Positions 1 to 64,000 of a stretch of DNA of 64,000 bases are shown piece by piece. The notes under the pieces are model-generated. The model was not told where the DNA came from and ran no database searches. It saw nothing but the letters and a program-made list of their open reading frames with translations. Every line of letters starts with the position of its first letter. The first letter of the stretch is position 1. The translations under genes were made by a program, and so were the position numbers. The stretch is from Petrotoga mobilis SJ95 (GTDB lineage: Bacteria; Thermotogota; Thermotogae; Petrotogales; Petrotogaceae): positions 248,001-312,000 of the forward strand of contig NC_010003.1 of assembly GCF_000018605.1 (NCBI RefSeq), in the 5' to 3' direction.

Positions 1-832
1 TTGTCCTTGGGTCTAGGTATTCACTTAGACTTGTCGAGAGTAGGTACAAGGCTACAAACAAGAAGATCGATATTATTACAGGTGTTAGTATCCACCACCA
101 GTATCCCAGTAGCATCGCTTGGTAGTTTACCGCCCAGTGTATCATCGTTCCTATCGTTGGTATTTCTGTGTTGGATAAACCCAATACCGATAACGTTACT
201 TCCATCCCTACCGCCCATATCATGTTGTTTATCAACGTCGAGAATATTACCGGTATTATGAATGGAAAGTATTCTTTTATTACCAGGTTGAACGTCCTTG
301 TCCCTGATAGTATCGATGTGTATGTGAATTCCCTTTCCCTTAGACTTAGTATTTGTGATCGTATTACCCGGGCATCCCACGCCCATCCAAATAGACTTAG
401 TATGAGTCCTAATAGTACCATCGTTAAGTTTTCCCTTATTACCGATGCTATCAGTATCAGGATCGGTAAGAGCGGTATTACCACAAAACTGTCGTTTATC
501 GACATCAATACTTTGTCGGTTTTTCCCCCTTTGTACCCCGATACTAATCCCATTATTATCGCTATCATCCTCGATATTCCTGAGGCTATCAACGCTATCG
601 TTAGTGAGTTCCTTATCGCAAACGTAGATTGCCAGAATAGGTCTTGTCCTTGGGATGTCGTTCCGAATATGTGTGGCCAACTGGGTGGTTTGTCCCTAGG
701 AACCACGTTCCACCTTAGTGGATCGTATGGCGAGAAGAATGAGAGTATTGACATGAAGGCTAAAATACATATTACTATGAACGCAAATCTGAACCTTCCA
801 TCTTTCATTAGTTCCTTGAATCCTTCCAACAT
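1..832 (-). CDS. ABC transporter permease, DppC/OppC type (3' end cut by window)
   Basis: Inner-membrane permease of a family-5 (peptide or oligosaccharide) ABC importer. Reading the minus strand from ATG at 832 gives an open frame to the window edge, about 277 residues, ending in a segment of the type LSTSLSEYLDPRT, so only a few residues are missing. An N-terminal membrane helix (about residues 14-34), the FGTTSQGQD motif typical of DppC, and a loop with WDARVIRSQILSLRERE followed by SVLGL are visible. It starts 7 bases after the oppB stop, behind a GAGGTGAT Shine-Dalgarno sequence inside the end of oppB, so the two are translationally coupled. Ile is mostly ATA and Ser/Thr often TCG/ACG, unlike genes further right. 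Confidence 0.9.
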   Translation of the reverse strand, partial: MLEGFKELMKDGRFRFAFIVICILAFMSILSFFSPYDPLRWNVVPRDKPPSWPHIFGTTSQGQDLFWQSTFAIRNSLTIALIASGISRMIAIIMGLVSGYKGGKTDKVLMSINDSFVVIPLLPILILIASVIRENLTMVLLGLILSLFGWAWDARVIRSQILSLREREFTYTSILSGTRTFNLVIKEYFPFIIPVIFSTLINNMIWAVGMEVTLSVLGLSNTEIPTIGTMIHWAVNYQAMLLGYWWWILTPVIISIFLFVALYLLSTSLSEYLDPRT

Positions 833-839
833 TATCACC

Positions 840-1847
840 TCATCTGTACCTTACTCTTGGGTCAAAGAGTGGATATATTAGATCTATTATCAGCGTTGCT
901 GACGCTATCCCTATTACCGATAACGAGACTATCCCTATTATTAGGTTGTAGTCGTTTGAGTTTATCGCTCCGTATAGTAACGTTCCTAGCCCTGGATAGG
1001 CGAATACTATTTCTGTTATCAATGCCCCTCCAAAGATTTGCCCTAAAGATAGGGCTAAGTTTGTTACTTGCGGTAATAACCCGTTTCTGAATACGTATTT
1101 GAAGGCTATCTTTGATTCTTTTAATCCACCGGCTTTCGCATACATCACATAGTCTTCGGCTACTATGTTTGATACTATGAGTTTCATCGTTTGTATGTTG
1201 GCTGCTATTCCTAAAACCATCAACGATATCGCAGGTAGAAACGAGTGTAATAACACGTCCGATATGAACGCCCAGTTGAACCCTATTTGTCTTCCAACTG
1301 AGTATCCACCCGCCGATGGGAATATCGGTATCAGATAGGCAAATACTATGAGTAGTAGTAATGCAAATATGTAGTAGGGTATGGGCCTTACCACCATCGC
1401 TATGTTATCTAATGTTTGTGCCCATGTTTTGTTTTTGAAGTATCCTGCAAGCGCCCCTATTATACTTCCTACTAACCAAGAGATGATTGTAGTTGTTAAT
1501 AGTAATCCAGCCGTCCAGGGCAGTGAGTCCATTATTAGCTCCATTACAGGTACAGGAAATTGAAAAAGGGATGGACCAAAGTCTCCATGTAGCAGTCTTC
1601 CCCAAAAGGCAACGTATTGTTCAAACATCCCTCCTTCTAATCCGTACATCTCTGTGAGCGATTGCCTTAATGCTTCAACTGCCGCTGGGTCTAAGAAGGC
1701 ACCTTGTGATGTCATTTGACTGATTACTTGTTGTACGGGATCAACCGGCGTTAGCCTGGGTACAATAAATACCACCGTTATCCCTACGAATACTACAACT
1801 AGAAATTGTATTATTCTTGGTAGCAAGTATCGCTTGAAAAATAGCAA
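840..1847 (-). CDS. ABC transporter permease, DppB/OppB type
   Basis: Membrane permease partner of the downstream DppC-type protein; together they form the channel for the substrate delivered by the binding protein at 1907-3796. The 335-residue length is usual for DppB. Residues 10-30 form the first membrane helix, followed by the conserved RLTPVDPVQ region, a periplasmic loop, and five further hydrophobic segments; GLKESKIAFKYVFRNGLLP is the cytoplasmic coupling loop that contacts the ATPase. The start is TTG at 1847, placed 7 bases after GGAGGTG, with no better ATG nearby. No ATPase gene is visible in the window; it may lie beyond the left edge. The substrate cannot be read from the permease. 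Confidence 0.92.
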   Translation of the reverse strand: MLFFKRYLLPRIIQFLVVVFVGITVVFIVPRLTPVDPVQQVISQMTSQGAFLDPAAVEALRQSLTEMYGLEGGMFEQYVAFWGRLLHGDFGPSLFQFPVPVMELIMDSLPWTAGLLLTTTIISWLVGSIIGALAGYFKNKTWAQTLDNIAMVVRPIPYYIFALLLLIVFAYLIPIFPSAGGYSVGRQIGFNWAFISDVLLHSFLPAISLMVLGIAANIQTMKLIVSNIVAEDYVMYAKAGGLKESKIAFKYVFRNGLLPQVTNLALSLGQIFGGALITEIVFAYPGLGTLLYGAINSNDYNLIIGIVSLSVIGIASATLIIDLIYPLFDPRVRYR

Positions 1848-1867
1848 AGTGTTACACCTCCATAATA

Positions 1868-1885
1868 AGCCCCCCGAAGGGGGCT
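1868..1885 (-). terminator. Stem-loop between binding-protein and permease genes
   Basis: Seven-base-pair GC-rich stem (AGCCCCC / GGGGGCT) with a CGAA tetraloop, just after the oppA stop and before the oppB Shine-Dalgarno. On the transcribed strand it is not followed by a T run, so it is more likely an RNA-stabilising or partial-termination element that keeps oppA mRNA in excess of permease mRNA than a full terminator. Confidence 0.7.
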
Positions 1886-1906
1886 CAATGTATTTATATG
1901 TAGCCC

Positions 1907-3796
1907 TTATTTCCTTCCTGTTGGTTCAAGAAAGGGCAGTACGTATTTGAAGTTAGGCCAGTGATGATAGGGAATCATATATGGATTTTCAGCACCAGGA
2001 TAATTCGTCCAATAATACTCATCCCATCCTACTACTCCAGGATATCCAAAAGTTGGAATTGAAGGCATTTCTTCTACAAGTATTTTTAACCCTTCTATAC
2101 CTAATTCCATGTTTTCCTCACTATCCCAGTCTACCTTTTCCATTCCTTCTATAACCTTATCCATTCTCGGATCTGTCCATCTGCCTGGTGCAGGTCCCAA
2201 ATTAGTAATAGCATTTTCTCCTATAGGTTGGTAGTATTTTGAGTGTGTACTTGAAAAAACACGGTACAAATCAGGATGACCACCCCACGGCTCAGATGCA
2301 GGCCATTGGGCACTGACTTCAAAGTTACCTGATACAACAATACTTGCATCTTGTTCACTAGGAGTAACTGAAACATCTATACCAAAGTTTCTCCATTGTT
2401 GTGCTGCAGCAAGTGCATTCCTATGTGCAGGATGTGAAGGATTTGCATTGGCAATAATATTAATTTTCCAAGGTGTACCGTCTGGTAACAACCATTTGCC
2501 ATTTTTATCTTTTGTAAATCCATTCCTTTCTAACAGTTGTTCCGCTACATCAGGTGCGTATTTCCACCATCCTGGTCCAAACATCTCTTTCAACGCTTCT
2601 ATATCGTTTGGTACCTCGTATCCTCTTTCTCTCGCATATTGGGCTGCTCTTAATGTAGCCGTTGGATCGTACGGTTTGAATGGTCTCCCATTAACTTCTA
2701 TGTCTAATGTGAAATTCTTCAACCAATCTTCTAATGGTTCATAGTACCATTCTTGGTAAACCGGCATAGGAGGAAGGTGAAGTGCGCCCATAGGTGCAGC
2801 ACCATCAAACGCTATCCCTATGTAATCTACTATATCTATTGCGAGAGTTAATGCCCACCTTACATCTTTTATGTTGTATGGATATACATCAGTATTGAAT
2901 ATAACACCTGTCATACATGGATCCGTGTTAACTACCCACGGGTATTCTATTCTGTATCCCCTTGAGTATTGATTCCTTTGAATGAGTGCTCTGAATGCTT
3001 CCATTGTTAAATCTGCCATGTCTAAGTTATGGTTGGCTTGTGCAATTACTTGATTTGTAGCTTCTCCATAGTAATAGAAAAGTACGTATTTTGGTTTTGG
3101 CTCACCAAACAACATTCCAGTTGGTGTTCTATCCCAATCTTCCCTTTTTTCCCAAAGTGTCCAATAACCAGCACGATCATAATCTTTTAGAACGTATGGA
3201 CCACTGCTTATCGGAGGGTTGTAATTAAAGGATAGCGGGTCTTCTACTTTTTCAAAAATATGTTTTGGGAAAGGTCTCCATGCTCCCCATCTGTCTACAA
3301 AATTAGCGTGGAATCGTGCATTAGGTTCCTTTAGTTCAAATACCACAGTGTAATCATCTGTTTTGTATACTTTATCAACGTGAAGCCTAAACTGATCATG
3401 ATAAGCCATTCCTTGATATTTCATGGCTGTTGTGATGGCGTACACAATATCATCGGCAGTAATTTCAACACCATCACTCCAATAACATCCTTCCCTTAAC
3501 TTAACCGTCATCTTTGTGAAGTCTTCGTTGTAAATCGGACCTTCCGCTGCAAGAGAATTAATAACTTCTCCCCTGGTAGGTTCCATCATCCACAATGGTT
3601 CCAGCATCAATTGTTGAATCCCTTGATCAGGAGTTCTCCAGCTACTGGTAAATATGTTGAAGATACCAGGTGAGTTTACTCTTCCGGTTAAAACGTTAGC
3701 AATGAGTGTTTCTTCCCTTGGAATCCCAGCTACTTGTGAAAATCCTGCAACAACAAGTAACACGGAAACAAAAATCACCAATAAGCTCTTTTTCAT
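1907..3796 (-). CDS. Family-5 extracellular solute-binding protein (peptide/oligosaccharide ABC importer)
   Basis: Substrate receptor of the ABC importer whose permeases follow at 1847 and 832. I start at ATG 3796 (629 residues), not the longer frame to 3889, because GGAGGTGTG lies five bases upstream and the protein then opens with a clean signal peptide (MKKSLLVIFVSVLLVVAGFSQ). Mature-protein features fit the SBP_bac_5 family: the GCYWSDGVEITADDIVYAI segment, FELKEPN, and a C-terminal DGTPWKINI region with many aromatic residues. In Thermotogota, family-5 binding proteins bind peptides or oligosaccharides such as beta-glucans and xylans; the many Trp/Tyr residues would suit a sugar, but the ligand is undecided. 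Confidence 0.9.
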   Translation of the reverse strand: MKKSLLVIFVSVLLVVAGFSQVAGIPREETLIANVLTGRVNSPGIFNIFTSSWRTPDQGIQQLMLEPLWMMEPTRGEVINSLAAEGPIYNEDFTKMTVKLREGCYWSDGVEITADDIVYAITTAMKYQGMAYHDQFRLHVDKVYKTDDYTVVFELKEPNARFHANFVDRWGAWRPFPKHIFEKVEDPLSFNYNPPISSGPYVLKDYDRAGYWTLWEKREDWDRTPTGMLFGEPKPKYVLFYYYGEATNQVIAQANHNLDMADLTMEAFRALIQRNQYSRGYRIEYPWVVNTDPCMTGVIFNTDVYPYNIKDVRWALTLAIDIVDYIGIAFDGAAPMGALHLPPMPVYQEWYYEPLEDWLKNFTLDIEVNGRPFKPYDPTATLRAAQYARERGYEVPNDIEALKEMFGPGWWKYAPDVAEQLLERNGFTKDKNGKWLLPDGTPWKINIIANANPSHPAHRNALAAAQQWRNFGIDVSVTPSEQDASIVVSGNFEVSAQWPASEPWGGHPDLYRVFSSTHSKYYQPIGENAITNLGPAPGRWTDPRMDKVIEGMEKVDWDSEENMELGIEGLKILVEEMPSIPTFGYPGVVGWDEYYWTNYPGAENPYMIPYHHWPNFKYVLPFLEPTGRK

Positions 3797-3960
3797 TCTT
3801 TCACACCTCCTAATGAATTTTTTACACTTACTTTGGATTTTCTTCCCAAAGTAATAAAAATTAAAGTCCATTAACAATCTTTTCCCCATTATTAAACTTC
3901 AAACATAAAAATCATAGAGTTCTCCATTAGGAATACTAAGCAAAAAAAATCAATGGTAAG

Positions 3961-3981
3961 TTTATCCAATCAATTAATATT
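3961..3981 (+). repeat. Direct repeat copy 1 in oppA-hutH intergenic region
   Basis: TTTATCCAATCAATTAATAT(T) here matches 20 of 21 bases of the copy at 4236-4256. Weaker similarity continues on both sides (TCAAT before, then G.A.CAA and a GAC.AC-like tail), so the repeated unit is about 50 bases. Possible operator of a shared regulator. Confidence 0.6.
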
Positions 3982-4235
3982 CGAATCAACGACAACTCAT
4001 TTTCATTCTTTCTAATTTATTTTTTAAAAAATCAAAAAAATCTTTGTCTTTGAATTGGAAATTAAAATAATTTTATTAAATCTTACAATTAAACAGTTTT
4101 TTAATCTAACCAACATTTTTTATTGCAATGTAGCAAATTGGATTTATATAATTTCAAAGAAAATAATCATCTAAACAAGTTCAAATTTTGTTCAGAATAA
4201 TTATATGTGAGTTAACTTTTTTTGTCAATCATTAA

Positions 4236-4256
4236 TTTATCCAATCAACTAATATT
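4236..4256 (+). repeat. Direct repeat copy 2 in oppA-hutH intergenic region
   Basis: Second copy of the 21-base core at 3961. Downstream on the complementary strand are ten-base steps TGTCCGTAAT and TGCTCCTAAT, which resemble the ten-base steps upstream of the ugpB promoter (60795-60845). Confidence 0.6.
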
Positions 4257-4428
4257 AGGAGCAATTACGGACAATTATTTGCGATTAGGAAGCTTTTTCT
4301 TAGTTTTTCTTAATTTTTGTAAAAAATTGTTTTCTAAGATTTCGTTAGATTTTCTCGTTTAATCGACTTAGATTGTTTTTAATCACCATTAATTAGCTCT
4401 ATTTGAAAGTGAGAAATTTTTTTCACAG

Positions 4429-4437
4429 TGTTATAAT
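4429..4437 (+). promoter_or_regulatory. Extended -10 promoter of the hut operon
   Basis: TGTTATAAT is a perfect extended -10 element. No good -35 is visible at 17 bases, as expected for an extended -10 promoter. A start of transcription near 4444 would place the ATG at 4449 at the very 5' end of the mRNA and favours translation from TTG 4488. Confidence 0.6.
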
Positions 4438-4487
4438 TTTGTTAGAAGATGGGAAATTTTTGTTTGATCGAAAGTGAGGTCTTATAT

Positions 4488-6014
4488 TTGAAAAAGGTCT
4501 ATATAGACGGTGAACATCTGAGTTTGGAAGATGTGATTAATGTAGCTAAACATTATTACGAAGTGGCTATCGATAAATCTGTCCTTGAGAACATTGAGAA
4601 CTCCAGAAAAATTGTAGAAAAGTTTGCAGAAGAGGAAAAAGTCATATATGGTATAACTACTGGCTTTGGAGAACTCTGTAATGTTTTCATTTCGAACGAT
4701 AAAACAGAGAAATTACAAAAGAATCTGATCAGAAGCCATGCATGCGGAATTGGGGATCCTTTGGATATAGAAACTGTTAGAGCGATTATGTTGCTTCGTG
4801 CGAATTCTTTGGTCAAAGGTTTTTCTGGAATAAGGTTATCCACCATACAATCTCTGATTGATATGATCAACAAGAAGGTTCACCCAATAATACCAGAAAA
4901 AGGATCTTTAGGAGCCAGTGGTGATCTTGCTCCTTTAGCCCATATGGTTTTACCGATGATAGGAGAAGGAGAAGCTTATTACGAGGGCAAACGGTTAAAT
5001 GGAAAAGAAGCGATGAAGTTGGCGGGAATAGATACGATAAATCTTGTTGCCAAGGAAGGTCTCGCTTTGATAAATGGAACACAAGTTATGACGGCTATAG
5101 GTGCATTATCGATATACGATAGCATAGAACTTTTAAAAACAGCAGACATAATTTCATCGTTGAGTTTTGAGGCGCTGAACGGTGTCATCGAGGCTTTTGA
5201 TGACAGGGTACACAATCTAAGACCTCATAAAGGGCAAATTGGGTCCGCTAATAATTTAAGGAAAATACTTGAAGGTAGTAAAATGGTGTCTCATCAAGGG
5301 GTATTACGTGTTCAAGATGCTTATTCCTTGAGATGTATCCCGCAGGTTCACGGTGCTTCACGTGATGCGGTAAATTATGTAGAAGATATCATCGTGAAAG
5401 AGATGAATGCAGCAACCGATAATCCTTTGATATTTTCAAAAGAAGAAGAAGCAATATCCGCGGGGAATTTTCACGGCCAACCAATTGCATTGGGCATGGA
5501 CTTTTTGGCGATTGCTTTGTCTGAAATTGCAAATATATCAGAAAGACGAATAGAAAGGCTTGTTAATCCTAAATTGAGTGGATTACCTCCTTTTCTGATA
5601 GAAGAAAGTGGATTGAATTCTGGGTTTATGCTGGTTCAATATTCAGCCGCTTCGTTGGTTTCAGAAAACAAAGTCTTAGCCCATCCTGCAAGTGTTGACT
5701 CAATTCCTTCTTCTGCAAACCAGGAAGATCACGTTTCTATGGGTACAATCGCAGCGAGAAAGGCAAAGAATATTCTAAACAACGTCCAAAAAGTATTAGC
5801 TATGGAAATGCTGTGTGCTTGCCAAGCGATAGACTTACGAGGAAATAAAGGTTTAGGAAAAGGTTCAAAGATAGTATATGATATAGTTAGAGATAAGGTA
5901 CCGAAGATAACCGAAGACAGAGCGATGTACGAAATGATAGATAAGAGTGAAGAAATCTTAAAATCTGGCATAATCGTTAAAGAAGTGGAAAAAGAAACTG
6001 GTAAATTATTTTAA
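4488..6014 (+). CDS. hutH: Histidine ammonia-lyase
   Basis: First step of histidine degradation: L-histidine to urocanate and ammonia, cytoplasmic. The self-cyclising Ala143-Ser144-Gly145 triad that makes the MIO cofactor is present in GSLGASGDLAPL; YGITTGFG and the MNAATDNPL segment are also typical. I choose TTG at 4488 (508 residues, the usual size) because GTGAGGT lies seven bases upstream and the protein then begins KKVYIDGEHLSLEDV as in the family. An ATG at 4449 would add 13 unmatched residues and sits almost at the predicted transcription start. First gene of hutH-hutU-ftcD-hutI. Confidence 0.96.
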   Translation: MKKVYIDGEHLSLEDVINVAKHYYEVAIDKSVLENIENSRKIVEKFAEEEKVIYGITTGFGELCNVFISNDKTEKLQKNLIRSHACGIGDPLDIETVRAIMLLRANSLVKGFSGIRLSTIQSLIDMINKKVHPIIPEKGSLGASGDLAPLAHMVLPMIGEGEAYYEGKRLNGKEAMKLAGIDTINLVAKEGLALINGTQVMTAIGALSIYDSIELLKTADIISSLSFEALNGVIEAFDDRVHNLRPHKGQIGSANNLRKILEGSKMVSHQGVLRVQDAYSLRCIPQVHGASRDAVNYVEDIIVKEMNAATDNPLIFSKEEEAISAGNFHGQPIALGMDFLAIALSEIANISERRIERLVNPKLSGLPPFLIEESGLNSGFMLVQYSAASLVSENKVLAHPASVDSIPSSANQEDHVSMGTIAARKAKNILNNVQKVLAMEMLCACQAIDLRGNKGLGKGSKIVYDIVRDKVPKITEDRAMYEMIDKSEEILKSGIIVKEVEKETGKLF

Positions 6015-6031
6015 AGAAAGGAGAAATTATC

Positions 6032-8059
6032 ATGGTGAACAATATTGATATTTCAAATGCAATGTCCATTAAGTTGGATGATGAACTCCCTCCTATGCCC
6101 AAATTCATCGAAGGCATAAGAAGGGCACCTAAAAGACCTTTAAACTTATCAAAAAGAGAAGTAGAACTAGCCCTTGCAAACGCCTTAAGGTACGTGCCGG
6201 AAAATTTGCATGAAAAATTGGCTCCAGAATTTCTGCAAGAGTTGCTTACTCGAGGTAGAATTTATGGATACAGGTATAGGCCTGAGGGCAACATTAAGGC
6301 AAAACCTATAGATATGTACAAGGGTAAATGTACTGAAGGAAAGGCATTTCAGGTCATGATCGACAACAACTTGGATTTCGATGTTGCTTTGTATCCTTAT
6401 GAACTGGTAACCTACGGTGAAACCGGTCAAGTATGTCAAAATTGGATGCAGTACAGATTGATTAAAAAGTACCTAGAAGAACTAACAAGGGAACAAACTT
6501 TAGTTGTGGCTTCAGGACATCCCCTTGGCTTGTTCAGATCAACACCAAATAGTCCACGAGTGATAATAACAAACGCTTTGATGGTTGGGATGTTTGATGA
6601 CCAAGAACATTGGATCAAGGCACAAGCTATGGGTGTTGCCAACTACGGGCAAATGACTGCGGGAGGTTGGATGTATATAGGACCTCAAGGTATCGTTCAT
6701 GGCACTTACAATACCTTGTTGAACGCTGGAAGGTTGAAATTAGGGATACCACAAGATAGTGATCTAAGAGGACGTTTATTTGTTAGTTCAGGTTTAGGTG
6801 GAATGAGCGGTGCTCAAGCTAAAGCGATAGAAATCGCAAGAGGCGTTGGAATAATTGCAGAAGTGGATTATTCGAGAATACAAACAAGACTAAACCAAGG
6901 TTGGTTAAAAACCTACAGCAAAGATTTGGACGAAGTTTTTGAAATAGCCTTCGATCATCTGAATAGAAAAGAACCCATTTCCATCGGTTATTATGGTAAT
7001 ATTGTAGATCTATTGGAATACATTGTAAAGAAAGGTATAAAGGTAGATTTGCTATCAGATCAGACGTCTTGTCACGCTGCCTACGAGGGAGGGTACTGCC
7101 CGCAAGGCTTGACTCATGAAGAGAAGAATCACCTCTTAGAAACAAATAAAGAGAGATTTGTTGAATTAGTCAACAATTCATTGAGAAGACATTTCGAGCT
7201 TATAAAAACAATGGTTGAAAGGGGAACCTACTTTTTTGACTATGGGAATAGTTTCATGAAGGCGATTTTTGATGCAGGAGTGAAAGAAATAGCAAAAAAT
7301 GGGTTGGATGAAAGCGAAGGGTTCATATTTCCCTCGTATGTGGAAGATATAATGGGGCCATTAATATTCGACTATGGTTATGGACCTTTCAGGTGGGTAT
7401 GTTTAAGTGGAAAACGGGAAGATCTATTGAAAACGGATAAAGCAGCGATGGAATGCATAGATCCCAACAGAAGGGGTCAGGATAGAGATAACTACATATG
7501 GATTAGAGATGCAGATAAAAACAATCTTGTTGTTGGTACTCAAGCACGAATTCTTTATCAGGATGCTATGGGCAGGATGAAGATAGCCCTTAAATTCAAC
7601 GAAATGGTTAGAAAAGGGGAAGTTGGCCCCATTATGCTTGGAAGGGATCATCACGATGCAGGCGGAGCTGACTCTCCTTTTAGAGAAACAGCGAATATAA
7701 AAGATGGGAGTAATATAATGGCGGATATGGCAACCCATGATTTCGCTGGAAATATAGCAAGGGGAATGAGTTTGGTAACACTGCACAACGGAGGTGGAGT
7801 TGGTATCGGTAAGGCCATTAACGGTGGCTTTGGCTTGGTTCTGGATGGAAGTGAAAGGGTGGATGAAATAATAAAGAACGCAATTCCATGGGATGTTATG
7901 GTTGGTGTCGCCAGGCGATCATGGGCTAGGAATGAAGCTTCTATAGAAACATCCATAGAGTACAACAAAGAAAACAAAAATACAGACCACATAACTTTAC
8001 CGTACATTGCTGATGAAAATATGGTAAAAGATTTAGTTGATAAATATTATCAGGGTTAG
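6032..8059 (+). CDS. hutU: Urocanate hydratase
   Basis: Second step: urocanate plus water to 4-imidazolone-5-propionate, using tightly bound NAD+. At 675 residues it is the long urocanase form seen in some anaerobes; the classical form is about 555. Recognisable are the YGETGQVCQNWMQY segment, GGWMYIGPQGIVHGT, the Gly-rich SSGLGGMSGAQAKA nucleotide loop, DQTSCHAAYEGGYCP, and the GPIMLGRDHHDAGG active-site region near the C terminus. It begins 17 bases after hutH with AAGGAG upstream of ATG. Confidence 0.96.
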   Translation: MVNNIDISNAMSIKLDDELPPMPKFIEGIRRAPKRPLNLSKREVELALANALRYVPENLHEKLAPEFLQELLTRGRIYGYRYRPEGNIKAKPIDMYKGKCTEGKAFQVMIDNNLDFDVALYPYELVTYGETGQVCQNWMQYRLIKKYLEELTREQTLVVASGHPLGLFRSTPNSPRVIITNALMVGMFDDQEHWIKAQAMGVANYGQMTAGGWMYIGPQGIVHGTYNTLLNAGRLKLGIPQDSDLRGRLFVSSGLGGMSGAQAKAIEIARGVGIIAEVDYSRIQTRLNQGWLKTYSKDLDEVFEIAFDHLNRKEPISIGYYGNIVDLLEYIVKKGIKVDLLSDQTSCHAAYEGGYCPQGLTHEEKNHLLETNKERFVELVNNSLRRHFELIKTMVERGTYFFDYGNSFMKAIFDAGVKEIAKNGLDESEGFIFPSYVEDIMGPLIFDYGYGPFRWVCLSGKREDLLKTDKAAMECIDPNRRGQDRDNYIWIRDADKNNLVVGTQARILYQDAMGRMKIALKFNEMVRKGEVGPIMLGRDHHDAGGADSPFRETANIKDGSNIMADMATHDFAGNIARGMSLVTLHNGGGVGIGKAINGGFGLVLDGSERVDEIIKNAIPWDVMVGVARRSWARNEASIETSIEYNKENKNTDHITLPYIADENMVKDLVDKYYQG

Positions 8060-8071
8060 GAGGTAGATACT

Positions 8072-8971
8072 TTGAACAAAATTGTAGAATGTGTTCCAAA
8101 TTTCAGTGAAGGAAGAGATAAAGAAAAATTAGAGCGTATTGTAGATGAAATAAGAAAACAAGAAGGAATAAAATTGCTGGATTACTCTATGGACAGAGAC
8201 CACAACAGAAGCGTAGTTACTTTTGTGGGGGAACCAGATCAAGTAATAGAAGCAGCTTTTAACGCTTGTAAAAAAGCGGCTGAATTGATAGATTTGAGAA
8301 CCCACAAAGGTGAACATCCAAGAATGGGGGCTACAGACGTCATACCGTTCATTCCAATTAAAAACATATCGATGCAAGAGTGTGTAGAGTACTCTAAAAA
8401 ATTGGCAAAAAGAATAGGAGAAGAGTTGAATATCCCCGTAATATTGTATGAAAAATCAGCCAGCCGACCTGAAAGAGAGGATTTAGCTGTTATAAGAAAA
8501 GGCGAGTTCGAAGGAATGTTTGAGAAGTTAAAACAAGAAGCGTTCAAACCAGATTTTGGCCCAGATAAACCGCATGAAAGTGCAGGAGTTACCGCCGTGG
8601 GGGCAAGGATGCCTTTGATAGCTTTCAACGTGAACCTAAATACCAACAACATAGACATTGCAAAAAAGATAGCCCAAGCTGTGAGAGGTAAAAGTGGAGG
8701 ATTTAAATATTGTAAAGCGTTGGGTTTTGAATTGAAAGAAAGAAATATAGTCCAAGTTTCCATGAATATGGTTGATTACACAAAAACACCTTTGTACAGG
8801 GTATTTCAGGTGATAGAAAATGAAGCGAACAGGTATGGAGTGAACGTTGTTGGAAGTGAAATAGTTGGGTTGGTACCTTTGAATGCCCTTGTTGATACAG
8901 CTGATTACTTTTTAAAATTAGAAGATTTCAGTTATGACAAAGTTTTGGAGAATAGGATTTATGGCGATTGA
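8072..8971 (+). CDS. ftcD: Glutamate formimidoyltransferase
   Basis: Transfers the formimino group of N-formimino-L-glutamate to tetrahydrofolate, ending histidine degradation at glutamate plus 5-formimino-THF. The 299 residues correspond to the transferase half of the eukaryotic bifunctional FTCD; the cyclodeaminase half is absent and no cyclodeaminase gene is seen in the window. Motifs: ECVPNFSEGRD at the N terminus, DRDHNRSVVTFVG, and the HKGEHPRMGATDVIPFIP substrate region. Start is TTG 8072 after GGAGGTAG. Its end overlaps the start of hutI. Confidence 0.94.
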   Translation: MNKIVECVPNFSEGRDKEKLERIVDEIRKQEGIKLLDYSMDRDHNRSVVTFVGEPDQVIEAAFNACKKAAELIDLRTHKGEHPRMGATDVIPFIPIKNISMQECVEYSKKLAKRIGEELNIPVILYEKSASRPEREDLAVIRKGEFEGMFEKLKQEAFKPDFGPDKPHESAGVTAVGARMPLIAFNVNLNTNNIDIAKKIAQAVRGKSGGFKYCKALGFELKERNIVQVSMNMVDYTKTPLYRVFQVIENEANRYGVNVVGSEIVGLVPLNALVDTADYFLKLEDFSYDKVLENRIYGD

Positions 8972-10247
8972 TATGAGCGAAAAAGCTACTTTAATAATAA
9001 AAAACATCTCAAATTTAATAACGATGAGAGGTCCTAATAGACCAAGAAAGAAAGAGGAAATGTCAGAAATTGGCTTAATAAAAAATGGCATAATTGCTGC
9101 TTCAAAAGATAAGATTATCTACGTTGGAAGTGGTGATTTGCCAAAAGACATAGAAATAGCTCAAGATGCAAAAATTATAAACGCCCAAGGGAAAACTGTA
9201 ACACCCGGTTTAATAGACTCTCACACTCATTTGGTCCATGGTGGCTCAAGGGAATATGAATTATTTAAAAAATTAGAAGGTGAGAGTTACTTAGATATTT
9301 TAAGTTCTGGGGGAGGAATATACGACACCGTTGAATCAACTAAAAAGGCATCTTTTGATGAATTACTTAAAAAGGCAGAAAAGAGTTTAAATAGAATGTT
9401 GTCTTACGGAGTAACAACCGTTGAAGCAAAAAGCGGTTATGGGCTTGATGACTTTGACACAGAATTGAAACAGCTTGAGGTCATAAAGGAACTCAATAGA
9501 ATCCACCCCATAGATTTGGTTCCTACATTTTTGGGGGCCCATGCAATACCTAAAAAGTACCAAGGCAACGTCGATAAATTCGTAGATATACTCATAACTG
9601 AAATGATCCCGTATGTGGCAGAAAAAAATTTAGCTAAATTTTGTGATGTATTCTGTGAAAAAGGAGTTTTCTCAGTTGATCAATCCAGAAAAATACTTTC
9701 TGCTGCAAAAGAACACGGTCTATTCCTCAAAATTCACGCAGACGAAATAGAACCTTTAGGAGGTACCGAATTAGCTGCTGAGTTAGGCTGCGTTTCAGCA
9801 GATCATTTGGTAGGTGCAAGCGATGAAGGCTTGAAAAAAATGGCTGAGAACAACGTTATAGCTACCCTTCTTCCTACAACAACCTTCTTTTTGCAAAGTG
9901 AGAAGTATGCAAACGCTAGAAAGATGATTGAACTTGGTATACCAATTGCATTGTCGACCGATTATAACCCAGGAAGTTCGCCTACAGAAAATTTACAATT
10001 GGTTATGACGTTTGGGGCAATAAAATTACATATGAATCCAAAGGAAATAATTACATCGGTTACTATTAACGCAGCCTGTGCGTTGAAATTAGAAGATAAA
10101 ATTGGTAGTTTGGAGGTAGGTAAAAAAGCTGATATGGCGATTTTCGATGTTCCAAATATAGAATACTTAATATACCACTTCGGAGTAAACCACACTCAAA
10201 CTGTTATCAAAAATGGAGAGGTTCATGATATAGCCGTGGTCTCTTGA
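8961..10247 (+). CDS. hutI: Imidazolonepropionase
   Basis: Third step of the pathway: hydrolyses imidazolone propionate to N-formimino-glutamate. Amidohydrolase fold with metal ligands in DSHTHLVHGGSREYE, HADE (near residue 240) and the late STDYNPGSSPTENLQ segment. I start at ATG 8961 (428 residues), overlapping the ftcD stop by 11 bases, with GGAG ten bases upstream; the frame is open further to 8934 but that part has no ribosome site. The order transferase then imidazolonepropionase means the last two enzymes are translated in reverse pathway order. The stop codon lies inside the -35 box of the following tRNA promoter. Confidence 0.95.
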   Translation: MAIDMSEKATLIIKNISNLITMRGPNRPRKKEEMSEIGLIKNGIIAASKDKIIYVGSGDLPKDIEIAQDAKIINAQGKTVTPGLIDSHTHLVHGGSREYELFKKLEGESYLDILSSGGGIYDTVESTKKASFDELLKKAEKSLNRMLSYGVTTVEAKSGYGLDDFDTELKQLEVIKELNRIHPIDLVPTFLGAHAIPKKYQGNVDKFVDILITEMIPYVAEKNLAKFCDVFCEKGVFSVDQSRKILSAAKEHGLFLKIHADEIEPLGGTELAAELGCVSADHLVGASDEGLKKMAENNVIATLLPTTTFFLQSEKYANARKMIELGIPIALSTDYNPGSSPTENLQLVMTFGAIKLHMNPKEIITSVTINAACALKLEDKIGSLEVGKKADMAIFDVPNIEYLIYHFGVNHTQTVIKNGEVHDIAVVS

Positions 10248-10272
10248 CAAAGCCTATAACGTAGTGTATAAT
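10244..10272 (+). promoter_or_regulatory. Sigma-70-type promoter of tRNA-Leu, -35 inside hutI stop
   Basis: TTGACA (10244-10249), 17-base spacer, TATAAT (10267-10272): a consensus promoter. The hutI TGA stop (10245-10247) is part of the -35 hexamer, so gene end and promoter are fused. Transcription would begin about 25 bases before the tRNA. Confidence 0.85.
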
Positions 10273-10304
10273 AATTTTGATATATTAACATAAATAACTT
10301 TTTC

Positions 10305-10393
10305 GCCGGGGTGGTGGAATTGGTAGACACGTATGGTTGAGGGCCATATGAGTATTTACACTCGTGCGGGTTCAAGTCCCGCCCCCGGCACCA
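10305..10393 (+). tRNA. tRNA-Leu (anticodon GAG)
   Basis: 89 bases with acceptor stem GCCGGGG / CCCCGGC, class II long variable arm, anticodon loop TTGAGGG in a TATGG/CCATA stem, T arm GCGGG-TTCAAGT-CCCGC, and an encoded CCA end. Reads CUC/CUU Leu codons. Confidence 0.97.
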
Positions 10394-10397
10394 GAAT

Positions 10398-10430
10398 AAA
10401 GGATCGTGTTTTACGATCCTTTTGTTTTTT
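10398..10430 (+). terminator. Intrinsic terminator after tRNA-Leu
   Basis: Stem AAAGGATCGT / ACGATCCTTT with a short T-rich loop, followed by TTTTGTTTTTT. Confidence 0.88.
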
Positions 10431-10497
10431 GAATTAATTTTATTATATTCCTGATTGATAATCTCACTTCTGATTTCTATCTACTGGGGGTAAAAGT

Positions 10498-11787
10498 ATA
10501 GAAAAGAGCCCTGAAGTTAATTTCCCCTTTTTTATTGAATTATTCATTGCCTTTTCTTTGTTATTAGTACTTTCCTACTTGAATAAAGCCGCAGTATTAA
10601 TAGGCTATTTTTTGTTTCTTCTTCTTTTAAAACTCTTTGAGAAAGATAAATTAAAAGTCTTTTTAATCGGTGTCTTGTTGTTTCCGGCCTTGTTATACAT
10701 CCCCATCAATCTCAATTCAGAAGTAGGTATTTTAGGGAAAGTTATAGACAAAAGAGGAAATTATTATACGGTATTTTCAAAAAAAATCTATTATGAAAAT
10801 CAATGGCAGAAATACAGGAATTATTATAAATTTTACTACGGTGAATTCAGCACGGTTCCCATCACTACGGGCAAAAACGTCTACATATACGGAACCATTG
10901 AAAACGATTTTCTTAGAGCTGAATATATGGCTCCCGCCAACAACAATTCGATTATGAAGATAAAAGATCTTGCAACCAATAGATTGTCTGAAAACATTCA
11001 AAATACCGAGGCACTTGATATATTGACGAGCTCTTTTATGGGTAATATACGGGATAAAGAGGTATTTCAAAAAACAGGGACTTTGCATCTATTTGCCGTT
11101 TCAGGTATGCACGTGTACATAATTTACTCGATGATCAGCTTCTTTCTCAACTTTTTTATCTTGAAAAGAAACCTAAGACTCATCTTATACTCCACTATTA
11201 TCACTTTTTATTTGGTTTTTACCGGATTCACCCCAAGTTCTGTACGGGCTGTATCGCTTTTAGTCACTTTAAACTTATTCAGACTTTTCGACGTTCCTGT
11301 TAGCTCTTTCAACATCTTAGGATTAATAGGATATCTCAACCTATTGTTCATCCCCAATAATCTTATGAACGTTAGTTTCCAAATGAGTTATGCTGCAACT
11401 TTTATGATTTTATTTACGATGAACCATATAGAAAATCAATATTTCAGGTCTTTATCTGTCCCCATAGCGGCATATGTCGGTATATTTCCTATAGCGTTGA
11501 TACACTTTGGAGAGATTTCTTTGATTGGACTTTTCATAACACCTATTCTAACCCCTGCTATTTCATTACTAATCTTATGTAGCGTTCTTTCAATATTATT
11601 GCCTTTCAATTTTGTTCATTCTTTTTCAACTTTTTTTGCTTTGTCAATAAAAAACTTCGTAAATCTTTTTACCTTTTGGGAGCCAATTGAATTTAATTCT
11701 TTATTTATTCCGCTATTTCTATGGAGCTTTATCTTTTTGCTTTATATCTGGCTTCTTCAAGTTAAAGAAAAAAGGACCCCAATTTAA
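10498..11787 (+). CDS. comEC: ComEC/Rec2-type DNA uptake channel, short form without nuclease-like domain
   Basis: Multi-pass membrane protein of the ComEC competence family. The signature HLFAVSGMHVYII near the middle and GFTPSSVRA match the family's H-SGLH and PS-RA motifs; about nine hydrophobic segments follow. It ends after the Competence domain, so the C-terminal metallo-beta-lactamase domain of long ComEC is missing. The start is uncertain: the first standard start is TTG 10558 with no ribosome site, while GGGGGT sits six bases before an in-frame ATA at 10498 that adds 20 residues including more of the first helix. In-frame codons between the upstream stop (10471) and 10558 contain no ATG, GTG or TTG. 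Confidence 0.8.
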   Translation: MEKSPEVNFPFFIELFIAFSLLLVLSYLNKAAVLIGYFLFLLLLKLFEKDKLKVFLIGVLLFPALLYIPINLNSEVGILGKVIDKRGNYYTVFSKKIYYENQWQKYRNYYKFYYGEFSTVPITTGKNVYIYGTIENDFLRAEYMAPANNNSIMKIKDLATNRLSENIQNTEALDILTSSFMGNIRDKEVFQKTGTLHLFAVSGMHVYIIYSMISFFLNFFILKRNLRLILYSTIITFYLVFTGFTPSSVRAVSLLVTLNLFRLFDVPVSSFNILGLIGYLNLLFIPNNLMNVSFQMSYAATFMILFTMNHIENQYFRSLSVPIAAYVGIFPIALIHFGEISLIGLFITPILTPAISLLILCSVLSILLPFNFVHSFSTFFALSIKNFVNLFTFWEPIEFNSLFIPLFLWSFIFLLYIWLLQVKEKRTPI

Positions 11788-11798
11788 TAAGGGCCCTT
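11772..11798. terminator. Bidirectional terminator between convergent comEC and gcvH
   Basis: AAGG-A-CCC pairs with GGG-C-CCTT around a loop that contains the comEC stop codon; A-rich on the left and TTAATTTT on the right, so it can serve both converging genes. Confidence 0.6.
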
Positions 11799-11817
11799 AA
11801 TTTTGAATTATACTTGT

Positions 11818-12168
11818 CTACATTGGAGTTTCTTCATCCAAAAGGTCTTCAATCTCTGATTGATCAGAAAATTCAATTTTTACAATCCATCCTTTATTTT
11901 CGGCGTCTTCGTTTATTATTTCCGGCTGGTCTTCAAGATCATTGTTGACTTCAACGATTTTTCCACTTAAAGGTACATAAATATCTTCAGCTGACTTCAC
12001 AGATTCTATGGTGCACAGGACTTCGCCTTTTTTCACTTCTTTTCCAACTTCTGGTAATTCAACGTAGGTTACATCACCTAATTCTTCAGCAGCCTTCGCA
12101 GAAATCCCAACAGTTGCAATGTTTCCTTCTATTGTTACATATTCGTGGGTAGCTGTGTATTTCTTCAT
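11818..12168 (-). CDS. gcvH: Glycine cleavage system H protein
   Basis: Small lipoyl carrier that shuttles the aminomethyl group between the P, T and L proteins of the glycine cleavage system. The lipoylation site is Lys58 in ESVKSAEDIYVPLSG, and GDVTYVELPEVG is the usual strand before it. At 116 residues it is slightly shorter than the common 125-130, lacking part of the C-terminal tail. AGGAG precedes the ATG. No gcvT, gcvP or lpd gene is adjacent, so it works with proteins encoded elsewhere, and it may also serve as a lipoyl donor or relay. Confidence 0.93.
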   Translation of the reverse strand: MKKYTATHEYVTIEGNIATVGISAKAAEELGDVTYVELPEVGKEVKKGEVLCTIESVKSAEDIYVPLSGKIVEVNNDLEDQPEIINEDAENKGWIVKIEFSDQSEIEDLLDEETPM

Positions 12169-12271
12169 AATACTTGACTCCTCCTTTTAATTTGTAATTT
12201 TTGTTGTCTATAGAAATCAAAAAAGTTGCTATAGCGCCCTTCCCCCGCATCCCACCCAAATGATGAGATAA

Positions 12272-12868
12272 TCAATAGCCTGCCTTTTTTACCGCTCTGA
12301 TTACCCCAACAGTTATTAAAATCGCTATTATGATCTCTGGAATACCGTTTGTTAGGCCTATAGCCAACACTACCCCACCTACGGCTTCCCTTGCTACTCC
12401 CATAGCGGTAGCTATCCTGTCGGCAAATAAGAGATACATCATACCTAAAACACCTGCGGTGTTAGTAAAAGTTCCTAAAGCAGCACTTACACCAATAGAT
12501 ACGCTATCTCTCCATTTTGAAACTTTTTCTTTATTACTCGAGAAAAGTTCAAATACTAACCTGTATGAATAATATGAAACTAAACCAATCAATATTCTTG
12601 GTAGAACAGAAACTAAAGGATTAACAAAAGCAAAAGACAATATGTTTGGCCTTAAAAGTGCTTGAATTATACTAGATACGCCAAATATCAAACCTATAAC
12701 CATTCCTGCAATAGGTCCCTCCAATATTGCCCCAATTATAACTGGAATATGCATAGTTGTTGCATTCGCTGGAGGAATAGGGATAAATCCCAATGGAGTA
12801 AATCCTAGAACAAAAGAAATACCAGATAACAACGATATAGTTACCAAGCGTTTGGTTTTTGATCTCAT
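12272..12868 (-). CDS. ECF transporter S component (substrate-binding membrane subunit)
   Basis: Six-helix membrane protein of the energy-coupling-factor vitamin transporter type. LGFTPLGFIPIPPANATTMHIPVIIGAILEGP near the N terminus is the typical S-component region, followed by GLIFGVSSIIQ. The protein (198 residues) has a short basic N terminus and the small-residue patches by which S components dock on EcfT. EcfA and EcfT genes are not in the window, so it belongs to the shared-module (group II) type. No riboswitch is visible in the 44-base gap upstream, so the vitamin cannot be guessed. It lies downstream of the S9 peptidase gene on the same strand. Confidence 0.82.
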   Translation of the reverse strand: MRSKTKRLVTISLLSGISFVLGFTPLGFIPIPPANATTMHIPVIIGAILEGPIAGMVIGLIFGVSSIIQALLRPNILSFAFVNPLVSVLPRILIGLVSYYSYRLVFELFSSNKEKVSKWRDSVSIGVSAALGTFTNTAGVLGMMYLLFADRIATAMGVAREAVGGVVLAIGLTNGIPEIIIAILITVGVIRAVKKAGY

Positions 12869-12912
12869 GCTTTTTCTCCTTTTAATGTGAAAAGTTAGCT
12901 ACATACATTTAA

Positions 12913-14913
12913 CTATTTTAAATAATTGTCAAACCACGCGGTAATCTCTTTTAATCTTCTTACTCGATGTTTTGGTTTTCCACTTCTGCTCAACTCATGA
13001 TTTTCTCCTCTGAACATAACCAATTTTGATTCCACGCCATTGTATTTGAGTGAAGTGAACATCTGCAATCCTTCAGCCAACCAACAACGGTAATCTTCTT
13101 CCGAATGTATAAAAAGAGTTGGAGTTTTAACGTTATCTGCGTATTTCATAGGTGAGTGGAACCATAACTTTTCATAATCACTCCAGGGAGTGGCTGCTTG
13201 TTGATCTTCAACGAAATAGTAACCGATATCGGTAGTGCCAAACTTGGAAATCCAATTTGCTATACTTCTTTGAGAAACGGCAGCCTTGAACCTATCAGTA
13301 TGTCCAATTACCCAGTTGGTCATATAACCACCATAAGAACCACCTGTTACCCCTATTCTATTTTCGTCTATGAAAGAGAACTTTTCCAATACTTTATCAA
13401 CAAAGTCCATTATGTCTTCATAGTCTATTGTTCCATACTTTCCTCTGATATCTGCAAACTCATCCCCTCTTCCATCACTTCCTCGGGGATTACAAAACAT
13501 AACAACATAACCCTCATTTGCCCAATACTGCATTTCATGGAAAAAAACATCTCCACCATAAACGGTTTTTGGGCCACCATGAATATCTAAGATTGCGGGG
13601 TATTTCTTGTTCTCTTCAAAATTAACAGGTTTCATAACCCATCCTTCAATTTCTATTTCACCTTTACCGAGAAAGGTTATTCTTTCTGGCTTAGATAAAG
13701 TTTTTTCTTTCATTATCCATTCATTGAAAGTAGTTAGTTGTCTCTCTTCATTGCCTGCTAATTCGTATAGTTCTTGAAGTTTAACATCTCTCATCCCCAC
13801 AAAGATGATACGATCTTTAAATACATCAAAACCATCAACGGATCCGCTTTGTGTTGTCAATTTTTCTCTCTTGCCCTTCTCATCTATTCTATTTATGAAA
13901 GAATTTCCATATTCTGTGGTTTCAAAATAAAGGTAATCGTCCTCCACTTTGAATTCACTATTAGAACCATATCTACAATCAGAGCCTACAGAACTCCAAG
14001 TACTATAATCAAAATCAGTTTGAATTTGTTTTACTTCTTTTGTTTGTAAATCCATCAAATAAAACTTGGGGTTTTCGTTGATTCCGTACTCTTTCATGTT
14101 GGAACCTAAGAAGATTATTTTCTCCTTGAGAAAGTCTGCATATACGTAATTGAAAGGGTCTTCGTGAGTTAATTTTTCAAAACTTTCTTTCTTTAAGTCG
14201 TATAAATAAAGATCGGATCTTATTTCCATTTTATCTTTAAAAGTATTGGAAATAAAAAGCATTAAATCTTTTCCTTTATTCAATTTAAAACCTTCTACGT
14301 TTGTCAATTCATCCGTTATTGGGGTAATTTTTTTATCTTTTAACGTATAAATGTATAATCTATTCCTTTTCTTGTTGGTAAATCCCCTCCCATTCGACCA
14401 GAAAGGTATTTCATCTAAAACTTCGTAATCTTTTTCTTCTTTGAGCTTATCCAATTCCTTTTCTTTTTCTTCCTTTGAAAGGCTCTCCAAATTCTTATAT
14501 TTCGGATCGTAAATACCAGTTACAACAAACTTATCTTTAGATATGGGTTCGATATCTGATGCAAAGAACGGAAGTTCAAAATATTTTTGAGCCTCTCCTC
14601 CTTTGATGTTTATTATATAATAAATTGTAAAAGGTTCTCCTTTTTCCTTTCTCTTTTTATCTTTTTCTTCTCTCACCGTTGAAAAGATGATATTTTCATT
14701 GTCTAACCATAGATAAGAACTTTCTTGATTGAAAGTGGTGAGCTTGTTGATCGTTTTATTATCAACATTGTAAAGCCATATGTTTGATAGATACTTGTTT
14801 TCATCTACATCCATCTCAGAGACAACAAAAGCTAAGTTTTTACCATCCGGTGAAAATTTAGTGTTCGATATAAATTTGTACTTTGTAAAATCCTCTAAAG
14901 CTAACTTCTCCAT
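12913..14913 (-). CDS. S9 family peptidase (acylaminoacyl-peptidase / prolyl-oligopeptidase type)
   Basis: Cytoplasmic serine peptidase: an N-terminal beta-propeller (about residues 1-390, with repeated FSPDGKNLAFV, YLWLDNENIIF and DLYLYDLKK units) and a C-terminal alpha/beta hydrolase domain. The catalytic Ser is in GVTGGSYGGYMTNW, the Asp in HSEEDYRC and the His in GENHELSRSGKP. I start at ATG 14913 (666 residues) because GGAGG lies seven bases before it; the frame extends to a TTG at 14931 that would destroy this ribosome site. No signal peptide. It probably degrades short peptides, which suits the peptide and amino-acid catabolism around it. Confidence 0.93.
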   Translation of the reverse strand: MEKLALEDFTKYKFISNTKFSPDGKNLAFVVSEMDVDENKYLSNIWLYNVDNKTINKLTTFNQESSYLWLDNENIIFSTVREEKDKKRKEKGEPFTIYYIINIKGGEAQKYFELPFFASDIEPISKDKFVVTGIYDPKYKNLESLSKEEKEKELDKLKEEKDYEVLDEIPFWSNGRGFTNKKRNRLYIYTLKDKKITPITDELTNVEGFKLNKGKDLMLFISNTFKDKMEIRSDLYLYDLKKESFEKLTHEDPFNYVYADFLKEKIIFLGSNMKEYGINENPKFYLMDLQTKEVKQIQTDFDYSTWSSVGSDCRYGSNSEFKVEDDYLYFETTEYGNSFINRIDEKGKREKLTTQSGSVDGFDVFKDRIIFVGMRDVKLQELYELAGNEERQLTTFNEWIMKEKTLSKPERITFLGKGEIEIEGWVMKPVNFEENKKYPAILDIHGGPKTVYGGDVFFHEMQYWANEGYVVMFCNPRGSDGRGDEFADIRGKYGTIDYEDIMDFVDKVLEKFSFIDENRIGVTGGSYGGYMTNWVIGHTDRFKAAVSQRSIANWISKFGTTDIGYYFVEDQQAATPWSDYEKLWFHSPMKYADNVKTPTLFIHSEEDYRCWLAEGLQMFTSLKYNGVESKLVMFRGENHELSRSGKPKHRVRRLKEITAWFDNYLK

Positions 14914-14989
14914 TATGCAACCTCCTCGCAAAATATAATTATTACTGTCATTAGAAACTCTAATACTTAAACTTTTTTAAAATCAAAAC

Positions 14990-16279
14990 CTAATTTTCAG
15001 TTTGATAGATCTTTGGTTGAGATATTTCAACAAAAGGATCATTTTGAAATATTAAAGCGTTACTTTCCATACTTTCTTGCCTATCAACGTTGTCTATAAT
15101 TTCTGGACCATAGGTAAGCTGATACAAAGAGTAATTATAAGGGATACCTATTTCTCTCAACCTTTTAATATCTCTCAACCAATCTGGTTCTTCAACTGGG
15201 GCATCTGATGAAATAAAAAGAGGCACTTGTGAACTGTATAAATCATAAAATCTAAAGGCATCTTTTACCCTTTCACCCAATCTATCTTCAATAAAAACCT
15301 TATCGGATTCTATGAATTGAGGTTGTATATCTACAATAAGATTATGTTTTTTAATTCTTTCTATTTGATTAGATCTAAGCACTATAGCATGAATTATTCT
15401 ATGCCTTAATTTAGGATTGACCTTTTCAAAAACTCGTAAAATTTGTTCTATAGCCCCATCTCCTATAGCATGAGCAGCTAAATGAAGTCCATTGTCTTCA
15501 CAAAACTCAACGACGGAAGTTAGCTCAGCATCTTCCCATAATTTTTCCCCGTACGTATCAGAATCGTTGTACTTATTAAGCAACAAAGCTGTTCGTGCTC
15601 CTAGGGAACCATCCAAATATATTTTAACACATTTAAATTCTTCAAAGTATCCTGATTCATAATATTTTGAAAGCTCATTATAATCCTTAATAGCAACTTT
15701 TTCATATACAAAAAACTCATTATCATGTACAAACGGCAAGTTATCTTTATAAATACCATGTAAATCATCTGAATGCACAAAACCATAACCTTTATTTTTT
15801 AGATACTTCTTTGAGGTTTCGTAATTATTTTTCACGTCTGTGAAAGGACCAAAGGTTTTATAAAATTTATCGATAGCACTTTCTTTGATTTTTCCTTCTT
15901 CAAAATCCACGTAATTACTTGAATCTGAAAAATCAATACTCTCAAAAACCTTTGAATTAACAACCGCAAAATGTCCACATCTTCTAACCAGCATGATAGG
16001 GATTTCTCTGTTTATCGAATCCAAAAAATCTTTATTAGGATTTGCAAATTCTTCGGTCCAACCTCTTAAAACAATTTTATACGGTCTTTTACTGACAATT
16101 TCTTCTATAATGCTTTTAATTTCAGATAGTTTCTTTTTCTCCAAAGTTGGTTGAGATAACTTTTCTCCCAATCCCAATATATGTAAATGTGAATCTGTTA
16201 TCAACGGAGTAACGAATATCTGCTTGTTGTGTTTAGTGCTTACAAATTTAAACTTACCATTTCTACTGAGTTTAAACAA
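14990..16279 (-). CDS. Amidohydrolase family 3 protein (YtcJ-like)
   Basis: Metal-dependent amidohydrolase of the YtcJ type. Metal-site motifs are DSHLHILGLG, the DGSLGARTALL strand that carries the bridging acid of the family, HAIGDGAI, HRIIHA, and the final Asp in ISSDAPVEEPDW. At 429 residues it is about 100 shorter than usual YtcJ proteins, mainly through a compact N-terminal beta-sandwich. Start is TTG 16279, the only start after the GGGGG ribosome site about ten bases upstream. Substrate unknown; YtcJ relatives act on exocyclic amides and formamides. It is the upstream neighbour of the S9 peptidase, with a 76-base gap. Confidence 0.82.
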   Translation of the reverse strand: MFKLSRNGKFKFVSTKHNKQIFVTPLITDSHLHILGLGEKLSQPTLEKKKLSEIKSIIEEIVSKRPYKIVLRGWTEEFANPNKDFLDSINREIPIMLVRRCGHFAVVNSKVFESIDFSDSSNYVDFEEGKIKESAIDKFYKTFGPFTDVKNNYETSKKYLKNKGYGFVHSDDLHGIYKDNLPFVHDNEFFVYEKVAIKDYNELSKYYESGYFEEFKCVKIYLDGSLGARTALLLNKYNDSDTYGEKLWEDAELTSVVEFCEDNGLHLAAHAIGDGAIEQILRVFEKVNPKLRHRIIHAIVLRSNQIERIKKHNLIVDIQPQFIESDKVFIEDRLGERVKDAFRFYDLYSSQVPLFISSDAPVEEPDWLRDIKRLREIGIPYNYSLYQLTYGPEIIDNVDRQESMESNALIFQNDPFVEISQPKIYQTEN

Positions 16280-16634
16280 AATTCACTTTCCCCCTTTTAA
16301 GTCACTATTTCCTATCTTATTCTAACATAAAACTCAACAAAAGAACTTCACTTTGAGCGTAAGCAATTTGGTAACGAAAGTCAACCTCACCACGAAACTC
16401 TTACTTCTATAAGCCGGGACAGTTAACATTTTAATAAAGAAAAGTAAAATGCCATCTTTACTCTGAAGAAATTGAAAACACTGAAAAGTCTGAAGAAACT
16501 GTAAACTAAGTAATATTTAGAAACAGTAGGCATTGAAAAAAATAAAGGCGTTCAATTTTGGCGCCTTTATTTTTTTCAATGATATATATATTAACAGAAA
16601 TTTGTTAGGTAGAAACTCTCGAAGAAATATTAAT
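16280..16634. other. Intergenic region amidohydrolase / alpha-beta hydrolase
   Basis: 355 bases. The right half holds the strong terminator at 16531-16581. Around 16463-16512 a short imperfect repeat (TCTGAAGAAA twice) occurs without an ORF. No gene is seen. Confidence 0.5.
16531..16581 (-). terminator. Long bidirectional terminator
   Basis: Perfect 20-base-pair inverted repeat: one arm 16531-16550, the other 16562-16581, with an 11-base loop. The arm sequence combines a GC core (AAGGCG / CGCCTT) with A7 and T7 tracts, so it works in both directions; it ends the 21433-16635 operon. Confidence 0.9.
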
Positions 16635-17648
16635 TCACTTTGAGAAAATAGCTAAATATCCTAAATTAGCGAAACGATATTTGATATCTTCAAACCTCAT
16701 TTCGTTGATTATAATATTTGATATCAATCTTTGAAAAGGTAGCCAAGTAATATGATCGATGGGGACCGTCATCCTTCTAGGTCTTCCTAAGTTTTCCCAT
16801 AGAACTTTTCTTGTATTTTTGGGTAAGGTTTTATCAAAAGCTGCTTCTAAGAATGTTACCTTTTCTCTGTTTAAAAATTTGGCATAGGCTGCAGGATCAA
16901 CCTTCATCAATGGATGTATACCTGAATTTAAAAACTCTTGAATGTTCTTAAACTCTCCTATCCTCTTTAAATCATTTTGAAAGGTCTTTCTTAGCCTTTC
17001 TCTATCGCTTAAATAAGCTATTTGGTCTTTCTTTTTAAGCAATTCCCTTCTTGTAAATTCCAATGTAGGTGATTCCCATATAAGTTCAGCCATGTTTCCA
17101 CCACTGGCTATAATGAAATTGTGCTTTATTTCAGGATTTAAAGCGTTAGCGATAACAGATACCATGCCCCCAAGGCAGTATCCTATCATGAAGTTTCGCT
17201 CGTGCCAAAGTGCGTTCGCTTTCAAAAAATCTATGATACTTAATACATCAACAACCGCATGCTCCCAGGTATTTAAAGTTGTATAAATATCGGCAGAAAA
17301 ATAATTTTTACCACTCATAGATCCGTTAGATGTTCTGGTATAATTGTCAGGTAATAATGGTACTACAGCCCTTATGCCTAATTTGGAAAAATATCGCCCC
17401 ATTTTTAAGATATAGGTAATGTTTTTGGTTCCCAAACCATGAAGTATCAAAGCAACACCCAAAGCCTTTCCTCGGGGTTCAAAAAGATAGATTTCATTAG
17501 TTTCAGTACCTTTTTTATTATATTTGTATAAAGAATTGAATTTTATTAATGATTCTCTATAATTTTTACCTTTATTTATGAAAGCTTGAGTAAATTCTAT
17601 ATTTTGTTTTGCATAAGTAAAATCTATTTTAAAATTCTCTTGTAGCAT
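16635..17648 (-). CDS. Alpha/beta hydrolase with cysteine nucleophile elbow
   Basis: Alpha/beta-hydrolase fold protein of 337 residues. VALILHGLG (residues 65-73) supplies the oxyanion strand and loop, MIGYCLGGM (154-162) is the nucleophile elbow with Cys158 where most family members have Ser, and VPIDHITW near 305 carries the likely catalytic His. Cys elbows of the form GxCxGG occur in dienelactone hydrolases and in polyhydroxyalkanoate synthases; this sequence is not clearly either. No signal peptide. Last gene of a four-gene operon (radical SAM, propeller, membrane-anchored hydrolase, this gene), with a 34-base gap before it. Function not recognised. Confidence 0.75.
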   Translation of the reverse strand: MLQENFKIDFTYAKQNIEFTQAFINKGKNYRESLIKFNSLYKYNKKGTETNEIYLFEPRGKALGVALILHGLGTKNITYILKMGRYFSKLGIRAVVPLLPDNYTRTSNGSMSGKNYFSADIYTTLNTWEHAVVDVLSIIDFLKANALWHERNFMIGYCLGGMVSVIANALNPEIKHNFIIASGGNMAELIWESPTLEFTRRELLKKKDQIAYLSDRERLRKTFQNDLKRIGEFKNIQEFLNSGIHPLMKVDPAAYAKFLNREKVTFLEAAFDKTLPKNTRKVLWENLGRPRRMTVPIDHITWLPFQRLISNIIINEMRFEDIKYRFANLGYLAIFSK

Positions 17649-17682
17649 ATTTTCATCTCCCCATCTTCGTAGATCTTTATTT

Positions 17683-18702
17683 CTAAACAGCTCTTCTATT
17701 TAATGTATCATCAGTTTCTTTATTTTGGCATACTTTTTTAATGAAACTCACCGTTTTTTCAACAAACTTCTGGGTTAAAACATCTTTTAATTCTAATTCG
17801 AAAGAATGCTTCCCTTTCGGATGAATTAACAATGTAGAAGGAACACCACATTCTTTTATCTTCTGGTTTAACTTTATAGAAGTTGTTACCGGGACGGTAG
17901 CGTCTTTTTCCCCATGTACTAACAGTGTTGGAACCATTCTTTCAGATATATAATTTATAGGTGAATATAACTTATATTCTTCAAATTTTGTTTTAGGCGT
18001 TCCTTTCATTGTAGTTGTAACTGCAAATTGTGCAAAAAGTGAATCAATTTGCTTACTCCAGAGATCTAAAAGATCCGATGGAGCGTACCAAGCCACAACT
18101 CCCTTTATTCCCTTCATCTTTTCAAAATGATTGTAGTAAGAATTATATGCTGCATAATAAAGTGACAAAGTACCGCCTGCGGACGTGCCCATCAACAGGA
18201 TATTTTCTTTGTCTAAATTCAGCTCTTCACTATGATCTTTTATATAATTTAAGGCATCGTTGTAATCCTCTATCAATTCTTCATATTTGTTGAAATAACC
18301 ATACCTGTAATCTATCGCAACAACGGCGAATCCTCTACTCGCTAAAAATTTGGCCCATGCGGTAACGCTTGATAACTTCCTACTTCCTGTTATCCAACCT
18401 CCGCCATGAGCAAAAAAAACTACGGGAAATTTGCTTTTTACCTTAGAAGGATAGTATATATCAAATTTCAAAGGTATCTTGTCTTTTTTATACTCTACAG
18501 TAATTGCATCAGTATAGGAACCTTTCTTAACTTCCAACGGAAGATTCCCAAACACAGATTTCTTAATTGTTTTTACGTTTAACAGAATTATTAGAAAAAA
18601 AGTTATTAAAGCATTCCAGAAAAAAAGAAAAAACAACAGAATTATTCCAAAAATCTTAAAGATTTTTTTATACTCACCTTTGTTAGAAACTTCTTTCTTC
18701 AC
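17683..18702 (-). CDS. Membrane-anchored alpha/beta hydrolase (BD-FAE / HSL-like esterase)
   Basis: Esterase of the hormone-sensitive-lipase side of the alpha/beta hydrolases. HGGGW at 99-103 is the oxyanion hole, Ser174 lies in GTSAGG, the acid is in HGEKDATVP and the His in GKHSFE. Residues 14-42 form a long hydrophobic segment after a basic N terminus (KKEVSNKGEYKK), so it is an anchored protein with the catalytic domain most likely outside the membrane. Carboxylesterase and feruloyl-esterase activities are known for relatives. Third gene of the 21433-16635 operon. Substrate unknown. Confidence 0.83.
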   Translation of the reverse strand: MKKEVSNKGEYKKIFKIFGIILLFFLFFWNALITFFLIILLNVKTIKKSVFGNLPLEVKKGSYTDAITVEYKKDKIPLKFDIYYPSKVKSKFPVVFFAHGGGWITGSRKLSSVTAWAKFLASRGFAVVAIDYRYGYFNKYEELIEDYNDALNYIKDHSEELNLDKENILLMGTSAGGTLSLYYAAYNSYYNHFEKMKGIKGVVAWYAPSDLLDLWSKQIDSLFAQFAVTTTMKGTPKTKFEEYKLYSPINYISERMVPTLLVHGEKDATVPVTTSIKLNQKIKECGVPSTLLIHPKGKHSFELELKDVLTQKFVEKTVSFIKKVCQNKETDDTLNRRAV

Positions 18703-18738
18703 CTTTTCGTTAATTATTCAAATCACTCCAATAGAGTT

Positions 18739-19938
18739 TTATTGTTCGTTCATATTGATCTTTTCTCTGTTTATAACAAAAATATCAGATTCTGAATAAT
18801 AATTAGTAAAAAAAACATATTTTTTGTCGGGTGTATATGTTGGATAGAAGCAGTCATTTGTCAACATGCCTGATAAATTCCTTTTTTCTCCATCATCGTA
18901 TTCATATATACTGAAATAGGTTCCGTTAAACTCAGAAAACACAAGAAGCTCTGAACCATTTGACCAATTATCGGTTTGATTATTTTGTTGTGCTATTAAC
19001 GGTGAGATACTGTTTTCTTCGTCAACAAAATAAACATTCATATTCGCCGTTTGATGATCCACACCATAAAAACTGATTTTGTTACCATCCCATTTGGTGG
19101 GTCTAAATTTCAAAAGATCCTTTGATTCCGTTAATTTCTCAAGTTTATCGTAGTATAAGTCATAAATCCAAACTTCCGTCCACTGACCACTATCTTCATC
19201 CATAGTGAATAGAATCAAAGTATTATCATAAAAATATGGTGAATAAGCATTCTTATCGGGTGGACTGATTTTTTGAATCTCCTTAGTTTCTAGATTATAC
19301 AATACAATATCCCATTTTCCAAACAATGTAGTTTGAAAAGTTAAATACTCATCGTTTGGGGAAATATCAGGAAAATACTCAGCAGAATATTCCAATGGAA
19401 TCTTATCTTGTGTACCTTCTTTAAAGTCGAAAATATAAATTTCCCTATTACCAATATATCTGTCGCTTACAAGATACAACTTATTATTTTGAAAAACAGG
19501 GTATTCATCTACCCCTTTCCAAAAAGTGATCTGTAAAACATCCCAGTTTTCTCCATACAGAAACCTTTGAATGGATAATGTCTCCAGAGTTTTTACCGCA
19601 AACTTTTCTACCCAATCACTAGTTTCACCAGATTCTTCAGAGTATGAAAAACCTCCGCCATCAAAGTATCCAAACGCAATTGTGATATTTTCCTTAGTAT
19701 TTGTAAATATATTCATTGTTACATCATAATCATTGATATTTATGGAGTTAGACATCGCATCTTTTATGTTTATATTGTACATATAACTTCCGATACTTTT
19801 TATTTTTTCTGCAATTTGATTTGTTATCCATGTATTATCGTTTAAATTTATAATCATATTATCTTTTGATAGATTTGCAGCAAAAGAGACTACTATAATG
19901 GGAATAAATACAAAAACCAAAATTATCTTTTTTATCAT
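18739..19938 (-). CDS. Secreted TolB-like beta-propeller protein
   Basis: Exported protein of 399 residues starting at ATG 19938, 13 bases after the radical SAM stop, with AAGGTGAG seven bases upstream. A signal peptide (MIKKIILVFVFIPIIVVSFAA) is followed by a small N-terminal domain similar in layout to that of TolB, then about five WD40-like PD40 repeats: YPVFQNNKLYLVSDR, YFPDISPNDEYLTFQT, YSPYFYDNTLILFTM, and FYPTYTPDKKYVFFTNYYSESDIFVI. TolB-like propellers bind peptides or envelope partners. Its place between a radical SAM enzyme and a membrane-anchored esterase suggests an envelope role. A specific function is not recognised. Confidence 0.78.
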   Translation of the reverse strand: MIKKIILVFVFIPIIVVSFAANLSKDNMIINLNDNTWITNQIAEKIKSIGSYMYNINIKDAMSNSININDYDVTMNIFTNTKENITIAFGYFDGGGFSYSEESGETSDWVEKFAVKTLETLSIQRFLYGENWDVLQITFWKGVDEYPVFQNNKLYLVSDRYIGNREIYIFDFKEGTQDKIPLEYSAEYFPDISPNDEYLTFQTTLFGKWDIVLYNLETKEIQKISPPDKNAYSPYFYDNTLILFTMDEDSGQWTEVWIYDLYYDKLEKLTESKDLLKFRPTKWDGNKISFYGVDHQTANMNVYFVDEENSISPLIAQQNNQTDNWSNGSELLVFSEFNGTYFSIYEYDDGEKRNLSGMLTNDCFYPTYTPDKKYVFFTNYYSESDIFVINREKINMNEQ

Positions 19939-19951
19939 ACCTTTTCTCACC

Positions 19952-21433
19952 TTATAAATTTTCTGCAATTTTCCTGAAATGGTAACCGTAAATTGAAAGA
20001 GAAATCATCTTTGGAAAAGCTTTAGGTTTCTTAAACAAACTCCAAAAAAACATTTTCCAATATTGTTTTCTTTCTTTACCAACAATCCCTAAAATAATAA
20101 TGGATTTAATAAAAGCACTAATTTCTTGAAACCCTATCTTAGCCTTGGAGAATCCAGGTACTTTATAATTAACCAAAAATTTTTTCAAACGATAATAATA
20201 GTTTTTGGGCTGATAAAGCTTAGCAACAAGATTTTTGTAATTCTTGACTAGGATTTCCAAGTTCATCTTTGGAATTATATTCGTATTGATATCCACATTG
20301 TTTCCACTTATTTCTCCCCGTAATCTATTTTCCTTGAGTAATCTTGAGTATAATTCACTTCCCCTTGGTGCATTTAAAATACCAACCATGGCGGTAACTA
20401 TGCCGTTTTTCTGAATAAACTCGAATTGCTTATCGAAAATTGTGGGCTTATCACTGTCAAAACCGACAATAAATCCTCCCTGAATTTCAAAACCAAAACT
20501 TTGAATTTTTTTGATAGACTCTTCAAGATTTTGCTTAATATTTTGATACTTATTAGCTTCTCTTAGACTATCCGGATCAGGGGTTTCTAAGCCAATAAAA
20601 ACTCTGTCAAAACCCGCTTTGAACATCAAGTCCATGAGTTGATCATCATTGGAGAAATCTATAGAAACTTCAGTATAGAAAGAAAACGGGTAACCATGAG
20701 CTTTTTGCCACTGTATTATTGCGGGTAACACATCTTTTTTTAATTTTGATTTATTTGAGATAAAATTATCGTCTACAAAGAAAACAGAACGCCTCCACCA
20801 TGCATCGTACAAAGATTGAAGTTCTTGAATCAACTGTTTACTTGTCTTAGTTCTGGGTTTTCTACCATTCAAGGCGGCAATATCGCAAAATTCACAATTA
20901 TAAGGGCAACCTCTAGAATACTGGATGCTCATGGACCCATACCATTTGAGATTTAACAGATCCCACCTGGGAACGGGTGTAGCTTCGATATTACAAAAAT
21001 TAGGTTTTGCATAATATCTTTTCAATTTATTATTTTTAATATCTTCAACTAGCTCATCCATAAGTTCTTCTGCTTCTCCGAGGACAAAATGATCAACAGT
21101 ATTTTGAAATGTGTCAGGTTCCATTGTAAAAAGAGGACCGCCAGCGACTATAGGTTTACCAAATTCATTACATTGTTTGATCACATTTATTGCAGACTCT
21201 CTTTGAACAGCCATGGCACTTATAAAAACATAATCTGAATTCAGTATATCCTCTTTTTTTAACTTTTCACAATTCATATCCACCAATCTAACATTCCATT
21301 CTTTTGGTAGATAAGAAGCTATTGTAATCAAACCCAAAGGCGGCAATGCAGCGCGTTTGGAAATAAATTTCAGTGCGTGTTTGAAACTCCAAAATGTTTC
21401 AGGATAAGCGGGATAAACCAAAAGTATGTTCAT
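19952..21433 (-). CDS. Cobalamin-binding radical SAM protein with DUF4070-like C terminus
   Basis: Class B-like radical SAM enzyme of 493 residues. Residues 1-135 form a Rossmann B12-binding domain, without the DxHxxG base-off motif; SRGCPYNCEFC places the cluster cysteines at 176, 180 and 183. The middle is a TIM-barrel core (DDNFISNKSKLKKD, VFIGLETPDPDSL, GGFIVGFDSD), and the C-terminal region (residues 370-493) with PKNYYYRL and a hydrophobic patch resembles DUF4070. Relatives methylate or couple unactivated carbons, including hopanoid methylases and lipid-modifying enzymes. GGAGGGG precedes the ATG. First gene of the operon 21433-16635. Confidence 0.85.
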   Translation of the reverse strand: MNILLVYPAYPETFWSFKHALKFISKRAALPPLGLITIASYLPKEWNVRLVDMNCEKLKKEDILNSDYVFISAMAVQRESAINVIKQCNEFGKPIVAGGPLFTMEPDTFQNTVDHFVLGEAEELMDELVEDIKNNKLKRYYAKPNFCNIEATPVPRWDLLNLKWYGSMSIQYSRGCPYNCEFCDIAALNGRKPRTKTSKQLIQELQSLYDAWWRRSVFFVDDNFISNKSKLKKDVLPAIIQWQKAHGYPFSFYTEVSIDFSNDDQLMDLMFKAGFDRVFIGLETPDPDSLREANKYQNIKQNLEESIKKIQSFGFEIQGGFIVGFDSDKPTIFDKQFEFIQKNGIVTAMVGILNAPRGSELYSRLLKENRLRGEISGNNVDINTNIIPKMNLEILVKNYKNLVAKLYQPKNYYYRLKKFLVNYKVPGFSKAKIGFQEISAFIKSIIILGIVGKERKQYWKMFFWSLFKKPKAFPKMISLSIYGYHFRKIAENL

Positions 21434-21491
21434 AGTTACCCCTCCTTCTAGGTGCTTTATTGCAACGGGGCTAACGATCCATTTATAATTT

Positions 21492-21497
21492 AATTAT
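21492..21497 (-). promoter_or_regulatory. -10 element of the radical SAM operon
   Basis: TATAAT on the minus strand, about 60 bases before the start codon. No convincing -35 is seen, so this is only a likely promoter. Confidence 0.4.
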
Positions 21498-21548
21498 ACC
21501 ACATTTTTTAATTTTAAATTTTAAAAGTAAAAAAAGTGAATATCTTTA

Positions 21549-21560
21549 GGAAACGTTTTC
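21549..21560 (+). promoter_or_regulatory. LacI-type palindrome upstream of GH13 gene
   Basis: GGAAACGTTTTC, nearly palindromic about a central CG, of the type bound by LacI-family sugar repressors. It lies about 20 bases upstream of a TAAAAT -10 element (21582-21587), thus over the -35 region, as expected for repression of a starch or glucan gene. Confidence 0.5.
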
Positions 21561-21616
21561 ATTTCTTTAAAAAAAGAGTGGTAAAATAACGAGAAGTAAT
21601 CTATGGGAGGTATTTT

Positions 21617-22927
21617 ATGTTTTTAGGATACCACATTCTAATAAAATTTTATAAAAATGGAGAATTAACAAATGATTTTCCAAAGGAGAGTTATCGCTAT
21701 TACGAAAAAAATGCAATAGATGGAGATCTTCAAGGTGTCATTAAAGAATTAGACTATTTAAAAGAGCTTGGGATAGATTTGATATATCTTGGGCCTATTT
21801 TTAAAAGTAAAACCACACACGGATACGATATTACCAATTATTTTTCTATCTCAGAAAACATAAGTTCTAATTCCAAAGAAGAAGCTAAAGCTATCTTTAC
21901 AAAGCTTATTGAAGATGCTCATAAAAGAGGAATAAAAGTTATTATCGATCTAGTACTTAACCATGCCTCAAAGGAGTTTGATTTTAATTCCATCCCTAAA
22001 GATTTGAACGTTAAAACCGAATCTCCCCGTTCACCTCAAGAAGAAAGATGGCAAAGATCCTTTTTGTTCTGGAATCTAGATGACGAAGATACAAGAGAAT
22101 TTTTAATAAGAGTTGGAGAGTATTGGCTAAAAAACTTTGAATTAGACGGATTTAGATTGGATCATGCCTTAGGCTTGCCATTAAACTTTTTAGAGGAATT
22201 TTCTATAAGGATGAAAAAAATAAAAAAAGATGCGATAATTTTAGGTGAAGTATGGGAAGATGAAGGAGATAAGTTAAAAAATTTTAATCTTCTTAAAAAG
22301 TTCAAGGGAGATGATGCTCAACGTTTTACCAGTATGTTTGATTTTTCTACATACGATACTATTAAAGAGGTTTTGGGAAAGAAAAATGGATCGTTAATCG
22401 AGCTATACGATCAAATAGTATTATCAAACAAATTAAACGAAAGAGAATTCCAGTTAACTTATTTTATAGAAAATCATGATCTTCCAAGGTTCATAGATAT
22501 ATGCCAAGAAATAGAGATATTTTACATTGCGGTTGGTTTATTAATGGCTCTTACAGGTAATGTGATGCTGGAATATGGCAATGAGATAGCTTTAAAAGGA
22601 GACCAAACAATTAATAATTTTCACGAAAGTGGAAGAGTTGCGATGAAATTCAAAGAAGATTGGTCAAATTTAGAAAAAGAAACCTTCAATTACTGTAAAA
22701 ATCTCATTAACTTAAGGAAAGTTCACACGTCTCTTTCATCAGGGAACTATGAATTTGTTAATTCAGAAGAAAATTTACTGATTTTTAACAAGAAAGAGGG
22801 ATATGATGAGATAAAGGTAGTCATTTATATCGGAGAACAAGAGTATCATTTGGATAAAGAATATTTAGATCTAATTAGAAATACAAAAGTTTTGAAATTA
22901 AAAAAAGGCATTTATTATCTTCAATAA
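21617..22927 (+). CDS. GH13 alpha-amylase-family glycoside hydrolase
   Basis: Intracellular (no signal peptide) glycoside hydrolase of 436 residues with the GH13 conserved regions: DLVLNHAS (111-118), GFRLDHAL with nucleophile Asp182, ILGEVWED with acid/base Glu211, and FIENHDL with Asp288. The family includes alpha-amylases, maltogenic enzymes and glucosyl transferases; the short size, with little C-terminal beta domain, fits a maltodextrin hydrolase or oligo-1,6-glucosidase type. GGGAGG precedes the ATG. Probably controlled by a LacI-type repressor through the palindrome at 21549. Convergent with the HAD gene, with only two bases between stops. Confidence 0.88.
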   Translation: MFLGYHILIKFYKNGELTNDFPKESYRYYEKNAIDGDLQGVIKELDYLKELGIDLIYLGPIFKSKTTHGYDITNYFSISENISSNSKEEAKAIFTKLIEDAHKRGIKVIIDLVLNHASKEFDFNSIPKDLNVKTESPRSPQEERWQRSFLFWNLDDEDTREFLIRVGEYWLKNFELDGFRLDHALGLPLNFLEEFSIRMKKIKKDAIILGEVWEDEGDKLKNFNLLKKFKGDDAQRFTSMFDFSTYDTIKEVLGKKNGSLIELYDQIVLSNKLNEREFQLTYFIENHDLPRFIDICQEIEIFYIAVGLLMALTGNVMLEYGNEIALKGDQTINNFHESGRVAMKFKEDWSNLEKETFNYCKNLINLRKVHTSLSSGNYEFVNSEENLLIFNKKEGYDEIKVVIYIGEQEYHLDKEYLDLIRNTKVLKLKKGIYYLQ

Positions 22928-22929
22928 AT

Positions 22930-23634
22930 TTAAAATATATTTTTCAGCTCTATGAGCTTGGATATACTGAGAACATCAGTCTCTTGGGTTTCAAGAGAAT
23001 CTTCATGATTTTTAAACCAAATGGCGCCTATCCCACATCTTATTGCTGGTAAGATGTCATTTTCAAAATCATCACCAATGTAGACGATTTCATCTTTAGA
23101 TTTTTTAGACATTAAAATTGCATAATTAAAAATCTTTTCATCAGGTTTAGGGAAACCAACATCTTCAGAACTAACTAAAATACTAAAATAATCAAATATT
23201 CCGGAACTTTTCATTTTGACAATTTGAGTTTTTCTAAAGCCGTTTGTCAAAATTCCTAATTCATACTTATCTTTCAAATATTCCAAAGTTTCCACTGCAC
23301 CATCAACGAGAAGTTTTTGCTTCGATAAGATTTCTAGGTAAGTACTATTCATCTCTTCTATCAAATCTTCTCTATGCTTTATTTTTAAGGCATTTAAGGT
23401 TATTTCAAATCGAAGAAGCTTTAACTCTACTTGACCGATTTCTTTTTTTCTATACATTTCCCACAATCGTTTATTTATTTTTTTGTACGATTCCACAAAC
23501 CTATTTAAGGATATCTCACGAAAAATGTGATTGTACTTTTGATAAACCATCTTCAATGCTTCCTGCGAATTACTTTCAAAATCCCAAAGTGTATGGTCTA
23601 AATCAAAGTAGATCATTTTTATTTGGCCTTTCAA
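22930..23634 (-). CDS. HAD-superfamily phosphatase, YjjG-like
   Basis: Haloacid-dehalogenase phosphatase: motif I FDLDHTLWDFE with the nucleophile Asp, motif II ILTNGF, motif III Lys in GFPKPDEKIF, motif IV YIGDDFENDI. The helical cap (about residues 20-95) and the DHTLWDF opening match YjjG, a house-cleaning nucleotidase for odd pyrimidine nucleotides. Three starts are possible: GTG 23643, TTG 23634 and ATG 23616. I prefer TTG 23634 (234 residues) because AGAGGTGA ends five bases before it. Confidence 0.85.
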   Translation of the reverse strand: MKGQIKMIYFDLDHTLWDFESNSQEALKMVYQKYNHIFREISLNRFVESYKKINKRLWEMYRKKEIGQVELKLLRFEITLNALKIKHREDLIEEMNSTYLEILSKQKLLVDGAVETLEYLKDKYELGILTNGFRKTQIVKMKSSGIFDYFSILVSSEDVGFPKPDEKIFNYAILMSKKSKDEIVYIGDDFENDILPAIRCGIGAIWFKNHEDSLETQETDVLSISKLIELKNIF

Positions 23635-23962
23635 ATATTTCACCTCTCTCGTTCAACCAAAAAAATTATCGAAAAAGCCTCTTTTTAATTATAGCATTAA
23701 ACTCAATCCATTCAAAACAAATAAACAAATCTTTATTTAGTTTTTTTCGTGAATGATTTAATTAAGAGGGGTGGATGTTGAATATTCAACTAAACTAACG
23801 GCAAGAAAGATTTTTGGATAAAACTGATATACGAGTCTCTAATATAATAATAGAAGCTGAATTCGTTAATACCTGAGTTCAGACTAGATTTACTTACAAG
23901 TTGTCAAATCAAAAAGCATGATTTTAGATTTAATAAACTCTCAAACTGAAATATGAAAAGAA
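23635..23962. other. Intergenic region without visible gene
   Basis: 328 bases between the HAD gene and aroH (the HAD gene's ribosome site is at its left end). AT-rich, no ORF with a ribosome site, no strong hairpin and no repeat was seen. Confidence 0.4.
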
Positions 23963-24319
23963 TCATTCTTTTTTGGTTCTTAAATTCTTTGCCTCATGTA
24001 GGTAAACAAAATTTTGGGTGCTGCTTTCACAAATAATCAGCACCCTTATTATTTTTTTTCGAGAATCATTAAAGGAAGCTTCTTCTAAACTCATAAAAGG
24101 GACGTTATTAAGATCTAATTTCTCACGTAGAATTGTAGCAGGATTGAGACTTTTGATGTCAGGGGTTACAGAGAATATCACTGATATTATACGTGATATA
24201 TCGTTTTTATTCATTATTTCATTCCATAACTCTATAACATTTTCAGTTAATTCTATTGGATGATCTTCGTTTAAGGAAGTCGCTCCTCTTATTCCCACTA
24301 TTTTATATTCAGAATCCAT
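23963..24319 (-). CDS. aroH: Monofunctional chorismate mutase, AroH class
   Basis: Chorismate to prephenate, a step of Phe/Tyr synthesis. This small (118 residues) trimeric AroH type, not the helical AroQ type, is recognised by VGIRGATSLNEDHPIEL at the N terminus (Arg of the active site), ISVIFSVTPDIKSLNPAT, VPFMSLEEA, and the RVLIICE...VYLHEAKNLR end that carries the other arginines. ATG start with GGGGAT upstream. It stands 38 bases before infB on the same strand... in transcription order infB comes first, so aroH may be read from the infB transcript. Confidence 0.88.
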   Translation of the reverse strand: MDSEYKIVGIRGATSLNEDHPIELTENVIELWNEIMNKNDISRIISVIFSVTPDIKSLNPATILREKLDLNNVPFMSLEEASFNDSRKKIIRVLIICESSTQNFVYLHEAKNLRTKKE

Positions 24320-24357
24320 ATTATCATATCCCCATTTATTATCACCAAAACACTTAA

Positions 24358-26460
24358 TTATTTAGTTTTTTGTTCCAAACCTAATTCTCGCTTAACGAAT
24401 ACATGCTTATAAAACTCTAATTCATCACCTTTAGTGAAATCTTCGAAATTTTCAAATTGAATTCCACATTCTTTAGGTGCTTCAATAGATTTAACTTCAT
24501 CTTTATAATGTTTCAAACTCTTAATTTTTACATCGGCAATCAAACCGCCATTCCTGTAAATTCTAACTCCGCCATCTCTTTGAACGTACCCTTCATTTAC
24601 TTGAACACCAGCAATTTTCCCTACACCTTTTATCTTGAACTCTTCCTTAATTACACCATTTCCCGTGAGTTCTTCCTTTTGAATGGGTTCTAACATACCT
24701 TCTAAAGCTTTTTTGATATCATCAATCAAATCAAATATAATATTGTACCTTCTGACTTCTATTCCCTCAGCTTCTGCCATCTTTAATGCCTTTGAATCAG
24801 CTTTTACTCTAAAACCCAGAACAATCGCATCTGAAGCGGAAGCTAACATTATATCACTTGTGCTTACCGGTCCTATCCCCGCATGTATAATTTCAATATC
24901 TATTTCCGGATTTTCGAATTTCTGTATAGCGTTTCTTAAAGCCTCTATTTCTCCATAAGTACTGGCTTTTAATAAAATATTTAATTTCTTTTTTTCTTCC
25001 TCTTCCATTTTTTGCATAATATCTTCAAGCTTCACGTGTCTTTTAGCTGGACCTTTACTTTTTTCTTCTTCTTTTTCTTTTACTTTTTCTGCTAGCGTTC
25101 TGGCTTCTTCTTTTGAATCAATAACGTATAAAATAGAATGTGTGTTTGGAACATCATTAAACCCCAAAACTTGGACAGGAGTGGAAGGAACGGCTTTTAT
25201 TAAACTTTCTCCTTTGTCATTTATCAATCTTCTGACTCTGCCATAAGTAGAACCTGAGATAAAATCATCCCCAACTTTCAATATTCCATCTTTAACTATA
25301 ACCGTTCCCAAAGGACCCATAGCTTTGTCAACTCGACTTTCTATGATTACTGCTCTAGCTTTTCCATCGGGGATGCACCTTATCTCCTGCATTTCAGATA
25401 CTAAGAGAATCATTTCCAACAATTCATCGATTCCTTCGCCTGTTTTTGCAGAAACAAGAACTGTTATTGTATCTCCTCCCCAATCTTCTGGAATAAGATT
25501 GAGTTTAGATACCATCTGTTGTTTTGTTAATTCAACATTGGCGTTAGGTTTATCAATTTTATTTATAGCCACTATTATAGGAACGTTGGCACTTTTTGCA
25601 TGATTATAAGCTTCTATTGTTTGAGGCATTACACCATCATCTGCCGCAATGATAAGAACAACTATATCAGTTACTTGAGCTCCTCTGGCTCTCATTTCTG
25701 TAAATGCTTCGTGGCCAGGGGTATCAATAAAAGTAATCTTTTGGCCGTTGTACTCTATCTGGTAAGCACCTATAGATTGAGTAATACCGCCTTCTTCTTT
25801 ATCAGCGACGTGGGTATTTCTAATTTTGTCTAACAAGGTTGTTTTCCCATGATCAACGTGTCCCATAATAGTGACAACCGGAGGGCGTGGAGCCAATTTG
25901 TCTTTCTCTTTTTCATAAATATCGTTCCATTTTTTAGCAAGGATAGCTTCTATATCTTGTTCTTTTCCTTCTTCTGTTTCCTTTTTTTCAATTTCGAAAT
26001 TCAATATAACGTTATAATTCATAGCAATATTTTCTGCCATGGTTATATCTAGTTTCTGACCTGGCCTTAATACAACGCCTTTCATAAACATGTCTTTTAT
26101 AATATCATTTTGTTCCAATCCAATTTGTTTTGCTAAAATATCAAGGCTTAAATCGTGGGAAGTTATAGTAACCTCTCTTAAAAACTTTTCTTCAACAGGT
26201 TCTTCTTTTGATTTTTCCTTGACTTTCACTTGTTCTGAAGATTTGCCTTTCTCTTTCGAAGGTTCTTTTTGCTTTTTTACTTCCTTTTTAGTTTGCCTTT
26301 CTTCCTCAATAAGATCCATGATAACTTGCACAGTTTCTTCTTCTATAGTGCTCATATGACTTTTGACAGAAATATTTAATTCCTTTTCTAAAAATTCCAT
26401 TAATTCTTTAGAGTTCATTCCCAACTCCTTTGCAACTTCATATATTCGGGTCTTCGACAC
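24358..26460 (-). CDS. infB: Translation initiation factor IF-2
   Basis: GTPase that places fMet-tRNA on the 30S subunit. 700 residues: N-terminal IF2_N helix domain (MSKTRIYEVAKELGMNSKEL), a Lys/Glu-rich linker (residues 55-95), a second IF2_N, then the G domain with G1 GHVDHGKTT, G2 GGITQSIGAY, G3 DTPGHEA, G4 NKID and G5 SAKTGEG, followed by domains II-IV ending in the fMet-binding barrel. It follows ylxQ by 16 bases in the usual ylxQ-infB order, though nusA and ylxR are not upstream here. Confidence 0.98.
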   Translation of the reverse strand: MSKTRIYEVAKELGMNSKELMEFLEKELNISVKSHMSTIEEETVQVIMDLIEEERQTKKEVKKQKEPSKEKGKSSEQVKVKEKSKEEPVEEKFLREVTITSHDLSLDILAKQIGLEQNDIIKDMFMKGVVLRPGQKLDITMAENIAMNYNVILNFEIEKKETEEGKEQDIEAILAKKWNDIYEKEKDKLAPRPPVVTIMGHVDHGKTTLLDKIRNTHVADKEEGGITQSIGAYQIEYNGQKITFIDTPGHEAFTEMRARGAQVTDIVVLIIAADDGVMPQTIEAYNHAKSANVPIIVAINKIDKPNANVELTKQQMVSKLNLIPEDWGGDTITVLVSAKTGEGIDELLEMILLVSEMQEIRCIPDGKARAVIIESRVDKAMGPLGTVIVKDGILKVGDDFISGSTYGRVRRLINDKGESLIKAVPSTPVQVLGFNDVPNTHSILYVIDSKEEARTLAEKVKEKEEEKSKGPAKRHVKLEDIMQKMEEEEKKKLNILLKASTYGEIEALRNAIQKFENPEIDIEIIHAGIGPVSTSDIMLASASDAIVLGFRVKADSKALKMAEAEGIEVRRYNIIFDLIDDIKKALEGMLEPIQKEELTGNGVIKEEFKIKGVGKIAGVQVNEGYVQRDGGVRIYRNGGLIADVKIKSLKHYKDEVKSIEAPKECGIQFENFEDFTKGDELEFYKHVFVKRELGLEQKTK

Positions 26461-26476
26461 CTATAAACCACCTCCA

Positions 26477-26803
26477 CTATTGGTACAATTTCAATATTCC
26501 TTCAATGATACTTTCATCTGTAATTCCTATGACACTTATATTTTGTTTACCAAGAGCCTTAGCTATTGTTGACTTTGAGCAATATAATTCTATATAAGGT
26601 ACATCGAAAACTTGACAATGTTTTATTACGTCTAGTTTCACTCTTGAACCAACATCTTTTGGAATAAGTATTAATTTCTTTTTTTGAAATGAGCGTATAT
26701 AATTCCTCAATCCTTGCTTGCCATAAACAATCTTCTTTGCTTTAGAGGCAAAACCCATATAACTCAAAATCTTTTGTTCATTTAAGGAATTCCCATTCCC
26801 CAT
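26477..26803 (-). CDS. ylxQ: YlxQ-type L7Ae-family RNA-binding protein
   Basis: Small (108 residues) ribosomal L7Ae/L30e-fold protein found upstream of infB in many bacteria; it binds kink-turn RNA. The typical pattern is present: FASKAKKIVYGKQGLRNYI, KLILIPKDVG, VPYIEL and IAKALGKQNISVIGITDE. The ribosome site (AGGGGGAT) is about 13 bases from the ATG, longer than normal, so the start is slightly uncertain. Unusual here is the lack of nusA and ylxR before it; instead it has its own promoter at 26850-26877. Confidence 0.88.
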   Translation of the reverse strand: MGNGNSLNEQKILSYMGFASKAKKIVYGKQGLRNYIRSFQKKKLILIPKDVGSRVKLDVIKHCQVFDVPYIELYCSKSTIAKALGKQNISVIGITDESIIEGILKLYQ

Positions 26804-26849
26804 GCTTTATTCAAAATCCCCTTTTTCGTGATTCCTTGATTTCTTTTTT

Positions 26850-26877
26850 ATTATAACATTTTATTGCTGTCATTCAA
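26850..26877 (-). promoter_or_regulatory. Promoter of ylxQ-infB
   Basis: On the minus strand: TTGAAT, 16-base spacer, then TGTTATAAT with an extended -10. It lies about 50 bases before the ylxQ start. Confidence 0.7.
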
Positions 26878-27006
26878 AATATTTTTTCATTACATTTTAA
26901 GAAAATCCAAAATAAAAAGGATAAAAAATATCCGTATTTGTACTTTAAAAAGTATGGTAAAATAAAAATAAGAAAACTTTCACAATTTTTTAGAGGAGGG
27001 ATTCAA

Positions 27007-28155
27007 GTGGCAAAGTTAGTAAGAAAGAATTATCTCATGGCTCCAGGACCAACCCCAGTTCCAATTGATCTTTTATTGGAAGGTGCAAAGGATACCATCC
27101 ATCATAGAACCCCACAATATTTGGAAATTCAAAGCACAGCCCTAGAAAATCTTAAATATCTCTTTCAAACAAAGAATAATGTATACACCTTAGCTGCTTC
27201 TGGAACAGGAGTAATGGAAGCTGCAGTTGCCAACCTTATTTCACCAGGTGATACGGCTATTGCTGTAAATGGAGGTAAATTTGGGGAAAGATGGTGCGAA
27301 TTGTGTAAAGCTTACGATGCAAATTTAGTTGAAATCGATATCGAATGGGGAAAATATGTTCGAGTAGAACAAATCAAAAAAGCACTAGAAGAGCATCCAG
27401 AAACAAAAGCTGTTTTCACCACCATAAGCGAAACCTCTACAGGTGTTGTACATCCTATCAAAGAAATAGCTGAGATTGTAAAAGAAACTGATGCGGTTTT
27501 AGTTGTTGATGCTATTTCTGGAATGCTGGCTGAACCTTTAAAAATGGATGATTGGAACATTGATGTAGTAGTAACTGGAGTTCAAAAGGGATTTATGATG
27601 CCTCCAGGAGTAGCGATGATAGCGTTAAGTGACAAAGCAATGAAAGTTGTTGAAAATTCTAACAACCGTAGATATTACTTTGATTTAAGAGCATATAAAA
27701 AAAGTTTCCCAGATTCTCCATATACTCCTCCTGTTAACCTTGTTTATCAGTTAGCAAAGGCAACCGAGTCGCTAAAAGAGGAAACAATTGAAAACGTTTG
27801 GGAAAGGCACAGAATCCTAGCAGAAGCAACAAGGGCTGCTATTAAAGCTATGAACTTAGAACTTTTCGCAGAAAGACCTGGAAATGTATTAACAGCAATA
27901 AAGGTACCTCATAATGTTAATGGTGAAGGTATAGTTAAATTTTTGAGAGATGAATGGGGTGTTACCTTTGCAGGCGGACAATCGCAATTAAAAGGAAAAA
28001 TAATAAGAATTGCCCACCTTGGTTACATGTCAAAATTTGATGTCATCATTGCTGTAAGTGCTTTAGAAATGGCTTTTAACAAATTCGGCTTCGAAGTTGA
28101 ACTTGGCAAAGGGGTAAAAGCTGCCGAAGAAGTTTTCATGAAAGAGGGGGTTTAA
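27007..28155 (+). CDS. Class V aminotransferase, probable phosphoserine aminotransferase
   Basis: PLP enzyme of 382 residues in the serine-glyoxylate / alanine-glyoxylate aminotransferase group. GPTPVP near the N terminus, [11 protein letters not shown] (phosphate loop), VVDAISGM (Asp holding the pyridine N) and [13 protein letters not shown] with the Schiff-base Lys are all present. I start at GTG 27007, six bases after AGAGGAGGG, not at the frame opening 26938. It is followed six bases later by serA, so in this setting it most likely acts as the SerC-equivalent converting phosphohydroxypyruvate to phosphoserine; glyoxylate aminotransferase activity is the alternative. Confidence 0.88.
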
Positions 28156-28161
28156 ATTACT

Positions 28162-29094
28162 ATGAAAATTCATATAAATGACCCTTTGGATGAAAATGCC
28201 TTAAAAAAATTACAAAACGAATTACCTGATCTTGAAATTACTTCGGAACACCTCGAAAAAGATGTCCTCAAAGATAAAATTAAAGAAATTGACGTATTAA
28301 TTGTAAGAAGTGCAACTAAGGTAACAAAAGAAATATTAGAACACGCAGATAAATTAAAGATTGTAGCAAGAGCGGGCATGGGATTAGATAATATAGATGT
28401 CGATACTGCTAAATTGAAAGGAATAACCGTCTTAAATACGCCGGGCCAGAATTCTTTATCCGTTGCAGAATTGGTTATAGGAATGGTTTTAGATATTTAT
28501 CGGCACATTACAAGAGGGACGATCGGTTTAAAAAATGAACAATGGGAAAAAAAACAACTAGAAGGATTTGAGTTGTCACAAAAAACCTTTGGTATCATCG
28601 GCTTTGGTTATGTAGGAAAAAATTTGGCACAATTACTAAAAGGTTTTCAGACCAATACTCTGGTGTATGATGTTTTTGAAATAAGTGCAGAAGAGCAAAA
28701 GAATTATAACGTTAGACAGGTATCTTTGGAGGAGTTACTCCAAAATTCTGATATTATTTCTTTACATATTCCAAAAAACGAAAAAACTTATCACTTTATA
28801 AGTGAACCCCAAATCAAAATGATGAAAGATGGTGCTGTAATAATTAATGCTGCAAGGGGAGGCGTCCTCGACGAGAATTATGTGCTTAAATATTTGAAAA
28901 ATGGCAAGCTCCTTGGAGTAGGATTGGATGTTTTCGAAGAAGAACCTCCAAAAGGTGATTTTTACAAGGAACTTTTTGCTTTACCAAATGTTGTCTTAAC
29001 ACCACATATAGGTGCTTCTACAAAAGAAGCGCAAGAACGAGTGGGAATAAATATAGTAGACAGAGTGGTAGAAGAAGTTAAGAAACTTAACTGA
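28162..29094 (+). CDS. serA: D-3-phosphoglycerate dehydrogenase, short form
   Basis: First committed step of serine synthesis, oxidising 3-phosphoglycerate with NAD+. 310 residues: substrate domain, then Rossmann motif GIIGFGYVGKNLAQ, then the catalytic trio Arg in NAARGGVLDE, Glu in DVFEEEPP, and His in LTPHIGASTKEAQERVG. There is no C-terminal ACT or intervening regulatory domain, so serine feedback through ACT is not expected. Starts six bases after the stop of the aminotransferase, whose last codons (GAGGGGG) provide the ribosome site. Confidence 0.93.
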   Translation: MKIHINDPLDENALKKLQNELPDLEITSEHLEKDVLKDKIKEIDVLIVRSATKVTKEILEHADKLKIVARAGMGLDNIDVDTAKLKGITVLNTPGQNSLSVAELVIGMVLDIYRHITRGTIGLKNEQWEKKQLEGFELSQKTFGIIGFGYVGKNLAQLLKGFQTNTLVYDVFEISAEEQKNYNVRQVSLEELLQNSDIISLHIPKNEKTYHFISEPQIKMMKDGAVIINAARGGVLDENYVLKYLKNGKLLGVGLDVFEEEPPKGDFYKELFALPNVVLTPHIGASTKEAQERVGINIVDRVVEEVKKLN

Positions 29095-29152
29095 CGAAAT
29101 GAAGTTATATTTTCTTAAATCAATTTTTAAATTTAATTGAGTAGATTTATGG

Positions 29153-29158
29153 TATAAT
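29153..29158 (+). promoter_or_regulatory. -10 element of ferredoxin gene
   Basis: TATAAT about 66 bases before the ferredoxin start; the -35 is poor (AT-rich only). Confidence 0.45.
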
Positions 29159-29203
29159 CAGATGGCTATAATTAGCATATGTAACAGATAGCAAAGATTT
29201 TAA

Positions 29204-29407
<204 letters not shown>

Positions 29408-29430
29408 GTAACAAAAATAGTTTTTAAATT

Positions 29431-29463
29431 AATCGGGGATTTTTCCCCGATTTTTTTATTTTT
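29431..29463 (+). terminator. Terminator of ferredoxin gene
   Basis: AATCGGGGA / TCCCCGATT stem with TTTT loop, followed by TTTTTATTTTT. Confidence 0.92.
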
Positions 29464-29557
29464 AATCAATTTGTAGTATAATCTGTTTAGCCCTTAGAAT
29501 ATCTTAACTTTTTTAATTTATAAAAAATGGGCAAAGTTTTCTAGTGGAGGGGTAGAG

Positions 29558-30379
29558 ATGGAAAATGCAAAGGTGTTTGTTATTACCTCTGGAAAAGGGG
29601 GAGTTGGTAAAACTACCATCACAGCTAATTTAGGGGCCACCTTAGCAAAAAAAGGTTACAATGTTTGCCTTATAGATGCAGATATTGGATTGAAAAATCT
29701 GGATTTGATTTTGGGGTTGGAAAACAGAATAGTTTACACTATAATGGATGTTGTAAGTGGTAACAAAACTGTTATGGAAGCACTCGTAAAACACAAACAG
29801 TTAAAAAATCTCTCTCTACTGGCTTCTTCTCAGATTGCCAACAAAGATTTAATGTCCCCTCAAGATATGAGCGATATAGTTTCTAAACTCTCTAAACATT
29901 TTCATTACATTATTATAGATTCCCCAGCAGGAATAGAAAGAGGATTCCAAAACGCTGTTTCATCTGCACAACACGCTATCGTTGTTACTACACCAGACCT
30001 GACTGCCATAAGCGACGCAGATAGAGTCATAGGGTTGCTTGAAAATCAAGGTTATACCGACGATCGCATATCATTAATTGTGAATCGATTAAAATTGAGA
30101 CTTGTTAAAAGAAACGAAATGCTTTCCGCTGATGATATTAAAGAAGCTCTAGCATTGAATTTAATCGGAATAATACCTGATAGTGAGGAAATTTTACTTT
30201 CTTCCAACGAAGGAACTCCAATATCGACAAACCAAGAAGCTAAACTTTATTCTGTTTTCAATAATATAAGCGATAGAATCTTAGGAAAAGATATACCTTT
30301 AGAAAAAGATTTGATAGATGTCGACCACGCCCCTCAAGGATTTATAGAATTCATCAAAAGAATATTCAGAAGAGGGTGA
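29558..30379 (+). CDS. minD: Septum-site ATPase MinD
   Basis: Membrane-cycling ATPase for division-site placement. The deviant Walker A SGKGGVGKTT occupies residues 11-20, with DADIGLKNLDL as switch I and IIIDSPAG as Walker B; the C-terminal amphipathic helix GFIEFIKRIFRRG is the membrane-targeting sequence. ATG start after GGAGGGG. Operon with minE six bases downstream and yjbQ. No minC is in the window. Confidence 0.96.
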   Translation: MENAKVFVITSGKGGVGKTTITANLGATLAKKGYNVCLIDADIGLKNLDLILGLENRIVYTIMDVVSGNKTVMEALVKHKQLKNLSLLASSQIANKDLMSPQDMSDIVSKLSKHFHYIIIDSPAGIERGFQNAVSSAQHAIVVTTPDLTAISDADRVIGLLENQGYTDDRISLIVNRLKLRLVKRNEMLSADDIKEALALNLIGIIPDSEEILLSSNEGTPISTNQEAKLYSVFNNISDRILGKDIPLEKDLIDVDHAPQGFIEFIKRIFRRG

Positions 30380-30385
30380 AAGTAA

Positions 30386-30652
30386 ATGTGGCCTTTCAAA
30401 AGTAAAAAGACTAAAACTCGGGAAACCGCAATAAAAAGAATGAATTCTTTCTTAAGTACCTCAGACCGAAAAAATGGAGGAAAGAGCCAAATTAGATTTG
30501 AAAATGTCAAACAAGAAGATTTGGATTTCGTAATAAACTATATTAAAGATTATGCTGTTAAACATCTGTCAGTAAAAAAAGAAGATGTCAAAGTACATGT
30601 CTCCAAAGAAGGCAACTCTATCACTATTGTTGCTAATATATTTTACCAGTAA
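30386..30652 (+). CDS. minE: MinE topological specificity factor
   Basis: 88-residue protein right after minD. The N terminus (WPFKS, membrane contact) and a Lys/Arg-rich start are followed by the beta-type domain [27 protein letters not shown], which matches the MinE dimer domain. The MinD-binding helix of classical MinE is only weakly recognisable, but position and layout make the call good. Ribosome site GAGGGTG lies in the end of minD. Confidence 0.85.
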
Positions 30653-30672
30653 TAAATAAGGAGTTGAGAATT

Positions 30673-31071
30673 ATGATATATACCTACTCTTTAAAAACCC
30701 ATAATAGAGAAGAAATGATCGACATAACCAGCTATATTCAACAGAGTGTCGAAAATTCAAAAATAGAAGAAGGCATTTTGATAGTATATGTCCCCCATAC
30801 AACTGCCGCCGTAACAATCAACGAAAATGCAGATCCATCTGTAAGAAAAGACATCACAGATTTTCTAAGAAATAAAATCCCTAAAAGTACGGAATATTCT
30901 CATCTTGAAGGCAATGCTGACTCGCATATAAAATCAACGCTCGTTGGACCAACATTGTCTTTAATTATTGAAAATGGAAAGCTTTTATTGGGGACATGGC
31001 AAGGAATTTATTTCTGTGAGTTCGATGGTCCAAGAAACAGAAATTTTATAGTAAAAATCATCGAAGGTTAA
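30673..31071 (+). CDS. yjbQ: YjbQ family protein (UPF0047)
   Basis: Small (about 132 residues) conserved protein, with ATG 30673 nine bases after AAGGAG; a TTG at 30664 is the alternative. [23 protein letters not shown] and the [18 protein letters not shown] segment with conserved His residues, then [17 protein letters not shown], are the full UPF0047 pattern. Family members form trimers and show weak thiamine-phosphate synthase activity; the true role is not settled. It is co-transcribed with minDE and followed by a terminator. Confidence 0.92.
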
Positions 31072-31102
31072 AGTTTAAAGTTAATAATCTTTTATTACAA
31101 CA

Positions 31103-31138
31103 AAAATTGACTGGAAATATTCCGGTCAATTTTTTTTA
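31103..31138 (+). terminator. Terminator of minD-minE-yjbQ
   Basis: AAAATTGACTGGAA pairs with TTCCGGTCAATTTT (one wobble) around a three-base loop, then a run of T. Confidence 0.88.
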
Positions 31139-31232
31139 ATTTACGTCATTTGCAAAGCAAATGAGGGTTTGAACGTTGTTTCAAAAGCATTACGAAAAAA
31201 GATTTTGCACAAATCGGCAAAATAGTTGCATT
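31139..31232 (+). repeat. Diverged copy of the liv promoter region, interrupted by IS605-type element
   Basis: This stretch aligns with 33528-33623 upstream of livJ: shared blocks include GTCATTT, CAAATGAG, AAAGCATTA/AAAACATTA, TTTTGCACAA and AGTTGCATT, in the same order and spacing apart from small indels. It carries a CATTTGC-AAA-GCAAATG hairpin. It ends exactly at the IS right end, after the TTGCAT that is the -35 hexamer in the intact copy. Confidence 0.8.
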
Positions 31233-31480
31233 GTGAACTACTTATCTCTAAAGAGGTAAGCTTCCTAATTCAGCGACCGTTGCGAAACATCCTAGAATGA
31301 ATCTAAGGGTGCTCGACTTACACAGTCTCCAAAGGCTTTACTTTCCCCAGTCCCTGGGGTAGAGTCAGTTTATACAGTGACTAGCTGTTTCCTTATCTGC
31401 CGTAAGGCAGTGTTGCAAATGCCTGTTTTAATCCAAACTGCCTAATGTTAACGGCAGCATTTATATCTCTATCATGTTTA
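31233..31480 (-). ncRNA. Predicted omega RNA (reRNA) of TnpB
   Basis: The 3' end of tnpB and the 160 bases after it are rich in hairpins on the minus strand: CTGCC/GGCAG at the tnpB end, CCCCAG-TCC-CTGGGG (31345-31359), and the terminal hairpin 31241-31260. In this family the guide RNA scaffold overlaps the tnpB end and stops at the right end, so the guide would be the flank 31232 downward, beginning AATGCAACTATTTTGC. The upstream limit is inferred. Confidence 0.6.
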
Positions 31481-32541
31481 GTTCCACATTCAGGACATAC
31501 CCATTCTCTATCAGAAAGTTTTAAACCTGCGTTCTTATACCCACATACACTACAAGTTTTAGACGAAGGTTCGAACGTTCCTATCTCGATTACTTTCTTA
31601 CCTAGTCTTTCTGCTTTGTATTTTAGGAACGTCTTGAATTTGTACCATCCTAAATCTGAGATACTTTTAGCTAAGTGATGATTCTTTAACATGCCTCTTA
31701 TGTTGAGAGTTTCTACAACAAAGACATCAGCTTGGTTCTCACTGATTTCTTTTGTTAGTTTATGTAGAAAATCCTCTCGTGTATTTTTTATTTTCTCATG
31801 TATTCTAGCAACTTCTAATTTTGCTTTGTCCCAATTCTTTGACCTTTGTTCTTTGCTTGAAAACTTTTTATATGCATGTTTTAGTTTTCTTTCGTATTTA
31901 GACAAAACTTTAGGAGCTTGATACTTTGTTCCATCGGATAGTACCACACAATCTTTCAATCCCATATCCATACCGATTGAGTTCTCATAGTCTATATCTC
32001 TTTCAGGGTAAGAACCTTCTACTTGGAATGTTATAGAGACAAAGTACTTACCTGTTGGAGTTTTAATGAAAGTACAATTTTTTATCTTTGCATTTGGATC
32101 TATTTTCCGATGGACTCTTACTTTGATACCTTCTTTAAACTTTGGCACGAATAGAATTCCATATTTATCGTTATTCTCATTTTCATATAACTGTATATGT
32201 TGAGGAACTCTAAAAGATTGTCTACTTGATTTTTTCTTAAATTTGGGGTATTTACTTTGTTTCTTGAAGAAACGTTTGAATCCAGTTTCTAAGTTCTTTA
32301 TGGACTGTTGTAATGATTGAGAGTTGACATCATTCAACCATCGATACTTCTCTGTCTTTTTAAGAACCGTAAGCACTTTAGCCCACATATAATAATTAGT
32401 ATACGTTTTAGTATTCTTATATGCCTTGTTAGCAAACTCTAAGAATAGGTTGTAAACAAATCGAGTATGTCCAAAATGTTGGCTAAATTTCTCAATTTGT
32501 TCGTTAGTTGGATATATACGAAACTTGTATGTTTTAAGCAT
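31393..32541 (-). CDS. tnpB: TnpB RNA-guided nuclease of IS605-type element
   Basis: RuvC-type nuclease, ancestor-like to Cas12, guided by the RNA made from the element's right end. 382 residues from ATG 32541 (AAGGTGA six bases upstream). RuvC residues: Asp192 in GMDMGLKD, Glu277 in VVETLNIRGM, Asp in HDRDINAA (356-363); the zinc ribbon is CSVC (330-333) and CPEC (349-352). The N-terminal helix-turn-helix region (KTYKFRIYPTNEQIEKF) is complete. All catalytic parts are intact and there is no frameshift, so the nuclease may be active. Confidence 0.95.
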   Translation of the reverse strand: MLKTYKFRIYPTNEQIEKFSQHFGHTRFVYNLFLEFANKAYKNTKTYTNYYMWAKVLTVLKKTEKYRWLNDVNSQSLQQSIKNLETGFKRFFKKQSKYPKFKKKSSRQSFRVPQHIQLYENENNDKYGILFVPKFKEGIKVRVHRKIDPNAKIKNCTFIKTPTGKYFVSITFQVEGSYPERDIDYENSIGMDMGLKDCVVLSDGTKYQAPKVLSKYERKLKHAYKKFSSKEQRSKNWDKAKLEVARIHEKIKNTREDFLHKLTKEISENQADVFVVETLNIRGMLKNHHLAKSISDLGWYKFKTFLKYKAERLGKKVIEIGTFEPSSKTCSVCGYKNAGLKLSDREWVCPECGTKHDRDINAAVNIRQFGLKQAFATLPYGR

Positions 32542-32655
32542 ATTCAATCACCTTAATTCGATAATTGTATGATATAATACAATTGTATCACATATACATA
32601 TAATTAACAACATTTTTTGATTCAAATTCGTTTTGTGTTTGAAGCTAGCTATCAT

Positions 32656-32675
32656 CTCTCCAATAAATTGGAGAG
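32656..32675. repeat. Left-end subterminal hairpin of the IS element
   Basis: CTCTCCAA-TAAA-TTGGAGAG, a perfect 8-bp stem close to the IS/livF' junction, as expected for the structure recognised by a TnpA transposase acting in trans. Confidence 0.65.
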
Positions 32676-32691
32676 TGTTCTCGTTGGATTT

Positions 32692-33193
32692 TCACAAAAT
32701 AGTAGAAAAGGGGATAGCCCTAGTTCCTGAAGGTAGACGTATTTTCCCTAATCTCACTGTTTTAGAAAACCTCCGATTAGGTTCGTATTCTCGCAAAGAC
32801 TCTGAAAAAATAAACGAAGATTTCGATTGGGTACTTACACTTTTCCCGCGATTAAAGGAAAGACTTAAGCAACTTGGGGGTACACTCTCTGGAGGGGAAC
32901 AACAAATGTTGGCGGTTGCAAGGGGGTTAATGTCAAGGCCAAAGGTTCTAATGCTCGACGAACCATCTCTGGGACTAGCTCCAATTCTAGTCAAAGAGGT
33001 TTTAGGAACTATAGAAAAAATAAGCCAACAGGGAGTAACTATATTGCTTATAGAGCAAAATGCTGTTGGTGCGTTAAAAATCGCTAATTATGGTTACGTC
33101 TTAGAAACTGGAAAAATTGTTCTTGAAGGTCCGGCAGAAGATCTCTTAGAAAACGATGAAGTTAGGAAAACTTATCTAGGAGTAACGGCTTAA
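32692..33193 (+). pseudogene. livF: livF fragment (C-terminal two thirds)
   Basis: Corresponds to residues 81-244 of the complete livF at 37813-38547 with about a dozen amino-acid differences in 164. It keeps the signature LSGGEQQMLAVARG and Walker B VLMLDEPS but lacks Walker A (residues 42-50 of the intact copy), so it cannot bind ATP normally. It begins at the IS left end. An open frame runs back into the IS to TTG 32633, without a ribosome site. No stop has yet appeared, so the truncation is fairly recent or the piece was kept open by chance. Confidence 0.92.
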
Positions 33194-33214
33194 AACCTTG
33201 AAACTATTTCATAC

Positions 33215-33344
33215 TTTTCAAGATTTCGAAGAAAGATATCAACAGTACAAGGATTTTCAAGATTTCCAAGATTTCCAAAGATACCAAAACTACCAAAGAT
33301 TCAACCAGCAAAGATACCAAGATTGTCCTTATTACGACGACTAA
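33215..33344 (+). pseudogene. Remnant of the Tyr/Gln-triplet protein gene (3' end)
   Basis: Codes for the last third of the triplet region of the protein at 38673-39302 (RYQQYKDFQDFQDFQRYQ... ending CPYYDD). The segment between the livF end and this piece is deleted by about 640 bases compared with the intact copy, probably by recombination between short CAAGATTTC-like repeats. Followed by the same terminator as the intact gene. Confidence 0.85.
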
Positions 33345-33361
33345 TTTAAACCAAATACTTT

Positions 33362-33389
33362 AAAAAGAGGCCTAAAGGCCTCTTTTTTA
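33362..33389 (+). terminator. Terminator copy of the duplicated unit
   Basis: AAAAAGAGGCC-TAAA-GGCCTCTTTTTT, the same core as the terminator at 39321-39347; it marks the right end of the decayed liv copy. Confidence 0.9.
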
Positions 33390-33795
33390 GTGCGTATAGA
33401 TAAAATCTAAGTGGTAAAAGTTCTTCGTGAGTAGAGGTAGCGGCAATCAGTAGTTGAAAGCAAAGAGTGTTCATTGGTGGTGTAGGAGAACGGTAGATAA
33501 ATCAATTATCTACCTTCTGCCCAGTTTTTACATGTCATTTACCTCACAAATGAGAATATGGAAAGTACTTCTAAAACATTATGAATAAAGCTTTTTGCAC
33601 AAGACTGCAAAAAAAGTTGCATTATAATTTTATTTGTTGTATAATTAAGAAAATTACTATTTGATTTCTTTTCTGTTAGATTATTAATATATTCTTATGA
33701 AATTCTGTTCACATAAGATAAAGACTATGAAAATTTTTTCTACACTTTATTAAGCAAAATAACATCCACACATATTATATGAGGAGGGGAAAAAC
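33390..33795. other. Intergenic region upstream of livJ
   Basis: About 400 bases. 33390-33527 has no gene but holds a GGTAGATAA / TTATCTACC inverted repeat (33492-33514) without a T run. 33528-33645 is the liv promoter region, with a second homologous copy at 31139-31232. After that the leader is AT-rich up to GAGGAGGGG at the livJ start. Confidence 0.5.
33617..33645 (+). promoter_or_regulatory. Promoter of the liv operon
   Basis: TTGCAT (33617-33622), 17-base spacer, TATAAT (33640-33645), about 150 bases before livJ. The IS element in the decayed copy sits between these two elements. Confidence 0.65.
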
Positions 33796-34926
33796 ATGAG
33801 AAAAACCGTTGTTTTGGTGTTTTTGGTAGTTATTATGACTTTCACACTCTTTGGTCAAGAAGTCATCAAAATTGGTATGAACTTCGAACTAACAGGACCT
33901 GTTTCTGGGTATGGTCAAATGTCAAGAGACGGTGTAATGTTAGCCAACAAGTTGAAACCAACAGTTAACATCGGGGGTAAAGAAATCAAAGTGGAAGTTG
34001 TAGCTGTCGATAACAAATCTGACAAAGCAGAATCAGCTAACGCAATAAGAAGGTTGATAGATCACGAAAAGGTAGTTGCAGTTATTGGTCCTGCAACAAG
34101 TTCGGCAGCATTAGCTGCAGCTTCAATAGCGGAAGAAAGGCAAATACCAATGGTGGTCAACACCGCCACTAACCCTTTAGTTGCCCAAAACAAAAAGTAT
34201 GTATTCAGGACCTGTTTTGAGGATACCTTGCAAGGTGCTCTACTTGCAACATTTGCCTGGGAAGAACTTGGAGCTCAAAACGTCGCCATAATGGTAGATG
34301 TAGCACAAGATTACGTTGTGGGACTTGCTAATTATTTTGAAAAAGCTTTTGAACAGTTTGGAGGAACGTATTTTACTGAATTTTATACTACTGGTGACCA
34401 AGATTTCACCGCTCAACTTACCGACGCCCTTTCAAAAAATCCAGATGCTATTTTTATGCCAGGGTACTACGCTGAAATAGCCTTAATTTCCAAGCAAGCT
34501 AGAGATTTAGGTTTCACAGGACCCATGTTTGCTGGAGATGGTGCCGACGCACCAGAATTAATACAAATTGGTGGAGAATACGTAGAAGGCCTTTCTTATA
34601 CAACTTACTTTCATGAGGATGCAGAATTATCCCCTGCTACTAAACCTTTTGTAGAGGCCTATCAAGAGGAATACAACAGAAGAGCCGACGCATTTGGAGC
34701 TTTGGCCTATGATGCTTACATGGTAATAGTTAACGCTATTGAGTCTGCACAGTCCACAGATCCTGTAAAAATTAGAGACGCTTTAGCACAAACTAGAGAC
34801 TTTCCGGGTGTCGCCGGTACAATTACGTATCCTCAAGGCTCTGGAAACCCTATAAAACCAGCGGTAATAAACATGGTTGAAAACGGACAATTTGTTTTCC
34901 GTACCGTTATAAAACCCAGGATGTAA
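33796..34926 (+). CDS. livJ: Branched-chain amino acid binding protein
   Basis: Periplasmic receptor of the Leu/Ile/Val-type ABC importer. Signal peptide MRKTVVLVFLVVIMTFTLFGQ; then IKIGMNFELTGPVSGYGQMSRDG, the peripla_BP_6 opening, with VVAVIGPATSSAALAAA forming the ligand site and GALAYDAYMV near the end. 376 residues is the usual size. GAGGAGGGG precedes the ATG. First gene of livJ-H-M-G-F; a hairpin (34943-34967) separates it from the permeases. Specificity among branched-chain or other amino acids cannot be fixed. Confidence 0.94.
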   Translation: MRKTVVLVFLVVIMTFTLFGQEVIKIGMNFELTGPVSGYGQMSRDGVMLANKLKPTVNIGGKEIKVEVVAVDNKSDKAESANAIRRLIDHEKVVAVIGPATSSAALAAASIAEERQIPMVVNTATNPLVAQNKKYVFRTCFEDTLQGALLATFAWEELGAQNVAIMVDVAQDYVVGLANYFEKAFEQFGGTYFTEFYTTGDQDFTAQLTDALSKNPDAIFMPGYYAEIALISKQARDLGFTGPMFAGDGADAPELIQIGGEYVEGLSYTTYFHEDAELSPATKPFVEAYQEEYNRRADAFGALAYDAYMVIVNAIESAQSTDPVKIRDALAQTRDFPGVAGTITYPQGSGNPIKPAVINMVENGQFVFRTVIKPRM

Positions 34927-34942
34927 TATTTAACTATATTAA

Positions 34943-34967
34943 AGCCATCTCACAAAATGAGATGGCT
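34943..34967 (+). terminator. Stem-loop between livJ and livH
   Basis: AGCCATCTCA / TGAGATGGCT, perfect 10-bp stem with a five-base loop and no T run. Like the hairpins after oppA and ugpB, it probably keeps binding-protein mRNA in excess. Confidence 0.75.
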
Positions 34968-35000
34968 ATACTTTCTTGGATCCAGAAAGGGGGCTCATAA

Positions 35001-35915
35001 TTGACTATCCAAATGTTCTTTCAACATCTAGCAAATGCCATCTCTCTTGGCAGCATATACGCACTTATTGCCATAGGTTATACTATGGTTTATGGGATAC
35101 TCAATTTAATAAATTTTGCTCATGGTGACATTTTTACTTTTAGCATGTATTTTGCTTTTTATGCAGTTACTCTCTTTTTATTTCCATGGTGGGCAGCTTT
35201 TATTTTTGCGATTGTTTTAACGACTCTACTAGGTGCTACAATCGAACGAGTTGCTTACAGACCATTAAGAAAGGCTAATGCCCCCAAGATCTCAGCATTA
35301 ATCACAGCTATTGGTGTATCGTTCTTCCTACAAAACTTCGCAATAGTTGTCTTTGGTGGAAGAGCAAAATCATTCAATCCCCAATTAGGAGTTTACCCAA
35401 CACAATTTGCACAAGTACTAACTTTTGGAGATGTAAGGATACCTTTATTAACCTTCATTATTATAGGTGTTTCTATTCTTGCACTTTTTGTATTGGTTTG
35501 GATAGTTTATAGAACAAAAGCCGGCATGGCGATGAGGGCAGTTTCTAAAGATGTTACTGCAGCAAAATTAATGGGCATAAACACCGACAGAACTATTTCT
35601 CAAACATTTATGTTGGGGTCCGCCTTAGCAGCTGTGGGAGGTATTCTTTGGGCTATGAAATACCCTCAAATCTATCCTTATACCGGCATGATCCCCGGTT
35701 TAAAGGCATTTATAGCTGCAGTTGTCGGAGGAATTGGAAGTATTCCAGGAGCTATGCTTGGAGGTTTTATTTTAGGGGTTGCCGAAATAATGATAGTCGC
35801 ATTCTTACCCGCTTTGGCAGGATATAGAGACGCTATTGCTTATATTATTTTGATAGTTATTCTTTTAGTAAAACCAAACGGGCTTCTCGGTGTGGAAATA
35901 GGGGAGAAGGTGTGA
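35001..35915 (+). CDS. livH: Branched-chain amino acid ABC permease LivH
   Basis: Membrane channel subunit with about eight helices, 304 residues. LANAISLGSIYALIAIGYTMVYGILNLINFAHGD at the N terminus is the LivH hallmark, and AVVGGIGSIPGAMLGGFILG forms the ATPase coupling region. Start is TTG 35001 behind AAGGGGG. Overlaps or abuts livM. Confidence 0.96.
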   Translation: MTIQMFFQHLANAISLGSIYALIAIGYTMVYGILNLINFAHGDIFTFSMYFAFYAVTLFLFPWWAAFIFAIVLTTLLGATIERVAYRPLRKANAPKISALITAIGVSFFLQNFAIVVFGGRAKSFNPQLGVYPTQFAQVLTFGDVRIPLLTFIIIGVSILALFVLVWIVYRTKAGMAMRAVSKDVTAAKLMGINTDRTISQTFMLGSALAAVGGILWAMKYPQIYPYTGMIPGLKAFIAAVVGGIGSIPGAMLGGFILGVAEIMIVAFLPALAGYRDAIAYIILIVILLVKPNGLLGVEIGEKV

Positions 35916-35917
35916 AT

Positions 35918-36991
35918 ATGGAAAAAACGCTATCTTTTAAGACTAAATTCTTTTTGACAATTCTTTTTATATTGGCAATCTTTCTATTACTGTTGACAGC
36001 TAATAACAAAGCTAGTGATTATTTAATTTTGATATTGAATTTAATGGCAATTAATATAATATTCGCCGTAAGTTTAACCTTTATTAACGGTATTACAGGT
36101 ATCTTTTCGTTGGGGCATGTTGGATTCATCGCAATTGGGGCATATGTATCGTCCATTTTAACACTTTCTCCTGCTCAAAAAGAAATAAGTTTTCTGATAA
36201 AACCTTTAATATACCCCTTAAATGTTATCCAAATCCCTTTCCTACCAGCAATTATAATAGCTGGACTGGTAGCTGCTGCGTTTGGTTACTTAGTTGCTGC
36301 CCCATCTCTTCGACTAATTGGTGATTATTTAGCCATCGCAACCCTTGGTTTAGGTGAGGTGGTTAGAATCGTTGCAAATAATACCTGGTCTATCACAAAT
36401 GGGGCTTTGGGTTTAAAAAGCATCCCACAATATTCTAACCTATGGTGGACTTGGGGATTTGCTTTAATTACCGTAGTCTTCATTTCCAGCTTAATAAAAA
36501 GTAGTTATGGAAGAGCTTTGAAGGCAATAAGAGAAGATCCAATTGCTGCTAAATCTATGGGAATTAATGTTTTTTCTCATCAAGTAGTCACTTTTGTAAT
36601 TGGTTCTTTTTTTGCAGGAGTTGGTGGAGCATTATGGGCTCACTTAATCACTACTATAGATCCAAAATCTTTCATGTTTCAAAAAACCTTTGAAATATTG
36701 ATAATGGTGGTCATCGGTGGACTTGGGAGTATTAGCGGAGCCATAATCGGAGCTTCACTTTATACAGTAGGATTAGAGTTCCTTAGAGTTCTAGAAGAAC
36801 CCATATCGATTGGTCCTATCTACATACCAGGTATCCCGGGAATGAGAATGGTGGTTTTATCTCTCATTCTCATAATTACAATGCTATTTTGGAGAAGAGG
36901 CATAATGGGAAGAAATGAAATAACATGGGATGGCATCTATAAACTGATAATGAAAGTAAGAAATAAAAATAGATTGAGAGATGATGAATGA
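35918..36991 (+). CDS. livM: Branched-chain amino acid ABC permease LivM
   Basis: Second channel subunit, about 357 residues. TFINGITGIFSLGHVGFIAIGAYV, AIATLGLGEVVRIVANN and VVIGGLGSISGAIIGA are the conserved LivM blocks. ATG 35918, five bases after AAGGTG; a GTG at 35912 overlapping the livH stop is possible too. It ends with a basic cytoplasmic tail (KLIMKVRNKNRLRDDE). Confidence 0.95.
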   Translation: MEKTLSFKTKFFLTILFILAIFLLLLTANNKASDYLILILNLMAINIIFAVSLTFINGITGIFSLGHVGFIAIGAYVSSILTLSPAQKEISFLIKPLIYPLNVIQIPFLPAIIIAGLVAAAFGYLVAAPSLRLIGDYLAIATLGLGEVVRIVANNTWSITNGALGLKSIPQYSNLWWTWGFALITVVFISSLIKSSYGRALKAIREDPIAAKSMGINVFSHQVVTFVIGSFFAGVGGALWAHLITTIDPKSFMFQKTFEILIMVVIGGLGSISGAIIGASLYTVGLEFLRVLEEPISIGPIYIPGIPGMRMVVLSLILIITMLFWRRGIMGRNEITWDGIYKLIMKVRNKNRLRDDE

Positions 36992-37018
36992 ATTAGAAAA
37001 TTTTCAAGGAGGCTTCCA

Positions 37019-37816
37019 ATGACTAACCAATACGATAACGAATATATCTTAGAATTTGAGAATGTAACCAAAAGATTTGGAGGTTTAATGGCAGTTAATA
37101 ACTTCAATGGCTATTTGAAAAATGGCGAATTACTTGGTCTAATAGGTCCCAATGGGGCAGGGAAAACCACTCTTTTCAATTTGATCACTGGTATATACAC
37201 TCCAGATACTGGAAAAATTTTATTTAAGAAACAAAAAATAAATTCTAAAAAACCTCATGAAATAACTCAGTTGGGAATTGCTAGAACTTTTCAAAATATT
37301 CGATTGTTTAAAGATATGACAGTTCTAGAAAATGTTTTAGTCTCTCAGCATTTGAAATTGAAAAGTTGGATTTGGCTTTTTAAAAGTGTTTTAAAAACTC
37401 CTGACGTTTTAAAAGTGGAAAAAGAGATGCAAAACGAAGCCTGGGATCTTCTAGAAGAAGTCGGATTGTCTGTTTACGCTAATGACAAGGCAAACTCTCT
37501 TCCATATGGATTACAAAGAAAGTTAGAAATCGCAAGAGCACTTGCCACCGGAGCAAACCTACTTCTGTTAGACGAACCAGCAGCAGGAATGAACCCTCAT
37601 GAAACGAGCGAATTGATGGAATTTATAAAACATATAAGACAGGAGTTTGAGCTATCTATTCTCATTATAGAGCATGACATGAAAGTTATCATGGGAATTT
37701 GTGAGCGTATTTATGTATTGGATTATGGAAGAAAAATCGCTGAAGGAAGTCCACAGGAGATTCAAAAAGATCCTTTGGTAATAAAAGCCTATTTAGGTGA
37801 GGAGTTGGCAATATGA
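37019..37816 (+). CDS. livG: Branched-chain amino acid ABC ATPase LivG
   Basis: ATPase of the importer, 265 residues. Walker A GPNGAGKTT, the LivG-type insertion after it, Q-loop IARTFQNIRLF, signature LPYGLQRKLEIARAL (in place of LSGGQ, usual for LivG), Walker B LLLLDEPAAGMNP and the switch His in IEHDM. Start after AAGGAGG. Overlaps livF by ATGA. Confidence 0.96.
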   Translation: MTNQYDNEYILEFENVTKRFGGLMAVNNFNGYLKNGELLGLIGPNGAGKTTLFNLITGIYTPDTGKILFKKQKINSKKPHEITQLGIARTFQNIRLFKDMTVLENVLVSQHLKLKSWIWLFKSVLKTPDVLKVEKEMQNEAWDLLEEVGLSVYANDKANSLPYGLQRKLEIARALATGANLLLLDEPAAGMNPHETSELMEFIKHIRQEFELSILIIEHDMKVIMGICERIYVLDYGRKIAEGSPQEIQKDPLVIKAYLGEELAI

Positions 37817-38547
37817 ACAGTGAAAATTCAAACATAATTCTTAAAATATCTGATATGAACGTTCACTATGGTGGTATCCATGCAGTAAAAGGAATCGATA
37901 TGGAAATCAAAAAGAATGAAATCACAACGTTGATTGGATCAAATGGAGCGGGAAAAACTACAACCTTGAACGGAATAATGAATGTAGTTAAAAAGAGCGG
38001 TGGAAAGGTGTTTTTAGATAATGTTGATATTACAAGCATGGAAACTCATAGAATGGTAGAAAAAGGAGTAGTTCTAGTCCCTGAAGGTAGACGTATATTC
38101 CCAAATCTAACGGTTTTAGAAAACCTCCGATTGGGTTCGTATTCTCGCAAAGACTCTGAAAAAATAAGCGAAGATTTCGATTGGGTACTTACACTTTTCC
38201 CACGATTAAAGGAAAGACTCAAGCAACTTGGAGGCACACTATCTGGGGGAGAACAACAAATGCTGGCGGTTGCAAGAGGGTTAATGTCAAGACCAAAGGT
38301 TCTAATGCTCGATGAACCTTCTCTTGGACTAGCTCCTATTCTAGTTAAAGAGGTTTTAGAAACTATAGAAAAAATATGTGAAGAGGGGGTAACCATACTG
38401 CTTGTAGAACAAAATGCCGTTGGTGCATTAAAAATCGCTCATTATGGTTATGTCTTAGAAACCGGCAAAATTGTTCTCGAAGGACCTGCAAAAGATCTCT
38501 TAGAAAACGATGAAGTTAGGAAAACTTATCTAGGAGTGACGGTTTAA
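37813..38547 (+). CDS. livF: Branched-chain amino acid ABC ATPase LivF
   Basis: Second ATPase, 244 residues. Walker A GSNGAGKTT (42-50), signature LSGGEQQMLAVARG, Walker B VLMLDEPSLGLAP and the switch region VEQNA. Overlaps the livG stop by four bases (ATGA), so translation is coupled. A truncated paralogue lies at 32692-33193, about 93 percent identical in the shared part, showing that the whole operon was once present twice. Confidence 0.97.
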   Translation: MNSENSNIILKISDMNVHYGGIHAVKGIDMEIKKNEITTLIGSNGAGKTTTLNGIMNVVKKSGGKVFLDNVDITSMETHRMVEKGVVLVPEGRRIFPNLTVLENLRLGSYSRKDSEKISEDFDWVLTLFPRLKERLKQLGGTLSGGEQQMLAVARGLMSRPKVLMLDEPSLGLAPILVKEVLETIEKICEEGVTILLVEQNAVGALKIAHYGYVLETGKIVLEGPAKDLLENDEVRKTYLGVTV

Positions 38548-38672
38548 AACTTTGAAACCACATCACACTTTCTTAAGCTTCTTCTAAGCTTCCATTAAGT
38601 GAACATTAAGCATATTGTTTTATTATTCTGATGTATCAAAAATAAAAAACATTACTTAGTGGAGGTGTTGGT

Positions 38673-39302
38673 ATGAAAAAAGTTTTTCTGTCTTTCTTTA
38701 TAGGTATTCTTTTAGTCGGATCGTTATTTGCACAAGTAGGACCAGCTGGTGGGGCTCCAATGTCCCAGGTACAAAGTCAAGACCGTGACAACCAGATGCT
38801 CCAAGTTCAGGAAAGATTGCAAGAAAGAGTATTATCTCAAGATGTTTCACCAGTAACCGTTACCGGAACTGTAAAAACCATAGTGGATGACGATGTATCT
38901 TTAACCTTGAGTGTTGAAGTAGACTCCGAAATTTACTCAGTAAGAGTACCAAAGAATCTTTTGAATGAAGTAAAAGCAGGCGAAAGTATTGAACTAACAG
39001 GATACAAGGTAGTAATAAACGACAACAAAAACTTTGTACCTTTAGAAATCAAATATCAAGATAGAATTGTGAATATGCAGAGATATATGGAAAATACTAG
39101 ATCTCAAATTTCCGAAAGATACCAAGAAAATTTCCCACAAAATCAAGATTATCAAAGATATAGAGACTACCAAAATTACCAAGATTTCAAAAGATATCAA
39201 CAGTACAAGAATTATCAAGACTACCAAGATTTTCAAAGATACCAAAACTACCAAAGATTCAATCAACAAAGATATCAAGATTGTCCCTATTACAACGACT
39301 AA
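38673..39302 (+). CDS. Secreted protein with Tyr/Gln triplet repeat tail
   Basis: 209 residues, not recognised as a known family. Signal peptide MKKVFLSFFIGILLVGSLFAQ; a central beta-rich segment (residues 60-128: VTVTGTVKTIVDDD, IYSVRVPKNLLNEVKAGESIELTGYKVV) that looks like a small OB or nucleic-acid/ligand-binding barrel. From Tyr160 to Phe196 every third residue is Tyr or Phe (13 in phase), with Gln, Arg, Lys, Asp or Asn between, then a DCPYYND end with one Cys. GGAGGTG precedes the ATG. It follows livF by 125 bases and was part of the duplicated liv unit (remnant at 33215), so it has long travelled with the transporter. Confidence 0.8.
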   Translation: MKKVFLSFFIGILLVGSLFAQVGPAGGAPMSQVQSQDRDNQMLQVQERLQERVLSQDVSPVTVTGTVKTIVDDDVSLTLSVEVDSEIYSVRVPKNLLNEVKAGESIELTGYKVVINDNKNFVPLEIKYQDRIVNMQRYMENTRSQISERYQENFPQNQDYQRYRDYQNYQDFKRYQQYKNYQDYQDFQRYQNYQRFNQQRYQDCPYYND

Positions 39303-39320
39303 TTCAAAGTAAAAACGATG

Positions 39321-39347
39321 AAAAGAGGCCTAAAGGCCTCTTTTTTT
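39321..39347 (+). terminator. Terminator of the liv / triplet-protein unit
   Basis: AAAAGAGGCC-TAAA-GGCCTCTTTTTTT, a strong intrinsic terminator; its duplicate is at 33362-33389. Confidence 0.93.
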
Positions 39348-39412
39348 ATACAAAGAAATAATTAACTTTATAATATTTTTCAAAAATTGAAAAAAACTTC
39401 AATATTTGGCTT

Positions 39413-39458
39413 TAATCGTCTATAATCATGAAATTTTTTTCATAATCGTCTATAATCA
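39413..39458 (+). repeat. Pair of 16-base direct repeats upstream of the proline operon
   Basis: TAATCGTCTATAATCA occurs at 39413-39428 and again at 39443-39458, exactly 30 bases apart (about three helix turns). The pair lies just upstream of the likely promoter, the position expected of an activator or a repressor dimer pair. Confidence 0.75.
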
Positions 39459-39478
39459 CCTTTTTTAAAAAACGAGAA

Positions 39479-39508
39479 TTGTGATTCAATTAATAGTAGA
39501 ACCATAAT
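39479..39508 (+). promoter_or_regulatory. Likely promoter of the proline oxidation operon
   Basis: TTGTGA, 18-base spacer, CATAAT. The leader to the first gene would be about 65 bases. Not a strong match, but placed directly after the direct repeats. Confidence 0.45.
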
Positions 39509-39581
39509 ACTTGTGTTGTGGACAGCGGGACGAAGGGGCACTAAAGAAAGGAGTATATAATTTATTTAAGAAGGAGAAAAA

Positions 39582-39890
39582 ATGAGAATACAAAATCATC
39601 CCATACTAAGTTTCAATAGAGATAAACAAATAAAGTTCTATTACAATGGTAAAGAATTGATAGGTTACGAAGGAGAAACCATTGCGGCAGCATTGTACGC
39701 AAATGGTGTTTTTAAATTCAGTGAAAGTAAGAAATTACACAGACCAAGAGGAATTTTCTGCGCTATTGGACATTGTTCCTCCTGTTTGATGACAGTTGAT
39801 GGAGTCCCAAACGTAAGAACGTGCATAACTCCTCTAAAAGATGGAATGAAAGTGGAATCCCAAAATATCGGAGTTGAGATAAATGAGTAA
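39582..39890 (+). CDS. [2Fe-2S] subunit of multisubunit proline dehydrogenase-like complex
   Basis: 102-residue Fer2_4-type protein, as found at the N terminus of sarcosine oxidase alpha and as the separate small subunit in archaeal dye-linked proline dehydrogenases. Cluster cysteines lie in FCAIGHCSSCLMTVDGVPNVRTC (four Cys). YEGETIAAALYANGV is the typical opening. AAGGAG precedes the ATG. It overlaps the next gene by eight bases, in an operon of five genes: this, FAD/NAD oxidoreductase, BFD protein, FAD dehydrogenase, P5C dehydrogenase. Confidence 0.87.
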   Translation: MRIQNHPILSFNRDKQIKFYYNGKELIGYEGETIAAALYANGVFKFSESKKLHRPRGIFCAIGHCSSCLMTVDGVPNVRTCITPLKDGMKVESQNIGVEINE

Positions 39891-41526
39891 AATTGAAAAC
39901 CTTGAATTATTGGTTGTAGGTGGAGGTCCTGCAGGACTTTCAGCTGCACTTGCTGCTGCTAATTACGGAATTAAAGTATCTTTAGCAGAAGAAAGAGAAT
40001 TTTTAGGTGGACAGCTAATAAAACAAACCCATAGATTTTTCGGTTCAGAAAAAGAATACGCAGGCACAAGGGGAATAGATATACTGAGAAAGTTGATCGA
40101 CGAAGTTAACAAAAATAAAAACATAGAAGTGTTATTATCTTCTCGAGTCTTGGGAATCTATGAGGATAACGTTGTAACTATATTAAACGATCATAAAATG
40201 AAAAAGTATTATCCTCAAAGTATTATTTTTGCAACGGGGGCATCCGAAAAATTTTTAGCTTTTGAGAATAACGACCTTCCTGGCATCTTTGGTGCCGGTG
40301 CAGTTCAGACTTTGATGAATGTTTATGGCGTCATGCCAGCAACAAATGTCTTAATGATTGGTTCGGGAAATATTGGGTTGATAGTTTCTTACCAATTATT
40401 ACAAGCTGGTGTAAAAGTAGCTGCAATAGTTGAAGCAGCACCAAAAATAGGCGGATACTCTGTTCATGCATCAAAACTCAGAAGGTTGGGCGTACCTATT
40501 TTAACCTCTCATACCATAAAAAAAGCCATTGGAAAAGAAAAAGTTGAAGGAGCGGTAATATGTGAACTTGACAACGATTGGAACGAAGTAAAAGATACCG
40601 AACAACTGATCAAATGTGATGCAATCTGTCTATCTGTTGGATTAACCCCATTGGTTGACCTCTTAAAACAAAGGAAAGTAAAAACCACTTATGTCTCAGA
40701 GTTGGGCGGCTACGTCCCCTTAAGAGATGAAAATATGGAAACCTCAATTAAAAATTTATTTGTTGCAGGGGATGTTTCAGGAATAGAAGAAGCAACAGTA
40801 GCAATGATCGAAGGTCAAATAGCCGGTTTATCCGTTGCCATAAGAATCGGAAAAAACAACAAAGGTGAAATTGAAAAAAGAATAGAAGAAGCTAAAAATG
40901 AATTAGAATTGCTAAGATCTGGTCCTGTAGGCAAGAAAATTAGGAAAGGATTGTCTAAATTAGGTTTGAATCACGGGAAAAATTATAACGAAAATTTTTC
41001 AGAAGAAACACTCGACATTTCTTATTTGATGAAAACTGGAGTACCTTCAGAAGAAAATTTAAAAAACAAGCTACCATCAGAAGAAAAGGTATTTGACAAA
41101 GGACCTATAGCCATATCAGAGTGCTTTCAAAGATTCCCTTGTGATCCATGCGTAAAAAGCTGCCCTTTCAACGCCATATCTGAAAATGGTAACATCAACA
41201 ACATTCCCTACGTTGACTTTGAAAAATGCACCGGATGTGGCATATGTGTTAGCAAATGCCCAGGACTGGCAATGTTTGTGATTCATAAAAATTTCAGTGA
41301 AACAACTTCGGTTGTAATCATACCTTACGAATTTCTTCCAAGACCTCATAAAGGAGAAATTGTCAAGGTACTTGATAGAGAGGGAAAATACTTATGTGAT
41401 GGCAAAGTAATAAGAATATTGGATGGAAAATTTCAAGACAAAACAGCCGCAGTGAGTATAGAAATTCCAAAGAGATACTATTTACAAGCTAGGAATTTTA
41501 AAGTGGAGGAAGGAACCCATGGATGA
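39883..41526 (+). CDS. FAD/NAD oxidoreductase subunit with two-cluster ferredoxin domain (PdhA-like)
   Basis: 547 residues. N-terminal pyridine-nucleotide-disulfide-type domain (VVGGGPAGLSAALAAANYG; second Rossmann MIGSGNIGLIVSYQL; GDVSGIEEATVAMIEGQIAG), then a C-terminal ferredoxin domain with CDPCVKSCP and CTGCGICVSKCP. This is the alpha subunit layout of the hetero-oligomeric L-proline dehydrogenase of Thermococcales, which passes electrons to NAD(H) or dyes. It overlaps both neighbours by eight bases. Paralogous to the 405-residue oxidoreductase of the glp cluster (50813-52030), which lacks the ferredoxin domain. Confidence 0.87.
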   Translation: MSKIENLELLVVGGGPAGLSAALAAANYGIKVSLAEEREFLGGQLIKQTHRFFGSEKEYAGTRGIDILRKLIDEVNKNKNIEVLLSSRVLGIYEDNVVTILNDHKMKKYYPQSIIFATGASEKFLAFENNDLPGIFGAGAVQTLMNVYGVMPATNVLMIGSGNIGLIVSYQLLQAGVKVAAIVEAAPKIGGYSVHASKLRRLGVPILTSHTIKKAIGKEKVEGAVICELDNDWNEVKDTEQLIKCDAICLSVGLTPLVDLLKQRKVKTTYVSELGGYVPLRDENMETSIKNLFVAGDVSGIEEATVAMIEGQIAGLSVAIRIGKNNKGEIEKRIEEAKNELELLRSGPVGKKIRKGLSKLGLNHGKNYNENFSEETLDISYLMKTGVPSEENLKNKLPSEEKVFDKGPIAISECFQRFPCDPCVKSCPFNAISENGNINNIPYVDFEKCTGCGICVSKCPGLAMFVIHKNFSETTSVVIIPYEFLPRPHKGEIVKVLDREGKYLCDGKVIRILDGKFQDKTAAVSIEIPKRYYLQARNFKVEEGTHG

Positions 41527-41806
41527 AAACAAGGTAATAATTTGTAGATGTGAAGATGTAACTTTAAAAGAAATAAGGGATGCCATAAGAGAAGGATTCA
41601 CCACCGTTGAAGAAATAAAGAGGGTAACAAGGAGCGGGATGGGACCTTGTCAAGGTAAAACCTGTGGCTTGTTGATCGCAAAAGAAATTTCGCAGATGAC
41701 GGGTAAACCAATGGAAGAAATAGAATTACAAAACATCAGACCTCCTTACGGAGGAATAACCTTTGAAGAAGTAATAAAAGGAACCATAACGGAAAATGAT
41801 AAATAA
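41519..41806 (+). CDS. BFD-type [2Fe-2S] protein subunit
   Basis: 95 residues with the BFD pattern: CRCEDVT at the N terminus and GPCQGKTCG, giving four Cys for one [2Fe-2S] cluster. Corresponds to the small ferredoxin-like subunit of archaeal proline dehydrogenase complexes; in the glp cluster the same domain is fused to the C terminus of GlpA. ATG overlaps the end of the previous gene, inside a GGAGG-containing region. Confidence 0.88.
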   Translation: MDENKVIICRCEDVTLKEIRDAIREGFTTVEEIKRVTRSGMGPCQGKTCGLLIAKEISQMTGKPMEEIELQNIRPPYGGITFEEVIKGTITENDK

Positions 41807-41834
41807 ACCTTAATATAACTAGCAGGTGAAAAAT

Positions 41835-42980
41835 ATGAAAAATAAAGCAAACGTTGTGATAATAGGAGGAGGCGTCGTAGGTTGTTCCATCGCTTATAAC
41901 CTTGCCAAAAAAGGGCTTAAAGATGTAGTGTTGCTTGAAAAATCCTACCTTTCAAGCGGAGCAACTGGTAGATGTGGTGCGGGAGTTAGGCAACAATGGG
42001 GCACCAAACAAAACTGTCTTTTGGCAAGCGAAAGTATGCATATTTTTGAACACTTTGAAGATGTCCTTCAAATAAAAAGATACATAGAATTAAAGCAAAA
42101 AGGTTATTTGTTACTAGCATACTCTGACAAAGAATTAGAGCAATTTAAAAAAAATATCGAAGTTCAACACAGTTTAAATATACCTTCTATTCTATTAACT
42201 CCTAAAGAAGCTAAAGAGATTGTTCCCGACTTAAACATAGAAAAGTTGGTAGGAGCCGCTTACTGTGCTAAAGATGGGCATGCCAACCCTTTCCAAGTGA
42301 CTTTGGGTTACGCAGAAGCTGCGCAAAGATTAGGTGTGGAAATAAACAAATTTACCGAAGTCAAAGATATAAAAATTAAGAATGACACAGTGCTGGGGGT
42401 ACAAACAAACAAAGGTTTCATAGAATGTAAGAATGTAGTTGTAGCAGCAGGAGGTTGGACACAAAATATAGCTAAAATGGCTGGAATAGAACTCCCAGTT
42501 TACTCCGAAAGACACGAAATATTGGTAACAGAATCTGTTAAAAATATACTCGATCCAATGTTAATGTCCTTCTCTTACAATATTTATTGTCAACAAGAAC
42601 CCAATGGCAGCTTTATCATGGGTTATGGGCCGGAGAACGAACCACCTAGTTACAATATGGAAAGTTCATGGGAATTCCTTGAAACTATGTCAAAAAAGGC
42701 AACGTGGTTATTGCCTCCTCTTAAAAATATCCGCATCATTAGGCAATGGGCGGGTTTATACAACATTTCGCCAGATAGACAACCAATAGTATCTCAAATC
42801 AATGAGGTAGAAGGTCTATATGTTGCTTGTGGGTTCAGTGGGCATGGTTTTATGCTTGCACCAGCTGTTGGAATTCTAATGGCAGATATAGTTACAGGTG
42901 ATAAATTAACATACGATGTCATTTTAGATTTAGAAAGATTCAACAGAGGAGAAATCATTGAAGAGCCCTCTGTTGTATAA
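41835..42980 (+). CDS. FAD-dependent dehydrogenase, probable proline dehydrogenase catalytic subunit (PdhB-like)
   Basis: DAO-family flavoprotein of 381 residues. VVIIGGGVVGCSIAYNLAKKG is the FAD-binding loop; SSGATGRCGAGVRQQWGTKQN closely resembles the beta subunit of Pyrococcus/Thermococcus proline dehydrogenase. The C-terminal GFSGHGFMLAPAVG is the flavin-contact motif. Sarcosine or glycine oxidase activity is the alternative, but the P5C dehydrogenase gene directly after it favours proline. ATG 41835 is six bases after AGGTG; GTG 41826 is possible. Confidence 0.85.
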   Translation: MKNKANVVIIGGGVVGCSIAYNLAKKGLKDVVLLEKSYLSSGATGRCGAGVRQQWGTKQNCLLASESMHIFEHFEDVLQIKRYIELKQKGYLLLAYSDKELEQFKKNIEVQHSLNIPSILLTPKEAKEIVPDLNIEKLVGAAYCAKDGHANPFQVTLGYAEAAQRLGVEINKFTEVKDIKIKNDTVLGVQTNKGFIECKNVVVAAGGWTQNIAKMAGIELPVYSERHEILVTESVKNILDPMLMSFSYNIYCQQEPNGSFIMGYGPENEPPSYNMESSWEFLETMSKKATWLLPPLKNIRIIRQWAGLYNISPDRQPIVSQINEVEGLYVACGFSGHGFMLAPAVGILMADIVTGDKLTYDVILDLERFNRGEIIEEPSVV

Positions 42981-43003
42981 AACTTAAAAAGGAGGAATCA
43001 ATT

Positions 43004-44635
43004 TTGAACAACTCAATACCTATTTACGAAATGCCTGAAAATGAGCCAATTTTAAACTATGAGCCTGGAAGTAAAGAAAAAAAAGAATTGAAAGAAAAAC
43101 TTTCCAAACTAAAAAACGATAAAATCGAAATACCTCTTATAATAGGTGGGAAAGAAGTAAGAACCGGTGATCTTGGAAAATGTGTTATGCCACATGATCA
43201 TAACTATGTCTTAGCAGAATATCACAAAGCTAGTGAAAAAGAAATCGAAATGGCAATAAAAAGTTCCTTAGAGGCAAAGAAAGTGTGGGATAAATTTTCA
43301 TGGGTTGATAGACAATCCATTTTCAAAAAAGCAGCTGAACTGTTATCGACGAATTGGAGGTCAACATTAAATGCCGCTACCATGCTTGGTCAAAGCAAAA
43401 ATGTATTTCAAGCGGAAATAGATTCAGCCTGTGAATTGATAGACTTTTTGAGATTCAACTCATACTATGCAACAAAGATATACATGGATCAACCAAAATC
43501 TACAAAAGGTATTTGGAACAGATTAGAGTATAGACCTTTAGAAGGCTTTGTTTTCGCAGTTACTCCATTTAATTTTACTTCCATAGCAGGAAACCTACCC
43601 ACTGCTCCTGCTATCATGGGAAATACGGTTTTGTGGAAACCAGCATCTTCGGCCGTATATTCGGCATATTTCTTTATGAAATTGCTACAAGAAGCCGGCT
43701 TACCCGATGGCGTAATAAATTTCATACCTGGTTCAGGGTCCAAAATTGGAAGTATAGTTTTTAAAGATCCTAACTTTACGGGATTACATTTCACTGGTTC
43801 AGCTCCAACATTTCAAAATATGTGGGAAACAATTGGGAAGAACATAAGAAATTACAAAACTTACCCAAGAATAGTAGGGGAAACAGGTGGAAAAGACTTT
43901 GTGATTGCACACGAAAGTAGTGAAATAGAAACACTGGCAACAGCGCTAATTAGGGGAGCCTTTGAATATCAAGGTCAAAAATGTTCGGCTGTCTCAAGAG
44001 CTTATATACCTAACAACATCTGGCCGAAGGTAAAAGAAAATTTGATCGAAAATTTGAAAGAAATTAAAATCGGCTCTCCAGAAAATTTCACCAACTTTAT
44101 GAATGCTGTAATTGACAAAGAGGCTTTTGATAAGATAAAAAGTTACATAGATTTTGCAAAGGAAAGTAATGAAGCAGAAATAATCTATGATGGAAAGTGT
44201 GATGATTCTATTGGATATTTCATTGAGCCAACTGTAATATTAACTACTAATCCAAAGTTTAAAACTATGGAAGAAGAAATATTCGGCCCTGTTTTGAGTA
44301 TTTACGTTTACGATGCAAAAGAATTTGACAGTGTATTGAAATTATGTGATGAAACTTCACCCTATGGTTTGACTGGAGCGATCTTCGCTCAAGATAGAAA
44401 TGCTATTAAAAAGGCAGAAGAAGTACTCGTTAACGCTGCCGGAAACTTCTACATCAACGATAAACCTACAGGTGCTGTAGTAGCTCAACAACCGTTTGGT
44501 GGTTCAAGGGCTTCAGGAACAAACGACAAAGCTGGAAGCGTTATAAACCTTTTAAGATGGGTTTCCACCAGAGCAATTAAAGAAAATTTTGCTCCACCAA
44601 AAGATTTCAAATATCCATTCATGAAAGAAGAATGA
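43004..44635 (+). CDS. pruA: 1-pyrroline-5-carboxylate dehydrogenase
   Basis: Oxidises glutamate-gamma-semialdehyde to glutamate with NAD(P)+. 543 residues, as in the RocA/PruA2 type with an N-terminal extension. Catalytic Cys327 in EYQGQKCSAVSRAY and Glu293 in VGETGGKDF; the cofactor loop is FTGSAPTFQ; C-terminal QQPFGGSRASGTNDKAG is diagnostic for this subfamily. TTG start behind AAGGAGG. Together with the upstream complex it completes proline to glutamate. The hut operon of this window also ends in glutamate. Confidence 0.95.
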   Translation: MNNSIPIYEMPENEPILNYEPGSKEKKELKEKLSKLKNDKIEIPLIIGGKEVRTGDLGKCVMPHDHNYVLAEYHKASEKEIEMAIKSSLEAKKVWDKFSWVDRQSIFKKAAELLSTNWRSTLNAATMLGQSKNVFQAEIDSACELIDFLRFNSYYATKIYMDQPKSTKGIWNRLEYRPLEGFVFAVTPFNFTSIAGNLPTAPAIMGNTVLWKPASSAVYSAYFFMKLLQEAGLPDGVINFIPGSGSKIGSIVFKDPNFTGLHFTGSAPTFQNMWETIGKNIRNYKTYPRIVGETGGKDFVIAHESSEIETLATALIRGAFEYQGQKCSAVSRAYIPNNIWPKVKENLIENLKEIKIGSPENFTNFMNAVIDKEAFDKIKSYIDFAKESNEAEIIYDGKCDDSIGYFIEPTVILTTNPKFKTMEEEIFGPVLSIYVYDAKEFDSVLKLCDETSPYGLTGAIFAQDRNAIKKAEEVLVNAAGNFYINDKPTGAVVAQQPFGGSRASGTNDKAGSVINLLRWVSTRAIKENFAPPKDFKYPFMKEE

Positions 44636-44663
44636 AGACAGCCTCACGGCAGGTAAAGAAAAT

Positions 44664-44686
44664 GTCCCCACCAGGGGACTTTTTTG
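44664..44686 (+). terminator. Terminator of the proline operon
   Basis: GTCCCC-ACCA-GGGGAC followed by TTTTTTG. Confidence 0.9.
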
Positions 44687-44687
44687 T

Positions 44688-44762
44688 TGGAGCGGATAAT
44701 GGGATTCGAACCCACGACCCCTTGCTTGGCAAGCAAGTGCTCTACCGCTGAGCTATATCCGC
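44688..44762 (-). tRNA. tRNA-Gly (anticodon GCC)
   Basis: 75 bases on the minus strand with GCGGATA acceptor stem, anticodon loop TTGCCAA, T arm with GTTCGAATC, encoded CCA. Confidence 0.96.
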
Positions 44763-44772
44763 AATATTTGGC

Positions 44773-44860
44773 TGGTGCGCGAGGTGGGACTTGAACCCAC
44801 ACGGATTATAAATCCACAGGATTCTAAGTCCTGCGCGTCTGCCAGTTCCGCCACTCGCGC
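44773..44860 (-). tRNA. tRNA-Leu (anticodon TAG)
   Basis: 88 bases, class II with long variable arm; acceptor GCGCGAG / CTCGCGC, anticodon loop CTTAGAA, encoded CCA. Confidence 0.96.
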
Positions 44861-44877
44861 TAATAACTATAAAAAAA

Positions 44878-44953
44878 TGGTGACCCGCCTGGGATTCGAA
44901 CCCAGGACCCTTTGATTAAAAGTCAAATGCTCTACCAGCTGAGCTAGCGGGTC
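44878..44953 (-). tRNA. tRNA-Lys (anticodon TTT)
   Basis: 76 bases; acceptor GACCCGC / GCGGGTC, anticodon loop CTTTTAA, T arm CTGGG-TTCGAAT-CCCAG, encoded CCA. First gene of the Lys-Leu-Gly tRNA cluster. Confidence 0.96.
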
Positions 44954-45093
44954 ACTTAGTAGTTACATATATCAAAATTCTTTTTTGCAACCGTTGAATA
45001 TTATAACCGCTCACAACACTTTTGTCAAGTACAAAGTTAAAACAACAAGTAAAATTGAGTTTAATATTCATAGCTTTTTTAATTCTTTTACAA

Positions 45094-46155
45094 TTATCTC
45101 TCTTCTTTCAGAAAAACTTTAGACGAGACAAACAAGAGAAAAAGCCCTCCTACAAACAAAACCAAATTAATTATTAAAAATTCGTTTAAGTTAATCTGTT
45201 TGATATTTCCTGTGTACCTTATTACATCCACCACATACTTAACCGGTAAAATATTACTTACCCATCTGACAGAAGTGGGCAAAAATTCAACAGGGAAATA
45301 TACCCCTGAAAAGAAAGTCATTACAACATAAAGGATAGAAGCAATTTCTATTGTTACCGAAGGTTCTTTGAACAACAATAAAAGCAATATCCCAAATCCC
45401 ATCATTCCTATAGATGAAGTAAAAAACACTATAACAAGCAGTCCCCAGTTGAATGTCAAACTCAAATCAAATATTATTTTACCCAAAAAAACTATAATAA
45501 ACATGGATATGAGATTCAAAAAAAGCTTAGTGGATGAAGCCGATAAAGTAAATTCTATCGGTTTCATTGGTGAGGCTTTAAATCTTTTAATTGTACCTAG
45601 TTTTCGATATCTTCCAAATACATTTATCATTGAAAACATTCCACCTGATAAAAGCGATAATCCTATAACCCCTGTCAAAATAAAATCCAAAGAATTTTCT
45701 TGACTTTCTCCTATGGGGGTTTCAACAAATTCCAAGTTTATATAATCTTCATTCATACCTATTAAATACTTTTTCAAAAAACTTTGCAATTTTAACTTTA
45801 AAAATATATTGCTCTGATTATTTATGTCTGTTTCTTTTTCGACAAAAGTTATTTGATTATTCTCAACCATAATTATTCCAATATCGATTTGATCACTTTC
45901 TAAAGCTTGACTTAAAGAGTTTTTGTCCTCAAAAATCAAAATTTCATAAGGAAGAGCTTCTACAATTCCCCCTTCAAAGTTACCAGCGATTCCCAATTTA
46001 TATTCCACACTTTGGTCAGTTTCTGTACCAAAAATAAACCCGAAAAGCAACAGCAATAGTACAGGTAGAAGTAGGGTAAAGAACACTTCTATACCGTTTC
46101 TAAAGGTTTCTTTATAAAATATACTCATTAACGAAAACATGCGATTATTTTTCAC
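45094..46155 (-). CDS. ABC-2 type exporter permease
   Basis: 353 residues: one N-terminal helix (FFTLLLPVLLLLLFGFIFG), a long extracytoplasmic domain (about residues 45-165), then five helices, the YhgE/NatB-like layout. The pattern SGVYFPVEFLP before the last helices is common in ABC2_membrane_3 drug and lipid exporters. GTG start at 46155, six bases after GGGGATGG and overlapping the previous gene by 11 bases, so the two permeases are coupled and probably form a heterodimer. Confidence 0.87.
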   Translation of the reverse strand: MKNNRMFSLMSIFYKETFRNGIEVFFTLLLPVLLLLLFGFIFGTETDQSVEYKLGIAGNFEGGIVEALPYEILIFEDKNSLSQALESDQIDIGIIMVENNQITFVEKETDINNQSNIFLKLKLQSFLKKYLIGMNEDYINLEFVETPIGESQENSLDFILTGVIGLSLLSGGMFSMINVFGRYRKLGTIKRFKASPMKPIEFTLSASSTKLFLNLISMFIIVFLGKIIFDLSLTFNWGLLVIVFFTSSIGMMGFGILLLLLFKEPSVTIEIASILYVVMTFFSGVYFPVEFLPTSVRWVSNILPVKYVVDVIRYTGNIKQINLNEFLIINLVLFVGGLFLLFVSSKVFLKEER

Positions 46156-47287
46156 GGTAAACCATCCCCTTATAACTCATCGAAAAGATTAAGATAGATG
46201 CCATCATCCAGATAACAGGAACAATTATATTAACGGGGACAAGAACATTACCAGTCATCAACTTTCTCAACCCATCTACTAAATAAGTAGCAGGGTTAAA
46301 ATAAACGTACCATCTTATAAACCAAGGTGTATTAGTAACTTCAAAATAAAATCCGCTTAAAAAAATGGTCGCTTGATATATGACCTGAGAAATCGCTTCG
46401 GCGGATCCCATATTTTTATAGAATGAAGAAAGAAGAAGGCCAACACTCAGTATTACCAGGATTGAAAAACCACTGTAAGCTATAAACCCTGGTTTATATA
46501 TATATGAACTAACATCAAAAAGGTAAGCCTCAATGTATAAAACTATCAAAGAAATTAACAGTAAAATGAGATGTGAAAGTAAAAAACTAAAAAAATATTC
46601 GTTCCCTTTTATAGGAGTAGAGTTTAGTTTTTTAAAAACCCCTTTTTCAACGTAATATGAAAAATCAAAAGGCATATTAAATACAGCTACTGTCAAAACA
46701 GACATCAAAATAATGGCAGGAAATAGGAAATCTCTGTATCTATAAGGTTCTGATTGTTTTATCCCTATAATCTCTTCATTAACAGTTAGTTTTACTTCTT
46801 CCCCTCTTGTATACATCATTATATTGATTTCATCTATAAATACTTCAAAAATGTCTTTTGCATACATAGAAGCACTATCGTTGGTATAATAAACTTTTAT
46901 ATCAGGAACCTCAGTGGTTTCGATAAAAAATTTCAGATTCAGCAAATTAAAGTTTTCAGGGAACACTACAAAAGCACTTATTTCAGAATTTTTTAAATTC
47001 TGAAGCCCTTTTTCAAAAGAATCATACTCTACTACTTGAAAAGGGATATCATTGGAATCCGATGGAGAAAAGACATCATCGAAGGTGGTTTTTATTACTC
47101 CCTGCAAAGGCTCTTCGTAATATATTCCAACCTTCAAATCCAAATTTTCCGAGGTGCCAATATTTTCAAAGATACCCACGAATAAAACGAAAAATAACGT
47201 AGGAAATATTATAGTCCAAAAAGGAACAGCAAATTCTCTTGAAGAATTAACAAAAAAGGCCTTTGTGAGATTTCTGATTTTTTTCAT
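46145..47287 (-). CDS. ABC-2 type exporter permease
   Basis: 380 residues with the same layout as its downstream partner: one N-terminal helix, large external domain, five C-terminal helices, and FLSGFYFEVTNTPWFIRWY in the position of the partner's FFSGVYFP. ATG after AGGTGAG. Sits 10 bases after the ATPase gene. Substrate unknown; candidates are drugs, lipids or Na+. Confidence 0.86.
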   Translation of the reverse strand: MKKIRNLTKAFFVNSSREFAVPFWTIIFPTLFFVLFVGIFENIGTSENLDLKVGIYYEEPLQGVIKTTFDDVFSPSDSNDIPFQVVEYDSFEKGLQNLKNSEISAFVVFPENFNLLNLKFFIETTEVPDIKVYYTNDSASMYAKDIFEVFIDEINIMMYTRGEEVKLTVNEEIIGIKQSEPYRYRDFLFPAIILMSVLTVAVFNMPFDFSYYVEKGVFKKLNSTPIKGNEYFFSFLLSHLILLLISLIVLYIEAYLFDVSSYIYKPGFIAYSGFSILVILSVGLLLSSFYKNMGSAEAISQVIYQATIFLSGFYFEVTNTPWFIRWYVYFNPATYLVDGLRKLMTGNVLVPVNIIVPVIWMMASILIFSMSYKGMVYREK

Positions 47288-47297
47288 GCTATCTCAC

Positions 47298-48224
47298 CTA
47301 ATCCCTTAAGCTTTTCCCGGTTAAATGGAGAAAAACATCCTCTAAGTTAGGCTTTCTAATAACAATATTCGATATATCAAATTTCTGTATTTTTGCATCC
47401 TCAAATATTTTTACAAGAGCACCTTCTACATCTTTTGTTTCTATGGTATAAAAATTTTCGCTTTTGGTGACTTGAAAATTTGCATCTTTGAAAAGCTCTT
47501 CTTTTACCTCATCAAAATTCCCATTAGAGTTAATTTCAAAGGTGATTATGGAATCCATTTTCAATGAATGTATAAGCTCATTAAGTGTTCCTTGGGCTAT
47601 TACCCTGCCTTGATCAAAAATGTAGATCCTATCAGCCAAAAATTCAGCTTCTTCCATATAATGGGTAGTTAGTATTATGGTCTTCCCGGAATTTCTTAAG
47701 TCTTCTATTTTTTCCCATGTACTTCTTCTTGCTTGAGGATCTAACCCTGTAGTTGGCTCATCAAGAAACAACAACACAGGATCGTTAATTACCGCTGTAG
47801 CTAACGCTAATCTTTGTAATTGTCCACCTGAAAGTTTCGATACCCTACTATTCTTTTTTTCTTCAAGATTAAAATCTTTCATAATCTTATTTACATCAAG
47901 ACTGTTTTTGTATAATCCCGAGAACGCCTTAAGGGTTTCCAAAACTTTTAAATTTGGGAAAAAATTAGTATCTTGTAATTGAATGCCTATTCTTTCCTTA
48001 ATATTAGAATCTACGTTTTCTATCTTTTTCCCGAAATAGTAAATTTCTCCAGCATCTTTCTTTCTTAATCCTTCTATTATTTCAAGTGTTGTTGTTTTTC
48101 CAGCACCATTTGGCCCTAAAATAGCAACAATCTCTCCTTTTTTTACATCAAAAGAAACATCGTCAACCGCTTTTACGTTCTTATAATACTTCTTCAAATT
48201 CTTCACTTCAATAATACTCTCCAT
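47298..48224 (-). CDS. ABC exporter ATPase (DrrA/NatA/CcmA type)
   Basis: 308 residues from ATG 48224, nine bases after AGGGGGG; the frame is open to 48251 but that would put the start ahead of the ribosome site. Walker A GPNGAGKTT, signature LSGGQLQRLALA, Walker B LLFLDEPTTGLDP, switch His in TTHYMEEAEFLADR, and the C-terminal domain of about 90 residues typical of ABC-2 exporters. Leads the exporter operon with two permeases. Confidence 0.94.
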   Translation of the reverse strand: MESIIEVKNLKKYYKNVKAVDDVSFDVKKGEIVAILGPNGAGKTTTLEIIEGLRKKDAGEIYYFGKKIENVDSNIKERIGIQLQDTNFFPNLKVLETLKAFSGLYKNSLDVNKIMKDFNLEEKKNSRVSKLSGGQLQRLALATAVINDPVLLFLDEPTTGLDPQARRSTWEKIEDLRNSGKTIILTTHYMEEAEFLADRIYIFDQGRVIAQGTLNELIHSLKMDSIITFEINSNGNFDEVKEELFKDANFQVTKSENFYTIETKDVEGALVKIFEDAKIQKFDISNIVIRKPNLEDVFLHLTGKSLRD

Positions 48225-48254
48225 AATGAACATCCCCCCTATAATATCCAAAAC

Positions 48255-49592
48255 CTAAGCCTCTTCTAAAACGTTTCTAAGCCATTTCTTACTTCTGTAT
48301 CTGAAAAAAAGAATTATGGATTTTATAATCTCTTCCATCATTGTTAAAAAGTAGACGGTGGGAAAACTCAAATCTAATATCAGTCCTCCAACCGCAGCTA
48401 GAGGAACACCTATAAGCCATAACGTAGAGGCTTCAACCAAAAAAGAGAATCTTGTATCTCCTCCGGCTCTTAAAAATCCGACAACGTTCATACCGTTGAA
48501 GATCTTCACCGGAAGAAAACCCATTGAAATAACTATTGTGACTTTTACCATATTTTTAACTTCTTCTGAAACATCGAATACATCAACTACTAAAAATGTA
48601 GTTACTATCCCTATAATAGCTGCTATTACACTTATTAACTCCGCTAATTTTAAGGCTTTTTTAGAAGTTTCAAAGGCTTCTTCAAATTTAGATACTCCCA
48701 ATATATTTCCAATAATTACAGATGCGGCGTTTGCTATAGAAAAAGTCACAGAAACCGCAAACCCTTCTATAGTTGACATAACTCTTTGAGCAGCTATAAC
48801 ATCAGTTCCCATATGGGCATAAACAACAGAATACATAGTGAACCCCAATGACCAGGCAAATTCATTTGCCAAAGTAGGTAAGGCGTAATGAAAGAAGTTT
48901 TTCACAAATTTTGAATTCAATTCTGCAACATGTTTAAAATATGCTCTCCCGGGGAGCTTTCCAACGTAAACTATAAAAACTGTTGCAATACATCCTATTG
49001 CCCTAGCAATCAAAGTCCCTATTGCAGCACCTTTTATACCTAAAACAGGGAAACCAAGCTTACCAAAGATTAGCAAATAATTTAGAACGATGTTTGTAGA
49101 TAATTCTATAATAGTTATTATCAATGGCAAATGAGCCTTTCCTATGCTTCTAAGCATAAAAGAAAAAACCATCGTAATTGCAAATAAGGGGTAACTGAAA
49201 GCAATTACCTTTAAATAAGGGATTCCCGCTTTTATAACTTCAATATCTGGACTAAAAAATCTCAAAACCATTTCTGGCGCGAAATAACTCAATAAAAAGA
49301 ATGGAATAGAGAAAAGAAGGGAGGACAAGATAGTTAACGCAACGGAACGGGATAAACCATCCTCATCTTTTTTCCCCCAATACTGGGCAAAGAAAATGCC
49401 TCCTCCAGAGACTAATCCAAATAATATTAAGTTGTACAAGAAGAAAAACTGGTTTGAAAGTCCAACCGAAGCGATGGCAACCTCCCCCAAAAGGCCAATC
49501 ATTAAGGTATCAACAAAATTAACACTTGTAAAGATAACTTGCTGAAGGGCTATCGGGAAAGCTATTCTTATTATTCTTTTGTAGATATCCAT
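48255..49592 (-). CDS. MATE family efflux transporter
   Basis: 445 residues, twelve helices, no signal peptide. FPIALQQVIFTSVNFVDTLMIGLLGEVAIASVGLSNQ at the N terminus and the mirrored GFAVSVTFSIANAASVIIGNILG in the second half are the MATE motifs. It uses Na+ or H+ gradients to expel drugs or metabolites. ATG 49592 is five bases after GGGGGT. It lies 30 bases upstream of the ABC exporter ATPase, so the efflux genes are one transcript. Confidence 0.92.
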   Translation of the reverse strand: MDIYKRIIRIAFPIALQQVIFTSVNFVDTLMIGLLGEVAIASVGLSNQFFFLYNLILFGLVSGGGIFFAQYWGKKDEDGLSRSVALTILSSLLFSIPFFLLSYFAPEMVLRFFSPDIEVIKAGIPYLKVIAFSYPLFAITMVFSFMLRSIGKAHLPLIITIIELSTNIVLNYLLIFGKLGFPVLGIKGAAIGTLIARAIGCIATVFIVYVGKLPGRAYFKHVAELNSKFVKNFFHYALPTLANEFAWSLGFTMYSVVYAHMGTDVIAAQRVMSTIEGFAVSVTFSIANAASVIIGNILGVSKFEEAFETSKKALKLAELISVIAAIIGIVTTFLVVDVFDVSEEVKNMVKVTIVISMGFLPVKIFNGMNVVGFLRAGGDTRFSFLVEASTLWLIGVPLAAVGGLILDLSFPTVYFLTMMEEIIKSIILFFRYRSKKWLRNVLEEA

Positions 49593-49768
49593 TGGAACCC
49601 CCACAATACATTTTGTAAAACGAAGAATATATACACAAAAGAAATTCTATCATAACTGTCATGGCTTTTATTCTAAAAAATATGAAAATAATTGTTAAGA
49701 ATCACTCGAAAGAAAAACTGTGAATTTACTAGAGTAAAATTGGACAATATCAAATACTAGAAAGAAAT

Positions 49769-49804
49769 AAGTCTACTCAAAAAGAGTTTTCTCAGAGCAG
49801 ACTT
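49769..49804 (-). terminator. Terminator of the glp operon
   Basis: AAGTCTACTC pairs with GAGCAGACTT apart from one mismatch, with an inner GAGTTTTCTC hairpin; it is placed after the glpP stop. Confidence 0.65.
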
Positions 49805-49844
49805 AGTATACAACTTCTTTATTATATACTTTTAAATAATCTTT

Positions 49845-50402
49845 TCACCACAAATCTTTAGCACTTGTAGAAATAGCATGGATACCATTCTTAAAGAGTT
49901 CCAGAACTTCCTCTTCTTTACTGATTAATCCTCCAGCTATCAAACATACTTTTGTTCCTATATTTTCTAAAAAATATGGTGCTGCTATCGCTGGTAATAT
50001 TTCAAAGGCATCAGGTTGAGAAGTTTTTTCCAGAAAATTTACAACAGATTTTAAAGAATTAGAATCTATCAAAAACACCCTTTGAACTGCCATTAAATTT
50101 TCTTGCATAGCTGTTTTTATAGCGTTATTTTTTGTAGATATTATTCCATCACATAATTGTTTACGAGCTAAATACTCAATACCTTTTTTATCAGAAGCGA
50201 TACCTTCTAGTAAATCGATATTGATAAATAACTTTTTATTAAATTGTTTTACAATGGGCATAACATCTTCTAAAATTAATATAGATCCCGTAAGCAAAAA
50301 GATGATAGGGGATTCAGTTTTTAAAGCATCATCTAAGTCTTCTAAATTTCTGACGGCAGGAATTATCGTATTTTTTTTGATTAAATTACATAAACTATTC
50401 AT
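49845..50402 (-). CDS. glpP: Glycerol-3-phosphate responsive antiterminator
   Basis: 185-residue RNA-binding regulator; with glycerol-3-phosphate bound it prevents termination in leaders of glp mRNAs. It has the half-TIM-barrel-like pattern of GlpP: IIPAVRNLEDLDDALKTESPIIFLLTG, KQFNKKLFINIDLLEGIASDKKGIEYL, DGIISTKNNAIKTA, QRVFLIDSNSL, and PDAFEILPAIAAPYF...VCLIAGGLISKEEEV, which holds the phosphate-binding loop. ATG 50402 is six bases after AGGAG. Last gene of the glpA operon, so it may be autoregulated. Likely RNA targets are the leaders at 53483-53560 and 60577-60688. Confidence 0.92.
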   Translation of the reverse strand: MNSLCNLIKKNTIIPAVRNLEDLDDALKTESPIIFLLTGSILILEDVMPIVKQFNKKLFINIDLLEGIASDKKGIEYLARKQLCDGIISTKNNAIKTAMQENLMAVQRVFLIDSNSLKSVVNFLEKTSQPDAFEILPAIAAPYFLENIGTKVCLIAGGLISKEEEVLELFKNGIHAISTSAKDLW

Positions 50403-50433
50403 TTTATCTCCTATCAAGATACTTTTTTGTATC

Positions 50434-50826
50434 TTATTTTTTTCTATTCACACTTCTAGTAGCTATTATATCACTACCTGTGTCCAATATATTTTGTATA
50501 ACAACATCCCCTCTTTTGATAGGTGCTTTTACCTTTGTTTCTTTTAATATTTTCATTATGTCATTTATAAGTCTTAATGGAACGGGTTTATCAGACCTAA
50601 CCGAAGCCATCGGGATTTCTCCATCTTCTACTTTTACGCTTGTTACCACAACTCTTAAAGGATCGGTGATTTCTTGCTTTACAAATTCTAATCCTCTTTT
50701 GCATCTGTTCCCTTTAACTTCTACAATTTCTATTTCATCCGCGTCTGCATAAATAACGTTTATTTTACATCCCAAAGGACAAGTTGTACAAACTACTTTC
50801 TTTTTTTTATATTCAACCGAGTTCAC
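50434..50826 (-). CDS. DUF1667 protein of the glycerol-3-phosphate dehydrogenase cluster
   Basis: About 130 residues with four cysteines: CTTCPLGCKI and NRCKRG, a small probable iron-sulfur or zinc domain, followed by a RVVVTSVKVEDGEIPMASVRSDKPVP segment. DUF1667 genes are regularly found beside glpA-type and FAD oxidoreductase genes in Thermotogota and clostridia, so it is probably an electron-transfer subunit. GTG 50826, six bases after AGAGGTGA, fits best; GTG 50832 is the alternative. It overlaps the previous gene. Confidence 0.83.
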   Translation of the reverse strand: MNSVEYKKKKVVCTTCPLGCKINVIYADADEIEIVEVKGNRCKRGLEFVKQEITDPLRVVVTSVKVEDGEIPMASVRSDKPVPLRLINDIMKILKETKVKAPIKRGDVVIQNILDTGSDIIATRSVNRKK

Positions 50827-52030
50827 GTGCACTCACCTCTATTTCTTTCAAATTCTTATCCTTAAATGGTTTCATGGAAATTTCAATCATTTCAGATGGT
50901 CTGGCCTCTTCTTCCACCATCTTAATTCCAAGAGGTTCTACTGTAACTTCTGCTCTTTTGAAAGTTTTTGAAACTCTAAGGTACAATTTTGTCCTTTCGT
51001 TGGGATCTATATACATTGGATGCATTATATTTATGTTTTTCCCTTTTATAACTTTTACCTTTTGTTCAGGAAAGTACTGATTTTGTGCATACAGAGCTGC
51101 ATATTTACCGGCTTTTTCTCCTTCTCTTGAAACATAGTCCACTAAATCAAATACAACTGTACAGTTACCAGCTGCAAAGATCCAATCTTCAGAGGTTTGG
51201 TTTGTATTAGATGTGATAAATCCAGGACCAGTTTCAACAAATTTAATAGGATCTGTTAAAGGTATGAGGCCCACTGAGGTTACGAGAGAATCTACGTTGA
51301 ATATCTTTTCGGTATTTGGAATGATTTGTCTATTTTCATCCACTTGAGATACGTAAACTTTACCTAATCTCTTATTTCCCTCTACCCTTGTGACGGTATG
51401 GGAAAGATACAATGGAATATTATAATCTCTGAGACATTGTTGAACGTTCCTTTCCAACCCACCTGGGTATGGCAAAATTTCTACAACACCTTTAACTTCT
51501 ATTCCCTCTAAATGAAGCCTGCGAGCCATTATCAATCCAATATCTCCAGAACCAACTATCAAGGCGCTATTAGCTGGCTTAAGATTTTGAAGGTTGATGT
51601 ATTTTTGAGCTACTCCTGCAGTAAAAATACCAGCAACCCTGTCTCCAGGAACCGCAAGTGAATTAAAATGTCTTTCTCTTGCCCCTGTTGCCATAACTAA
51701 AGCCTTTGTTTTTATCTCGTGTATCCCTTTATGATTCACAAAAGTCAATTGTTTATCTTTATTCACATTCAACACAAAGGCACTGTTCAATATTTTTATA
51801 TTCGTATTGGCTAATTCTTCTTGAAGCGTTTCTTTGAATTCTGGACCAGTTAAATCCTTTCTATAGTAATGTATCCCAAAACCATTGTGAATACATTGAT
51901 TTAAAACTCCACCGTTTTCTTCTTCCCTTTCTATAAGAATAACGTTTGCACCATTTTTATCTGCAGCCTTAGCAGCGGCCATTCCTCCTCCGCCACCACC
52001 TAATACAACAACATCTGTTTCGTATTTCAT
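50813..52030 (-). CDS. FAD/NAD oxidoreductase of the glycerol-3-phosphate dehydrogenase complex
   Basis: 405 residues, from ATG 52030 overlapping the glpA stop by four bases with GAGGTGAG upstream. VVVLGGGGGGMAAAKAADKNG binds FAD; VGSGDIGLIMARRLHLEG binds NAD. GVLNQCIHNGFG carries a single Cys near the flavin, not a CxxC pair. Paralogous to the N-terminal part of 39883-41526. It probably passes electrons from the GlpA-type subunit to NAD+ or to another carrier. Confidence 0.88.
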   Translation of the reverse strand: MKYETDVVVLGGGGGGMAAAKAADKNGANVILIEREEENGGVLNQCIHNGFGIHYYRKDLTGPEFKETLQEELANTNIKILNSAFVLNVNKDKQLTFVNHKGIHEIKTKALVMATGARERHFNSLAVPGDRVAGIFTAGVAQKYINLQNLKPANSALIVGSGDIGLIMARRLHLEGIEVKGVVEILPYPGGLERNVQQCLRDYNIPLYLSHTVTRVEGNKRLGKVYVSQVDENRQIIPNTEKIFNVDSLVTSVGLIPLTDPIKFVETGPGFITSNTNQTSEDWIFAAGNCTVVFDLVDYVSREGEKAGKYAALYAQNQYFPEQKVKVIKGKNINIMHPMYIDPNERTKLYLRVSKTFKRAEVTVEPLGIKMVEEEARPSEMIEISMKPFKDKNLKEIEVSARELG

Positions 52031-53454
52031 ATCGCTCTCACCTCGGAATTTATTATCCACGAACCTTTTTCATTTTGAAGTACTTCTTCTGGTTTTAACC
52101 CTGTCTCTTCGGAGATTATTTTTAATATCTTTGGTATGCAAAAACTTCCTTGACATTCTCCAAAGGAAGCTCTTGTGGCAAATTTAACATCATCTAGAGT
52201 TCGTGCGCCATTTTTTATAGCCTCTTTAATCTCCTTTTTTGTTATTTTGTTACAATAGCAGATCATTTCTCCAGCATCTGGATCTTCTTGAATGACTCTT
52301 TTCCAATGCTCATAATCCTCTTCTACTAAATGTGAGACTTTTTCAATATGATTGATGTAATTTTTCCTTTTTTCTAAATTAATATGCAACTTTTCTTGAA
52401 TAAGATATTCTACAACGTATTTAGCAATAGCAGGTGCAGCGGTTAATCCAGGTGATCTTATGCCAGAAACATGTATCACATTCCCTCCACCTACATCGAT
52501 ATGAAAATCTTTTTCCTTTGTTTCAGGTCTTAGACCGGCAAATGTTTTCACTACGTTTCTTGAAAAATCTAAAGTTGGAACCAATCTCAAAGATTTTTCT
52601 TTGACTTCTAAAAGCCCTTCTTGAGTCGTAGAAAGATCTTGTTTGGATTTCACACCATGAGCAGTAGGTCCAGCTAAATAACCCCCATCCACAGTTGGAA
52701 CCACCAAACAACCTTTCGTCAACTTAGAGGGAGTTGGAAAAATGACAGAATTTGCGTACTTTACATCTTTACCCAAAAGATAATATTCACCTTTCACAGG
52801 GAAAATATAAGGTACCTCATCACCAAACAATTTCGCAATTTCATCTGCATACAATCCTGCAACATTAATAACTAAATCAGCTATATAACTGCTCCCATCT
52901 TCAAAGAACAATTCAAACTTGTTATCTTTCTTTTTCACTTCCACGAGTTTCTTATTTTTTAAAACTTTTCCTCCATTAATCTCTACCGATTTTGAAGCTT
53001 GCATAGCTACTTCCCACGGCTCAGTCACACCTGCTATTGGGCAATAAAAGGATTTTAAAGCACTTTTATTTAAATTTGGTTCCATTTCTAATAGTTCTGC
53101 CTTATCTAAAATCTCATATTCTTTTACGCCGTTTTGAATTGCTCTTTCTTCCAACTCATCGATTGCCTTTAACTCTTCATCGTTTAGTGCGACAACATGT
53201 GATCCAACTCTTTTCACTTCTACAGAAAGTTCCTGGGATATCTCATCGTACAATTTATTACCCTTATAACACAGTTCTGACCTTAAACTTCCAGGAGTAT
53301 CGTCATACCCCCCGTGAATTATTCCAGAATTTCCTTTTGTGACACCTGTTCCTATTCCGTTTCTTGCCTCAAATATGAAGACATCTTCTATATATTTGTT
53401 AATTTCTCTTGCGATTAAACTTCCTACTATTCCAGAACCTATAACCGCTATCAA
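52027..53454 (-). CDS. glpA: Glycerol-3-phosphate dehydrogenase, FAD-type with C-terminal BFD domain
   Basis: Oxidises glycerol-3-phosphate to dihydroxyacetone phosphate. 475 residues: DAO-type FAD domain (MIAVIGSGIVGSLIAREI; GNSGIIHGGYDDTPGSLRS; VKGEYYLLGK; SGIRSPGLTAAPAIAKYV) and a C-terminal BFD [2Fe-2S] domain with CYCNKITKKEI and GECQGSFCIPKI. ATG start after GGAGGTTGG. The leader carries a terminator and the block shared with ugpB, so expression is probably set by GlpP. Operon glpA, FAD/NAD oxidoreductase, DUF1667, glpP. Confidence 0.92.
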   Translation of the reverse strand: MIAVIGSGIVGSLIAREINKYIEDVFIFEARNGIGTGVTKGNSGIIHGGYDDTPGSLRSELCYKGNKLYDEISQELSVEVKRVGSHVVALNDEELKAIDELEERAIQNGVKEYEILDKAELLEMEPNLNKSALKSFYCPIAGVTEPWEVAMQASKSVEINGGKVLKNKKLVEVKKKDNKFELFFEDGSSYIADLVINVAGLYADEIAKLFGDEVPYIFPVKGEYYLLGKDVKYANSVIFPTPSKLTKGCLVVPTVDGGYLAGPTAHGVKSKQDLSTTQEGLLEVKEKSLRLVPTLDFSRNVVKTFAGLRPETKEKDFHIDVGGGNVIHVSGIRSPGLTAAPAIAKYVVEYLIQEKLHINLEKRKNYINHIEKVSHLVEEDYEHWKRVIQEDPDAGEMICYCNKITKKEIKEAIKNGARTLDDVKFATRASFGECQGSFCIPKILKIISEETGLKPEEVLQNEKGSWIINSEVRAI

Positions 53455-53482
53455 CTTTTACCAACCTCCTGATATTATAAAA

Positions 53483-53528
53483 AAAACCATACCCTTTACG
53501 AAATAATTTCGCTTTAGGATATGGTTTT
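53483..53528 (-). terminator. Leader terminator upstream of glpA (attenuator)
   Basis: On the minus strand AAAACCATATCC pairs with GGGTATGGTTTT (one G-T wobble); an inner CGAAA/TTTCG hairpin (53499-53511) caps it, and eight Ts follow. It also ends glpK transcription? No: glpK is upstream with its stop at 53625, so the structure can serve both as the glpK terminator and as the glpA leader attenuator. Confidence 0.85.
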
Positions 53529-53560
53529 CTCTTATTCTCCACCATTTTATTATTAACTTT
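53523..53560 (-). promoter_or_regulatory. Conserved leader element of glpA, probable GlpP antitermination site
   Basis: Two blocks shared with the ugpB leader: AAAGTTAATAA (53550-53560) and a 21-base block (53523-53543) beginning GGTGGAGAA and ending GAGAAAACC, 20 of 21 identical to 60648-60668. The second block runs into the 5' arm of the terminator, so a protein bound here would prevent the terminator from folding. Confidence 0.7.
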
Positions 53561-53573
53561 TATTTCACCACAC

Positions 53574-53582
53574 ATTCTAACA
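53574..53582 (-). promoter_or_regulatory. Promoter -10 upstream of glpA leader
   Basis: TGTTAGAAT on the minus strand, an extended -10 element, giving a leader of about 110 bases. The -35 is weak. Confidence 0.45.
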
Positions 53583-53624
53583 TACTTAAATTAAGTGAAA
53601 GTTAACAGACTTACAATTATTTGA

Positions 53625-55157
<1,533 letters not shown>

Positions 55158-55197
55158 TCATTTTTTTCTACCCACTCTTTTTGGAAGAGAATCTTTT

Positions 55198-55851
55198 TTA
55201 TTTAATATTTCTTTTCAAGACTATAATTTCTAACTTATCAGAAGCATCTTCAGCCCTGTCTGCTATATCTCCTATCTGTAGAAAAAGATCTTTTAACTGC
55301 AACTTTTCGGATAATTCAAGGTTATTTATTTCAAATAATCTTCGTATTAAATCCTTCTCTAAAATATCTTCTTCATGTTCATGTAATTCAACTTTTTGAA
55401 TATAATCACCACTTTTTTCTATATTTTCGAATACGTTTTCTATTGACTTTTTCAAAGACTTATAAGTTTTCTTTACTAATCGACTTTGTTCTAAAAAATC
55501 TGCTTTAAAATCCTTAGGTATTTTTGGTTTTTGAAAAGCTAAGATTTCTGAAACGGTTTGTGTTTTATTCATAACCTTATCAACCGATTCTATTAATTCT
55601 AAAAGCTCTCCTCTGAAATTTGGCAAAAAGGCTCCTTGATACATTTCACTTTCCGTTTTTCTTCTTAATGTGTCAGCTTCGCTTTCTATATTAGCTATTT
55701 GTTTTGATAATTCTACAGATTTTTCAATATCGTTAGTTACGTACAATTCTATTAATTCTGTAAATAAGTTTAAACCTTCTTCGACTTTGTCTAAATGTTT
55801 AGAAAAAAGTTTTATTACTTTTTCTTCCTTTTTTCCAAAAAAAAGCTTCAT
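55198..55851 (-). CDS. PhoU-like DUF47 protein (Pit accessory)
   Basis: 217-residue all-helical protein of the DUF47/TIGR00153 family; FGKKEEKVIKLFSKHLDKVEEGL, IANIESEADTLRRKTESEMYQGAFLP and DIADRAEDASDKLEIIVLKRN are the usual blocks with metal-binding E/D residues. Such genes lie next to pit and modulate phosphate transport. ATG 55851, four bases after GGAGGTG; the frame to 55878 is not used. Lies between pit and glpK. Confidence 0.9.
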   Translation of the reverse strand: MKLFFGKKEEKVIKLFSKHLDKVEEGLNLFTELIELYVTNDIEKSVELSKQIANIESEADTLRRKTESEMYQGAFLPNFRGELLELIESVDKVMNKTQTVSEILAFQKPKIPKDFKADFLEQSRLVKKTYKSLKKSIENVFENIEKSGDYIQKVELHEHEEDILEKDLIRRLFEINNLELSEKLQLKDLFLQIGDIADRAEDASDKLEIIVLKRNIK

Positions 55852-56031
55852 CGTGCACCTCCGCGTATAACTTCGCAATTTACTGTCTTCGGATTTTACC
55901 TAACGATGGTCCTCCTCACTTCCGATTAGTGGTTAACCGCACCACTTAGATCGATACGAATTTTCATCTCTTAATTGTTATGTATGTTAAGTACATTCAG
56001 AAATGTAGGAGACATATTGGACTCAACCTTT

Positions 56032-56964
56032 TTAAGATAATAATTGAATTAGAAATAATACTGCAAGTGAAATAAGCCCAGAAATCATAGGGGTTCCTAT
56101 CCAACCAAAAATTACTTTCATTATTGTGCTCGTATCAAAAGTTCTAGTACCTGTTGCTATTCCAACGCCTACAATAGCTCCTATTGTAGCCTGTGCCGCA
56201 CTGACGGGGACACCAATTAAAGAGTAGATCCACAGGGTAACCCCTGCCCCTAAAATCGATACGGATGAAGAAAAATGATCCAATTCGACAATCCCTTTTC
56301 CTACTGTATACAAAACCTTCTTGTTGGTAGATAAAATTCCAACGGCTATTGATGAACCACCTATAATGAGTAAAAGGCTAGGAGTAAATAAAACGTTTGC
56401 AAATACTCCAGTAACGTTTGCAACATTGTTAGCTCCTAATGAGTATGCACTATAACAAATAGCGAGCCATGTTAGTATTTTTAAGAATCTATCTTGGGCT
56501 GTAACCCCTAAAAATTTTCTAAATATTAGGGCCAAAAGTCTATATAATATAAAAGCAAAGAGCAAGGCACCAATAGGAGTAAATATCCACGAAACGAAAA
56601 TTCTTGTTAAAATGGATGAGTTGAAATCTCCTTTTAGAATACTTACACCAATCAGAGCTCCTACAACAGCTTGAGTAGCAGATGCGGGAAGCCCAATCAA
56701 ACTCATGAACATCATGGTTAAAAAAGCACAAAATAAAGCTAATGACAGTAGTTCAATATTTAAATTTGTCAAAGTCCCCAATGTGTTTAATCCATTTCTA
56801 CCTCCAACAACAGAACCAACAAAAACAAGAATTGCAGATATTGTAATAGCTTTTTTGTATGGAACCAATCCAGAAGCCACAGCTGGTCCAAATACATTGG
56901 AAGAATTGTTGGAGCCTAAGGACCATCCTAACAAAATAGCCGGGATCAAGTAAAATAATATCAT
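56032..56964 (-). CDS. pit: Inorganic phosphate transporter, Pit family
   Basis: 310-residue low-affinity metal-phosphate symporter with two inverted repeats: GWSLGSNNSSNVFGPAVASGLV near the N terminus and YSLGANNVANVTGVFA in the second half (the GANDxAN-type motifs), plus LIGLPASATQAVVGALIG and LIGVPVSAAQATIGAIVG. About ten helices. Located between the glycerol-phosphate importer and glycerol kinase, so it may balance phosphate that enters with glycerol-3-phosphate. Confidence 0.94.
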   Translation of the reverse strand: MILFYLIPAILLGWSLGSNNSSNVFGPAVASGLVPYKKAITISAILVFVGSVVGGRNGLNTLGTLTNLNIELLSLALFCAFLTMMFMSLIGLPASATQAVVGALIGVSILKGDFNSSILTRIFVSWIFTPIGALLFAFILYRLLALIFRKFLGVTAQDRFLKILTWLAICYSAYSLGANNVANVTGVFANVLFTPSLLLIIGGSSIAVGILSTNKKVLYTVGKGIVELDHFSSSVSILGAGVTLWIYSLIGVPVSAAQATIGAIVGVGIATGTRTFDTSTIMKVIFGWIGTPMISGLISLAVLFLIQLLS

Positions 56965-57005
56965 ATTAAAAATATTCCCCCATTTTAGGAAGATTTTAAA
57001 AAATT

Positions 57006-57042
57006 AAAGCCCATTTTCACCATATTGGCAATCATAGGCTTT
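57006..57042 (-). terminator. Terminator between ugpE and pit
   Basis: AAAGCCTAT pairs with ATGGGCTTT on the minus strand and is followed by AATTTTTT. Its 5' arm starts GAGAAAAGCC, similar to the GAGAAAACC of the two glp leaders, but the preceding block is not well conserved. Confidence 0.6.
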
Positions 57043-57078
57043 TCTCAGAAGATCGCCTTAAATTTGTGATAGCTTACT

Positions 57079-57918
57079 TTACTCTTTAAGTCCACTACTA
57101 ACCAAACTTTTTACAAACAAATCTTGAAGTAGAAAAAATATAATAAGAGTAGGTAAAGCAGCTAACAGTGTCCCTGCCATTATTACACCCCAATTGTTAC
57201 TGGACTCTCCTGAGATCATCATCTTCACACCAACCTGTACCGTCCTCATGTTGTCTTGCATGGTAACTATCAAAGGCCAAAGATACATATTCCATGCATA
57301 AACAAAATTAATAATAGTCGCTCCAGCGATCATTGGTCCAGATAAGGGTATAAGCACCTTGAAAAAATATTGCATAGCTGAAGCACCATCTATTTTTGCT
57401 GCATCCTCTAAAGAGCGAGGGATTGTCATAAAATGTTGCCTAAATAGAAAGGTGTTGGTGGCAGACGCGGTAAAAGGTATTATCAATGCCCAGTAAGTGT
57501 TAACCCAACCAAGATTTGACATCAGCATAAACAAAGGTAAAATCATTACAGTTTCAGCAGGCAAAAATAAAGTTACAAAGAGGGTGGAAAACAATATGTT
57601 CTTTCCTTTAAATCGAAAAGAAGAAAAGGCATAAGCAGCCAATGTCCCTGTTATTAACTTTCCTAATGTTGTAAATGAAGCCACAAGCAATGAATTAAAC
57701 AACATTCTGCCCATTGGAACGAGGTCCATCGCCGCTATGTAATTTTTAAAATTGATACTCGAAGGAAAAAACTTAGGTGGATAAGAAAAAACCTCCGTTG
57801 GTTCCATAAAACTCATGGAAATTGCCAGTATAAAAGGTAAAAACATGAAAAATGATACAATTATTAACCCTAATTCCACAAAAATATAATTCGCTTTTTC
57901 TCTGGTAGATTTCCTCAT
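57079..57918 (-). CDS. ugpE: Glycerol-3-phosphate ABC permease UgpE-like
   Basis: Six-helix permease, 279 residues from ATG 57918, which is just after the stop of the previous gene (57935); the longer frame to 58014 would overlap it by 80 bases. The EAA loop EDAAKIDGASAMQYFFKVLIPLSGP is intact, and VYAWNMYLWPLIVTMQDNMRTVQVGVKMM is the usual UgpE block. Works with ugpA and ugpB. No ATPase gene (ugpC) is present, so a shared ATPase encoded elsewhere must power it. Confidence 0.88.
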   Translation of the reverse strand: MRKSTREKANYIFVELGLIIVSFFMFLPFILAISMSFMEPTEVFSYPPKFFPSSINFKNYIAAMDLVPMGRMLFNSLLVASFTTLGKLITGTLAAYAFSSFRFKGKNILFSTLFVTLFLPAETVMILPLFMLMSNLGWVNTYWALIIPFTASATNTFLFRQHFMTIPRSLEDAAKIDGASAMQYFFKVLIPLSGPMIAGATIINFVYAWNMYLWPLIVTMQDNMRTVQVGVKMMISGESSNNWGVIMAGTLLAALPTLIIFFLLQDLFVKSLVSSGLKE

Positions 57919-57934
57919 TATTGCTTGACTCCCT

Positions 57935-58807
57935 TCATTGATAATGAACCCTTTTCTCACCAAATCTGAAATAAAGAAAGGTGATAAATGACATAATAAT
58001 AAATAGAACAACACTTTCTGCAGCTGCTAAACTTGTCTTTTGGAAAAAGAACGCGTCTTGATATAGTTTGTAAATTAAGGTTGTGGTGCTTCCTAAAGGG
58101 CCTCCTCTGGTCATAATGTCAATGATTCCAAACGACTTAAACATTCCATTGGTAATATTCATGATAACTAAGTAAAATGTAATGGGAGAAAGCATAGGAA
58201 ATTTTATTTTCCACATCCTTTGCCACATGTTCGCTCCATCAATAACAGAACTCTCTATTATTGTTTCCGATATAGACTGTAACCCCGCAAGATAGAATAT
58301 AATCGAAAAAGGCAGCATCTTCCAAACACTGGAAACTATAATTGAAATTAAGGCATATGGCACTTGATTTAACCAATTAATATTTTTCCCAATGATTTGT
58401 GACAAAAAATAATTAACATGCCCTGCTACTGGGTTCAACATAAAGGTCCACAATGCTCCCCCGATTGTAAAGGAAATAACATAAGGAACAAAAATTAAAG
58501 TTCTATAAATTTTTACCCCAAAGACCTTATTATCTAGTAATTGTGCAATAAAGTAACCTAAAATAACGACTATTATTACCGTTGTAACTATATATATAAA
58601 TGTAACCTTTAAAGCTTCCCAATATGCCTCATTTTCAAAAAGCTTAATGTAGTTGTCAACACCAGCAAATATCCTCTTATCGCCAAAAGGTGATATTTTG
58701 TAAAAACTCATTAGAAAGGAGTTAATTGCTGGCCAATATATAAAAAGGGCAATAATTATTAGTGTAGGTGCAAGCAAAAGATAAGGTGTGTATTTTCCCC
58801 ACTTCAT
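57935..58807 (-). CDS. ugpA: Glycerol-3-phosphate ABC permease UgpA-like
   Basis: 290 residues, six helices: YTPYLLLAPTLIIIALFIYWPAINSF at the N terminus, RTLIFVPYVISFTIGGALWTFMLNP, and the EAA-type loop SSVIDGANMWQRMWKIKFPMLSPI, then DIMTRGGPLGSTTTLIYKLYQDAF. Start ATG after AGGAGG. Separated from ugpB by a strong hairpin (58825-58854). Confidence 0.88.
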   Translation of the reverse strand: MKWGKYTPYLLLAPTLIIIALFIYWPAINSFLMSFYKISPFGDKRIFAGVDNYIKLFENEAYWEALKVTFIYIVTTVIIVVILGYFIAQLLDNKVFGVKIYRTLIFVPYVISFTIGGALWTFMLNPVAGHVNYFLSQIIGKNINWLNQVPYALISIIVSSVWKMLPFSIIFYLAGLQSISETIIESSVIDGANMWQRMWKIKFPMLSPITFYLVIMNITNGMFKSFGIIDIMTRGGPLGSTTTLIYKLYQDAFFFQKTSLAAAESVVLFIIMSFITFLYFRFGEKRVHYQ

Positions 58808-58824
58808 ATTTTATTTCCTCCTAA

Positions 58825-58854
58825 AATCCAAGGAAGAAAATTCTTCCTTGGATT
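58825..58854 (-). terminator. Stem-loop between ugpB and ugpA
   Basis: Perfect 14-bp stem AATCCAAGGAAGAA / TTCTTCCTTGGATT with a minimal loop. The ugpA ribosome site follows at once, with only TTTT between, so it probably adjusts the binding protein to permease ratio. Confidence 0.75.
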
Positions 58855-58901
58855 AATAACATTTGAAATTATAGAATTATCTTAGAGATGTGATTGATAG
58901 A

Positions 58902-60215
58902 TTACTGATAGAATTCGTTATATTCTTGGATTAATTCTGTCACTTGGTTTTCAGCCCAACTCAATGCCTCTTCAGGTGTCATTTGCCCATCAACCATTCT
59001 TTCATATGCTATTTCTATAGTCTCTCGGGTTTCAGGGAAGACGCCAATAACTGCTCCAGCTGAGTTGAAATTTCTTTTAGCTAGCAATAGTTGCAATAAG
59101 GAAGTGAAGTAATTTGGGTTCTCGGCATAAAACCCTTCATAATGCAACCTCTGAATGGCATCTTTTCTTACTGGGAAATACCCTGTACCTTGGTGCCATC
59201 TTATTTGTTGATCTTCACGATTGACAAACTTCAAAAATTCCCAAGCAGCTTTTGTTTCTTCATCTGGGTGTCCGGCTATCAACCATAAGCTTGCTCCACC
59301 AATAACTGGACCTCCACTGACACTTATATCTGGAACAGGCAAAAAGGCTGTACCTAACTCGTAGCCATTGCTTTTTAACCCTTCTTGAAACATCTTTACA
59401 TCAGATGTTGAAGTGTAGAGCATAGCAGCTTTACCAGAAATGAAATTTTGTCTAGCAGCACTCCAGTCTTCCCTAGCTGTGTTAAGAATTAAACCTTCTT
59501 CGTTCAACTGATCAAACAGTTCAAATATTTTTAAACCCGCTTCACTATTGAAAACAGCCTCTGTCGCTCTAGCGGTTCTTCCGTTATCGTTGTTAACAAG
59601 TGGCGCATCAGCGGCAGCCATAAGTTGTTCAATTATCCATGAATGGGTAGGCCAAGTTAATCCGTATTGCACTGTATTTCCTCTTGAGTCTTTCTTTGTT
59701 AAAATTCTGGAGTATTCCAGTAGTTCTTCGTAAGTTTGAGGAGGTCTATTTGGATCTAAGCCTGCTTCTTCAAAGAGCGTTTTGTTGTAATACAACAAAG
59801 CGGTAGATGAATTGAAAGGCATGGAGTACAACTTCCCATCAACTTTGTAATAATTTAATATCGGTTCCAACAAAACCCCTACATCATAAGAATCATCTTG
59901 ATCAAGTAAATCTTGGACAGGAACTATGACACCGCTGTCTATCATCAATCTTGTACCTATTTCGTAAATCTGTACTATGTGAGGTGCATTCCCGGATTGT
60001 ACCCCTGCAATAAGCTTATTCAACGTCTCAGGATAACTTCCTGAATATTGTGCATTTACATTTATGTCTGGATAAGCCTCTTCAAAATCACTCACAATAT
60101 CTTCGATCAAAGCTATCCTGTCTCCACTCATCGCATGCCAAAATTCTATGGTAACAGGAAAAGACAAAACACCTAACAAAGAAACCATAAATACAAACAT
60201 AACCAACCTTTTCAC
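58902..60215 (-). CDS. ugpB: Glycerol-3-phosphate-binding protein UgpB-like
   Basis: Extracytoplasmic receptor of 437 residues. It resembles E. coli UgpB along its length: FWHAMSGDR, YSGSYPETLNKLIAGVQSGNAPHIVQIYEIGT, MPFNSSTALLYYNK, AGLDPNRPPQTYEEL, IIGG-type GGASLWLIAG, and WHQGTGYFPVRKDA...GFYAENP. These blocks line the UgpB ligand site, so sn-glycerol-3-phosphate or a glycerophosphodiester is the likely ligand. Start GTG 60215 with GGAGGTGAG four bases upstream, giving a signal peptide (KRLVMFVFMVSLLGVLSF). The leader of over 500 bases carries the element shared with glpA. Confidence 0.9.
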   Translation of the reverse strand: MKRLVMFVFMVSLLGVLSFPVTIEFWHAMSGDRIALIEDIVSDFEEAYPDINVNAQYSGSYPETLNKLIAGVQSGNAPHIVQIYEIGTRLMIDSGVIVPVQDLLDQDDSYDVGVLLEPILNYYKVDGKLYSMPFNSSTALLYYNKTLFEEAGLDPNRPPQTYEELLEYSRILTKKDSRGNTVQYGLTWPTHSWIIEQLMAAADAPLVNNDNGRTARATEAVFNSEAGLKIFELFDQLNEEGLILNTAREDWSAARQNFISGKAAMLYTSTSDVKMFQEGLKSNGYELGTAFLPVPDISVSGGPVIGGASLWLIAGHPDEETKAAWEFLKFVNREDQQIRWHQGTGYFPVRKDAIQRLHYEGFYAENPNYFTSLLQLLLAKRNFNSAGAVIGVFPETRETIEIAYERMVDGQMTPEEALSWAENQVTELIQEYNEFYQ

Positions 60216-60576
60216 AAAACTCACCTCCAATAGATTTTTGCTTTTTAAAGGGAGAAACCAGGTTTTAGTATTATTTCACCTCCTTTTAACAAGATAGGTA
60301 CTGCCTTTGAAAACTCTAAAACTCCCATTACATCATGGTTTTAAAAAATGACTTTTTCCATAGTACCTCCCTTCTCCTTATTCGTTCTTATTCAGTATTT
60401 AAAGCTGTTTTTTATTAATTCTCTGAAAAGTGAGACATTTAATCGCATCCCATAACCCTCATAAAAAACAACCTACCATTTTCAAAATTTTTCTATTTCT
60501 AGAATTTCTAACACGATAGAAAAAAACTAATTTCAATATTCCTTATTTCACTTTACCTTTACCTTATTACAAAACA

Positions 60577-60653
60577 AAAAACCTTAATAAATACTGCTTC
60601 TCATCCAAGAGTGGTTACCCACTCTTCGATATACCAATATTTATTAAGGTTTT
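60577..60653 (-). terminator. Two-tier leader terminator upstream of ugpB (attenuator)
   Basis: Outer 16-bp stem AAAACCTTAATAAATA / TATTTATTAAGGTTTT (60638-60653 with 60578-60593) and an inner AAGAGTGG hairpin (about 60607-60626). On the minus strand the outer stem is followed by TTTGTTTTG. It lies more than 260 bases from the end of the GPH gene and after the ugp promoter, so it is a leader structure of ugpB. Confidence 0.8.
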
Positions 60654-60688
60654 CTCTTCTTCTCCACCTTATCACTTTTATTAACTTT
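60648..60688 (-). promoter_or_regulatory. Conserved leader element of ugpB, probable GlpP antitermination site
   Basis: AAAGTTAATAA (60678-60688) and the 21-base block (60648-60668) match the glpA leader at 53523-53560 with one mismatch in the block and a three-base length difference between blocks. The block ends in GAGAAAACC, which starts the 5' arm of the terminator. Confidence 0.7.
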
Positions 60689-60765
60689 AAGTCTTAAGCC
60701 TAGTTTCACTGTTTCATTATTTTACAAAATTTTACAAATTACGTGATTTAGAAACTTTTAAATTA

Positions 60766-60794
60766 ATTCTATATTAAAGTTTTTAAATTGTCAA
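60766..60794 (-). promoter_or_regulatory. Promoter of the ugp operon
   Basis: On the minus strand TTGACA (60789-60794), 17-base spacer, TAGAAT (60766-60771). Confidence 0.8.
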
Positions 60795-60845
60795 GGTCAA
60801 TTATAACCATTTACGACCAATTACAGTCATTTATCATAGATTAGA
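60795..60845 (-). repeat. Helically phased ten-base repeats upstream of the ugp promoter
   Basis: On the minus strand the sequence just before the -35 steps in tens: TGACTGTAAT, TGGTCGTAAA, TGGTTATAAT, TGACC, with a weaker TATGATAAA before them. The ten-base period and place fit an activator or a repressor that binds side by side on one DNA face. Confidence 0.6.
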
Positions 60846-60917
60846 GGCATTTATCTAGTAAATACTTAGTTTTTCTTTCTTTTTATAATTTATAAAAAAT
60901 GGCTACAACTATTGGTA

Positions 60918-62336
60918 TTAAATCAATTCCTTTTTCAATTCGGTTATTTCTTTTTCTAACTCCTCTTTTATTGTTTCATTCTCTCTTTTTGCCTCTAGAT
61001 ATTCTCTTAATTTTTCATGTCTTTTCGGATTTAAAGGATATCTAACTGCAGCAATTATTCCTAAAACCAATAAGATTATGGGGACGAAAGAGATTATAAA
61101 TCTCAATGCAAACAAAAAACTCTCAGGTTGAAGTTGTTCTACTCCGTCTATTGGGTTAACAAATCCCGCTATTCCTAATGAAAAAGTAACTCCGGCAACA
61201 GCCAAGCCAGATGCCACTTTCCTCACAAACGTCATCAAACCACTCAAAGTACCCTCTTCTCTTTTACCGAATTTTAATTCAGCAACATCGGTTACATCCC
61301 CAAATATAGTATGAGGCATAACTGCAACCCCTGAAACTCCCGCTCCTATTGTTGCCGCCATTAAAATTATGTGGAACATCGTTACATCAGGAGGCAACGT
61401 AAAAAGAATGAATCCCGCAACACACCATACTAATGCACCTAAAATATATGAGATATTTTTGGATGTCTTTTTAGCAATAAAGGCATAAAATGGGATAAAA
61501 ACAATTTCGGTTATGAAAAGAGCGCCTAACGCTATGGGAAGTAGGCCTTCATTTCCAATATAATATTTAGTATAATAGGCAAAGATAGTTGAAACTACAT
61601 CTATCGATAAGTATGCAAAAAGATACATAGCGATAAGTAGCCGAAAGCTCTTGATTTTAAAAGGTTCAAAAAACATATTGAAAAAGTTGAAGGCACTTTT
61701 TTCTTTAGAGAACTCTTTTCTTTCCTTGGTGAATAGAAAAACACCTATCCATGGAATTGAAAAGATCAAGCCAAAGGTTATTGCCATCATTATATAACCT
61801 GTTCTGATATCAGAAAAAGCATTCACAATTAACATTGGAAGCACTGCACAAACCAGCCCCGCCGCCAATGAAAAGGCAAGCCTATAGGAATTTAAAGATG
61901 TCCTTTCATGGTAATCTAAGGTTAGTTCTGCTCCTAAAGCAGTATAAGGAGTCATCACCATTGTATAAACGGTTGTAAAAGCTATATATGCAATTAACGC
62001 GTAAATGAATTTCCCCAATTGATTAGGAAAACTTGCCGGATACCAAAGAATGAAAAAAGATATAAAGACCAAAAATGTTCCTGCCAACAAGTAAGGTCTT
62101 CTTCTGCCAAACCTAGTTCTTGTATTATCTGTAATGAATCCCATCAAAGGATCTGTAACGGCATCCCAAATCTTACCAATCAAAAGAATGGGAGCAATAT
62201 ACTGCATTTTCAGACCAATGACATCAGTAAGGAAGATAGCGTAGAAAAAATTTATTATATTGAAAGCACCACCACCAAAAATATCCCCCGACGCATAGAA
62301 CAACTTAGTTTTCAAAGGTAGTTTTTCACTTTTCAC
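60918..62336 (-). CDS. GPH-family sugar:cation symporter (MelB-like)
   Basis: 472-residue, twelve-helix secondary transporter. The GPH signature DAVTDPLMGFITDNTRTRFGRRRPYLL contains the cation-site Asp pair; PHTIFGDVTDVAELKFGKREEGTLSG is the loop of the second half. GTG start four bases after AAGGAGATGG. The C-terminal 35 residues (from about PKRHEKLREYL) are a Glu/Lys-rich coiled coil, longer than in MelB. The substrate is probably a glycoside, pentoside or hexuronide. Confidence 0.9.
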   Translation of the reverse strand: MKSEKLPLKTKLFYASGDIFGGGAFNIINFFYAIFLTDVIGLKMQYIAPILLIGKIWDAVTDPLMGFITDNTRTRFGRRRPYLLAGTFLVFISFFILWYPASFPNQLGKFIYALIAYIAFTTVYTMVMTPYTALGAELTLDYHERTSLNSYRLAFSLAAGLVCAVLPMLIVNAFSDIRTGYIMMAITFGLIFSIPWIGVFLFTKERKEFSKEKSAFNFFNMFFEPFKIKSFRLLIAMYLFAYLSIDVVSTIFAYYTKYYIGNEGLLPIALGALFITEIVFIPFYAFIAKKTSKNISYILGALVWCVAGFILFTLPPDVTMFHIILMAATIGAGVSGVAVMPHTIFGDVTDVAELKFGKREEGTLSGLMTFVRKVASGLAVAGVTFSLGIAGFVNPIDGVEQLQPESFLFALRFIISFVPIILLVLGIIAAVRYPLNPKRHEKLREYLEAKRENETIKEELEKEITELKKELI

Positions 62337-62437
62337 TTTTCCATCTCCTTTATGGAATTAATAAGAAAAGATTTTTAAACCTTAATTACCCAATTTAAAT
62401 AAGTTCTTTATCTCCTGGATCGAAGAATAATTTACAT

Positions 62438-63202
62438 TTAATAATCTGTGTTAAGACCCACCAATTTGGTTTTGTTGTATATAATCTTGAAGATAATTAT
62501 CCCCAAGAATAGATAAAAGAAGCTGTTCAGACAAAGTGTTAAAATCTGTAATGGCGAGACTGCTCGATTCTCAAGGATATTTGTTGAAATCATTATTCCT
62601 TGTGTTAGTGGAAGACTTTTGCTAACAATTTGAAAAATTTTGGGCATTGCATTTACGTTTATTATTGTTCCTGTAAAAAATAAAAGAAAGTACGATATTA
62701 TGCCTTCAAATGATGCGGTTTTAGTGTATCTGAGTGTCAAAGCTGCCAAGAATAACCCAAATCCTGAAAGTCCAATTAAAGTTATGATGAGAATAGGAAT
62801 TATTCTTATATCGAATTTTAATTGAATAGGTAAAGTAAGTTTCACCAACAACAAAAGAAAAACAACTTGAATAGATGAGAATATCAACCATATGAATGTT
62901 TTTATTAAGCATAAAAACTCGACATTAACAGGCTTTAAAAGAAGCTGCTCGAAAGTCCCAGCCTGTTTTTCAAACGATATGGAAACTGAGGATTCACTTA
63001 TTATATTAGAAGCGAAATACCAGCATAAAAATCCTATGTAGAAACCTTCACTTAAATTACCTGTGTTTCTGAAACCTAGGAAAAATCCGGCAAATAATAT
63101 GTAGGTCACCACTAAGCTTACTATGTGATCAGGATAATAGGTTCTAAATTCGATAAGGTATTTCCCAAATTCAGCTTTTATTGTTTTAAATATTTTGACC
63201 AT
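62438..63202 (-). CDS. ABC-2 type transporter permease
   Basis: 254 residues with six hydrophobic segments and the ABC2-type EKQAGTFEQLLLKPV loop before the third helix; SLPLTQGI lies before the last one. Starts inside the end of the ATPase gene (17-base overlap), with AAGGGG directly before the ATG, so translation is probably coupled to the ATPase. Exporter of unknown substrate. Confidence 0.82.
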   Translation of the reverse strand: MVKIFKTIKAEFGKYLIEFRTYYPDHIVSLVVTYILFAGFFLGFRNTGNLSEGFYIGFLCWYFASNIISESSVSISFEKQAGTFEQLLLKPVNVEFLCLIKTFIWLIFSSIQVVFLLLLVKLTLPIQLKFDIRIIPILIITLIGLSGFGLFLAALTLRYTKTASFEGIISYFLLFFTGTIINVNAMPKIFQIVSKSLPLTQGIMISTNILENRAVSPLQILTLCLNSFFYLFLGIIIFKIIYNKTKLVGLNTDY

Positions 63203-64000
63203 CCCCTTGATTTTTTAAAAACATATAGATAATCTCCTCCAAATCGGTTTCTATTTTGAAGAATTCTGTTATTTTAATTCCATCGTTTATCATTGATTTT
63301 AAAAAATTTTGCTGCATGGTACAGTAATCTGTGTAGAATTCTATTTCTGTGTAACTTTCATTTCTTGTGTGATTTCCTATCGTCAATCCATCAAAATACT
63401 TATCGATTTGTTTTTTAGTGAAATCTCCTTCTATTTTTAGTAGATATTTATTTTTTGAATACATACTTTTTAGCTTATCAATAGTATCAAGGAAATGAAT
63501 TTTTGAATCTTTGAGAAGCAATACCCTATCAGCGGTTTTTTCGATAACATCCATTTGGTGAGATGTCAATATTATTGTTACTCCTTCATTTTTGGAAAGC
63601 TGTTTGAGTTTATCAATTATATCGAGTTTTGACACAACATCGAGGCCAAGTGTAGGCTCATCGAGAAATAGTATTTTTGGCTGATGAATCAACGAAATTA
63701 TTATGGAGAGCTTCTGCTGCATCCCAAGAGAGAATTGTCCAACCTTTTTGTCCTTGTCATCTATTAGCTCAAAAAATTCAAGTAATTCATAGCCTTTTTT
63801 CTTTATGTATCCATCTTTTAAGCCATACAATCTTCCGAAATAAAAGATATTCTCTAACGAAGAAAGAAACCAATATGTGTTTCTATTCCCTTCAAGAACA
63901 CACCCTATCTCCTTATAGTATTTTTCACCAATTTTTGCGATATTCTTTCCTTTGTAGTATATACTCCCGTTGTTTGGATTTAATAATTTTGTCATTAACT
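63186..64000 (-). CDS. ABC transporter ATPase (5' end beyond window)
   Basis: The frame is open to the right edge; the first visible ATG (63995) is internal, since the Walker A motif that should precede TKLLNPNNGSIYYKG is outside. Visible: Q-loop region IGCVLEGNRNTYWFLSSLEN, signature FSLGMQQKLSI (variant of LSGGQ), Walker B ILFLDEPTLGLD, and switch TSHQMDVIEKTADRV, plus a C-terminal domain of about 80 residues. Pairs with the ABC-2 permease at 62438. Confidence 0.9.
   Translation of the reverse strand, partial: LMTKLLNPNNGSIYYKGKNIAKIGEKYYKEIGCVLEGNRNTYWFLSSLENIFYFGRLYGLKDGYIKKKGYELLEFFELIDDKDKKVGQFSLGMQQKLSIIISLIHQPKILFLDEPTLGLDVVSKLDIIDKLKQLSKNEGVTIILTSHQMDVIEKTADRVLLLKDSKIHFLDTIDKLKSMYSKNKYLLKIEGDFTKKQIDKYFDGLTIGNHTRNESYTEIEFYTDYCTMQQNFLKSMINDGIKITEFFKIETDLEEIIYMFLKNQGDGQNI

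Follow-up and report, generated by a model that had tools for sequence, protein, structure and literature searches.

The gene at 38673-39302 of the window (the whole 64,000-nucleotide stretch of Petrotoga mobilis SJ95 DNA that was analysed, corresponding to positions 248001-312000 of a single 2,169,548-base chromosome) encodes a protein that, judging from its signal sequence, is exported, and that bears behind a probable OB-fold domain a tail with an aromatic residue at every third position. Comparison of related tails gives good support to purifying selection acting on both the aromaticity and the phase of these residues, in Petrotoga and in one further genus. The features of the region are as follows:

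32691..33387, + strand: truncated duplicate, made of the 3' part of livF, the ladder tail and the terminator
38673..39302, + strand: gene of the putatively exported OB-fold protein with the aromatic-ladder tail (open reading frame of 209 amino acids, preceded by the strong ribosome site GGAGGTG)
38673..38732, + strand: signal peptide, residues 1-20, ending ...VGSLFA/Q (sequence reading)
38853..39050, + strand: probable OB-fold domain, residues ~61-126 (AlphaFold2 strands, Foldseek, PF01336)
39150..39266, + strand: aromatic ladder of 13 [YF]-x-x units, residues 160-198
39267..39299, + strand: non-periodic C-terminal end QRYQDCPYYND, including C204
39321..39350, + strand: intrinsic terminator, a GC-rich hairpin AAAAGAGGCC..GGCCTCTTTTTTT directly 3' of the gene (sequence reading)

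The protein comprises, in that order, the signal peptide, a Gln-rich linker, the beta domain and the tail. Its N-terminus reads as a typical signal peptide (MKKVFLSFFIGILLVGSLFA/Q) in which no lipobox was seen; across the family the F19 residue is invariant, and A20 and S17 are nearly so. Both the signal peptide and the small beta domain announced by the sequence-only reading are present, the latter as a probable OB-fold. The stop codon closes the non-periodic stretch 39267-39302, in which C204 (39282-39284) is the sole cysteine of the mature protein. A single cysteine lies four to five residues before the C-terminus in all six Petrotoga proteins, and several distant members with quite different tails (L300, L308, L309 and L311) have a cysteine two to five residues before the end (for example TCVYNAR and TCIYNAN, beside the DCPYYND of the window's own protein). 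From its place in these sequences, this near-terminal cysteine is a possible cross-link or anchor site, which is perhaps conserved. As for the 39321-39350 hairpin, the terminator scan reported it on the - strand only, and a T run is present on the + strand too.

Translation bore out the run of thirteen Tyr or Phe residues proposed earlier, at positions 160, 163, ..., 196, all in phase and unbroken (units YQR, YRD, YQN, YQD, FKR, YQQ, YKN, YQD, YQD, FQR, YQN, YQR and FNQ), while the longest in-phase run obtained by shuffling residues 151-209 was 10, reached twice in 200,000 shuffles. The window contains 12 runs of at least six TWY codons (mean in shuffles, 0.24), and TWY-based runs of at least nine in phase occur, genome-wide, in this gene alone. 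The ladder DNA is indeed a drifted 9-base repeat, as had been supposed: Tandem Repeats Finder reports a period-9 array with 58% matches, and the distinct 9-mer units are 12 of 13 in G000, 14 of 16 in L008 (a more distant Petrotoga) and 15 of 15 in L009 (genus g2, 47% protein identity). Adjacent units are 0.54-0.60 identical, versus 0.58-0.61 for non-adjacent ones; the first base of the aromatic codons is invariant across units, and the wobble base is near random in G000 and L009. Homogenisation at the DNA level is no explanation of the ladder, because nearly every unit is distinct and closeness along the array brings no greater likeness between units; a DNA-homogenised neutral microsatellite was rejected on the same grounds.

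The ladder is almost devoid of Gly and Pro, and the number of units varies by whole triplets (13, 15 or 16). In the 44 units of the three lineages, Phe occupies 11 of the ladder positions and Trp is absent from every unit; the second unit residue is Q (24), K (9), R (6), N (3) or E (2), and the third one is D (15), R (10), N (10), Q (6), K (2) or E (1). Asp therefore occurs 15 times at the third position and never at the second (Fisher p=1.4e-5), which does no more than hint at an oriented repeat, since position-specific spacers may be due to units descending from one another. The tails consist of 26-32% aromatic and 28-36% Gln/Asn residues, with mixed charge and 1-4% aliphatic residues; the net charge is -3 to +4 in Petrotoga (12-18% acidic residues) and +7 in L009.

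Across five Petrotoga sequences that are very close to one another, six amino-acid changes have occurred in the 26 spacer codons; in the 13 aromatic codons there are two synonymous changes and a single loss, from Tyr193 to Asn, common to L004 and L005. In L008, where synonymous sites are saturated or nearly so (domain dS about 1.1), 16 of 16 aromatics are in phase, as are 15 of 15 in L009. A neutral simulation started from the Petrotoga codons at d=1.1 retained on average 2.9 of the 13 aromatics, and all 13 in none of 4,000 runs. It is from this difference between 16/16 or 15/15 kept and a neutral expectation of about 3/13 that we conclude to selection on the phase, as the sequence-only reading had argued. 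The comparison of synonymous with nonsynonymous rates that it had put forward as a check agrees, with a tail dN of about 0.2 where dS is saturated, a value that is indicative only, the repeat alignment being ambiguous. Furthermore, G000 and L008 differ by four to six Tyr/Phe exchanges, depending on the alignment, and by zero losses, and a random amino-acid change at a Tyr or Phe codon yields the other aromatic with a probability of about 0.13-0.15 only. Such swapping without loss is the pattern expected if aromaticity, not the hydroxyl, is what matters, and it argues against roles in which given positions require the hydroxyl of tyrosine. Because Phe is found at a quarter of the positions, less weight was given to dityrosine cross-linking, tyrosine phosphorylation and metal binding.

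Relatives of the protein were found in 16 of the 38 genomes of the order, and the domain profile matches 34 of the 103 genomes of Thermotogota. All members that were read out have a signal-peptide-like start (with a conserved MKK beginning and ...FA cleavage region) and the domain, followed by a variable tail. No Pfam or NCBIfam family scored above its cut-off for the protein, and a PDB sequence search gave no convincing relative of it; on these sequence data, it belongs to a Thermotogota-wide family of putatively exported OB-fold proteins bearing no Pfam or NCBIfam name. The ladder occurs in Petrotoga and in genus g2 (L009). The sequence-only reading had named, as evidence that would speak against it, relatives in which the triplet phase is lost while the rest of the gene is kept, and these were found, at the genus level, in the sister genus g3, where the L010 tail is short and without a ladder and L011 has the vestige NYQKNWDYKNFQKKLKF. 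The domain tree groups L009 with g3 (87/80, not starred), so the common ancestor of Petrotoga, g2 and g3 probably already bore the ladder, which then decayed in the g3 lineage. The tails of the Marinitoga-like genus g5 are rich in Asn, Arg, Gly, Pro and aromatics (Phe and Tyr) with no period; they have a net charge of about +6 to +13 and FRG/RG motifs. In the more distant members that were read out, the tail appears rich in Asn, Arg, Gln and Gly; the tails inspected by eye in Thermotogaceae seem poor in aromatics. Since g3 lost the ladder, and the Marinitoga-like and distant members are without it, it is a lineage trait and not the core function of the family. A second, diverged paralogue occurs in Marinitoga-like genomes (L024 and L026), adjoining an IMP-dehydrogenase-like gene and bearing a Tyr/Pro/Asn-rich tail.

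In g2 and in the Petrotoga genomes with flanking sequence, livF is found on one side of the gene and a cluster of ferredoxin-like and FAD oxidase genes on the other (the L008 contig ends before the point where this cluster would begin); in g3 it adjoins the same ferredoxin-like and FAD oxidase genes, and the Marinitoga-like copies examined showed neither livF nor oxidase genes next to them. The gene had been supposed to have moved with the liv operon, leaving a remnant at 33215. What we found is conserved synteny, and the "remnant" is a duplicate in which a deletion has brought the 3' two thirds of livF (89% identity with 38045-38570) up to the end of the tail with its terminator hairpin (33218-33387, 87.6% identical). 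As read from these sequences, the 33215 copy is the product of local duplication and decay, not of gene movement. The duplicated tail reads FQDFEERYQQYKDFQDFQDFQRYQNYQRFNQQRYQDCPYYDD in frame (33216-33341), and is still open and in phase; a few new codons following livF have been fused to it. Its upstream FEERYQ resembles other Petrotoga genomes more than the intact gene of the window. A TnpB-like open reading frame of the IS200/IS605 type (31393-32547, - strand) lies directly upstream of the truncated livF duplicate, and may mark how the duplicate was cut. No second copy of the gene was found elsewhere in the other Petrotoga genomes searched, the second match in G034 being the same gene.

The beta domain (residues ~61-126) is probably an OB-fold. 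Of two single-sequence AlphaFold2 models, both of low confidence, one predicts strands at 61-72, 76-83, 86-93 and 105-112 and a short intervening helix (pLDDT 61-69 in residues 61-110), an order that fits the beta1-beta2-beta3-alpha-beta4-beta5 arrangement of OB-folds insofar as such a model can be read. The PDB structures ranked highest by Foldseek are OB proteins such as RPA14/32, Stn1-Ten1, CcmE and tRNA-synthetase anticodon domains; they count as support, not proof, given the weak model and the absence of any match better than E 0.001. The PF01336 profile (OB-fold nucleic acid binding domain) matches 4 of 21 family members, with a best E of 1.1e-4. In the tail, helices are modelled at 158-177 and 181-202, with pLDDT below 50 through most of it.

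Although several functions could be imagined for the ladder, we prefer, tentatively, the proposal that it is a disordered tail whose evenly spaced aromatic stickers engage in weak, multivalent contacts within the cell envelope. The protein would be exported to the periplasm or the outer sheath, and its C-terminal tail, presumably disordered and changing fast between lineages, would in Petrotoga and one neighbouring genus consist of even Tyr/Phe stickers separated by two polar spacers (Q/K/R, then D/N/R). Through many weak pi-pi and cation-pi contacts, the tail would bind its own copies or envelope polymers, while the OB domain would bind a separate ligand, so that the protein would be concentrated or cross-linked in the envelope. 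We favour these stickers because selection kept the rings, their even spacing and the polar spacers. That the hydroxyl, the exact spacers and the number of units are free to change fits a row of stickers (the principle is given in PMC9748015), and the other sticker chemistry of the Marinitoga-like tails fits a loose chemistry rather than a fixed geometry. The role would not be general for the family, since the g3 ladder decayed and the Thermotogaceae tails look aromatic-poor. Against it, the ladder is without the Gly/Ser richness of prion-like domains, and the position-specific spacers hint at more order than in a plain sticker-spacer chain. The same residues have also been weighed as an ordered fibre or helix motif (polyproline II, 3-10 or a helical bundle) with the rings on one face and stacked between chains. 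The exact period of 3.0 kept through 13 to 16 units, the spacer classes, the near absence of Gly and Pro and the two modelled helices would suit such a motif, but the low tail pLDDT, the variable unit number and the permissive spacers do not, nor does a period of 3.0 hold rings on one face of an alpha-helix, so that we regard it as quite improbable. Its boldest version, an extracellular zipper with three residues per turn from which a hitherto undescribed fibre or layer of the Petrotoga envelope would be built, is a long shot.

In carbohydrate-binding proteins, aromatic rings stack on sugars by CH-pi contacts assisted by hydrogen bonds; Trp is common at such sites, and the ligands of OB-folds include oligosaccharides in addition to nucleic acids. 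The ladder might hence be a strip binding a polymer (an envelope or environmental polysaccharide, or peptidoglycan), its rings stacking on the sugars, its Gln, Asn, Asp and Arg spacers forming the hydrogen bonds and the OB domain acting as a second site, as would suit an export signal and the tolerated Tyr/Phe exchanges. Yet no unit contains Trp, carbohydrate genes are not among the neighbours and no Pfam binding module matched, all of which leave this strip unlikely, though worth keeping in view. An exported binder of extracellular or periplasmic DNA or RNA, with an OB-fold and an Arg/aromatic tail like RGG-type or single-strand-binding proteins, is improbable. It would account for the predominance of nucleic-acid-binding OB proteins among the top fold matches, for the PF01336 hits and for the strongly basic Marinitoga-like tails and the +7 of L009; however, the fold matches come from a low-confidence model, the OB-fold is not specific for nucleic acids, and the Petrotoga tails are near neutral with a sizeable acidic content. 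Lastly, a functionless, neutral low-complexity expansion of the 9-base repeat is strongly disfavoured and very improbable. Even though the quasi-repeat itself, the loss or replacement of the tail in g3 and other genera and the in-phase Tyr to Asn change in two genomes speak for it, the simulation loses about 10 of the 13 aromatics at the observed synonymous distance, and the random wobble with an invariant first base, the equal likeness of near and far units and the low tail dN all run counter to it.

The sticker tail aside, the ladder shows, in a compact natural form, aromatic spacing that selection has preserved in a putatively exported bacterial protein, which probably implies that the tail is useful. 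As sister lineages have lost the ladder or bear another tail chemistry on the same OB domain, they form a comparative system for the role of even aromatic spacing outside the eukaryotic cell and at high temperature. The analysis also brings to light a nameless exported OB-fold family across Thermotogota.

Tails with Tyr at every third residue are not rare per se and are of a known kind. A DNA scan for Tyr ladders in 84,980 genomes gave at least 115 loci; among the matches listed, most are simple DNA repeats or Y-G-x/Y-P-x tails, and 6 of the 10 proteins checked have Wzz and/or AAA_31 domains (capsule-type tyrosine kinases or their domains). By its sequence, the Petrotoga ladder is set apart in being putatively exported and Gly-free, with interchangeable Tyr and Phe and charged or amide spacers. 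A ladder-like match in G037 (genus g8) was rejected as a palindromic DNA repeat in a different short open reading frame, outside the OB-fold family. At this locus (L313, G037:C80, ~7826-7917), both strands of an imperfect-palindromic 18-base repeat, TATCGTAGATACAGCTTG, encode Tyr at every third codon; an N-acetylmuramoyl-L-alanine-amidase-like open reading frame adjoins it. Searching the literature for a tyrosine repeated every three residues gave collagen-type and unrelated papers only.

To our knowledge, proteins of the BOF family have no aromatic tail. They (YgiW; SipA/VCA0732 of V. cholerae, PMC6370654) are, like the Petrotoga protein, small exported OB-fold proteins, but none of the 21 members of the Petrotoga-type family matched their profile (PF04076; Pfam E<=1 for the full length, E<=0.1 for the domain). 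The toga proteins OmpA1 and OmpB (PMC3387000) share with it the phylum Thermotogota and, presumably, the envelope, and differ in consisting of a porin and a coiled-coil anchor; the text of that article, as searched by terms, does not mention an OB-fold protein. The BY-kinase CpsD has a C-terminal tyrosine cluster with (YGX)4 repeats (PMC4574921), i.e., Tyr at every third residue as in the ladder, but BY-kinase tails are cytoplasmic, have Gly after Tyr and are phosphorylated, whereas the Petrotoga protein has a signal peptide, a Gly-free ladder and Tyr/Phe exchange. A tail of this type was rejected, as Pfam finds no Wzz/AAA_31 kinase domain in the protein and Phe at 11 of 44 positions makes Tyr replaceable. 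The proposed stickers resemble the prion-like domains of FUS and hnRNPA1, in which aromatics are uniformly distributed among polar residues and this patterning is conserved (PMC9748015). These domains are intracellular, eukaryotic and Gly/Ser-rich, with a spacing that is uniform only on average and an aromatic content of 15-20%, versus 26-32% in the Petrotoga-type tails; the ladder, too, is a polar chain with uniform aromatic stickers.
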